Positions 1-36,773 of a stretch of DNA of 36,773 nt are shown piece after piece. The translations under genes were made by a program, and so were the position numbers. This DNA comes from Verrucomicrobiota bacterium (GTDB lineage Bacteria > Verrucomicrobiota > Verrucomicrobiia > Chthoniobacterales > JAFAMB01). The notes beneath the pieces are model-generated. The model was given only the letters and a program-made list of their open reading frames with translations, searched no databases and was not told the DNA's origin. The stretch spans positions 1 to 36,773 of the forward strand of contig JAFBAP010000074.1 of NCBI GenBank assembly GCA_019247695.1, in the 5' to 3' direction. The number at the start of each line of letters is the position of its first letter. Position 1 is the first letter of the stretch.

Positions 1-91
1 AACGCCCGTGACCTAAGGGAGACTAAATCCGGCCACCCGATGACAACCCCCGTGCAGTCGTCGTCCTCTCACTTCGGGTTGTCGCCAATAA

Positions 92-126
92 GCAACTACA
101 CCCATTTTCAGGATGATTGAGCTGTG
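92..126 (+). repeat. IS630 left terminal inverted repeat
   Basis: This 35-nt arm matches the reverse complement of 1076-1110 at 30 positions. It begins GCAACTACACC and ends TTGAGCTGTG. The transposase stop codon lies within it. Confidence 0.8.
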
Positions 127-1063
127 AGGGGGTAGCCACAATGTTTAAACCAGCCCCGGGCATCTTGGGCCGTGATGGTTTGGAGCCCCGCGCCGATAGC
201 CGCCTCCAACGCCTCGCGCGTGCGCGCCTGCACCCGGCGTAAAAACGTCTTGAGCTTCGAAAAGGCCCCCTCGATGGGGTTGAAATCCGGGCTATAGCGC
301 GGCAAAAACACCAACCGGCAGCCGCAGGCTTCGATGCGCTCGCGCACCGCTTGGGCTTTATGGACTGAGCAGGTTATCCCTGAGCACGGTCTTGCCGGGC
401 CGTAAGGCCGGGCAGAGGAACTTATCAAGGTAGAGCAGGAAGGCTTCGGTGTCGGCGGCCCCTTCGACCGTCATGGTCGTCAAGAGCCCCTCAGGGCTCA
501 GGGCGGCCAACACGGTGGTGTTTTTACCCCGGTTGGTGGGGGCTTTTCCCCAGGCGCGCTGGCCTTTGGGGGCCCAGCCGTAGCGGGGCGCCAAGGCCAG
601 GTTGGACCCGCTTTCATCGACGAAGACCAAGTCGCTCGGCTTTAAGGCGTCGTGGTCTTGCCGCCAAGTCGCCCGCTCGGCTTCGTCGCGTTCGCTGGCG
701 GTGAGCTTTTTTTTTGTGCGTCCAGTCCAAGGCGCGGCGCGCCCGGTGTAAAGTGGCCACGCTGACGGCCTGACCGCTCTGGGCCTGCCAGCGCTGGCAA
801 TGATCGATCAAGCGGCCGTCGGGCTCGGCTTGGAGTTGGGCGGCTAAGGCCGCCCGGGCTTCCGGCGTGCCAAAGGCGCCGTGCGGGCCAGGCCGGTAGG
901 TTTTGGGCGCCAGGCTTTGGCCGGAGCGCCGCTTCAAGAGCCAACGTTTCAAGCTGGCCCATGATACGCTAAAGAGCCGCACGACTTCGGCGTGGGGCAA
1001 GCCGTTCTCGACGACGGCCGCCACGGCCCGCTCGCGCAGGTCCACTGAATACGGCTTGGACAT
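108..1063 (-). pseudogene. IS630-family transposase, two frameshifts
   Basis: This is a DDE transposase in three reading-frame pieces. The N-terminal helix-turn-helix region begins MSKPYSVDLRERAVAAV (ATG at 1061-1063). The first catalytic Asp is in LVFVDESGS (about 600-625). The second is in VLRDN (about 380), followed after a frame change by SVHKAQAV. The final DE pair is in YSPDFNPIEGAFSKLK (about 260-300). The first frame change lies at a run of nine A residues (nine T on the plus strand, 708-716); reading one base further gives LTASERDEAERATW and then the first Asp. The second is one extra base near 370-377, beside the second catalytic Asp; removing one C gives DNLSVHKAQ. The A9 run could allow transcriptional slippage, but the second lesion is not in a homopolymer, so the gene is probably inactive. 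Confidence 0.85.
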
Positions 1064-1075
1064 CGCCCACCAAAG

Positions 1076-1110
1076 CACAGCTCAACCAACTTGAAAACCG
1101 GTGTAGTTGC
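1076..1110 (-). repeat. IS630 right terminal inverted repeat
   Basis: This is the partner of 92-126 on the opposite strand, with five mismatches in 35 nt. It lies just upstream of the transposase start at 1063, where the element's promoter would be expected. Confidence 0.8.
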
Positions 1111-1127
1111 GGATACAAGGCCGGGTA

Positions 1128-1161
1128 GTGCTTTCGTCCCGGAGGGACGGCTGAGGTTAGG
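1128..1161 (+). repeat. Palindromic repeat arm, left
   Basis: The arm reads GTGCTTTCGTCCC, GGAGGGACGGC, then TGAGGTTAGG, and is nearly the reverse complement of 1407-1440. Each arm contains its own short hairpin (CGTCCC/GGGACG). This is the head-to-tail arrangement typical of REP doublets. Confidence 0.7.
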
Positions 1162-1326
1162 CAGGTAGCTTTAGTGCCTGTGCGGTGCGGGCGTTCCCCG
1201 GGGGGTGCGTCCCCTCGGGACGCCTGAAGGCGTGCGCCGGGCCAGGCGGGCGTCAAAGATTGGGGAGCCGTTCGGTTTTTGGCGCCGAGGGTCGCGCCGG
1301 GTTTGGCCGGCCGTTTGGGAGCCGGC
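1131..1326 (+). repeat. Long dispersed repeat, copy 1
   Basis: Read on the plus strand, this segment aligns almost end to end with the reverse complement of 24572-24766. Shared landmarks in order are GACGGCTGAGGTTAGGCAGG, TTAGTGCCTGTGC, GCGGGCGTTCCCC, GGGACGCCTGAAGGCGTGCG and GCCGAGGGTCGCGCCG. Differences are scattered substitutions and small indels, roughly one in ten by eye. It lies 20 bp beyond the right end of the IS630 element. Confidence 0.85.
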
Positions 1327-1406
1327 ACCCTCCGGGGCAGCGTTTCAGGCGTCCCTACAGGACGCGATCGCTCTTTAAATGCCCCTTCCAGGGACTGAAG
1401 TCGCTG

Positions 1407-1440
1407 GCTAACCTCAGCCGTCCCTGCGGGACGAAAGCGC
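1407..1440 (-). repeat. Palindromic repeat arm, right
   Basis: The inverted partner of 1128-1161 contains CTAACCTCAGCCGTCCC followed by TGCGGGACGAAAGC. The same sequence occurs in the same orientation at 24733-24765. Confidence 0.7.
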
Positions 1441-1475
1441 CCCCATCCGCCGGCCCTTAACGAAATGGCAGTGGG

Positions 1476-1513
1476 GTAAACCCTGGCCTATGTTCCTTTG
1501 GCCCTTCAGGCCA
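1476..1513 (+). repeat. GTAAACCCTGG / GGCCCTTCAGGCC repeat box, copy 1
   Basis: The box reads GTAAACCCTGGCCTATG, TTCCTTT, GGCCCTTCAGGCCA. It recurs inverted at 26848-26885 with a few changes, and a diverged version lies at about 24920-24956. Each half is itself palindromic (GGCC...GGCC). Confidence 0.7.
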
Positions 1514-1582
1514 TCTAACCGTCTGTCTCCCGGCCCGTTGGGCCTAGGGCCGATTCGATCGGGTACAGAGCAGCCTCCGGTG

Positions 1583-1618
1583 CCGACAATCCACCGAGAT
1601 AACTGTCTGAATGGTATT
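1583..1618 (+). repeat. Short ACCGAGATAA element, copy A
   Basis: The copy contains CCACCGAGATAACTGTCTGA followed by ATGGTATT. Related copies lie at 26636-26665, 30579-30620 and 36665-36694. The inner AGAT...GTCT can form a short stem with one wobble pair. Confidence 0.6.
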
Positions 1619-1689
1619 GTTAGCGCCCCACCATCAAACATGCAGTTCCTCAGCACCATCACCTTTGCAATACTCCCGCCGCAACACCG

Positions 1690-2199
1690 TTACTCGGATG
1701 CGCCCAGCCGAACCACCAGGTTCACGTAAGTGAGAAAAGCGAGCGGGTCACCTCTCAGTGCGTGCCGTGCACGGCGGGCCTGATCCCCGGACAGCGGGAT
1801 CTCGAAGTCAGAGACGTCCGTCAGATCCTGCTTTGCTGGAAATCCTTTGATCGCCTGGTTAGTGTACGGATCGACCACGTTTACCTCCAAGAGCGACGGC
1901 CCTTGTGGGTTGGGGCGAGTCAGACGTAGATAGAAGACAAACGGCAGGTCCGGTACCTTCCCTCTGATAACGCGCCTTTTCTTTTCCTGCAGCAGCTGCG
2001 CAGGCGGCAGGTTTTCCGTTTCATAACTGGGGGCTGAGACGCTTTTCTCGCCCGGTAAGGCATCCGGGATTTTCTCACGGAAGTGGAATCGAACGGAGGC
2101 TTGAAAATCCGGCAAGAGTTCGCGGTCAGCGGCCGGTTGCGCCGACACCTCGTGGAGCATAAGCACCATGGCCGCCACGAGGATGACCGTTGGGTTCAT
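1690..2199 (-). CDS. Exported hypothetical protein
   Basis: I do not recognise this family. The chosen ATG at 2197-2199 gives MNPTVILVAAMVLMLHEVSA, a clear signal peptide with likely cleavage after VSA before QPAADREL; an in-frame start 28 codons upstream would bury the signal. The mature part is about 149 residues, soluble, and mixes charged segments (EKKRRVIRGK) with a strand-rich stretch, FVFYLRLTRPNPQGPSLLEV, and DPYTNQAIKGFPAKQDLTD. There is no lipobox and no catalytic motif that I can see. It ends at the edge of the repeat cluster. The downstream-facing globin gene is on the same strand with about 93 bp between its stop and this start, so the two may be co-transcribed. Function unknown; periplasmic location is inferred from the signal only. 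Confidence 0.6.
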   Translation of the reverse strand: MNPTVILVAAMVLMLHEVSAQPAADRELLPDFQASVRFHFREKIPDALPGEKSVSAPSYETENLPPAQLLQEKKRRVIRGKVPDLPFVFYLRLTRPNPQGPSLLEVNVVDPYTNQAIKGFPAKQDLTDVSDFEIPLSGDQARRARHALRGDPLAFLTYVNLVVRLGASE

Positions 2200-2292
2200 G
2201 ATACCCCGAAAATACCCAGCGCTACGCGGCGTAAGCAAGGCTTGTTTCCGGTGCACCGACTCGGGAGGCGGAACGCCTGGCAAGGTTACCCC

Positions 2293-2688
2293 TCAAGCGA
2301 ACGGACGCGCCGCTTCAGGTGGAGAAACACCCAGCATCACCTGGAGCCGCTGGCCCAATTGCCGGGCCGACGCGGTCATTTCTCCCGCCGCCTCGGCCGG
2401 CAAGTGGGCCCGGCAATTGGCCCCCCACAAGAACAGCCAGCGCTCAAAGTGCTCCGGCCCAAGCCCGAGCGGCGCGTGCAAAGCCGGCAGCGGCCCGGAA
2501 TAGGTCCGCGTTGCTCCCAGCACCGTTTCCCAGAAATTCGCGATGATGGCCAGGTGCTCGCCCCAATCTTGGATGCGCGCGTTAAAAGTGGGGCCGATCA
2601 GCGGGTCTTGGCGCACATCGGCATAAAAATGTCGCAACAACCGGGCGAGGCCATCTCGTCCGCCAATCCGTTCATACAGCAGGTTCAT
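2293..2688 (-). CDS. Group III truncated haemoglobin
   Basis: This is a small haem-binding globin expected to bind O2 or NO in the cytoplasm. The group III (TrHbP) signature is complete: YERIGGRDGLARLLRHFY places Phe21-Tyr22 at B9-B10, DPLIGPTF and FWETVLG follow, and LGPEHFERWLFLW contains the proximal His80 and the Trp at G8. The chosen start ATG (2686-2688) gives MNLLYERI, 131 residues, which fits the family. In-frame starts upstream, up to 2799, add 37 residues without globin features. No convincing ribosome-binding site precedes either start. The C-terminal tail SPPEAARPFA is short and ordinary. It is probably in one transcript with the exported protein downstream. The role in NO or oxygen chemistry is known for the family, not shown here. 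Confidence 0.9.
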   Translation of the reverse strand: MNLLYERIGGRDGLARLLRHFYADVRQDPLIGPTFNARIQDWGEHLAIIANFWETVLGATRTYSGPLPALHAPLGLGPEHFERWLFLWGANCRAHLPAEAAGEMTASARQLGQRLQVMLGVSPPEAARPFA

Positions 2689-3370
2689 CACAGCGAAAGG
2701 GTTGCCAAACGGGAGATCGGACCCTGGGCCGATCGCACGAATGCCTTTCGAAACGGGTAGCATGGGGAACGGTACGGCGCAACGGGCCAACCGGCGCACC
2801 CCGGAGAGCCGGCCAACGGGTAAGTGGTTGGTTGTTGAGGGGCGTTAAACCCCCTGCGCCCGCTCCGCCATCAAAGGCCGTCTTCCAGCAAGTGCTGGTA
2901 ACAAGGCGGTTCACCGCCGCCGCAGGCGGGCGCGGTCCAGTCCGGCTTGGGCGATCGCCGCTTTCGGGTCCGCGGTCCCGATCGTCCGCCTTGGGCCCGC
3001 CCAGTGGGATGCACCGGCGCAGCGGCCTTGATGGGTCCAGGCGCCAAGCCTGACCCGAGCAGCCCGGGATCCCCCGCGGAGCAGCCACGGGTGGTTTCGG
3101 CGCTCAGGCCGTCCGGTAAGGACGGTAGCGGTGGCGCCGTTCTCGAGCCGGCCTGGGCACCGTGAACCCGTTGAGACCCGAACATCTTGCGCCGCCGCAT
3201 GCCCGCACGCTACCTGACGCCGGTTTTGGCGGCAAGTTCAATCCGAGGCCGGCGCGCCAAGCTGGAAGTTTTAAAGCCGCTATAACCGCCAGAGACTCCC
3301 GGGCCGCCTACAAATCGGTTGTGGGTCCCCCCTCAACGACACCGCCTTTGCGACGTTTCAATTGATAACT
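2689..3370. other. Intergenic stretch without a supported gene
   Basis: About 680 bp of GC-rich sequence with open frames on both strands. All of them have proline-, glycine- and arginine-rich composition typical of GC-rich non-coding DNA. I see no repeat copy, tRNA or clear promoter here. Confidence 0.5.
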
Positions 3371-3610
3371 ATGCACGAGGTGTTTCAAAGCGCGATAACG
3401 GCTGATGACCGAATCCAGGCGCGGGAGGGGTCAGGTTTTAAGCTCATGGATCGGGTGTGGGTGAAAAGCTTAAACCGACCGGGCGTAGTTCAGGATGTGC
3501 AGCCGTGCCGCAGCGGCAAGACCGACTACTACCTGCTCCGAGTGGCTGTGGGAGGCAGCGGACTGTTCAGCGTCCTCGCAGACCCCTTGACCGTAGAAAA
3601 GTGCCGCTGA
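3371..3610 (+). CDS. Small hypothetical protein, SH3/KOW-like
   Basis: The protein is 79 residues from ATG 3371. The second half, MDRVWVKSLNRPGVVQDV then SGKTDYYLLRVAVGG and SVLADPLTVEKCR, alternates short hydrophobic strands with turns. It resembles the KOW/SH3-like pattern 'G-D-x-V-x-V ... G-x-V-x-x-V ... Y-x-V-x-V', which often binds nucleic acid or forms small barrels. An alternative ATG at 3446 (MDRVWVK) would keep only this domain; GGGAGGGG lies about 16 bases before it. Composition differs clearly from the surrounding low-complexity frames, which is the main reason to call it. No partner gene is adjacent: the next gene is convergent. Function unknown. Confidence 0.45.
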   Translation: MHEVFQSAITADDRIQAREGSGFKLMDRVWVKSLNRPGVVQDVQPCRSGKTDYYLLRVAVGGSGLFSVLADPLTVEKCR

Positions 3611-3794
3611 TCGGAGCGGCAAACGAGCCATGAGCCGGCAAAACCGTTCATGGAGGACAACCGAAGCGACGATGAGCCGTCGGCGCGGATAATGACGATC
3701 CGGGTAAATGGAGACCGGGAGAATGCGGGTGGCGCTGGCGGGGCTCGGCGGCCACCAAGCAGGAAGAACAAAGCCAGAACAAGCCCTTACGATC

Positions 3795-5582
3795 TCACGC
3801 GGTTTCTGACGGAGTCCTTCCAGCGAGGTCCCGGTAGTACGCCTGCAGCACATGGAAAGCCTGCTTCCTTTCACCCTGGTCGGAAAGAAGGCCTTTCCGA
3901 TTGAAGTAGTCCTGGATGCCAGCCAGGGGACGGCGCGGTGAACGAAAATCCATCAGGACCCAAGGACTCATCCCGCGCAACGAAGCGATGCGATTGAGCA
4001 TCACCAACTGGTGCCGGTAGAGGCTGGCTTGGTATTCCTCAGTCCAGCGCGTATCGGGATCGCCGTGCAAGCCGTGTTTGGCGTCTCCGCCAAATTCGCT
4101 GACGATCAGCGGCTTTTCGTAAGCAACCTGCCAGCCGGTCTTTTCAGCGTCCTCCGGTTTGTGCTCATACCATCCGATGTATTCATTGAACCCGATGACA
4201 TCGAGCGCTTCGCCCAGTGGATCGTCTATGATTTTGGTCATGCCTTCGGTGCGCACCAGTAACGCGGCGGTCACCAAACGCGTCGGATCCTGCTCGCGCA
4301 CCTTGGCGACCAACGTATTGAGAAACCCAACCCGGGCAGGCGTGACGGGCGTTTCGTTTGCCACGGACCAGAACACGACAGACGCTTTGTTACGGTCCCG
4401 ACGGATCATCTCGTGCAACTGCTGTTCGGCGTTGGCCAGCACGGCAGGAGTATCGAACTGGACGGCCCAATAGACCGGAAGCTCCGACCAGACAAGAAGG
4501 CCCATGCGATCGGCCAGACGGGTCATGCGCTCATCGTGCGGGTAGTGGGCGAGGCGGACAAAGTTCCCATTCAATTCGCGTACCCAGCCGAGCAAGGTTT
4601 TCATGTCCTCGTCGGTGCACGCACGTCCGGTGCGATATGGCGCCTCGGCGTGAACGGAGACGCCCCGCAGAAAAATGGGCGAGCCGTTGAGGAGGATCTG
4701 GGTACCGCGCACTTCGACGGTTCTGAAGCCGATCTCGTCATCGAGATTATCCTGACCGGCCTGCAGGTGCACCCGGTAGAGGCGCGGGTGTTCCGGCGAC
4801 CACGGCTCCAGGTTGCCGGCCGTGAATTGGAACATCGCACGCCCGTCTGCACCCAGGTGAGCGGATTCCTTCACCGCCAACTCCGGAAGGCTGACGGTTA
4901 CCTCCGTTCCGGCAGCAGCCCCTTCGACGTGTACCCAGCCCTCAAGGACGGTTCGGCTCCCACGCTTCAAATGCAAATCGTAATCGTCGATGAACTGCTC
5001 CGGCACCTCGACGAGCGAAACATCCCGGGTAAGTCCGCCATAGTTCCACCAGTCCGTCTGGAGCGTTGGAATACCGTCGGGCCGGCGGGTGTTGTCAACG
5101 GCTACCACGACAAAGTTCCCGCCGTCCTTAAGGAGGTCCGTCACCTCGCAGCAAAACGGAGTAAATCCGCCCTCGTGCTCACAGGCCTTGCGCCCGTTTA
5201 TCCACACCCAGGCCTGGTAGTTGGCGGCGCCCGCATAAAAAAACACCCGCGTCCCGGGTTTGCGTTGATAGGAGAAATCCTTTTGGTACCACACCGGCCC
5301 TTCGTAGAAGAACAGTGAATCACGCTGGGTATTCCAATCGCCGGGCACCCGCAGCACCGGTGAGTTTTGAAAATCGTACTCTACAGGCTCACCGCCGGGC
5401 GCTGGGTGTTTTGCGTTCAGGAAATAGCCATTCGCGCGCGGCTTGCCATGGAAGGTGTAAAGACCGGCCCAATAGGGGTCAGCGATCGTGTGCCAGTCGC
5501 CGTTGAGGCTAATGGCCGGGCGACGGTCAGCAGCTGCCAATAACGGGGCCGGCGCAGCTGACGCTGAAAAGCCCGGGCTCAT
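3795..5582 (-). CDS. GH2 glycoside hydrolase, beta-glucuronidase-like
   Basis: This is a retaining glycosidase of family GH2. Order along the 595 residues: N-terminal jelly-roll sugar-binding domain (about 25-200; LNGDWH, VPGDWN, WVWINGRKA, DWWNYGGLTRDV), immunoglobulin-like domain (about 200-305), and a TIM barrel (about 310-590). The general acid/base is Glu410 in WSVANET and the nucleophile is Glu496 in IVSEFGG. NRKGLL at 561-566 matches the Asn-x-Lys pair that recognises the glucuronate carboxylate in beta-glucuronidases, which favours that specificity over beta-galactosidase. The start ATG is at 5580-5582 with an in-frame TGA three codons upstream. The first 20 residues (FSASAAPAPLLAAADRR) look like the end of a signal peptide lacking its hydrophobic core, so the true N-terminus is uncertain. 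It is transcribed divergently from the debranching enzyme. Substrate is an inference from motifs. Confidence 0.9.
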   Translation of the reverse strand: MSPGFSASAAPAPLLAAADRRPAISLNGDWHTIADPYWAGLYTFHGKPRANGYFLNAKHPAPGGEPVEYDFQNSPVLRVPGDWNTQRDSLFFYEGPVWYQKDFSYQRKPGTRVFFYAGAANYQAWVWINGRKACEHEGGFTPFCCEVTDLLKDGGNFVVVAVDNTRRPDGIPTLQTDWWNYGGLTRDVSLVEVPEQFIDDYDLHLKRGSRTVLEGWVHVEGAAAGTEVTVSLPELAVKESAHLGADGRAMFQFTAGNLEPWSPEHPRLYRVHLQAGQDNLDDEIGFRTVEVRGTQILLNGSPIFLRGVSVHAEAPYRTGRACTDEDMKTLLGWVRELNGNFVRLAHYPHDERMTRLADRMGLLVWSELPVYWAVQFDTPAVLANAEQQLHEMIRRDRNKASVVFWSVANETPVTPARVGFLNTLVAKVREQDPTRLVTAALLVRTEGMTKIIDDPLGEALDVIGFNEYIGWYEHKPEDAEKTGWQVAYEKPLIVSEFGGDAKHGLHGDPDTRWTEEYQASLYRHQLVMLNRIASLRGMSPWVLMDFRSPRRPLAGIQDYFNRKGLLSDQGERKQAFHVLQAYYRDLAGRTPSETA

Positions 5583-6300
5583 AGCCGCTCACCCGGACGA
5601 GGCAAACCCCGGCGGCCCCGCCGTGAAAGGCAGGGATCATCCGGGTAACGCGCGAGAGGAGGATTCGGCACCATTGAAGTCCTTTCGTAAATCGTGATCG
5701 GACAGGATTATCAGCCAGGGTCGAGCCTTGACGGGCTTGCGTCAAGATGCGCCGGCCAAACTTCGGAGGCGGATTTTCGGGTCGACCATTGTTCGCCGCG
5801 CCAGTACAAGGCGGGCAACAAGCCGGGCTGCTCCGGGCTGAATGCCTCCGGTTGTGACCGAAGGCACCGGCTGAGATTCCAACGCTTGCGGTGGAAAAAA
5901 GGTTGCTTTCACGACGAACCGACCGCACGCGCAAGGCCATTTACCGCAAGCGTTGCAAAACCGAGCACAAAGCCGTTCGGATAAGTCCGGCCGGCGCTTC
6001 AAACACGAAGCATCCGGGCAGGCTCTTACGTATGTGCGCCGGGTAAGGTTACCCGAGATTTGCGCGAATGCCGATCACCACCGCAACAAGACCTGCAACT
6101 CGTATGCGAGACGTTGGCCTTACCTCCGGCTCCGAGCCATTAAGCGGTGAGTACAGGCTGTTTATCAAGTATACTGTCGAGGTAGACGGACTTCCCGCTT
6201 ACATCGAGACCTACGATGTTGAAAACGTGGAGATGGGATTGACCGGGTAAGCATCCCCACGGCGAAAGCGGGCAGCTTTTGAGGGCGACCTCACGAGCCC
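5583..6300. other. Divergent intergenic region between GH2 and GH133 genes
   Basis: About 720 bp that must carry the promoters of both flanking genes. I could not identify convincing -35/-10 pairs or an operator. A possible 60-codon frame ends at 6250 (LFIKYTVEVDGLPAYIETY near its end) and has strand-like composition, but it has no clear start or ribosome-binding site, so I do not call it. Confidence 0.4.
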
Positions 6301-8406
6301 ATGGTTAGCCAAAGCCAGCGGTCTCCGCCTCGCCGCAATCTGATGAGTGCCATGGACGCAGGCATCCGTTTCGGTCACGACCTTTGTTCCGTGCTGGAGT
6401 TTGCGGAGCGCCGGGAATGGCTGGTGACCAATGGCCGCGGCAGCTACGCCTCCGGCACCGTAGCGAACGTTCTTACCCGCGGCTATCATGGGTTGCTGAT
6501 TGCGGCGTTAGCGCCGCCGGTCGGCCGCACGCTGACGCTTGTAAAGTTTGATGAGAGCGTTACCTACCGGGGCAGCCGGTATGAACTCTTCACCAACCGG
6601 TGGCAAGGCGGCGCGGTTGCTCCTGCGGGGCACGTCAACCTGGAAAGCTTTCACCTGGAAGGCACCGTACCGACCTGGAGGTTCGCGGTCGCGGATGCGG
6701 TCCTGGAGAAACGCATCTGGATGGAACCGTGGGCGGACACCACTTACCTTGCCTACAACCTGATCCATGCGTGCGAACCCATCGAGATGGCTTGCAAAGC
6801 TATTGTCGATTACCGGGATTACCATGGCCGGACGCATGCAGGCAGGTTCGATCAGGTTCAAGTGGATCGGGTCGACAGGGGGCTGAAAGTGACGATGGCG
6901 GCCGGGGCACGGCCGCTGTTACTCCTGTCAAATGCGGCCAGGGGTAGTCCTGTCTCGGAGTGGTATCACGGGTTCGAACTGGCGCGCGAGCGGGAGCGTG
7001 GCTTGCAGGATTATGAGGATCACCTGCACGTCGCCGATTTTCAGGCAAAACTTGCGCTGGATGATGAACCGCTGGTCTTTGCCGCTTCGGTTGAAGGAAC
7101 TGCGGATCCCGACATCACCGCACTGGAGCGGCGCCGCGCGCACGAGAATGGGGTAATCGATCGCTGGGCAACGGGCCGGTCGGACGGCGGCAGGAGCGCC
7201 GCGGGTTGGGTCAGGCAGAGCGTGCTCGCAGCGGACCAGTTCATCGTGGACCGCGCTAACCCCGCGGATGCCGCGGAGACGGGGAAGACGGTCATCGCGG
7301 GGTACCACTGGTTTGCCGACTGGGGACGGGATACGATGATCAGCCTGCCGGGGCTGACGCTATGCACGGGCCGGGCGGATATTGCCCGCCTTATCCTCAA
7401 GACTTTTGCCCGGTACGTCTCCCAGGGCATGCTGCCGAATACGTTCCCCGACTCCGGCTCCAGCCCGGAATACAACACGGTGGACGCGACCCTGTGGTAT
7501 TTTCAGGCCCTTTGGGCGTATTATCTTGCGACCAAGGACCGCCAAACGGTTTCGGAGTTGTTTCCGGTGCTCAAAAACATCGTGGATTGGTACCGCCGCG
7601 GCACCCGGTTCAGCATCCATGTCGACGCGAGCGATGGACTGGTTTACGCCGGCCAGGAGGGCGTTCAACTCACCTGGATGGACGCCAAGGTCGGCAACTG
7701 GGTAGTCACGCCGCGGATCGGTAAGCCCATTGAGGTGAATGCCCTCTGGTACAACGCCCTGCGTATCCTGGGAATCTTTGCGTCACTGGCGGGCGAAAAC
7801 GGCACTGAGTTCGAGAAACTGGCCGGAGATACCCTGAAAGGGTTTCAGCGGTTTTGGAACGCCGCGAGCGGCTACTGCTTTGATGTGCTGGACGGTCCGG
7901 GTGGTAACGACCCTGCGCTGCGTCCGAATCAGGTTTTCGCCGTGTGTCTGCCAGGGCCGTCGCTGCACGCGCCGGAACTGCTGTCAGGAGAACAGCAGAG
8001 AGGGGTACTGGACGCCTGCGCCGCCAAGCTTCTGACCTTGGTCGGCCTCCGATCGCTCGATCCGGCGAGCCCCCAATATCGTGGCGACTACTTTGGCGAT
8101 CGGGTTCAACGCGACGCGGCGTACCATCAAGGTACCGTGTGGGCATGGCTTAAAGGCCCATTCATCGAAGCGCATCTGCGTATCCGGGGTGATCTGGCGC
8201 ACGCGGAGCAACTGCTCCAGCCGATGGCTGACTCGCTCGTGGCGGCCGGTGTGGGCACCCTGAGCGAGATCTACGATGGGAATGCGCCGACGCGCCCGCG
8301 CGGCTGCATCGCGCAAGCGTGGAGCGTGGCGGAACTGTTACGGATCTGGACGTTGATCGAGGACAGCAAAACGCAGGGGTCGGGCGATCGATGGCATTCT
8401 CGCTGA
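6301..8406 (+). CDS. Amylo-alpha-1,6-glucosidase (glycogen debranching, GH133)
   Basis: The enzyme hydrolyses alpha-1,6 branch stubs of glycogen or maltodextrin in the cytoplasm. It has 701 residues, a usual length. The N-terminal GDE_N domain (about 30-245) contains EWLVTNGRGSYASGTV and RGYHGLLIAA. The C-terminal (alpha/alpha)6 barrel (about 310-695) contains GYHWFADWGRDTMISLPGL, TWMDAKVGNW, GKPIEVNALWYNAL, YHQGTVWAWLKGPF and a terminal GTLSEIYDG ... RGCIAQAWSVAELLR, all hallmark segments of the family. Start: ATG 6301 is the longest; ATG 6343 or 6352 are also possible because the first 14 residues are unlike homologous N-termini. The gene stands alone, divergent from the GH2 gene, with no glycogen synthase or branching enzyme in the window. 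No signal peptide and no oddities. Confidence 0.95.
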   Translation: MVSQSQRSPPRRNLMSAMDAGIRFGHDLCSVLEFAERREWLVTNGRGSYASGTVANVLTRGYHGLLIAALAPPVGRTLTLVKFDESVTYRGSRYELFTNRWQGGAVAPAGHVNLESFHLEGTVPTWRFAVADAVLEKRIWMEPWADTTYLAYNLIHACEPIEMACKAIVDYRDYHGRTHAGRFDQVQVDRVDRGLKVTMAAGARPLLLLSNAARGSPVSEWYHGFELARERERGLQDYEDHLHVADFQAKLALDDEPLVFAASVEGTADPDITALERRRAHENGVIDRWATGRSDGGRSAAGWVRQSVLAADQFIVDRANPADAAETGKTVIAGYHWFADWGRDTMISLPGLTLCTGRADIARLILKTFARYVSQGMLPNTFPDSGSSPEYNTVDATLWYFQALWAYYLATKDRQTVSELFPVLKNIVDWYRRGTRFSIHVDASDGLVYAGQEGVQLTWMDAKVGNWVVTPRIGKPIEVNALWYNALRILGIFASLAGENGTEFEKLAGDTLKGFQRFWNAASGYCFDVLDGPGGNDPALRPNQVFAVCLPGPSLHAPELLSGEQQRGVLDACAAKLLTLVGLRSLDPASPQYRGDYFGDRVQRDAAYHQGTVWAWLKGPFIEAHLRIRGDLAHAEQLLQPMADSLVAAGVGTLSEIYDGNAPTRPRGCIAQAWSVAELLRIWTLIEDSKTQGSGDRWHSR

Positions 8407-9252
8407 CTCCGGCCCGGACGGTCCCGCCCGCAGCCTATCGTCGCCGCCGGAACGCAGAATTAATTTTCGACTTTTTTCCAAAACGCTGAAACCCGGTCCC
8501 CTCTTTCGCTTTGTAAAGGGGTGAACGTCCTGCGCATAGGGCACGAAGTGGCGACGCGCCGGCACGCTTCTCAAACGAAAGAATCACGACGGATGAAAAC
8601 CGCAAGGACGACCGGCCGCACCCGCATCAACGTGACCACAGCCCTGCAACGCGTTGCCGCAGGTACAGGTCAATCCCATCGCCGTGTTTCGAGCCATGAC
8701 GAAGTGGAGCGCCGGATCTGCAGGATCGATGCGCGCGGCGCGGGCTACCACAAAATTGAAGCACGCTGTTCCGAGATGCTGGCTATTGCGGGCACCGGGA
8801 TTCTTATTTACAGCGCCAGCCTGTTTCACCACCCGATCTGCCGGGTTGGCTTTCCCACACCTGATTCTCTGCATGAGTTAACCGCTTCAGGCCCCTCGCC
8901 AGCCAACGGCATCTTCTCGCCATGAACGACCTGACCAGCATTGCACTCCAATTGCCTCGCGCAAAGAGGCGCTTGAACCACGCATTTTTACCGGATGTGC
9001 TCGTACCGGTTGAATCCGGCGAGGTTCAAAGAAAAAGAGGAGGATATTCAATCGCGCTGATAAAAAAAGCTTCGGCGCGAGTTTTAGGGGTTTGTTGCCT
9101 TCGACGAGTGGAAGGTTAGGGGGCGGCGCCTGGTCGTAGCGCTTCCGGGCATGCAGAGGTTGGCCCTAACCCGCCGGGGTTCGCCGGCGCACAGTGCAAA
9201 CCACCGTTAAAAAATCGCAAGCCAGTGGAAGCGGAGATCCTGGGATTCAGCC
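8407..9252. other. Intergenic stretch without a supported gene
   Basis: About 845 bp. Overlapping frames exist on both strands (for example 8521-8925 plus and 8584-8874 minus) but neither shows family motifs, and their composition is similar to neighbouring non-coding DNA. A weak hairpin (CCCC...GGGG, about 8498-8521) follows the debranching gene but lacks a U-tract. No repeat copy is seen here. Confidence 0.45.
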
Positions 9253-10167
9253 ATGCTGGTCCCTGTGAACTTACGGACGAACGCTTTAACCCGAACTTTG
9301 AGCCTGCTGTACGCAGCCGTACTGGCCGTCACGGCTACCCGCGCCGGCTCGATGCCGGATGATCAGGCCGCAACGGTCGAAAGCACGCGCTATGGCCTTT
9401 TCGACCTGCTTGATCATCGCAGCGCGTATGGTCAAGGGGTCTTTCCGGAGCCCTTTCTGGTGGATGACTCTGATCTCGAGATCAACGAGGCTCGCCTCGA
9501 TTGGCTGCGCACCGGCGGAAAGGGTCTGCACAGTGACCTCGTCACAGCGGAAGTGGAGAAGGGTTTCGGGCTGTTGACCATGGAATTAGAGGTTCCCTTC
9601 GAACGGGACGTGAGTGCGGGATCGGTCTCCGAAGGCTTTGACAACATCGACTTGGGAGCGCGCTACCCCGTTTATCAATTCGTCTCAGCAGACGGGTTTC
9701 TCGACACGACCTTCGGTACGGGTATCGAAGCCGGTATTCCGGTCAACTCGTCGGTGAGCAAGAACGCCGAGCTCGTTCCAAAGGTGTTCAACGATCTAAG
9801 GCTGGGCCAGCATTTTACGCTCCAATCTATCGTCGGGTATTCCACCCTCTTCGGCGGCGGGGAAGACGGCGGATTGCAAACCTTCGAGTACGGCTTTGTC
9901 TTCGGGTATACGTTCCAGCATAAAGAACTGCCTTTACCCGGAGTGCAGCAGTTCATCCCGGTCTTCGAGTTGCAAGGCGAGACGGAGCTTAACAAACGTA
10001 ACCGCGGGCATAACAGCCTCCTTGGCAACCTTGCATTTCGTGCCAACCTCAAGACAATCGGTCCGATTCAACCGCGGCTCGGGTTGGGGTTTGTCTTCCC
10101 GATCGATGCGGGGGCACGGCAGGACACGCATTGGGGCGTGATTACCAGTTTTGTGTTTGAGTACTGA
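9253..10167 (+). CDS. Outer-membrane beta-barrel protein
   Basis: The protein has 304 residues. A signal peptide covers about residues 1-32 (LSLLYAAVLAVTATRAGS). The mature protein is a series of alternating amphipathic strands separated by turns: GLLTMELEVPF, NIDLGARYPVYQF, HFTLQSIVGYSTLFGGG, TFEYGFVFGYTFQ, FIPVFELQGETELN and GPIQPRLGLGFVFPI. It ends GVITSFVFEY with an aromatic C-terminus, the usual signal for insertion by the BAM machinery. The pattern resembles small transporter-like barrels of the MetA-phenol-degradation/OMP type, but the exact family is not certain. It is followed after 31 bp by the Rieske gene on the same strand, so the two probably share a transcript. A weak GGAG lies some 14 bp before the start. 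Solute unknown. Confidence 0.75.
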   Translation: MLVPVNLRTNALTRTLSLLYAAVLAVTATRAGSMPDDQAATVESTRYGLFDLLDHRSAYGQGVFPEPFLVDDSDLEINEARLDWLRTGGKGLHSDLVTAEVEKGFGLLTMELEVPFERDVSAGSVSEGFDNIDLGARYPVYQFVSADGFLDTTFGTGIEAGIPVNSSVSKNAELVPKVFNDLRLGQHFTLQSIVGYSTLFGGGEDGGLQTFEYGFVFGYTFQHKELPLPGVQQFIPVFELQGETELNKRNRGHNSLLGNLAFRANLKTIGPIQPRLGLGFVFPIDAGARQDTHWGVITSFVFEY

Positions 10168-10198
10168 AATGGCGTACGATGGGGGACGTCCACAACAT

Positions 10199-10600
10199 AT
10201 GAATAGATACCTGAGCCGCAGGAAGTTTTTGGGCCTGGCTGCAGCCGCGCTCACCGGCGCTACCGCGCTCGACAGCGCTCGAAGTGCCTCCGCGGCACGC
10301 GTGGTGGATGCCGGTCCTGCGAGCAGCTACGGTTCGGAAGGGGTGTATGACCGTTTCCGTAATCAGGGATTCTTCGTGATCCGGCAGGGAAAGCGGTTCC
10401 TGGCCCTTTCGGCCTTTTGCACACACCGCAAATGCAAGCTGACCGCAGAGCCTGACCGTTCATTTCTTTGCGAATGTCATGGGTCGACCTTTGATCCCAA
10501 CGGCAAGGTTACTGCGGGCCCGGCCAAACGGGATCTGCCAGTGTTCCCGGTCTCTGTAAACGAGAGTGGCCATTTGCTTGTACAGGTTCCCGGCCCCTGA
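10199..10600 (+). CDS. Tat-exported Rieske [2Fe-2S] protein
   Basis: This is a small electron-transfer protein carrying a Rieske cluster, predicted periplasmic. The start ATG 10199 is chosen because GGGGGA lies 8-13 bases upstream and because it places the twin-arginine motif SRRKFLGLAAAAL at residues 6-18. Cluster motifs are intact: Cys74-Thr-His76 with Cys79 (CTHRKC) and Cys91-Glu-Cys93-His94 (CECHGSTF). Thus Cys74, His76, Cys91 and His94 ligate the cluster, and Cys79 and Cys93 can form the stabilising disulfide. The usual Gly before the second Cys of motif 1 is Lys, and the usual Pro in motif 2 is Glu. The 133-residue length means a stand-alone domain. No cytochrome b or oxygenase subunit is nearby; the only same-strand neighbour is the beta-barrel gene 31 bp upstream. 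Partner and role unknown. Confidence 0.9.
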   Translation: MNRYLSRRKFLGLAAAALTGATALDSARSASAARVVDAGPASSYGSEGVYDRFRNQGFFVIRQGKRFLALSAFCTHRKCKLTAEPDRSFLCECHGSTFDPNGKVTAGPAKRDLPVFPVSVNESGHLLVQVPGP

Positions 10601-10770
10601 AAGCTGCCCATTGAGGTTGGAAGACGCGTCCTGACCCGCGCCTGCTCCGTGCCCCCCTCGCCCGTGGCGCCAGCGTCGCCCGGGAAAAAAAGCAGGGGGC
10701 CGCTCTCCGATTTCGCTGCGGCAGAATCTGACCGAAAAGCGCGGGCGAGCGTCTCTGCGCCTCTGCACCC

Positions 10771-11790
10771 TTACCAGCCATGCCGGCTTGCGGGCCGCCC
10801 GCGAAATCGCTCCACCAAGGCACGCGCGCCGGGAAACAACGCCGGGCAACAGCCGATCTCCTCGCAAAACGATTTACTGAAGTGGCCAAGGCTCGAATAG
10901 CCCACGGCAAAAGCTGCCTCCGTAACGTTATATCCGCCGCTTAAAAGCAACTCCGCCGCTTGCTCCATCCGCATCCGACGAAGGTACTGCGGGATCGTGC
11001 AACCGGTGTGTTGTGAAAAGGTGCGGCTCAGATAAAAGGGGCTGCATCCGACCCGGCGCGCGAGCTCCTCGAGCGGGGGCGGTTCTTGCAAGGTTTCGCG
11101 CAAAATCGACTTTACGGCGTCGACGCGCTCGCGTGCCAGGCGCCTTTGGCGAACGCAAAAGAATTCGGGCTGAGGCGGCTCCGGCGTAAAGAAAAGCTGG
11201 GCCGCAAGCTCCAGCGCCTTACTCTGAAACCAGAGACCTTGCGCGCCCGAAGAAACCGGCGGCTGGCGGAGCTGAAAAAACAGCGCCTCCTGGCATGCCG
11301 TCATTGCCGTGACCGGTCCGATCACCCCTTCATGCGATCCCGGCTCTCCGCCGAGCAAAGCCCGGGCGGTTGGCTTGAGCCCACGAGGCCCCTTGCCGCT
11401 AACCGCTAAGGACCTGAGCAAGAAGTCTCGCGAAAACTTCACCGCGGCGAAACGGTGTCGCTGCCCGGCTGGTCGCCGAACCTGAAAGCGGCTCTGCAAT
11501 GTAGCCAAGACCGCGTAGTGACCAAGGGTACGAGCGGAAAAGCGCGTCCGGCATTTTCCAAATCGCACTTCGCCCTCACCGGATAGATTCAAACAGATTT
11601 CCAAGCGGCCGGCATCGAGGTCGGCTCCCCATTGGTGGTCGCTTTCAGAGAAAAAGTCGTGTTCTTCGATGCTCAAACCGTGCTGCGCAAGATCGCCAAA
11701 GATCCGCGCGTCAGCACGGGTGCGGTGAGCGGACGGAGAGGTAGATCTTGGAACGCTGAATTTGGCTACGGGAGAGGATCGAGCTGGCAT
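10771..11790 (-). CDS. AraC-family transcriptional regulator, PchR-like
   Basis: A DNA-binding regulator of 339 residues. The N-terminal sensing domain (about 40-200) contains WGADLDAGRLEICLNLSGEG, reminiscent of PchR-type regulators that respond to ferric siderophores. The C-terminal double helix-turn-helix (about 220-322) carries LEELARRVGCSPFYLSRTF, GCTIPQYLRRMRMEQAAELL and VTEAAFAVGYSSLGHFSKSF. The ATG at 11788-11790 is the only ATG before residue 163. The first 30 residues look unstructured, so a TTG downstream is possible. A Fur-type palindrome lies immediately upstream (11797-11811), consistent with iron repression. The gene converges on the Rieske gene; no siderophore receptor or synthesis gene is next to it. 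The ligand is an inference from similarity. Confidence 0.85.
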   Translation of the reverse strand: MPARSSPVAKFSVPRSTSPSAHRTRADARIFGDLAQHGLSIEEHDFFSESDHQWGADLDAGRLEICLNLSGEGEVRFGKCRTRFSARTLGHYAVLATLQSRFQVRRPAGQRHRFAAVKFSRDFLLRSLAVSGKGPRGLKPTARALLGGEPGSHEGVIGPVTAMTACQEALFFQLRQPPVSSGAQGLWFQSKALELAAQLFFTPEPPQPEFFCVRQRRLARERVDAVKSILRETLQEPPPLEELARRVGCSPFYLSRTFSQHTGCTIPQYLRRMRMEQAAELLLSGGYNVTEAAFAVGYSSLGHFSKSFCEEIGCCPALFPGARALVERFRGRPASRHGW

Positions 11791-11796
11791 CGTTAT

Positions 11797-11811
11797 CGAG
11801 AATCATTCTCA
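11797..11811. promoter_or_regulatory. Fur-box-like operator
   Basis: CGAGAATCATTCTCA is a 7-1-7 inverted repeat; GAGAATCATTCTC (11798-11810) is perfectly symmetric about its central base. It matches the known Fur core (TGATAAT-n-ATTATCA) at most positions. It lies 7 bp upstream of the AraC-family start codon. On the minus strand a possible -35 TTGCCT, 17-bp spacer and -10 AATGAT would place the operator over the -10 element. Confidence 0.55.
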
Positions 11812-12216
11812 ATAAGCCGGCCACAGGCAACACTTCAAATCCTCTTTTCAACTCTGCAACGCGGTTGCGCAGGGACGCCCGTACAGGATGCCGCTTGGTT
11901 TGTTTAACCCGAACATTCCGGCTGAAATTTCTGCCCCGTTGCTCGAGCCGAGCGGCAGGGCCACGACGATCCCGCCATTCGAATGCAGTCCGGCTTTCAA
12001 ACGCTCCGGCAGGCGCCGCCCCGGCCCTCAGTTCTGTCCGGTTTCGAATACTTGAGATTACCCGCGGCCTGGAAGGTCCGGAGCGAGCGTTCTTTGCCTA
12101 GAAGGGACAGAGAGGCTTTTGCTCAGGCCGTCCTGAATGCGGGCAACCTCAAGGTTCGAGCCCGGGAACGCCAGAACCCGGGATTGTCCTTGACGACTTG
12201 CGTGGGCGGGTCTCCC
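11812..12216. other. Intergenic region between araC-like and hydrolase genes
   Basis: About 405 bp between divergently transcribed genes. It should contain the promoters of both. The open frame running from 11983 into the hydrolase has arginine- and proline-rich, non-protein-like composition up to about 12200, so I treat it as non-coding. Confidence 0.45.
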
Positions 12217-13383
12217 GTGCAAGTCATCGTGCTTTCGAATTCTGCCAGTTCCCCTTTACCGGCCCTCCTGCAACGTTTCGTGTCGGAGGGCCGTTACGCC
12301 GGCGTGAGCGTGCTGGCGTTGCGCGATGGCCAACCGCTGCACCAGGTCGCGGCGGGTTTCCAGGAGGTGGAGAGCCGCCGGCCCATGACGGTTGATTCGA
12401 TCGTTCGGATCCACTCGGTCACCAAAGTCCTGACCGCGGTTACCGCCCTCACGTTTCTGGAGGAGGGCCAGATCGACCTTGGTGAACCGGTAGAGACCTA
12501 CCTGCCGGAGGTCCGGAGTTTCCAAGTTATTGCGGGTAGTCCGCCGGAGGCCCCGGAGCTGCGCAAGCCGGCCCGGCCCATGACCGTGCGCGACTTGTTC
12601 CGGCACACGGCGGGCATCGCCTACCCGGCGCCCGGCACGCCCACTGAGCCGTTCTTTGCCGAAGCAGGCGTGTCCGAATCGGTATCATTGGCCGACAAGA
12701 TTCGCCGCATTGTCCGCGTGCCGCTGGTTAGCGATCCCGGTGTACAGTTTGATTACGGGTACGGGACGGATTTTCTGGCCCGGGTACTTGAGGTGGTCAG
12801 TGGAAGGCCCTTCGAGCAACTCCTGAGCGAGCGGGTGTTGGAGCCGGCCGGTATGGCGGAGACGGGTTTCACGGTGGCGGACCCGGCCCTGGATCGGCTC
12901 GCGATGGTTCACGAGGGTGGCGGGCCCGGCAGCCCTTTGCGGGTGATCCCAATGGTGGCGGGCGAGCGACGCCCGGGCGCCTGGCGGCACCCACTGGGTG
13001 GAAGCGGCTTGTATTCGACGCTGGCGGACTTGGGCCGGTTCGGCCGGATCCTGTGCGCCGGGGGTGAGTTCGGGGGCACCCGCCTGCTCGGCCGAAAGAC
13101 GGTGGATTTGATGCGGGCCAACCACCTGGCCGGGACCGCCAGCCCATACCATTCCTTCGACGCAGGCAGCGGTTTTGGGCTGGGAGTAGGCGTCCGCCTT
13201 GAATTGGGCCTGGCTGACCGAGCAGATTCACCAGGCTGCTTCGGCTGGAACGGCCTGGCAAGCACCTTCTTTCGGGTTGACCCTGCAGAGCGCCTCGTGC
13301 TGGTGGTCCTGATCCAGCATTTCCCCTTCGATGAGCACCGCCTGTTGGGCCGTATTGCCAACGTCATCTACTCGCAGCTTTAA
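12217..13383 (+). CDS. Serine hydrolase, beta-lactamase/class C PBP family
   Basis: A Ser-dependent hydrolase of the beta-lactamase (PF00144) superfamily, which includes esterases, D-aminopeptidases and class C beta-lactamases. From GTG 12217 it has 388 residues. The catalytic SxxK is SVTK (Ser67, Lys70) in IVRIHSVTKVLTAV. The tyrosine motif corresponds to YGYGTD (Tyr180). Other family segments are MTVRDLFRHTAGIAY, FEQLLSERVLEPAGMAETGF and GGSGLYSTLADLGRFGRIL. A C-terminal CFGWNGLAS probably replaces the KTG-like box. Start: no ATG fits; GTG 12217 (GGGCGGG upstream) and GTG 12229 are the best candidates, and the longer frame to 11983 looks non-coding. No signal peptide is seen, so a cytoplasmic esterase-type role is more likely than antibiotic resistance, though this is inference. 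Confidence 0.85.
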   Translation: MQVIVLSNSASSPLPALLQRFVSEGRYAGVSVLALRDGQPLHQVAAGFQEVESRRPMTVDSIVRIHSVTKVLTAVTALTFLEEGQIDLGEPVETYLPEVRSFQVIAGSPPEAPELRKPARPMTVRDLFRHTAGIAYPAPGTPTEPFFAEAGVSESVSLADKIRRIVRVPLVSDPGVQFDYGYGTDFLARVLEVVSGRPFEQLLSERVLEPAGMAETGFTVADPALDRLAMVHEGGGPGSPLRVIPMVAGERRPGAWRHPLGGSGLYSTLADLGRFGRILCAGGEFGGTRLLGRKTVDLMRANHLAGTASPYHSFDAGSGFGLGVGVRLELGLADRADSPGCFGWNGLASTFFRVDPAERLVLVVLIQHFPFDEHRLLGRIANVIYSQL

Positions 13384-13596
13384 GCCCCTGCCCGGCCCGG
13401 GGCGGTTCAACCGGTCAGATTTGCCGGGATGGCGGACGGCGTCTTTCTCGGATCGGTAGTGCAGGGCAATCAAACTACAGGAGCGGCAGGGTGCATCCTG
13501 GGCAACGGCGCAGCGCGGGTGGCGGTAAGCGGTCCGCAGACCAAGACCTTGCGCACAAACCGGCAGGATGCCAAAAGGACGAAAGGCAAACTGCTT

Positions 13597-14130
13597 ATGC
13601 AAAATAGTTCGTCAGTCGATCCCCGCGTTCGTATCGGTCACGTACACCTAAAAGTCGCAAACCTGGACCGCGCGCTCGGCTTTTATTGCGGGGTGCTGGG
13701 TTTTCAGCTTATGCAGCGTTACGGCTCCGAGGCGGCTTTCGTCTCTGCCGGCGGGTATCATCATCATATCGGGCTCAACACATGGGAAAGCCTCGGCGGT
13801 TCGCCACCGCCGCCGGGCGCAACGGGTCTTTATCATCTGGCTATCCTCTACCCGACCCGGGCGGAACTTGCCGATGCGTTGCGCCGCGTCAGCAGTGCAG
13901 GCATCACGTTGGAGGGCGCCTCGGACCATGGGGTAAGTGAAGCGCTCTACCTGCGTGACCCGGACCAGAATGGGGTCGAACTCTATTGGGATCGTCCGCC
14001 CGAACAATGGCCGCGCACCACGGGCGGGCAACTGGCGATGTTCACCGGCCCGCTTGACCTCCGCAGCTTACTTGCGGCAACGAAAGCTCAAGGCGGCGCT
14101 TCGCTTCGTAGTGGAGAAGAACGGTTATGA
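13597..14130 (+). CDS. VOC-family (glyoxalase/extradiol dioxygenase-like) protein
   Basis: A 177-residue protein with the beta-alpha-beta-beta-beta fold of the vicinal oxygen chelate superfamily, metal-dependent enzymes such as glyoxalase I, fosfomycin resistance proteins and catechol 2,3-dioxygenase. The first module is IGHVHLKVANLDRALGFYCG ... LGFQLMQRYG; the second is LYHLAILYPTRAELADALRR ... LYLRDPDQNGVELYWDRP. Candidate metal ligands are His15 or His17, His80 and Glu128. The segment YHHHIGLNTW matches CatE-like members. ATG 13597 is chosen because the VOC domain starts 13 residues later; the frame upstream to 13429 has no domain. AAAGGC lies about 7 bp upstream. The C-terminal 35 residues after WDRPPEQWPR are an extension. 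Substrate not determinable. Confidence 0.88.
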   Translation: MQNSSSVDPRVRIGHVHLKVANLDRALGFYCGVLGFQLMQRYGSEAAFVSAGGYHHHIGLNTWESLGGSPPPPGATGLYHLAILYPTRAELADALRRVSSAGITLEGASDHGVSEALYLRDPDQNGVELYWDRPPEQWPRTTGGQLAMFTGPLDLRSLLAATKAQGGASLRSGEERL

Positions 14131-14304
14131 TGGAAGCGACTTTTGCCACCGCCTCGATGAGGAGCGCTTTCCGCACCGGCAGAAAGCTTACCGTGACACC
14201 ATGAATTCAGACCGCAGACCGACCCGTGACGACTCGCCACGGGGCAACATTTCCTGGATGCGTTGCAGCCGGAACCGGTCAGGTGATGCAAACAACCGGC
14301 AGCC

Positions 14305-15683
14305 ATGCCAAATGACTTTCTGGCGAAACTAGGGCCGCTGCAGGTAGCAGCCGGCGTGGCCCACCTGGCCGCTTTGGTCTGGCTACAACGTGGCCTGAGC
14401 TGGCTGATCAGGTCATGCGGGGTGGACCGGCTCTCGCTGATCACTAACCAGGGCGTGCAACGTGCAATCCTGCGGGCGGCGCTTACGCGACTGCAATTCT
14501 GGGTGTGGCTCTGCGGCCTGTACACCCTGTTTGCATGGTACCTCGAGCCGGTGCTGCTTCCTTACCTGCAGGGCAGTTGGTTCGTGACCGCCCGAGCGAC
14601 GGACGTCCTCAGCGCTTTTACCGCCCTGGCCCTGAGCTCATTCTTGGGCCGTGCCCTTTACTTTACGTCAGCAGCCGCCAGCTGCGCAGTTTGGCGTCCA
14701 GCGACGCGTCGCACTGGGAGAACGTTGCGGCGGTGTTTTGCGCCGACGTTTTGCAGGTGGGACTCCCGTTCCTGATTGCTTTTCTGGTACTGCCGCGCCT
14801 TGGGCTACCCGTGACCATGCTCAAGAACTACCGGGAAGTCACCAACGTCCTCATCGTGCTTGCAACCGGCTACGTCGTGTGCCGGCAGGTGAACCTGGCT
14901 GCCGACAAAATCATCCTGGCCCACCGCGTCCGGGGCGGGGTCGACATCCGTTCACGGGCCTTGTACACGGAAGTGTCAGCATTACGGAAAGGTATCCTGG
15001 GCGTGCTGGCGTTCCTTACCGTGACGACCGCGATGCTCTTCTCGGCTCCCTTGCGCCAGATGGGCACCAGTCTCCTGGCCTCCACGGGCCTCTTCAGCGT
15101 GGTTGTCGGCGTGGCGGCCCAACGTTCACTCGGGCAGCTTCTGGCAGGGTTCCAACTCGCCCTCACCCAACCCATCCTTCTGGATGACGTGGTGGTGATA
15201 AACGGCGAATTCGGCCGGATCGAAGAAATCACCCTCGCTTACGTCGTGATGAATCTGTGGGATCAACGGCGGATGGTCGTGCCCATCAGCTATTTTTTGG
15301 AAAAGCCGTTTGAGAACTGGACCCGCCGTTCGGCGGAATTGCTCAGCACCGTATTTCTGTACTTCGATTACCACCTGCCGTTAGAAGAGTTGCGGGCGGA
15401 ATGTTCCCGCGTTCTGGCTGCACACCCGCTCTGGGACAAACGGGTCGATAAACTGCAGCTGACCGATGCCCGGGAAGGCTCCATCCAACTGCGAGCCCTG
15501 GTCAGCGCGGCCGACCCCAACGCGCTCTGGACGCTGCGCTGCGATGTTCGGGAGGCGCTGGTGCGTTTTGTTCAGGAACGATACCCTACGTGCCTCGTGC
15601 GGACGCGGGTGACGTTGGATGGGCCGTCGAACCCTGCCAGCGCTCGACTTGCCGTGGCCGGAGAGGCAGGAGATAAAAGCTGA
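14305..15683 (+). pseudogene. MscS-family mechanosensitive channel, frameshifted
   Basis: An inner-membrane channel of the MscS family split over two frames. Frame 1 (ATG 14305 to about 14660) encodes three hydrophobic segments (VAAGVAHLAALVWLQ, FWVWLCGLYTLFAW, LSAFTALALSSFLGRAL). Frame 2 (to 15683) encodes further segments and the pore-lining and beta domains: LLASTGLFSVVVGVAAQRSL, LAGFQLALTQPILLDDVVVI, NGEFGRIEEITLAYVVM and MVVPISYFLEKPFENWTR, which are family hallmarks. The break lies at a tandem 5-bp duplication, CTTTA-CTTTA (14656-14665). Removing one copy restores RALYVSSRQLRSLASSD in one frame, giving about 457 residues. The rest of the gene is undamaged, so the lesion may be recent, reversible by slippage, or an assembly artefact. 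The stop overlaps the start of the next gene. Confidence 0.85.
14656..14665 (+). repeat. Tandem CTTTA duplication breaking the MscS frame
   Basis: Two adjacent CTTTA units sit exactly where the reading frame changes. Deleting one unit gives GCC CTT TAC GTC AGC and a continuous protein. Confidence 0.8.
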
Positions 15684-16093
15684 TGCGGGAACCGCTTTAT
15701 ACCACAGCCGGAACCAAGGGGCGCAATGCTGCGCGGCTGCCGCGTCGAACGGCGTTGAACGCAGCCGGCGTGGTTGTATTGCTGCTTGGCCTGATTTGCG
15801 CCACCCTCGTTTGCTGGGGGGGACGGAACCCTTCCGCGCCGCAGGCAAATGATTCGCAGGCTTACAACTCGGAGAGCGGCTGGACCGATGACACCCTTTC
15901 CCCCGAGGACACCAAGGGATCTTCTCAGGCTCTGGAGCTGAACTTGGGGAAATTGGGAGCGTTGGTCGTAAACGGATGGCGCCAACTCGAGGAGTTACCC
16001 CCTTCCGAGTTACTGGCCGCCACGATCGTCACGGCTTCGCTGCTCATTGCGTCGACCTGTTTTCTTGCTGCCTACCGGTTGCGTGACCCGTGA
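15683..16093 (+). CDS. Small two-TM hypothetical protein coupled to MscS
   Basis: 136 residues; family not recognised. The ATG (15683-15685) shares one base with the TGA of the MscS gene (TGATG), and AGGAG lies about 10 bp upstream, so translational coupling is likely. There are two hydrophobic segments: LNAAGVVVLLLGLICATLVC (about 25-45) and LLAATIVTASLLIASTCFLA (about 110-129). They are separated by a 60-residue acidic, Ser/Asn-rich stretch (NDSQAYNSESGWTDDTLS) that would be periplasmic if the N-terminus is inside, as RLPRR before the first segment suggests. It may be an accessory subunit or regulator of the channel, but that is inferred only from the overlap. Composition argues for a real gene. 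Confidence 0.6.
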   Translation: MREPLYTTAGTKGRNAARLPRRTALNAAGVVVLLLGLICATLVCWGGRNPSAPQANDSQAYNSESGWTDDTLSPEDTKGSSQALELNLGKLGALVVNGWRQLEELPPSELLAATIVTASLLIASTCFLAAYRLRDP

Positions 16094-16220
16094 GCGCCAG
16101 ATCGGGAGAACGGCGGGGTTCCGGGCTGCAGATCGTGGTCTCGCCAGGACATTCACGCACCAGCCCTCCAGCCGTCTGGCTGACGGCCCGTCAGAACGCC
16201 CGGCCGGAAAAGTGGACGAT

Positions 16221-16532
16221 TCATTCCCTGTCGCGTTTGCGTGGCTTTTCCCTGCGTGCCTGCCCCACCAGGGCGTGCAGTTCTGGGGGTGCTACCCGAA
16301 AGGCCCCGGACCGTACGTCCGGAACCGGTTTCCCAAAGCATCGAGGCGGACCCGCACAGGCAAGGCGTGCATGTCTGGCATAAAGAAATCCGCCCCTGAG
16401 CAAATCCATGAGCCCCAGGAGATAAAGGAACATCAGCATCGCAGCAAGAATCATCACCACGACCGCAGCAAACAGGGCCAGGTAAACGGCGGCCCAGCCC
16501 AGATTGGCCGCCAGCGCCTGAGGTTCGTTCAC
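16221..16532 (-). CDS. Possible small membrane protein
   Basis: A 103-codon frame starting at GTG 16530-16532. It has one long N-terminal hydrophobic segment (AAVYLALFAAVVVMILAAML, about 14-33, continuing into MFLYLLGLMDLL) followed by a basic, cysteine-containing tail (ARHARLACAGPPRCFG). Such a helix rarely arises by chance in this GC-rich DNA, which is the reason to list it. Against it: a poor start context (AAGG directly against the GTG) and a C-terminal half that looks like random GC-rich translation. It would be convergent with the two-TM gene. Function unknown. Confidence 0.3.
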   Translation of the reverse strand: MNEPQALAANLGWAAVYLALFAAVVVMILAAMLMFLYLLGLMDLLRGGFLYARHARLACAGPPRCFGKPVPDVRSGAFRVAPPELHALVGQARREKPRKRDRE

Positions 16533-16905
16533 CCTTAAGAGGACGAGGCGGTCTTCGCCGGGTTACAATGGGTCCGTGACGGTTCCGGTATAAACGCTCG
16601 CAAGGCTGGCCCTTCGCTGTCGTGACACTCCAATGGCTTTGCTGTATTTGCCGGACTCGCAGCATCGGCCCGGTGAGCGCACACCCTGAAACGAGCCCGT
16701 AGAGGGTGGCATTGCGAACTGTGCTGTAGCGCCAGAGGTTCGCAATGCTGAAAGAAATGTGGAACACGAATGAGCGGAACGAGCACGGTCCGGAGCCGGT
16801 AGCGGCTGGCCGGCGCGTTAATTGCGGCAGGCGTTTGCCGGCGGATTGCCCGTCGACGCAAATGCGCCCGTGTCCACGCCCGGATCGGTGAAACAGTAAT
16901 CGCCT
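16533..16905. other. Intergenic stretch before the MFS gene
   Basis: About 370 bp with no supported gene. It must hold the MFS promoter, but I see no clear -35/-10 pair. No repeat copy found. Confidence 0.4.
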
Positions 16906-18141
16906 ATGGACGTGACGACTCCGGACACGGACATCACAGCAGGAACCCCTGCCTTTCGTCGCGTCACTCTGGCGCTGACCGCGGCAGGATTCTCCACCTT
17001 CGCCGTGCTCTATTGCGTGCAGCCGCTGCTGCCGATTTTCAGCGCCGATTTCCGCGTCAGCCCGGCGGCGAGCAGCCTGGGTCTGTCCCTATGCACGGGC
17101 TTGCTCGCCATCGGTCTGCTCATGGCCGGTCCGCTCTCGGAAGTGGCGGGACGCAAACCGGTGATGGCGGGCTCCCTGTTCGCCTCGGCGCTCCTGACCC
17201 TCCTGGCCTCGGTGGCGCCAAACTGGCCTACGCTGCTCATCTTGCGAGCCTTAGCGGGCCTGACGCTTAGCGGGGTGCCGGCCGTGGCCATGGCCTACCT
17301 GAGTGAAGAGATGCACGCCAAAACCCTGGGGCTTGCCATGGGCCTCTACATTAGCGGCAACGCCCTCGGCGGCATGACGGGACGCCTGGTTACGGGTGCA
17401 GTGACCGATTTCGTTTCCTGGCGAGCGGCAATCGCCACCATTGGCGCGTTGGCCCTGCTCGCAGCCGTCGCGTTCTGGCGCAGCCTGCCTCCCTCGACTA
17501 ACTTTACCCCGCACGCACTGCGCTGGCGCGAGATCCCGACGTCTTTCCTGTACCATTTCCGCGATCCGGGTTTGCCGTGGCTGTTCGCTGAAGCCTTTCT
17601 GGTCATGGGCGGTTTCGTCACGCTCTACAACTATATCAGCTTCCGGCTTCTCGCGCCGCCTTACAAGCTAAGCCAGACTGCCGTCGGCGCCATCTTCATC
17701 GTCTACCTGGTAGGGAGCGCCAGTTCAACCTGGGTTGGCCATTTGGCCGGACGCTTCGGCCGGCGGAAAGTGCTCTGGCTGACCGTCGTCGCCGCGATTG
17801 CTGGGGTAGCGTTGACCGTCTCGGATCAGCTCGTGGCCATCCTCGCCGGCATCGTCGTGGTCACCGCGGGCTTCTTTGGGGCGCATTCGGTGGCCAGCAG
17901 CTGGGTCGGACGGCGAGCGTCGCGGCACCGGGGGCAGGCCGCTTCATTGTACCTGCTTTTTTACTATTTTGGCTCGAGCGTACTCGGGACGGCCGGCGGA
18001 TGGTTCTGGGCGCGGCACGGGTGGGCCGGTCTCGCCGGCTTCGTGATGGGCTTGTTTGGGATTGCGTTGGTGATCGCGATTCGCCTGGCGGGCGTGCCGC
18101 GACTTCAACCGGAGGCGACCAGCCCGCCGTTACCCCAGTAG
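16906..18141 (+). CDS. MFS transporter, YnfM-like
   Basis: A 12-helix inner-membrane transporter of 411 residues, probably a drug or sugar efflux proton antiporter. The segment TFAVLYCVQPLLPIFSADF followed by VSPAASSLGLSL is characteristic of the YnfM group. The loop between helices 2 and 3 carries GPLSEVAGRKPVM (the MFS GxxxDRxGRR motif with Asp replaced by Glu-Val), and a second loop has GHLAGRFGRRKVLW. The helix-4 motif LRALAGLTLSGVPAVAMAYL is also typical. ATG 16906 gives a 17-residue hydrophilic N-terminus. It stands alone, 100 bp upstream of the pyrophosphatase on the same strand. Substrate unknown: E. coli YnfM was assigned as a putative arabinose efflux protein by similarity only. Confidence 0.88.
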   Translation: MDVTTPDTDITAGTPAFRRVTLALTAAGFSTFAVLYCVQPLLPIFSADFRVSPAASSLGLSLCTGLLAIGLLMAGPLSEVAGRKPVMAGSLFASALLTLLASVAPNWPTLLILRALAGLTLSGVPAVAMAYLSEEMHAKTLGLAMGLYISGNALGGMTGRLVTGAVTDFVSWRAAIATIGALALLAAVAFWRSLPPSTNFTPHALRWREIPTSFLYHFRDPGLPWLFAEAFLVMGGFVTLYNYISFRLLAPPYKLSQTAVGAIFIVYLVGSASSTWVGHLAGRFGRRKVLWLTVVAAIAGVALTVSDQLVAILAGIVVVTAGFFGAHSVASSWVGRRASRHRGQAASLYLLFYYFGSSVLGTAGGWFWARHGWAGLAGFVMGLFGIALVIAIRLAGVPRLQPEATSPPLPQ

Positions 18142-18245
18142 ATGGGCTGAAGGTACCCGCTTAAACCCGTTGCCGCCGGCGGCGCTCCCACGACCGGTGC
18201 AAGCAACCCGCGATCGATCGAAACGTTCAATACGATCATTGGACA

Positions 18246-18812
18246 ATGAAAACTGTCGACTCAGGCTTCCTGGCCGGCCTGCCCAGCTATTCCGAGGACG
18301 GCTCGGTTCATGCAGTGGTGGAAGCCCCCAAGGGTTGCCTCCTCAAACTCAAATACGATTCAAAGCTGGGGACCTTCACGGTTTCTCGCGCCCTCCCTCT
18401 GGGCCTGTCGTACCCGTTTGACTGGGGCTTTATTCCCAGCACCAAAGGCCCCGATGGCGACCCCGTGGATGCATTGATTCTGCATGCGGGATCCACTTAC
18501 CCGGGAGTCGTCCTGGCGTGCCGGCTGATAGGCGTGGTGGAAATGGATGAGGACAACGAACAAGGCCGGCGTGAACGGAACGACCGGCTTATCGTGAAAC
18601 CCCGCTGGCCGGATCACCTCGGCGAATTCAAGGAGGCGTCAGAATTGCCGGCGCGCTTGCGGGAGGAAGTTGAGCAGTTCTTTTTGAGCACCACATTCTT
18701 TTCAGCCAAAAACGCGAAAGTCCTAGGCTGGAGAGGCCCGAAAGAAGCCTCGGCCATGGTGGAGACGGGTCACCGGACTTACCTCCAATCGGGACGGAAA
18801 ACGGAATCCTGA
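18246..18812 (+). CDS. ppa: Inorganic pyrophosphatase, family I
   Basis: The enzyme hydrolyses pyrophosphate to two phosphates in the cytoplasm with Mg2+, pulling biosynthetic reactions forward. At 188 residues it is near the bacterial family I length. The signature lies at 69-80: PDGDPVDALIL, with metal-binding Asp70, Asp72 and Asp75. Earlier active-site segments are VVEAPKGCLLKLKYD and LSYPFDWGFIPST (the E. coli equivalent contains YPxxYGFIP). The later segment DEDNEQGRRERNDRLIVKP aligns with the conserved DeaGeDaKl stretch, with Asp retained and Lys replaced by Arg. The N-terminus (FLAGLPSYSEDGSVHAVVE) fits a divergent subgroup seen in heterotrophs that also carry another pyrophosphatase. 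ATG 18246 has no good Shine-Dalgarno. No operon partner is evident. Confidence 0.93.
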   Translation: MKTVDSGFLAGLPSYSEDGSVHAVVEAPKGCLLKLKYDSKLGTFTVSRALPLGLSYPFDWGFIPSTKGPDGDPVDALILHAGSTYPGVVLACRLIGVVEMDEDNEQGRRERNDRLIVKPRWPDHLGEFKEASELPARLREEVEQFFLSTTFFSAKNAKVLGWRGPKEASAMVETGHRTYLQSGRKTES

Positions 18813-18925
18813 GACGCTCGCAGGCCAGAGAAGCACGGGCCGCCCTATGATCAATGTCCGGGTGCTCGCGGCCATCCCGAACCGACGACTTTGCTATCCC
18901 CAAAAGGGCGCGCTAGCCTTTGACC

Positions 18926-19198
18926 ATGAATCAAGACGAAGTCAGCCGCGAGGAGCGACGACCTTTGGAGCAGGCCGTCGAGCAACAGGCCGAAGCATTG
19001 GAGCGGGTCGGCGAGACGCTCCGGCAGCCAGGGCCGCGGGAAGAGGAACTGCGACAGGCCGTTGAAGCGGTCGGACGCCAGGCCGAGGCGGTCGAACGGG
19101 AATTGGGACGCCAGACCACCGGCACCGTGCCCAAAGCCGACAGCGGGGCGGAGCCGCCGGAAACGGCGCCACACGAACCGATCGGGGGCCTGGGCTAA
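18926..19198 (+). CDS. Possible small coiled-coil protein
   Basis: 90 residues from ATG 18926 (MNQDEVSREERR). Residues about 8-65 form a heptad-like, Glu/Gln/Arg/Ala-rich helix (LEQAVEQQAEALERVGETL, then ELRQAVEAVGRQAEAVEREL) that should make a coiled coil. The tail (GAEPPETAPHEPIGGLG) is flexible. No family recognised. The helical regularity favours a real gene, but a long opposite-strand frame and the absence of a clear ribosome-binding site keep confidence low. It follows the pyrophosphatase by about 110 bp on the same strand. Confidence 0.4.
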   Translation: MNQDEVSREERRPLEQAVEQQAEALERVGETLRQPGPREEELRQAVEAVGRQAEAVERELGRQTTGTVPKADSGAEPPETAPHEPIGGLG

Positions 19199-19546
19199 GC
19201 AGTCGCGCAGCGGGGAAGGTATGGCCTGCCACGCTGGACCGTTCTCGAATTTTCCTTGCTTTGAAGGGAGCAGGCGGGGCGTTTAAAGGCCCCCGCTTGC
19301 CGGAGCAATACCTTCGCCGCAGCCCGCGCGTCGAAGACCGCCGGAATTTGCTGCCCAGGCTGCTCCAGAGAGTCGTCGCGGCGGAAGCGTTAACGCGGGA
19401 CTTCTTTGCTTTAAAAATGGCGCTTAAAAGCGTGCGTACCGGGCGGTGTACTTTTACGGGTGAAATGAGGTGGCGGCGCCGGGAGTAATCATATTGATTG
19501 AACATAATTTTCATATTTCCATATAAAGAATCAATGAACGGACACT
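19199..19546. other. Intergenic region with AT-rich promoter patch
   Basis: The first 280 bp hold nothing I can name. The last 60 bp are strikingly AT-rich against the GC-rich background and contain the promoter listed separately. Confidence 0.5.
19498..19527 (+). promoter_or_regulatory. Promoter of the hybrid histidine kinase gene
   Basis: TTGAAC (19498-19503) and TATAAA (19522-19527) form -35 and -10 hexamers 18 bp apart; ATATAA one base earlier gives 17 bp. Transcription would begin near 19534, leaving only about 13 nt before the GTG start. It is the best sigma-70-type promoter in the window. Confidence 0.55.
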
Positions 19547-21865
19547 GTGAAGAAACGCCCACAACCCGCCACCACTAACCCTGCACCAGCCGGTGGATGC
19601 GAGGTTTGGGGGGAAGAAATCATCAACGCCGCGGTGGACGCAATCATCACGGTGGATCGGGACCGGCGCATCGTACTGTTCAACCCGGCAGCCGAAGCCA
19701 TGTTCGGCTATCCGGGAGCCGAAATGCTCGGCCAACCGCTGAACCGGTTGTTGCCGGAAGGTTTCGGGCCCGCGACTGCTCAATCCCCTGCTCGTCTTGG
19801 CCGGACAAACAAGGCTGAGCCTACGGCGAGCGCGCTGGCCCGGCTGAGCGGCCGGCGCGTGAGCGGTCAGGAATTTCCGATCGAAGCTTCCCTTTCCAAC
19901 ACTACCATCAATGCGCAGCCCTACCTAACGCTCATTCTCCGCGACATCACCGAACGCCAACGGACTGAGGAGGCCAACGCGCGGCTGGCCGCGATCGTGG
20001 AATCGTGTCAAGAGGCTATCATCGGCAAAGACCTGGCGGGCACCATTACCAGCTGGAACTCAGGGGCCCAGCGCTTGTTTGGCTACGACCCGGAGGAGAT
20101 GATCGGCAAGCGGTTGTCGGTGCTCTTGCCGCTCGAGCAACTGGAAGACGAGCACCAGATTCTGGCCCGGCTGAAGCGGGGCGAACAGGTCGAGCCTTAC
20201 GAATCGGTGCCTCTGCACAAAGACGGGCACCTGGTAGACGTCTCGTTTACCGTCTCACCGATTCGAGACGGGAGCGGGTGCCTCATCGGCAGCTCCGAGC
20301 TTACCCGGGACGTCGCTGAGCGCAAAGCGGCTCGGGCTCGCCTGCACGAAAGCGAGGAACGCTTTCGCCAACTGGCCGAAAACGTCCGCGCAGCCTTCTG
20401 GATAAGTGACCCGGCCAGAACCCGGATCCTGTACGTCAGCCCGGCGTATGAAGCCATCTGGGGCCGCTCCTGCCGGAGCTTGTATGAGGCCCCGCAAAGC
20501 TGGCTTGAGGCCATTCACCCCGATGACCGCGACCGGGTGGTGTGCGCCGCGCTGACCCGCCAAGCCGGCGACGCCTACGACGAAGAATACCGCGTCGTGC
20601 GGGCCGACTATTCCGTGCGCTGGGTCCACGACCGGGGTTTCCCAGTGCGCGACGCCGCCGGCCGGATCATCCGGATCGTGCGCGTTGCCGAGGACCTCAC
20701 CGAACAGCGCCAGCTGGAACTCCAACTGCGCCAGGCGCAGAAAATGGAAGCCATCGGCCGGCTGGCCGGCGGCGTGGCCCACGACTTCAACAACATCGTC
20801 GCCATCATCTCAGGCTACAGCGAACTGCTGGCGATGGGGTTGGCTGCTGAGGACCCGCGCCGCGACGCCGTCCACGAGATCGCCCGGGCGGGCGAACGGG
20901 CCGCCGCCCTCACGCGCCAACTGTTAGCCTTCAGCCGCCAGCAAGTGCTCGAGCCGCGGGTGTTGGACCTCAACGTGGTGGTCAGCGAGGCGGCGAAGAT
21001 GCTGCGGCGGCTCATCGGCGAAGACGTGCGCCTGACGACCAACCTGGCGCCGCGTTTGCGCCGGGTGCGCGCCGACCTGGGCCAACTGGACCAGGTGATC
21101 CTGAACCTGGCGGTCAACGCCCGCGACGCCATGCCCCGAGGCGGTCATCTCTTCATCGAGACCCGCGAGGTGGAACTGGAGAGCAGTTACGCCCAAGCCC
21201 ACCGGGAGGTGCGGCCCGGCCGTTACGTCATGCTGGCAGTCGGCGACACCGGCTGCGGCATGACGCCGGAGGTGCAGGCCCGCGCCTTTGAGCCTTTTTT
21301 CACCACCAAAGCTGAGGGCGAGGGCACGGGGCTGGGCCTGTCGGTGGTGCAGGGCATCGTCCACCAGAGCGGAGGCCACATCACGGTGGAGAGCCTGCCG
21401 GGCGTGGGCACCACCTTCACAATCTACCTGCCGGTGCTTGCGGAAGGCACGGAGCAACCGCCCGCGGGTGCGCTCGCCGAACCGCCCCAAGGTCGCGGCC
21501 AGGTGGTCCTCCTGGTGGAAGACGAAGAACCCGTGCGAGCCATCACCCTCCTTTTGTTGGAGACCCTCGGTTACCGGGTGGTGGAAGCTGCAAACGGTGA
21601 AGACGCCTTGCGGCGAGTGACGGAGAGCCGGGAAACGATCGACCTGTTGCTGACCGATGTGGTCATGCCGGGCCTCAGCGGACGCGAACTGGCCGAGGCC
21701 GTCCGGTGCCGTTACCCGGGCCTGAAGGTACTTTTCCAGACTGGCTACACGGGTGACGCGGTGGCGCGCCACGGCATTTTGCAACCTGAAGTAGCGCTCC
21801 TGCAGAAGCCCTTCACGCTTAACGCGCTGGCCAAAAAGGTGCAGGAAGCCCTGGAACGGCCTTAA
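19547..21865 (+). CDS. Hybrid sensor histidine kinase (PAS x3, receiver)
   Basis: A cytoplasmic two-component sensor of 772 residues without membrane segments. Domains in order: PAS 1 (about 20-125, IINAAVDAIITVDRDRRIV), PAS 2 (about 142-262, IVESCQEAIIGKDLAGTITS), PAS 3 (about 264-391, FRQLAENVRAAFWISDPA, ending in a PAC segment), HisKA with phospho-acceptor His412 (GGVAHDFNNI), HATPase (Asn524 in LNLAVNARDAM; VGDTGCGMTPE; TGLGLSVVQG), and a C-terminal receiver (acidic Asp659, phospho-acceptor Asp704 in LLLTDVVMPG, Lys754 in LLQKPF). The HDFNN-type H-box with a C-terminal receiver is common in kinases sensing redox or energy state through PAS cofactors. The start is GTG 19547: no in-frame ATG precedes PAS 1, and the promoter is close upstream. 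No DNA-binding response regulator is adjacent, so its output partner is elsewhere. Confidence 0.95.
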   Translation: MKKRPQPATTNPAPAGGCEVWGEEIINAAVDAIITVDRDRRIVLFNPAAEAMFGYPGAEMLGQPLNRLLPEGFGPATAQSPARLGRTNKAEPTASALARLSGRRVSGQEFPIEASLSNTTINAQPYLTLILRDITERQRTEEANARLAAIVESCQEAIIGKDLAGTITSWNSGAQRLFGYDPEEMIGKRLSVLLPLEQLEDEHQILARLKRGEQVEPYESVPLHKDGHLVDVSFTVSPIRDGSGCLIGSSELTRDVAERKAARARLHESEERFRQLAENVRAAFWISDPARTRILYVSPAYEAIWGRSCRSLYEAPQSWLEAIHPDDRDRVVCAALTRQAGDAYDEEYRVVRADYSVRWVHDRGFPVRDAAGRIIRIVRVAEDLTEQRQLELQLRQAQKMEAIGRLAGGVAHDFNNIVAIISGYSELLAMGLAAEDPRRDAVHEIARAGERAAALTRQLLAFSRQQVLEPRVLDLNVVVSEAAKMLRRLIGEDVRLTTNLAPRLRRVRADLGQLDQVILNLAVNARDAMPRGGHLFIETREVELESSYAQAHREVRPGRYVMLAVGDTGCGMTPEVQARAFEPFFTTKAEGEGTGLGLSVVQGIVHQSGGHITVESLPGVGTTFTIYLPVLAEGTEQPPAGALAEPPQGRGQVVLLVEDEEPVRAITLLLLETLGYRVVEAANGEDALRRVTESRETIDLLLTDVVMPGLSGRELAEAVRCRYPGLKVLFQTGYTGDAVARHGILQPEVALLQKPFTLNALAKKVQEALERP

Positions 21866-22151
21866 GATCGCGAAAACAGCCTTTCTCTTCCGCACGCAAG
21901 CGGCTGGGAAAAGTTTCCTCGAACAAACGGACTGGCGATCTTCTCACCATCCCAAGCGACGGCCGGTCTGATTTCACCCGGCTCACGGCGCCAGCCCGGG
22001 GGTGAGACGATCAGCCCTGGAACGCATTACCTTCACAGCGTTCGGTTCTGCCTCTGTGATCCTGATTTCATAAAGTCGACAAAGGTGCTCGCCTCACCAA
22101 CTCGCCGTTTTGGGTTTAAGCGCAGTCAGACCCGTCCGATGGGGAGTGAGG

Positions 22152-22697
22152 GTGGAGACGTTGATAAAGGGCGAGGCTTTGAAAATTGCCCGATTTTTGA
22201 TCGTAGGGGGCGGCTGCGCCCTCTTGGATTGCTCGATCGTTTGGGCGCTTGGGTTCTTTTTGCCGCCGCTGGCGGCGGTGAGCGCAGGCTACCTTGCGGG
22301 GGTTAGTTGCCACTTTGTCCTGAACAAGTTTTGGGTTTTCCGGTGCCGCCGGTCCGATTATGGCCGCCAGTTGGCGCAGTACGGCCTGAACGCCGTTTGT
22401 TGTTGGTTGCTCACGCTGACGGCAGTTCACTTCTGTCTGGGGACGCTTACGACCAACCTGCTGGTGGCAAAGCTGTTTGCGCTGCCGCCCGCCACCGCGC
22501 TGGGGTTTTGCATCTTGCACGGGCTGGTGTTCCGGAAGCGATCCCCGGCAAGCACCGCAACTGACGTGATGCCAGAGCCAATCCGCCTGAACCCCTCAGT
22601 GACCGTCCAATGGACCCGGGGTGATGCGCTCCTGGGGAGAACCTCGCGCGGGAACGGAGCGTACCGAGCGCGTGACCTCGCACCCCGTAAGGGCTGA
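22152..22697 (+). CDS. GtrA-like membrane protein
   Basis: A small integral membrane protein of the GtrA family (PF04138), four helices, associated with flipping or transfer of lipid-linked sugars for cell-surface polysaccharide. Helices: ARFLIVGGGCALLDCSIVWA, LAAVSAGYLAGVSCHFVLNK, LAQYGLNAVCCWLLTLTAVH and LLVAKLFALPPATALGFCIL. The family sequence FxLNKFWVFR appears as FVLNKFWVFRC. The start is set at GTG 22152 because GGGGAG lies 5-6 bp upstream; TTG 22161 is also possible. The C-terminal 45 residues after FRKRSP look unlike the family and may reflect a late stop. No glycosyltransferase neighbour, so the sugar is unknown. Confidence 0.8.
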   Translation: METLIKGEALKIARFLIVGGGCALLDCSIVWALGFFLPPLAAVSAGYLAGVSCHFVLNKFWVFRCRRSDYGRQLAQYGLNAVCCWLLTLTAVHFCLGTLTTNLLVAKLFALPPATALGFCILHGLVFRKRSPASTATDVMPEPIRLNPSVTVQWTRGDALLGRTSRGNGAYRARDLAPRKG

Positions 22698-23182
22698 GCG
22701 CCACGGGTTTCCGATCCCCCGCCCTCTTAGCGGATCAGGGAGGCGGCCGATCGTACGGAGAATACCTTATCCTGTTTCCCGGGACGGACGGGGTCATGGG
22801 CGACCGGGACGCTGTAAGCGTGAGTCCATCCGGCCCTCGGAACCAAGGCGGTGGTCCGCCGGATCGGACTTTTTACCTGAACTTACCGGCCCATTTTGTA
22901 GCCGGAAGCCGTCTTGCCTATCGTTTCGACCCGCGACTGAAATCTGGCTGACAGGATGCCTCCGAGGGGATAAACCCGTAACCGTGTCACGCGCGGAGGA
23001 ACAAACCGTGGGCAAATTCAGATCCGGGAACATCGTGGATGCCGGCGAACCGGGCCGTGTCCTTCAAGCGATGCGAGGAGGCATCCACGCCCGGACAGCC
23101 CCCAGTAATCCACTGCGGCTGCCGGGATGTTACCCCGGCGGGTCCCGCCCGGGTTACTGCCATCTAAACTAACGGAAGGTAC
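22698..23182. other. Intergenic stretch without a supported gene
   Basis: About 485 bp between the GtrA-like and MFS genes. Open frames cross it, but with arginine-, proline- and serine-rich composition. No repeat copy or RNA gene recognised. Confidence 0.45.
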
Positions 23183-24571
23183 ATGGCATCGCCTTCGATC
23201 AAGCCGACCATCGCTTCACGGATCGACCGCCTGCCGGTCTGTTCCTCCCTTGGCTGGATGGTGGTGCTGCTTTCGTTGGGCGGTTGTGTCGAGTTTTATG
23301 ACATATTTCTAACGGCCTACATCGCACCAGCCTTGTACCGCAGCGGGATCTTCACCGCCACCACTAAGGGGATCTTCGGGCTGGAAGGGATCGCGAGTTT
23401 CGTGGCTGCTTTTTTCGGGGGACTCCTCGTGGGAACCTTGTGTTTGGGCCGGTTGGCCGACCGGTTCGGCCGGCGGGCGGTCTTCAGCTTTGCGCTGGGT
23501 TGGTACTCCGCTTGTACCTTTGTGATGGCGTTTCAGCAAACTGCGGCGCAACTTGATTTTTGGCGGTTCGCGGCTGGAATCGGGGTGGGCGTGGAGTTGG
23601 TTACCATCGACACCTACCTTTCCGAACTCGTCCCGAAAGGAAGGCGTGGTTCGGCTTTCGCCTTCAATCAGTTCATCACCTTCCTCTCCGTGCCTCTGGT
23701 CGCGTTCATCTCCTACCTTTTGGGAACAACCCGCTGGTGGAACCTGGATGGATGGCGATGGGTTGTGCTGATCGGTTCTTCGGGAGCCTTGATCATCTTC
23801 TTCATCCGGCGCGTCGTCCCGGAGTCACCCCGGTGGCTGGAACAACGGGGTCGCCTTAAAGAGGCCGACGAGGTAATGCGGCGCATTGAAAATCAGGTAG
23901 AACGTGAAATCAAGCGTCCATTGCCGGAGCCTCAGAGTGCCCCGGGTGAGGTCGTCCACGGGACCGGTGCGTTCAAGGAGATCTGGCAAGCGCCTTACCG
24001 CCGGCGAACGGTCATGTTGATGGTGTTTAACTTGTGTCAGGCAATCGGTTACTATGGCTTCGCCAACTGGGCGCCAACCTTTTTGTTGGCCAAAGGCATC
24101 AACGTCACGAAATCCCTGGAGTACACGTTTCTTATCGCGCTGGCCAATCCGGTTGGCCCGCTTCTTGGCTGGATCTTCGCCGAACGATGGCAACGGAAAT
24201 GGCAGATCGTTTGGTCGGCGATCTCGATCGCCGTCTTCGGACTCTGCTTTTCCCAGCAACGAGTTCCGCTCGGAGTGATCGTCACCGGAATTTTGGTTAC
24301 CCTGAGCAACAATTGGATGTCGTTCACCTTTCACGCCTACCAGGCGGAGCTTTATCCCACCCGCATTCGCGCTCAGGCAGTCGGCTTTGTATATTCATGG
24401 AGCCGGCTCGGAGGCATGATCGGCAGTGTTATCATCGCTTTCATGTTGAAGGCGTATGGAACGGCAGGGGTCTTTGTCTTGATTGCCCTCTGCATGTTCC
24501 TGGTCGCCGTCGTCATTGGCGGGTTCGGACCGCTGACGAACAACCGGCGTTTGGAAGAGATCGCCCGATAG
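23183..24571 (+). CDS. MFS porter (sugar/aromatic acid type)
   Basis: A 12-helix proton symporter of 462 residues. Features of the sugar porter/AAHS branch: VEFYDIFLTAYIAPALY in helix 1, GRLADRFGRRAVFS between helices 2 and 3, RFAAGIGVGVELVTIDTYLS in helix 4 with an acidic ELVPKGRRG loop, VVPESPRWLEQRGRLKEADE after helix 6, and a C-terminal ELYPTRIRAQAVGFVYSWSRL. These occur in transporters for niacin, aromatic acids and sugars; the substrate cannot be fixed. Start ATG 23183 is preceded by GGAAGG 4 bp upstream, one of the better ribosome-binding sites here. The stop codon abuts copy 2 of the long dispersed repeat, so that repeat was tolerated directly after the gene. No enzyme for a transported substrate lies beside it. 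Confidence 0.92.
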   Translation: MASPSIKPTIASRIDRLPVCSSLGWMVVLLSLGGCVEFYDIFLTAYIAPALYRSGIFTATTKGIFGLEGIASFVAAFFGGLLVGTLCLGRLADRFGRRAVFSFALGWYSACTFVMAFQQTAAQLDFWRFAAGIGVGVELVTIDTYLSELVPKGRRGSAFAFNQFITFLSVPLVAFISYLLGTTRWWNLDGWRWVVLIGSSGALIIFFIRRVVPESPRWLEQRGRLKEADEVMRRIENQVEREIKRPLPEPQSAPGEVVHGTGAFKEIWQAPYRRRTVMLMVFNLCQAIGYYGFANWAPTFLLAKGINVTKSLEYTFLIALANPVGPLLGWIFAERWQRKWQIVWSAISIAVFGLCFSQQRVPLGVIVTGILVTLSNNWMSFTFHAYQAELYPTRIRAQAVGFVYSWSRLGGMIGSVIIAFMLKAYGTAGVFVLIALCMFLVAVVIGGFGPLTNNRRLEEIAR

Positions 24572-24766
24572 CCGACTCCCAAAAGGCCAGCCAAACACGG
24601 CGCGACCCTCGGCGACAAAAACCCGAAGGTCTCCCCACCTTTGACGCCTGCCTGGACCGGCGCACGCCTTCAGGCGTCCCGAGGGACGCAACCCCTGGGG
24701 AACGCCCGCACAGCACAGGCACTAATGTACCTGCCTAACCTCAGCCGTCCCTGCGGGACGAAAGCA
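24572..24766 (-). repeat. Long dispersed repeat, copy 2 (inverted)
   Basis: The reverse complement of this segment aligns with 1131-1326. It starts immediately after the MFS stop codon and ends in GACGAAAGC, the CGTCCC/GGGACG palindrome box (24733-24765). Confidence 0.85.
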
Positions 24767-24968
24767 GCAATACCCGGCCATGTATCCTTAACTAAATGGC
24801 AGAGGGGTTCCACAATGGGAATGGGACCCTCCCACCGGTCAAACCCTGTACGGGCGGCAGAACCCGCGAGCGGCGCCTTCTGCCGCCCTTTCAGGGCTCG
24901 ATCGTGATTGTACGGTTACCCAGGGGGTAAAGCCCTGGGCTAGGTTCTCCTGGCCCTGATACCGTTTC
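24767..24968. repeat. Palindromic repeat modules left of the IS110 element
   Basis: This stretch contains CCTTAACTAAATGGCAG (24790-24806), matching 1456-1472 in the same orientation, which shows the two repeat clusters share order as well as sequence. It also contains CGCCTTCTGCCGCCCTTTCAG (about 24874-24894) and GGGGTAAAGCCCTGGGCTAG (24925-24944), diverged versions of boxes found at 26978-26998, 36757-36773, 1476-1513 and 26848-26885. No gene. Confidence 0.6.
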
Positions 24969-24971
24969 CAC

Positions 24972-25039
24972 AGTTATGCACCGGCGCCGCCAAAAGGCCG
25001 CCCCCCAGCCGTTCTCCACCGCGGCGCCGGTGCATAACT
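24972..25039 (+). ncRNA. Leader hairpin 1 of IS110 element (candidate bridge RNA)
   Basis: Arms 24972-24990 and 25021-25039 are perfectly complementary over 19 bp (AGTTATGCACCGGCGCCGC pairs with GCGGCGCCGGTGCATAACT) with a 30-nt loop. Together with hairpin 2 it forms a two-lobed structure upstream of the transposase, the position of bridge RNAs in IS110-group elements. RNA identity is inference. Confidence 0.4.
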
Positions 25040-25104
25040 TGGCCGCGACCCAACCCGAGCTTGTGAATAACCCCGGGCCGTGTCAGAAAGTGAGTGGCAG
25101 CTTT

Positions 25105-25178
25105 GCCTCCGGGCCGGCACGGTCTTCCCGCCCCCGCTCCCCGAGAGCTTCCCGAAGATCACCGGCCGGCCCGCAGGC
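25105..25178 (+). ncRNA. Leader hairpin 2 of IS110 element (candidate bridge RNA)
   Basis: Arms 25105-25118 and 25165-25178 pair at 13 of 14 positions. The stem continues, past one bulged A and a three-base bulge, with CGGT/ACCG (25120-25123 with 25161-25164) and CTTC/GAAG (25124-25127 with 25154-25157), leaving a 26-nt terminal loop. It ends 121 nt before the transposase start. Confidence 0.4.
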
Positions 25179-25299
25179 TTCGGTCCCAACGTCTGAGAGA
25201 ACTACATCCCATGAGGATCCTGTATCAGGTCGACTCCGGACTGAAGCGCAGGCTGAGGCTGCGGCTCCCCGCTCCCAACCCCCCCACCCGAAAGTCCCT

Positions 25300-26552
25300 A
25301 TGGCTACTACCCCCCAAGCCCCCTTCGCTCACTTCGCGAGCATCGACTGGGCCAAGCACAAGCATCATGCCCTCATCCTCAACCCCGCCGGCCACACCGT
25401 CGCGGAGTTCGACTTCGCGCACTCCGCCACCGGTTGGCAGGAGTGGCGCGAGCAAGCCGCGCGCTTTGCGCCTTTAGCCGTGGCGATCTCTGACCAGCCA
25501 AGGCACCGTCATCGACCAGTTGCTCCGCACCCCCGAGTGCACCATCTTCCCGCTCAACCCCAAAGCCGCCCAACGTTACCGCGAGCGCAAAGCCCCCAGC
25601 GGCACCAAAAGTGATCACCTGGATGGCTGGAGCTTTGCCGACGCGGCGCGCCTGGATTGGGCCCATTGGCGGCCGCTGTGCCGCCAGGACCCCCTCTTGG
25701 ACCACTTACGGCTACTGTGCCGCGACGAGGTGGCCTTGATCGAAGAGCGCACCGCCTTAGTCAACCAACTTATCGCCGCGCTGCATGAGTACTACCCCAC
25801 GGCCCTGGCGGCCTTTGAGGACTGGACGCTGCCGTCGGCTTGGGCGTTTCTCGAAGCGTTCCCCACCCCGCAGGCCCTGGCCCGTGGCGGCAAACGCCGC
25901 TCTCGAGAAATTCCTGCACACCCACAAGCTGGCCCGGCCCGCAACCTACCAGAAGCGCCTGGCGCTCTTCGCCCAGGCGCTGGCCTTTCCGGCCTCGGAG
26001 GCCCTCACCTTAGCCAAGAGCCGCCTGGCCCTGACGCGCGCCCGCCAGCTACGGGTGCTGCAGGCGCAGTTGGACGACTACCGGGAGCAAATCGAGAAGC
26101 TCTTTGCCCAACACCCCGATCATGAGCTGTTTGGCTCGCTGCCGGGGGCCGGCCCCAAACTGGCGCCGCGGCTGTTAGCCGAATTGGGGGATAATCGTCA
26201 GCAGTTTGCGTCGGCCCAGGCGCTGCAATGTTACGCCGGCACCGCTCCGGTCCGCTACCAAAGCGGCCCGGTCCATAAGGTGCGGCTGCGCGGGCCCTGC
26301 GACAAGGTCCTGCGGGCCACCGTGTACCTGTGGGCTGACTGTAGCCGGCATAGCTGCCCCTGGGCCCAGACCTATTACCAGACCCTGCGCAAACGGGGCA
26401 AAACCCACGCCTGCGCCTTACGTTGCCTGGGCCAGCGCTGGCTTAAAATCCTCTGGAAGATGTGGCAAACGCGCACCTGCTACGATGCGGAGTTGCATCA
26501 GAAAAACCAACTCCGCCACGGCTCCTGGGTGCTCAAACTGCAAACCGCTTAA
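25300..26552 (+). pseudogene. IS110-family transposase, two frameshifts
   Basis: A DEDD-type recombinase in three frames. Frame 1 from ATG 25300: FASIDWAKHKHHALIL with the first catalytic Asp16. Frame 2: SQGTVIDQLLRTPE, then KSDHLDGWSFADAARLD with the final Asp pair. Frame 3: ALEKFLHTHKLARP, then the C-terminal Transposase_20 region GSLPGAGPKLAPRLLAELG and YAGTAPVRYQSG with the conserved serine, ending VLKLQTA. The first shift (about 25483-25497) replaces the segment expected to hold the catalytic Glu (family pattern V-A-I-E-x-S-Q-G). The second (about 25898-25908) is corrected by removing one base, giving RRLEKFLHTH. Both are single extra bases. The original protein would be about 416 residues, usual for the family. 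The longer open frame upstream of 25300 crosses the hairpins and is not protein-like. Confidence 0.85.
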
Positions 26553-26635
26553 CCGGCTGCTCCCATGTCAATAACTTCGCGTAAAAATCCACTTGCAACC
26601 CAGAGAACATCTTCGGGGCTGAAATCCGGTCGAAA

Positions 26636-26665
26636 TGTTACCGAGATAACCGTCTAAATAGTACA
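26636..26665 (+). repeat. Short ACCGAGATAA element, copy B
   Basis: The copy reads ATGTTACCGAGATAACCGTC then TAAATAGTAC, the most diverged copy in its right half. It lies 84 bp beyond the IS110 transposase stop. Confidence 0.5.
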
Positions 26666-26847
26666 AGCTTTACCCCAGTTTTTTGAAGGCAACGCAAAGG
26701 AAAGCCGTCCCTGCCCTGCAGGGGCGTGGCGGAGTTTAGCCAGGGGCCTTAACGTTCGGTGCGAATCAGCCGATTCCGACCCGCGACACCGCCCGGAAAC
26801 GGCCCAGGGCGACCCGACCAAGGTTTTAGCCCCGAAGAGGCGTTTGA

Positions 26848-26885
26848 TGGCCTGAAGGGCCGAAGGAACATAGCCCAGGGTTTAC
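26848..26885 (-). repeat. GTAAACCC / GGCCCTTCAGGCC repeat box, copy 2
   Basis: On the minus strand this reads GTAAACCCTGGGCTATG, TTCCTTC, GGCCCTTCAGGCCA, nearly identical to 1476-1513. Confidence 0.75.
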
Positions 26886-27176
26886 CCTGGGAGACCGTCA
26901 AATTGTGATCAGCCCTCCTAAGGCGTCATGTCCGTACGCCCATCCTGACAAACGCCCGCCCCGCCGGGTTGGATTTGCTGAAGGGGCGGCAGAAGGCGTC
27001 GCTCCCGGGTCCTGTCGCCCGTTCAGGGCCAAAAGACGCTCGCGGGGCGATCCCCCGGCGCGGGCGGTTGATTGGCCTCAGCGTTGAAGGCCAGGTGGTC
27101 GATTTTCCGGCCGCCCCGCCGGAGCAAGGACCAGCTCAAACGTCGTGAGAATGGGTGTATACGATAGTTAGAGAAT

Positions 27177-27824
27177 ATGGCGAAACTGACCTACGACAAG
27201 GTGATCACGGCCCTTGTCGTGATCGATCCCTATAACGACTTCATTTCGCAGGGTGGCAAGATATGGGACCGCATCAAGGGCGTTGCCGAAGCGAACCATT
27301 GCGTTCCCAACATATTGCAAATCATCAATGCGGCGCGGGCGGCAAGGCTTCGCGTTTGCTATGCCCTGCATCATCGGTACCGTCCGGGCGACTACGAGAC
27401 TTGGAAGTACATCGCGCCCATTCAGAAGGCGGCGTGGATGCGAAAGAGCTTCGAATTCGGCACGTGGGGCGGCGAGATCCGTCCCGGGTTTGAACCCAGG
27501 GCAGGCGACATTGTCGCCACGGAGCATTGGTGTTCCAGTGGCTTTGCCAACACCGATTTGGATTTACAGCTCAAACAGCACGGCATCCATCAACTCATCG
27601 TCAGCGGGCTCATCGCGCATACCTGCGTCGAAGCGACCGTTCGTTTTGCCGCTGAGCTTGGTTACGAGGTCACGATGGTGAGAGACGCGACCGCGGATTA
27701 CTCGGATGAAGCGATGCACGCCGCTCTCGACATCAATCTCCCGAACTACGCCAGTGCTATGTCGACTACCGCTGAACTCATCGATTCGATTTCTTCCCTG
27801 CAGCCCTCGGCCGAACCGGGGTGA
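27177..27824 (+). CDS. Isochorismatase-fold cysteine hydrolase
   Basis: A 215-residue member of the isochorismatase/nicotinamidase superfamily, cytoplasmic, hydrolysing an amide or vinyl-ether bond through a Cys nucleophile. Motifs: ALVVIDPYNDF with catalytic Asp17, the core segment HWCSSGFANTDLDLQLKQHG, and LIVSGLIAHTCVEATVRFAA with nucleophile Cys150 preceded by the cis-peptide pair. The catalytic Lys expected before the SSGFANTDL segment is not seen at its usual place (VATEHW), so the subgroup may use another residue or be altered; Lys90 and Lys132 are other lysines. Start ATG 27177 has a weak AGAGA upstream. No NAD or siderophore partner gene is adjacent; the Sel1 gene follows on the same strand. 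Substrate unknown. Confidence 0.85.
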   Translation: MAKLTYDKVITALVVIDPYNDFISQGGKIWDRIKGVAEANHCVPNILQIINAARAARLRVCYALHHRYRPGDYETWKYIAPIQKAAWMRKSFEFGTWGGEIRPGFEPRAGDIVATEHWCSSGFANTDLDLQLKQHGIHQLIVSGLIAHTCVEATVRFAAELGYEVTMVRDATADYSDEAMHAALDINLPNYASAMSTTAELIDSISSLQPSAEPG

Positions 27825-28077
27825 GACTCGTGGCTGTTTGGTTGGTGGCGGGGGCGAGCGTCGACGACCCGCATTTTTCCTCGGATTTGCGCCTGGAGTA
27901 TGCTGTAGCTTGGCCGTGAAACGGCGCATTGTTGACGTACGACCAAGCGCAGGGCGTGCCTTTATCGACAACCTCTGGAGGAGACCGCGGCGGCAAGCCG
28001 AACGATGCGTACGTGAAGCGCAAGCGCGGCTTGAGCCCGAGGGCCGCGAAACCGGGGCCGGGGATTGTTTACAGCCC

Positions 28078-28647
28078 GTGCGCCGGCCGATGCTTCTGCT
28101 GCTGCTTGGAAACAGTCTCGGTCTCCTCTTGCTCGGCTTTGGCCTTTCAAATTCTCGCCCTTCCGCAACGCACCGCCCTGGCGAGGCGAAGCCCTGGCGC
28201 ACCGAAGCGAAGCGTTACCTTGAGGCAAACGATTACGTCAAGGCAGAGCAACTATTGAAAAAGGTCGCTGACGCCGGCGACACGGACGCAATGGACCACC
28301 TGGGCGAGTTGTACCTGTACGGCCCGGCCCTCTACCGAGATAACGCCCAAGCCCGCGAGCGGTTCCTAAAAGCTGCCGAGGCCGGCAACGTATCTGCGAT
28401 GAACCACATGGGCCAGCTCTACCTGTATGGCTGGGGCGTCACCCAGGACTCGGTCCGGGCGCGTCAATGGTATCAAAAGGCGGCTGAGGGTGGCAGCTCA
28501 GAGGCCATGTACACCTTGGGCTGGCTCTATGAGCACGGCTGGGGTGGCGGCCGGGACGTTACCCGGGCTCGCAGGTGGTATCAAAATGCCGCGGCGACCG
28601 GCAACGCGGAGGCCGGCCAGGCGCTCTCGCGGATGCACTCAAAGTAG
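28078..28647 (+). CDS. Exported Sel1-repeat protein
   Basis: 189 residues from GTG 28078 (MRRPMLLLLLGNSLGLLLLG), chosen because it supplies a basic n-region and hydrophobic signal; ATG 28090 would remove the arginines, and the longer frame to 27706 lies in the previous gene. After the signal come three clear Sel1-like repeats of 36 residues: AMDHLGELYLYG...AAEAG (about 78-113), AMNHMGQLYLYGWGVTQD...AAEGG (about 114-149) and AMYTLGWLYEHGWGGGRD...AAATG (about 150-185). A partial repeat (YVKAEQLLKKVADAGD) precedes them. Sel1 repeats form alpha-solenoids for protein-protein contacts, often in cell-envelope signalling. Bait partner unknown. Confidence 0.85.
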   Translation: MRRPMLLLLLGNSLGLLLLGFGLSNSRPSATHRPGEAKPWRTEAKRYLEANDYVKAEQLLKKVADAGDTDAMDHLGELYLYGPALYRDNAQARERFLKAAEAGNVSAMNHMGQLYLYGWGVTQDSVRARQWYQKAAEGGSSEAMYTLGWLYEHGWGGGRDVTRARRWYQNAAATGNAEAGQALSRMHSK

Positions 28648-28764
28648 GTGGGGGAACAGTCCCGCCCTTCGCGTTCCTCCAAAGTCGAAGCCCGTTCAAA
28701 CGCAATCGCTCCTCATTCCCCGGGGCCGGGGCACCGCGTCGCGGGGGCAGTACAAAATCCCAGC

Positions 28765-29265
28765 TTACTCGGCGGCGTCGGCAGCAACCGGGTTGATCAC
28801 TGAAATCGCGAGCTGAGTCAGTTTCCGGTCGGTCTCGGTTTCTTCGTCGAGCGTCGTCTGAAGGAGCCGGGCACCCTCCGTGTCGCCCAACAGCTCCGCG
28901 TACGTGCGGGCGCAGCCATAGCCCGCCATTTCATAGTGCTCGACGCGCTGTGCGGCGGCGAGCAGGCCCGCATCGCGCACGCCTTCTTCGGCGTCCCTGT
29001 TGAACAGCTCAGCAGCTTCGGCCAGCACGCCCTCCATACCCCGGTGCCTGGGGCCGCGAGTCGACTCGTCGTGGCGGTCCAGGATCTCTTCCAAACGGGC
29101 AGCCTGCCGCATGGTTTGTTCAAGGTGCTCTCGGAAGGCGAGGACGAGTTGGGCGTTACTCGTGGCTTGAATCATCTTGGGCAGCGCCTCGGCAATCTGC
29201 GTCTCGGCACTGTAAAGGCCTTTGAGTTCGCGAACGTAAAGGTCTTTGAGGGTTTGAAGCTTCAT
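28765..29265 (-). CDS. Ferritin-like protein, YciE/YciF family (DUF892)
   Basis: A four-helix-bundle ferritin-like protein of 166 residues linked to stress response in several bacteria. The diagnostic N-terminus is MKLQTLKDLYVRELKGLYSA then ETQIAEALPKMIQATSN; downstream are LREHLEQT-type (AFREHLEQTMRQAARLEEIL) and RVEHYEMAGYGCARTYAELL segments, with Glu/His residues suitable for a di-iron site (Glu22-type helix A, EHLEQT helix B, EHYE helix C, DEETETDRKL helix D). ATG 29263-29265 is chosen since the family starts there; the in-frame extension to 29454 lacks domain sequence. It converges on the Sel1 gene. No Shine-Dalgarno recognised. Iron binding is family knowledge, not shown. Confidence 0.9.
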   Translation of the reverse strand: MKLQTLKDLYVRELKGLYSAETQIAEALPKMIQATSNAQLVLAFREHLEQTMRQAARLEEILDRHDESTRGPRHRGMEGVLAEAAELFNRDAEEGVRDAGLLAAAQRVEHYEMAGYGCARTYAELLGDTEGARLLQTTLDEETETDRKLTQLAISVINPVAADAAE

Positions 29266-29794
29266 TTTCGGAAGTCGTTTGGCGGTCGAGGTCGGTATTG
29301 GCTCGAGCTTGGCGCAAGAGGGGTCACGGCTGGCCGGCCGGCGGAAACTTCTGCTTCCTACCACCGGTGGGTTTTCAAATGAGCGGTGATGGACCAAAAC
29401 ACGATTCTCCTTCACCGCCCCCTTCGTAGCGCCCGGGCCAGTACCGATAAGCAAAGATCCTCGAGGCCATCGCGGCCGACGTCAAGGCGGTTAGATCCCC
29501 GTACCGAGGATTCTTGACGCGGTGCTTGGGCCATGATGGCGAGCGCGTGACGAGGGGCAACTGATCACTGCCTTCAACGGGCGAGCGGCACGGGGCGGCC
29601 CCTTTTTGTCGATGGCCTGGAGTATATCCGCTCCGCCGCGCGTTTTACAGACCAGCACCTCCAGTGCCTCGCGGACAGGAATGGCGCTGCAGCCCCTCGT
29701 GGTTTCATCGTCTTTCACCAGCGATCGTGAGCTGCCATTTTCCCGGCGGAACCTCGATCCTTGCGGCGGTTCCGAAAGCGATTAGAGATATTTG
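29266..29794. other. Divergent intergenic region
   Basis: About 530 bp between the ferritin-like gene (minus) and the deoxyribosyltransferase-like gene (plus). Several frames cross it, none with family motifs. No repeat copy, and no promoter I would defend. Confidence 0.4.
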
Positions 29795-30448
29795 GTGGGA
29801 GACAATTCGATCCGTCACCGGTATTTCCACTCCGGGGAACTATTCAGCCTTAAGCACCTCACGGGGAACCTCGAGCTCGCCCATGCGATCTCGGACGAAT
29901 CCGGCGGCCGATACACGGCGATATTGCCGCAAGACCTTGAAATCAACCAGCGTTGCGCGAGCGCCATTCGGGATGCCGACCTCCTGGCATTGGTCAGCGC
30001 GGACGTCGCACTCTTCCATTTTGACGGTCCGGAACTTGATTCAGGAACCGTCGTGGAGTTTGTGTTCGCCAAGCTCGCTGATATTCCCGCCGTACTGCTT
30101 CGTACCGATTTCCGGCGGGGCGGGGACAGTCACCATGATCCTTGGAATTTGATGGTGAGCGATTGGCCAAGAACGATCAAGGTCATACTTCACGGTATGG
30201 AACTTTATCACGCGACGCGGCACAAGCAGGGAGACCGGCCGGCCGAGCCTACGATCCGGGAGGTGGCTCGCCAGGTTATCGAGGCTTTCGATCGCGTCAT
30301 CAGACAACCCGCCGTGCTCCCGCGGGGCCTGCGCGAGGCGGCTTACCACTGGTTATCCATCGCACCCGGGTTCGGAAGCGCGGCTGCTGAAGTCGATGCT
30401 CGATTCAGCGATATCCTGAGAGGAAAGGTTATGCGCCAACTGCTGTGA
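29795..30448 (+). CDS. Nucleoside 2-deoxyribosyltransferase-like protein
   Basis: A 217-residue protein of the nucleoside 2-deoxyribosyltransferase superfamily (PF05014), enzymes that transfer deoxyribose between bases or hydrolyse nucleotides at the N-glycosidic bond. Motifs: YFHSGELFS near the N-terminus, LPQDLE, IRDADLLALVSADVALFHFD, then GPELDSGTVVEFVFAKLADI, where Glu88 is the expected nucleophile, and DPWNLMVSDWPRT. The start is GTG 29795 (or TTG 29792); AGAGAT lies a few bases upstream. The C-terminal part (PTIREVARQVIEAFDRVI) is a helical extension beyond the catalytic core of about 150 residues. Neighbours give no nucleotide-salvage context, so true substrate is open; related proteins also act in nucleotide house-cleaning and signalling. 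Confidence 0.85.
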   Translation: MGDNSIRHRYFHSGELFSLKHLTGNLELAHAISDESGGRYTAILPQDLEINQRCASAIRDADLLALVSADVALFHFDGPELDSGTVVEFVFAKLADIPAVLLRTDFRRGGDSHHDPWNLMVSDWPRTIKVILHGMELYHATRHKQGDRPAEPTIREVARQVIEAFDRVIRQPAVLPRGLREAAYHWLSIAPGFGSAAAEVDARFSDILRGKVMRQLL

Positions 30449-30578
30449 TCGAAAGCCGGACAGCGTGGAGCGTCAGCGCAGTCCGTGGGCTCTGTGATCT
30501 ACTACGCCCATATCGCCCATCAACGCGATGCTCGGGTTATTATCGGCACGGCTGCTCGGCGTGGATTCACCCCCTGAG

Positions 30579-30620
30579 CCGGCATTCTACCGAGATAAGG
30601 TAATTATCTGAATGGTATTA
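30579..30620 (+). repeat. Short ACCGAGATAA element, copy C
   Basis: The copy reads CCGGCATTCTACCGAGATAA, GGTAA, then TTATCTGAATGGTATTA. The inner AGATAA/TTATCT stem with loop GGTAA is perfect, and outer CATTC/GAATG can extend it around a bulge. It lies alone between convergent genes. Confidence 0.6.
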
Positions 30621-30708
30621 CAGGTGTGCCGCGCCGGGCCTGCCCTGGGGTTAACGGCAACGGCGCCGAGCAGGGTAGCGTCCGGGAACTGGCGGCCGGC
30701 ATCTCAGC

Positions 30709-31821
30709 TCAAAGGTCGGCCGGAAGTCTGGCGAGAAAATCGGCGACAAAAGGTGCGTAGACGGATGCATGGAGAAGGGTCGTATGGCCGCCGGTCTCCT
30801 GGCTGGCGGGAATCAGGACGAATTGCCCCTTGCGGACCTTTTGCTTGGCCCGATCAAAGCTGCCGAGTTCTGGCGGGTTCAGTTCGTCGTCAGCAAAGTT
30901 AATGGCGAGCACCGCCGCCTGAATCGTTTCCAGATCCGGCATGGCGTCATAATCGGCGCTTGCTTCCAAGCGGTGCACCAGGTCGTTGGCATCGATCTGG
31001 CCGCTCTGACAAAAGTCGGCGATGCTTTGGAGCAAGGCCTGTACCTGTTCAACGCTCGCCAACTCTTTCTGGAGCTGGATCGCGTTACTGGTCATCAGTC
31101 GAAACAGCGGGTAGACCCGCGCCAGTGAGGGAGGCGGTTGATGATAGTCGCCGCCGTTCCATGCAGGGTCGGATCGAATCGCCGTGGTAATCATGCGCCG
31201 CCAAAGCAGGTTGCGGCCTGCAATTTTTTCCGGCTGGCAACCCACCGGGATGATGGCATCCATTAGCGTCGGGTATTGTTCGCCCCAAAGCCAGGCGTGC
31301 ATCCCGCCCATGCTGGTGCCGAACACCAGCCGCAGATGTTTGATGCCGAGCCCCTCGGTGACGAGCCGTTGCTCAGCGGCGATCATATCCTTGTAGCCAT
31401 AATGCGGGAATCGATCGTGCAGCCCATCACTGGGCTTACTCGAGCCGCCAAGTCCGATGGCGTCGGGCAGGATGAGGTAGTACTTCGTTGAGTCAAGCGG
31501 CTGACCGGGCTGGAACATCACCCCCTTAAAGCTGTCAGCCAGAAACATCGTTCCTGTGTTGGTCGTGCCGTGAATCAGGAGAACCGCGTTCCGGACCTCT
31601 CCGGTAACGGGATCGCGCGCGGGCTGGCCGATCGTCCGATAATGGAGCCTCAATTCAGGCAACGACTCGCCATTGCAAAAACGAAAGTCTTTAAGGACAT
31701 AATCGCTTTCAGCCGTAATCAACGGATCCTCATCGCCAGGCTGGCGGGCCGAGTCTTCCCGGGCGAAAGCGAGGGGAATCTGAAGGAACCCGGCGGTGAG
31801 CAAGGATACAATCGGGCGCAT
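30709..31821 (-). CDS. Exported alpha/beta hydrolase, MetX-like
   Basis: A 370-residue protein related to homoserine O-acetyltransferase (MetX) and other acyltransferase/hydrolases. It begins with a signal peptide (MRPIVSLLTAGFLQIPLAFA), unusual for true MetX enzymes, which are cytoplasmic. Fold motifs: LLIHGTTNTG (oxyanion region), LILPDAIGLGGSSKPSDGL, nucleophile Ser170 in LVFGTSMGGMHAWLWGEQYP, acid Asp311 or Asp312 in INFADDELNPP, and His346 in ETGGHTTLLHA, so the Ser-Asp-His triad is complete. ATG 31819-31821 starts the signal. The export signal suggests a periplasmic esterase or acyltransferase rather than methionine biosynthesis. It is divergent from the binding-protein gene, with about 210 bp between. 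Confidence 0.88.
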   Translation of the reverse strand: MRPIVSLLTAGFLQIPLAFAREDSARQPGDEDPLITAESDYVLKDFRFCNGESLPELRLHYRTIGQPARDPVTGEVRNAVLLIHGTTNTGTMFLADSFKGVMFQPGQPLDSTKYYLILPDAIGLGGSSKPSDGLHDRFPHYGYKDMIAAEQRLVTEGLGIKHLRLVFGTSMGGMHAWLWGEQYPTLMDAIIPVGCQPEKIAGRNLLWRRMITTAIRSDPAWNGGDYHQPPPSLARVYPLFRLMTSNAIQLQKELASVEQVQALLQSIADFCQSGQIDANDLVHRLEASADYDAMPDLETIQAAVLAINFADDELNPPELGSFDRAKQKVRKGQFVLIPASQETGGHTTLLHASVYAPFVADFLARLPADL

Positions 31822-32032
31822 GGATGTTACCGTGGGAGGTTACGACCGAAACGGGAAGAAGGGGCTGCGTTTCGTTTCTTTACGATGGCTGTTTTGTCTT
31901 TGATGTAAATGGTTGACGGACTCCGACGGCTAACGGCCGCAGGTTTTCCCGGCCGGTTTTTTATAAAGCTCACCTTGGCTTGCCCGTAGAATATCCTCGG
32001 CCATCTCCGGAGCAGGGTTGTACGCTGGAGGA

Positions 32033-32821
32033 ATGTTTCCTGAGCGCATCGTCCGCCTGAGCGGAGAAGCCGCCGACATTTGTCACCGGCTTGGTGCTGC
32101 GGATCGCGTCGCAGCCGTGAGCGCGTTCGCGCCGGGCGCAGTCCGCGTGGGCCGTCCGGTGGTCGGCGGGTTTTCAACGCTCCGAATGGCAGACCTGCTG
32201 TCAATCAAGCCCGACCTGGTGATCACGTTTTCTGACGTGCAAGCCCAGCTTGCGGCCGATCTCATTCGTAACCATTGCACGGTTCTGGCGACTAATCAGC
32301 GCTCGTTACGGGGAATCACCCAAGCGATCCTGTTGATCGGGCGCAGCATCGGCTGCGCTTCGGAAGCCGAAAACCTGGCCGCTGTGTTTGAGCGCCGGCT
32401 TGAGACCTTGCGGCAGGCGGAGGGGCCGCGCCCGCGGATCTACTTTGAAGAATGGGACGAACCGCTCATCACGGGTATCGGGTGGGTAAGCGAGGCAATC
32501 AAGCTGGCGGGCGGCGAGGACGTGTTTTACCGGCCTGATGCAAAAGCGGCTCGAGACCGGCAAGTCGAAGCGAGTGCCGTTTGCCACGCTGACCCTCAGA
32601 TCATCTTCGCCAGTTGGTGCGGGAAGCCCGTGGATGGGCAACAGATCGCGAGACGGGCCGGCTGGGACGCCATCTCGGCGGTCAAGCACGGCGAAATTCA
32701 TGAGATTGCCTCAGCGGACATCCTTCAACCGGGCCCGGGTGTGCTTGAGGGCATCAAACAAATGTCCACGATCATCGAACGGTGGCGACGGGCGGCTGAC
32801 TCGTCTTCGTTCCGGCGTTAA
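32033..32821 (+). CDS. BtuF/FecB-like substrate-binding protein without signal
   Basis: 262 residues of the class III periplasmic binding fold (PF01497), normally delivering cobalamin, haem or ferric siderophores to ABC importers. Segments: MFPERIVRLSGEAADICHRL, LSIKPDLVITFSDVQAQLAA, RIYFEEWDEPLITGIGWVSE, KLAGGEDVF, QIIFASWCGKP and HGEIHEIASADILQPGPGVL. The last groups are typical of 'cobalamin-binding protein' homologues that also begin FPERIV. No signal peptide or lipobox is present at either start (ATG 32033, or TTG 32018 with GGAG upstream), and no permease or ATPase gene follows. It may therefore act in the cytoplasm or be a stand-alone binder. The downstream gene is convergent. Confidence 0.85.
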   Translation: MFPERIVRLSGEAADICHRLGAADRVAAVSAFAPGAVRVGRPVVGGFSTLRMADLLSIKPDLVITFSDVQAQLAADLIRNHCTVLATNQRSLRGITQAILLIGRSIGCASEAENLAAVFERRLETLRQAEGPRPRIYFEEWDEPLITGIGWVSEAIKLAGGEDVFYRPDAKAARDRQVEASAVCHADPQIIFASWCGKPVDGQQIARRAGWDAISAVKHGEIHEIASADILQPGPGVLEGIKQMSTIIERWRRAADSSSFRR

Positions 32822-32955
32822 TTCAAATGCACATCGAGCGTTCAAGGTTTGGCTATTCTCGATGCCCCCTCGGGGGCAAAGACCAGCTCAACCATGCTGA
32901 AAAGGCCTGTGTTCCGGGGCCGGGACGCGGCTCACCTCATGCGAGGCAGACAAGA

Positions 32956-34248
32956 TTACCGGACAGTTGCCCCGTACGCATCCGGCGCAGAATGGGTTTG
33001 GGGCGGGATGGGAGACAAGGAAAGGTTCGACGGGTCCAAGGACCAGCGGCGGGCGAGCGCCAACGAGGCGACGAACAATCCCCCGATGATCAGCAGGGTC
33101 AGCCGCGTACCGAACCCTTGGGCCACCGCTCCCCAGACGATGCCTCCGGTCGCCATGGCCCCCTGGGATAACATGAGCACCGCAGCATTCAGGCGTCCCC
33201 GAGCCCACGGGGCAATCGCCCGTTGGGCCGCCAGCCACAACTCGGAAGCCGCAAGGGTCCAGGCGGCGCCGGCCATCGCCGCTACCAGCAAACAAGACGG
33301 GTTATGCTGGATAAGCGCCAGCCAAATGTAGACGGCCGCCAGGAACGCGCTGCCTGCGGACGTCAGGCGGTTAGTCGAGAAGTGGCGCCGCGCCCAGGTG
33401 TGCAGCACGAGACCGCCCAGGACCGAGCCGGCACCCATGCAGGTGAACAGCAGCCCCAGCATTGCCGGCTGAAGCCGAAGCTCCTTAAGAGCGATAACGG
33501 GCATTAAGGCCGGGATGGCGGACACAAACAGCGCAAAGAGAAAGTTGCGAGCCAGCACAGCACGCACTTCTGCTGAGTCCCAAGCATAACGGAACGCTTC
33601 GCCCAGGGAACGCCGCAGGTCGCCTGCGCCGGAGGGGGGCATGGCCGGCTCTTGGCGGTGACGGCCATGGCTCAGGGCGGCCACTACCCCCAGGAAGCCG
33701 AACGCGTTCAGGCCGAAGACAATCGGGGGACCACTCGTCGCCAGCAATAAGCCGCCCACAGCCGGGCCGGCGATGCCGGAAAGGCTCATCTGTAGCGAGC
33801 CGAGAGTGACCGTGGACGGCAATTCCTCCGCAGGAACCACATCCGGGATCAGTGCGGTCCAGACCGGTGCGCTGAAGGCAAAGCCGACGCCTGAGGCGAG
33901 GGAACCTACCAGGAGCACCGCCGGGGAGAGCGCACCACGGAAGCCCAGAAAAGCGAGCGCACCGGCAACAACCGCCTGCCAAATGCTGATCGCCCGCAGC
34001 AAGAGGCGGCGGTCAACTGCATCGGCCAAGCATCCGGCCGGTAAGGTAAAAAGCAGGAAAGGCAGTGACGCGGTACTGGATAACAGCGAAAGGGCAAAGG
34101 CCGACGCTGAGAGGTGGTTAAGCGCCCAGCGCGACGCCGTCTGGTCGGCCGCGACGGCCGTGCCGCTGGCCAGGGCGGCCGTCCACAGGCGGAAAAAGGA
34201 ACCATTGGCCAAGGCTGAAAAGCTGGATGGATTTCGTAGTTTTTGCAT
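32956..34248 (-). CDS. MFS exporter, EntS-like (MFS_3)
   Basis: A 12-helix transporter of 430 residues in the group that includes the enterobactin exporter EntS. Features: FFRLWTAALASGTAVAADQT in helix 1, LPAGCLADAVDRRLLLRA between helices 2 and 3 (MFS motif), FSAPVWTALIPDVVPAEELP in helix 4 with its following loop, and GSLQMSLSGIAGPAVGGLLL in helix 5, all characteristic of MFS_3. A basic cytoplasmic loop after helix 6 (SHGRHRQEPAMPPSGAG) is followed by LGEAFRYAWDSAEVRAVLAR. ATG 34246-34248 (MQKLRNPSSF) is preferred over GTG 34257. The convergent partner is the FecB/BtuF-like gene; a siderophore-export role is suggested by family but no synthesis genes are present. Confidence 0.88.
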   Translation of the reverse strand: MQKLRNPSSFSALANGSFFRLWTAALASGTAVAADQTASRWALNHLSASAFALSLLSSTASLPFLLFTLPAGCLADAVDRRLLLRAISIWQAVVAGALAFLGFRGALSPAVLLVGSLASGVGFAFSAPVWTALIPDVVPAEELPSTVTLGSLQMSLSGIAGPAVGGLLLATSGPPIVFGLNAFGFLGVVAALSHGRHRQEPAMPPSGAGDLRRSLGEAFRYAWDSAEVRAVLARNFLFALFVSAIPALMPVIALKELRLQPAMLGLLFTCMGAGSVLGGLVLHTWARRHFSTNRLTSAGSAFLAAVYIWLALIQHNPSCLLVAAMAGAAWTLAASELWLAAQRAIAPWARGRLNAAVLMLSQGAMATGGIVWGAVAQGFGTRLTLLIIGGLFVASLALARRWSLDPSNLSLSPIPPQTHSAPDAYGATVR

Positions 34249-34345
34249 AGGCGACACAAAAGGGCAGCGTGGGATTCTACTCCGCGTTTCCAGGTAGATG
34301 GGGCGTATCCAGCTGATGTGAAAGCATAATCGTTACCGGCGGATC

Positions 34346-34373
34346 AGTTAGTGAATTAGTCAGTGAGTTAGTT
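34346..34373 (+). repeat. Degenerate AGTN tetranucleotide tract
   Basis: Seven consecutive four-base units: AGTT, AGTG, AATT, AGTC, AGTG, AGTT, AGTT. It stands in otherwise ordinary sequence between the exporter start and the end of the lipoprotein gene. Confidence 0.6.
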
Positions 34374-34382
34374 CTTTTGTCA

Positions 34383-34646
34383 TCAGGCAAACGGGGCCAC
34401 GGCGGGACTTTCCGGTGGGTGATACCAGCCATCATCGGCTGGATCGGGGCTCTGGCGGCTGGAAGCGGCAGGAGCCGAAAAATGCACGTTGGCACCTCCG
34501 GTTGAAGAACACCCGGTGACAAACGCGACCGTTAAGGTGACGATGGTCAAAATCAGCGCCGGCCGGCCGCTACATTTTGAGGATCGTTCGGGCCATCTGG
34601 CGTGCGGGATGCCCTGCTCGCTTTTCATATAGGAGTTTATCTTCAT
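34383..34646 (-). CDS. Small lipoprotein, hypothetical
   Basis: 87 residues from ATG 34644-34646 (MKINSYMKSEQGIPHARWPE). A hydrophobic segment, ALILTIVTLTVAFVTGC, ends in a lipobox (VTG-Cys46), so it is predicted to be lipid-modified at Cys46 and anchored in the envelope. The n-region is longer than usual (about 29 residues); ATG 34628 would shorten it only slightly. The mature part is about 42 residues, Ser/Pro-rich (STGGANVHF, DPADDGWYHPPESP), without a recognised domain. Small lipoproteins of this type are hard to classify. It is divergent from the TSUP permease gene, and no good ribosome-binding site is visible. Confidence 0.5.
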   Translation of the reverse strand: MKINSYMKSEQGIPHARWPERSSKCSGRPALILTIVTLTVAFVTGCSSTGGANVHFSAPAASSRQSPDPADDGWYHPPESPAVAPFA

Positions 34647-34794
34647 ACGAGTTCCGGTGATGCTTCTGCCGTTCCGTACGGGTCAGGGACTCTTTTTATT
34701 CCCGAGACCGCATTAATCCCGGCAACGGCGAAACCTCCTTGCTCAAAAAGCACGGGCGAGCTTAAGTGTGCGCGACTCAGCCGCTTGCGCCCGT

Positions 34795-35580
34795 ATGCAA
34801 CCGATCTCTCTCGTCGATGCTCCGATTTTGCTCACCGCAGGCTTTCTGGCGGGCATTATGAATGCAGTGGCGGGCGGCGGCACCTTTCTGACGTTTCCGG
34901 CCCTGGTGTTCACCGGGCTTCCGTCGGTGGCGGCCAATCAGACCAGCACCGTTGCCGTATTTCCCGGCCAGCTGGCCAGCGTCTGGGCTTACCGGAAGAT
35001 CATGGCGGCCGAAAAGCGAACCGTTCTGGTGCTGGGCCTGACGAGCCTTTTTGGCGGCGGCCTGGGCGCGATCCTTTTACTGCGCATTTCCAGCACGGCG
35101 TTTGACCGGCTGGTGCCCTGGCTGCTGCTTCTTGCGACCCTGTTGTTCGCGTACGGCAGAAACCTCCGCGAACATCTGGGGTGGCGGCTGGTGGAGATCT
35201 CCGGCGGTGAGATCGGCTGGACCCCCTTGCTCAAAGCGGCCGCCCTTCAGTTCGTGATCAGCGTGTACGGGGGTTTTTACGGCGCAGGGGCGGGCATTCT
35301 GGAGCTGGCGATCCTCGACCTGCTTGGCTTGGACAACATTCACCTGGCGAACGCGCTCAAGGTGATCCTGACCACTGCGTTTAACGTGCTGGCATTGGTA
35401 ATTTTTATCACGGTGGGTAAAATTTTCTGGCCTCAAGGCTTGTTGATGGGCTTGGCAACAATCGGGGGCGGCTACGGCGGCGCCTGGGTTGCGCAGAAAC
35501 TCCCTCAGACCTGGGTGCGCCGTTTCGTGACGGTCGTTGGGGCTTTGATGACGGTGTATTTTTTCGCCCGGCTGTATTGA
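34795..35580 (+). CDS. TSUP family permease (TauE/SafE)
   Basis: An inner-membrane transporter of 261 residues in the TauE/SafE (PF01925) family, exporting or importing sulfite, sulfoacetate or related organic anions. Family motif 1: AGFLAGIMNAVAGGGTFLTF and FTGLPSVAANQTSTVAVFPG. The second half repeats it: QFVISVYGGFYGAGAGILEL, then LGLDNIHLANALKVILTTAFN. About eight hydrophobic segments are visible, ending VGALMTVYFFARLY. ATG 34795 (MQPISLVDAPILL) places the first helix close to the N-terminus; GTG 34768 is the alternative. No sulfur-metabolism gene is adjacent, so the substrate is open. A hairpin follows its stop. Confidence 0.88.
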   Translation: MQPISLVDAPILLTAGFLAGIMNAVAGGGTFLTFPALVFTGLPSVAANQTSTVAVFPGQLASVWAYRKIMAAEKRTVLVLGLTSLFGGGLGAILLLRISSTAFDRLVPWLLLLATLLFAYGRNLREHLGWRLVEISGGEIGWTPLLKAAALQFVISVYGGFYGAGAGILELAILDLLGLDNIHLANALKVILTTAFNVLALVIFITVGKIFWPQGLLMGLATIGGGYGGAWVAQKLPQTWVRRFVTVVGALMTVYFFARLY

Positions 35581-35599
35581 ACGAAGGCAATGAATTTTA

Positions 35600-35630
35600 A
35601 CACCGGCCCGCGCTCCTTGCGAGCCGGTGT
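35600..35630. terminator. Hairpin after the TSUP gene
   Basis: ACACCGGC (35600-35607) pairs with GCCGGTGT (35623-35630), and an inner CGC/GCG stem closes on TCCTT. It begins 20 bp after the stop codon. No U-tract follows on the plus strand, while on the minus strand TTAAAATTC follows, so termination is possible but not strong in either direction. Confidence 0.35.
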
Positions 35631-35880
35631 AAACGTGCACCCCGAGAATTCGCCGCATCGCGCTGCTCCGGCGGTCGACTGCAAACCACAGGGGGGTGGG
35701 TGATGCTTGCGCGTTACGCGAATCCTCGACCGGCGAAGCGGCGGGCCACGGGGGGCTCCCTTCGTCCCCGGTTGCAGGTGCCGGCTTTACCAGCGCGCAT
35801 CAGGCTCCCGGCGCATCGGGCGATCAGTCACGCCATTGCCCAAACCGCCCCTCACTGATGAACGATCAGAAGAGAACATC

Positions 35881-36648
35881 ATGAACTTAAAAGGTAAAGT
35901 CGCCATCGTCACCGGGGGGAACAGTGGGATCGGTTTGGCTATCGTGCTGGAACTGGCCAAACAGGACGCAAACATCGTCATCGACTACGTCTCTCATCCC
36001 GAGGCTACTGAAGATCTGGAAAAGCAAGTTGCCGCCCTCGGGGATCAGGCCATCGGCGTCAAAGCCGACGTGAGCAAGGTCGATGAGTTGCAAAATCTGA
36101 TCGACACCGCCGTCCAGCGTTTCGGCCGTCTTGACATCATGGTCAACAATGCCGGCATCGAGACGCGCACATCCATCGTCGACACGACCGAAGAGCAATA
36201 CGATAAGGTGCTCGCGGTTAACCTCAAGAGCGCATTCTTCGGCACTCAAATCGCCGCGAGACAAATGATCAAGCAAGGGGGCGGCGGCCGCATCATCAAC
36301 ATCAGCTCGGTGCATGAGGATTGGCCCATGCCGGGGAACACCCCGTATTGTTTATCCAAGGGCGGCGTCCGCATGCTCACGCGCACGGCCGGGGTTGAAC
36401 TCGCGCCGCATAACATCCTGGTCACCGGCGTGGGACCCGGTGCAGTAGCAACTCCTATTAATCTCTCAACCATGAAAGATCCCGAGCTCATGAAGAAGCT
36501 CAATGCGGCCATCCCACTGGGGCGCATGGCGACGCCGGAGGAAATCGGGAGCGTCGTGGCCTTTCTCGCCGGCGACGGAGCACGCTACATCACGGCCACG
36601 ACCATTTTTGCCGACGGCGGCATCATGCAAAGCAGCCCGGGGCTGTAG
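35881..36648 (+). CDS. Short-chain dehydrogenase/reductase
   Basis: An NAD(P)-dependent oxidoreductase of the classical SDR family, 255 residues, cytoplasmic. Cofactor motif TGGNSGIG (11-18), VKADVSKVDEL (adenine-binding Asp), NNAG (89-92), catalytic Ser143 in INISSVHED, Tyr156-Cys-Leu-Ser-Lys160 (YCLSK). The C-terminal segment GRMATPEEIGSVVAFLAGDG then ITATTIFADGG is typical of glucose 1-dehydrogenase/3-ketoacyl reductase-like members. Ile-Asp in NIVIDYVS after the second strand hints at NADP or NAD ambivalence. ATG 35881 is preceded by AGAGAA at 7-12 bp; the longer frame to 35707 adds an arginine-rich, non-protein-like extension. Substrate unknown; stress-induced 'general stress' SDRs share this architecture. 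Confidence 0.92.
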   Translation: MNLKGKVAIVTGGNSGIGLAIVLELAKQDANIVIDYVSHPEATEDLEKQVAALGDQAIGVKADVSKVDELQNLIDTAVQRFGRLDIMVNNAGIETRTSIVDTTEEQYDKVLAVNLKSAFFGTQIAARQMIKQGGGGRIINISSVHEDWPMPGNTPYCLSKGGVRMLTRTAGVELAPHNILVTGVGPGAVATPINLSTMKDPELMKKLNAAIPLGRMATPEEIGSVVAFLAGDGARYITATTIFADGGIMQSSPGL

Positions 36649-36664
36649 GCTTGCCCTCCCTCAT

Positions 36665-36694
36665 CCGGCATTCTATCTGATTTGTCGTATTGCC
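36665..36694 (+). repeat. Short element, copy D (internally deleted)
   Basis: CCGGCATTCTA is followed directly by TCTGATTTGTCGTATTGCC. Compared with copy C, the segment CCGAGATAAGGTAATTA is missing while both flanks remain. Confidence 0.45.
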
Positions 36695-36756
36695 GTCCGC
36701 GGCTACGGCCAGGTCCGGAATTGCGGCCTCGGCGGCAAGGGCGGCGCTGACTCATT

Positions 36757-36773
36757 TTCTGCCGCCCCTTCAG
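36757..36773 (+). repeat. TTCTGCCGCCCCTTCAG repeat box, running off the window
   Basis: The last 17 bases match boxes at about 24878-24894 (plus) and 26978-26994 (minus). A third repeat cluster may begin just beyond the window end. Confidence 0.55.

What the first reader, a model, noticed from the sequence alone, without database searches (positions are those of the whole stretch)
24972..25300. Two strong hairpins ahead of an IS110 transposase: candidate bridge RNA
Seen: a perfect 19-bp stem with a 30-nt loop (24972-25039), then an interrupted stem of about 21 bp with a 26-nt terminal loop (25105-25178), both in the leader of about 330 bp before the DEDD transposase at 25300. Known: IS110-group elements encode a bridge RNA in the upstream non-coding end, whose two internal loops pair with target and donor DNA. 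Inference: the two lobes may be the target- and donor-binding loops of a diverged bridge RNA.
Basis: partly seen in the sequence, partly recalled or inferred. Interest (0 to 1): 0.6.

Follow-up and report, generated by a model that had tools for sequence, protein, structure and literature searches.

The report
Bridge RNA inside a junction-spanning ORF
The two hairpins belong to a real guide ("bridge") RNA of a jumping gene that aims at a repeated sequence, and in this group of elements the stretch that makes the guide RNA is also kept as one open reading frame that is complete only when the element has been cut out and closed into a circle.

Summary
The hairpins are real and lie in the left end of an IS110-family element (24958-26610, flanked by CT cores, inserted in a REP-like repeat). 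The leader is a bridge RNA. Hairpin 2 is the target-binding loop. Hairpin 1 is not a guide lobe: it sits where IS621 has its 5' stem-loop. In a training set (19 left and 18 right flanks) and a hold-out set (20 and 20), both target guides match each element's own insertion flanks far better than other elements' flanks (z 10-12; 0 of 100,000 permutations). Donor guides track the element ends, and stems covary. The copy in the window is decayed (two frameshifts). A further finding: in this subfamily the left end, bridge RNA included, is stop-free and in phase with the transposase (35 of 39; about 1.4 expected; 0 of 39 in the other frames), and the right end carries an in-phase start codon. So the excised circle would be almost entirely one open reading frame, split at the core by integration. 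Phase and openness are conserved; the peptide is not. IS621 lacks this. The ORF's function is inferred only.

The parts
24956..24957 (+). left CT core (target side)
   Evidence: comparison with second copy L002 and free REP-like repeats
24958..26610 (+). IS110-family element, 1653 bp, GATACCG...AGAACAT, inserted in a REP-like repeat
   Evidence: ends where similarity to free repeat copies stops and to L002 begins
24960..24965 (+). LE half (-10-like, TACCGT) of a promoter formed at the RE-LE junction of the circle
   Evidence: TAC..T conserved; -35 match peaks sharply at 17-nt spacing over 33 elements; 16 nt in this copy. Sequence only
24972..25039 (+). hairpin 1: long 5' stem-loop of the bridge RNA (not a guide lobe)
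   Evidence: 8 of 12 pairs with compensatory changes, 91.7% paired vs at most 49% when slid; IS621 5' stem-loop lies at about the same distance from the LE tip
25061..25089 (+). possible internal promoter TTGTGA-17-CAGAAA between hairpin 1 and the target-binding loop (weak)
   Evidence: seen by eye in this and several relatives; not tested
25105..25178 (+). hairpin 2 = target-binding loop (TBL)
   Evidence: covariation and guide/target agreement
25125..25132 (+). left target guide TTCCCGCC (poor fit to its own flank TCCTGGCC in this decayed copy)
   Evidence: register fixed by relatives
25151..25157 (+). right target guide CCCGAAG, exact complement of right flank CTTCGGG
25178..25246 (+). donor-binding loop (DBL), outer stem 25178-25186 / 25238-25246
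   Evidence: fold and covariation
25195..25203 (+). left donor guide GAGAGAACT, matches right end GAGAAC(AT)
   Evidence: LDG/RE agreement beyond permutation in 24 relatives
25222..25228 (+). right donor guide GTATCAG, complement of CTGATAC at the left tip
   Evidence: RDG/LE agreement in 26 relatives, including CTAATAC <-> GTATTAG switches
24958..25299 (+). left end kept open in the transposase frame (114 codons, 0 stops; 2 and 6 stops in the other frames)
25300..26552 (+). IS110 transposase (PF01548 + PF02371), pseudogene with two frameshifts
26565..26612 (+). right-end start codon ATG and 16 codons in phase with the left end across the circle junction (MSITSRKNPLATQRTS|DTVSTV...)
26593..26598 (+). 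RE half (-35-like, TTGCAA) of the junction promoter
26611..26612 (+). right CT core

Best explanation
This is a decayed copy of an IS110-group element with a bridge RNA in its left end. The RNA has a long 5' stem-loop (hairpin 1), a target-binding loop (hairpin 2) whose two guides pair with the two sides of the insertion site around a CT core, and a donor-binding loop whose guides pair with the element's own right and left ends. The recombinase-RNA complex excises the element as a circle and inserts it at sites that match the guides; here the site is a REP-like genomic repeat. Shown by sequence: boundaries, structure covariation, guide/target and guide/donor agreement, transposase family. Inferred: transcription from the junction promoter, and activity of intact relatives. 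In this subfamily the left end, including the bridge RNA, is also kept stop-free and in phase with the transposase up to its first base. The right end has an in-phase start codon, in many members behind a Shine-Dalgarno-like sequence. The excised circle (or a head-to-tail dimer) would therefore carry one ORF, from the right end across the core through the bridge RNA into the transposase, and integration splits it. My preferred reading of its role is that ribosomes are led through the leader into the transposase only in the circular form; the peptide itself is not conserved. That last step is inference.
For: Ends and core from free repeats and a second copy. Covariation: 25 of 33 pairs with double changes, 89.9% paired vs 29-48% when slid; hairpin 1. 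Target guides: training set LTG own 6.7 vs 3.2 shared bases, RTG 6.6 vs 3.4, z 10.9 and 10.8; hold-out LTG 7.05 vs 3.62, RTG 6.55 vs 3.47, z 11.6 and 10.0, 0 of 100,000 permutations each. Donor guides z 4.7 and 4.8. PDB: closest solved chains by sequence are IS621 and ISCro4 recombinases; NCBIfam NF033542 IS110 RNA-guided transposase above cut-off in three intact relatives. Junction ORF: 35 of 39 left ends stop-free in the transposase frame, 1.4 expected from shuffles, 0 of 39 in each other frame, 36 of 39 in phase; at under 60% identity 11 of 12 vs 0 and 0; in-phase ATG in the right end 24 of 34 vs 1 and 2.
Against: No RNA or protein data. In the window copy the left target guide fits its own flank poorly and the transposase is frameshifted, so this copy is probably inactive. 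Rfam has no match. For the ORF: no third-position bias of substitutions (538/537/579, p 0.35) and no unusual charge, so the peptide is not visibly selected; the likely junction-promoter start site lies downstream of the right-end start codon, so another, longer transcript would be needed; L048, L062, L103 and L118 break the phase or have stops, and L049 has one stop.
Confidence: 0.88

Rival explanations
1. One reading: hairpins 1 and 2 are the two guide lobes (target and donor) of the bridge RNA.
For: Two strong covarying hairpins in the leader.
Against: Donor guides lie in the third stem, downstream of hairpin 2 (LDG/RDG agreement); target guides lie in hairpin 2. Hairpin 1 matches IS621's 5' stem-loop in position, which is reported to be structurally conserved but sequence-diverse (PMC11208158).
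Confidence: 0.03
2. The stop-free, in-phase left end is chance or a side effect of high G+C content and conserved RNA elements; there is no junction-spanning ORF under selection.
For: No third-position bias; G+C 66% lowers stop frequency; some out-of-frame stops sit in conserved motifs.
Against: 1.4 stop-free expected, 35 seen; 0 of 39 in both other frames of the same sequences; holds among representatives below 60% identity; distances from LE tip to the target-binding loop differ by multiples of three in 9 of 10 hold-out length classes; in-phase ATG in the right end 24 of 34 vs 1 and 2.
Confidence: 0.1
3. The open left end serves read-in translation from a host gene upstream of the integrated element (fusion expression), not the circle.
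For: The frame is open to the very tip, so any in-phase insertion into a gene would fuse to the transposase.
Against: The start codon and Shine-Dalgarno-like sequences in the right end in the same phase have no use in that scheme. Insertion phase relative to host genes was not tested.
Confidence: 0.1
4. The extended protein is a functional form of the recombinase with a disordered N-terminal tail, rather than translation as such being the function.
For: Tail is joined in frame in nearly all members; short motifs recur (VNNSA, SERT.PHEG).
Against: The recurring motifs coincide with RNA stems and donor guides; substitutions show no codon bias; charge not unusual; no Pfam or NCBIfam domain in the tail.
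Confidence: 0.3
5. The hairpins are ordinary terminators or REP-like palindromes that happen to lie near a transposase.
For: The flanks are full of REP-like palindromes.
Against: The leader, hairpin 1 included, is found only in the three IS copies of the genome and is conserved with transposases across phyla.
Confidence: 0.01

Closest known systems
IS621 (IS110 group) and its bridge RNA, Durrant et al. 2024 (PMC11208160), Hiraizumi et al. 2024 (PMC11208158)
   Same: DEDD plus serine recombinase; RNA in the left end with 5' stem-loop, target-binding loop, donor-binding loop; four guides that include the CT core; promoter across the RE-LE junction; insertion into REP elements.
   Different: Hairpin 1 is much longer (68 nt) and followed by a linker of about 60 nt before the target loop; transposase subfamily below 40% identical to others in the plasmid collection and distant from IS621; left end stop-free and in phase with the transposase and with a start codon in the right end, whereas IS621 has stops in its left end.
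ISEc21 / IS110-type seekRNA elements, Siddiquee et al. 2024 (PMC11187229)
   Same: RNA from a non-coding end chooses the target; circular intermediate with junction promoter.
   Different: The region there is described as non-coding; a search of that paper for 'reading frame' and 'translation' found nothing.
ISCro4 recombinase (PDB 9t56)
   Same: Second closest solved structure by sequence.
   Different: Only the C-terminal half aligns at this level.

Membership tests
IS110 family, IS110 group | Transposase with DEDD RuvC-like domain (PF01548) and C-terminal serine domain (PF02371) | tested here: met
   Both models above cut-off in the window pieces and in intact relatives; acidic residues and a serine conserved in relatives. 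The window's own copy is frameshifted.
IS110 family, IS110 group | Long non-coding region upstream (left end), insertion around a short core | tested here: met
   342-nt left end, CT core on both sides, empty sites present as free repeats. 'Non-coding' is questionable here: the left end is an open frame.
Bridge RNA | 5' stem-loop, then two stem-loops with internal guide loops | tested here: met
   Covariation; fold.
Bridge RNA | LTG and RTG complementary to the target, covarying with it | tested here: met
   Permutation tests, training and hold-out.
Bridge RNA | LDG and RDG complementary to RE and LE, covarying with them | tested here: met
   (z 4.7 and 4.8; few variable positions).
Bridge RNA | sigma-70-type promoter across the RE-LE junction | tested here: inconclusive
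   -35-like match peaks at 17-nt spacing, TAC..T at -10; sequence only.
Bridge RNA | RNA expressed and bound by recombinase; needed for recombination | not testable with these tools
   No RNA-seq or binding data.
REP-targeting IS110 elements | Insertion inside a repetitive extragenic palindrome | tested here: met
   Flanks continue into a repeat with about 30 free copies in the genome.

The most novel reading that the evidence does not exclude
In a planctomycete/verrucomicrobial subfamily of IS110 elements the guide-RNA locus is also coding sequence. A start codon in the right end and an open left end are joined only by excision into one ORF that runs across the recombination core and through the bridge RNA into the transposase. 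Integration thus cuts the gene from its start, giving a translation switch set by the state of the element.
Probability: 0.7. Interest if true: 0.75.

Novelty: new variant of a known kind. Interest (0 to 1): 0.64.

Why it matters
It adds a separate subfamily, with natural guide/target pairs across about 40 elements, to the set of bridge RNAs whose programming rules can be read from sequence. If the junction-spanning frame is translated, one stretch of DNA serves as recombination end, guide RNA and coding sequence, and the element would have a start codon that works only in the excised circle. That would be a simple way to express recombinase when it is needed for re-insertion, and a constraint not described for bridge RNAs in the papers I could read. 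It is directly testable.

Tried and rejected
Hairpin 1 as a guide lobe: rejected, because guides map to hairpin 2 and the next stem. DnaA-box reading of GTTATnCAC in the hairpin arms: dropped, because relatives with GTTAGTCAC change both arms together, so pairing and not the box is kept. Internal promoter TTGTGA-17-CAnAAT between hairpin 1 and the target loop: left open, weak. Leader peptide as a conserved protein domain: no codon-position signal, no charge signal, no Pfam/NCBIfam match. Copies in plasmids by DNA: none. Viral contigs: none with the C-terminal query, one distant relative with the profile. A first clustering of left ends with a lenient global alignment gave inflated identities and was replaced. 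Literature searches for a junction-spanning ORF in IS110 elements found nothing in the held library; subscription papers are missing.

Full report
Observation. The following ORF is an IS110 transposase broken by two frameshifts. Rfam has no match.

Element. A search of the window's own genome found a second copy (L002, 86%), a fragment (L003, 75%) and about 30 free copies of the sequence that flanks the element. Lining these up places the element at 24958-26610 between two CT cores, inside a REP-like repeat whose empty form reads ...GCC-CT-TCGGGG.... The leader, hairpin 1 included, occurs nowhere else in the genome. Both full copies share a +1 insertion in the transposase gene (read from the alignment), so both are probably relics.

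Relatives. Profile and pattern searches found relatives in metagenome bins labelled Planctomycetota, Verrucomicrobiota and a few others, then a hold-out set from whole-genome searches. In the plasmid collection the best matches are below 40% identical. The nearest solved proteins by sequence are IS621 and ISCro4 recombinases, and NCBIfam calls three intact relatives IS110 RNA-guided transposases.

Bridge RNA. The relatives show, from the left tip: CT[GA]ATAC, a hairpin, a loop with a fixed length of about 33 nt between CACGGTC and the ATCACCGG stem, then a second loop with GAGAGAAC and GTATCAG. This is the order 5' stem-loop, target-binding loop, donor-binding loop of IS621 (PMC11208160, PMC11208158). 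Covariation supports all helices: 25 of 33 pairs in the two loops change on both sides, 89.9% of cells paired against 29-48% when slid; 8 of 12 pairs in hairpin 1. The guide test is the decisive one. In the training set the left guide shares on average 6.7 bases with its own left flank and 3.2 with other elements' flanks, the right guide 6.6 and 3.4 (z 10.9 and 10.8). The coordinates of some irregular members there were set by eye, so I repeated it on a hold-out set found later, with pattern rules (adjusted once, to catch members whose anchors varied): 7.05 vs 3.62 and 6.55 vs 3.47 (z 11.6 and 10.0; 0 of 100,000 permutations each). Donor guides follow the ends, for example left tip CTAATAC with GTATTAG (z 4.7 and 4.8). 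In the window copy the right guide CCCGAAG is the exact complement of CTTCGGG, while the left guide fits poorly, as one might expect of a relic. Hairpin 1 begins about 15 nt from the tip, as does the IS621 5' stem-loop. A -35-like element in the right end and TAC..T in the left end sit 17 nt apart in most relatives, so an RNA from the circle would begin at about hairpin 1. Transcription was not tested.

Junction-spanning frame. Translating the left ends in the transposase frame gave no stops in 35 of 39 elements, with 1.4 expected from shuffles and 0 of 39 in each of the other frames; 36 of 39 are in phase at the tip. Among 12 representatives less than 60% identical, 11 are stop-free, against 0 and 0. 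Distances from the tip to the target loop differ by multiples of three in 9 of 10 hold-out length classes. The right end continues this frame upstream: an in-phase ATG open to the junction is present in 24 of 34 against 1 and 2 in the other frames, planctomycete members use TTG or ATG behind AGGAGG-like sequences, and verrucomicrobial members place ATG a few codons after a stop. The window reads MSITSRKNPLATQRTS|DTVSTVMHRRRQ... for 130 codons up to the transposase. IS621 has stops in its left end, and stops were also found upstream of the transposase in Rhodococcus, Variovorax, Mycobacterium and viral-contig IS110 genes (element ends not defined for these), so this looks like a trait of the subfamily. 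Against a protein function: substitutions show no codon-position bias, charge is that of shuffles, and no domain is found. What is conserved is being open and in phase. My reading is that translation across the junction, possible only in the circle or a tandem dimer, carries ribosomes into the transposase; a tethered tail or read-in from host genes remain possible. One difficulty is that a junction-promoter transcript would start after the right-end start codon, so a longer transcript around the circle is required.

Limits.

Noticed in passing
window 26978-27028, 24836-24904, 26824-26883 and about 30 places in G000 (L006-L034): A family of REP-like palindromic repeats is spread through this genome and serves as the element's target.
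   Followed up: partly
L002 and window about 25850-25900: Two copies that differ by 14% share the same +1 insertion in the transposase gene; either they moved in trans after the damage or the shift is old. Programmed frameshifting was not tested.
   Followed up: no
L004/L005 (G000:C107:1-190): Two right ends of this element lie in tandem, the second following the CT core of the first, a trace of repeated insertion or a dimer.
   Followed up: no
window 25061-25071, 25030-25038 and 26566-26576: The motif GTGnATAAC of hairpin 1 recurs once in the linker and, in altered form (TGTCAATAAC), in the right end; several relatives show the same, for example L044, L053, L104. Possibly a recombinase or start-site signal.
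   Followed up: partly
L049 about 1238-1262: A 25-nt insertion in the donor-binding loop that brings the only stop into this left end.
   Followed up: no
window 108-1078, minus strand: ORF pieces that read like a broken IS630-type transposase (by eye from the translation, not tested).
   Followed up: no
L086, L106, L115, L116, L117, L118: A subgroup with left tip CTAATAC inserts before CTTGAC(A), a sequence that resembles a -35 box; it may favour promoters or one repeat.
   Followed up: no
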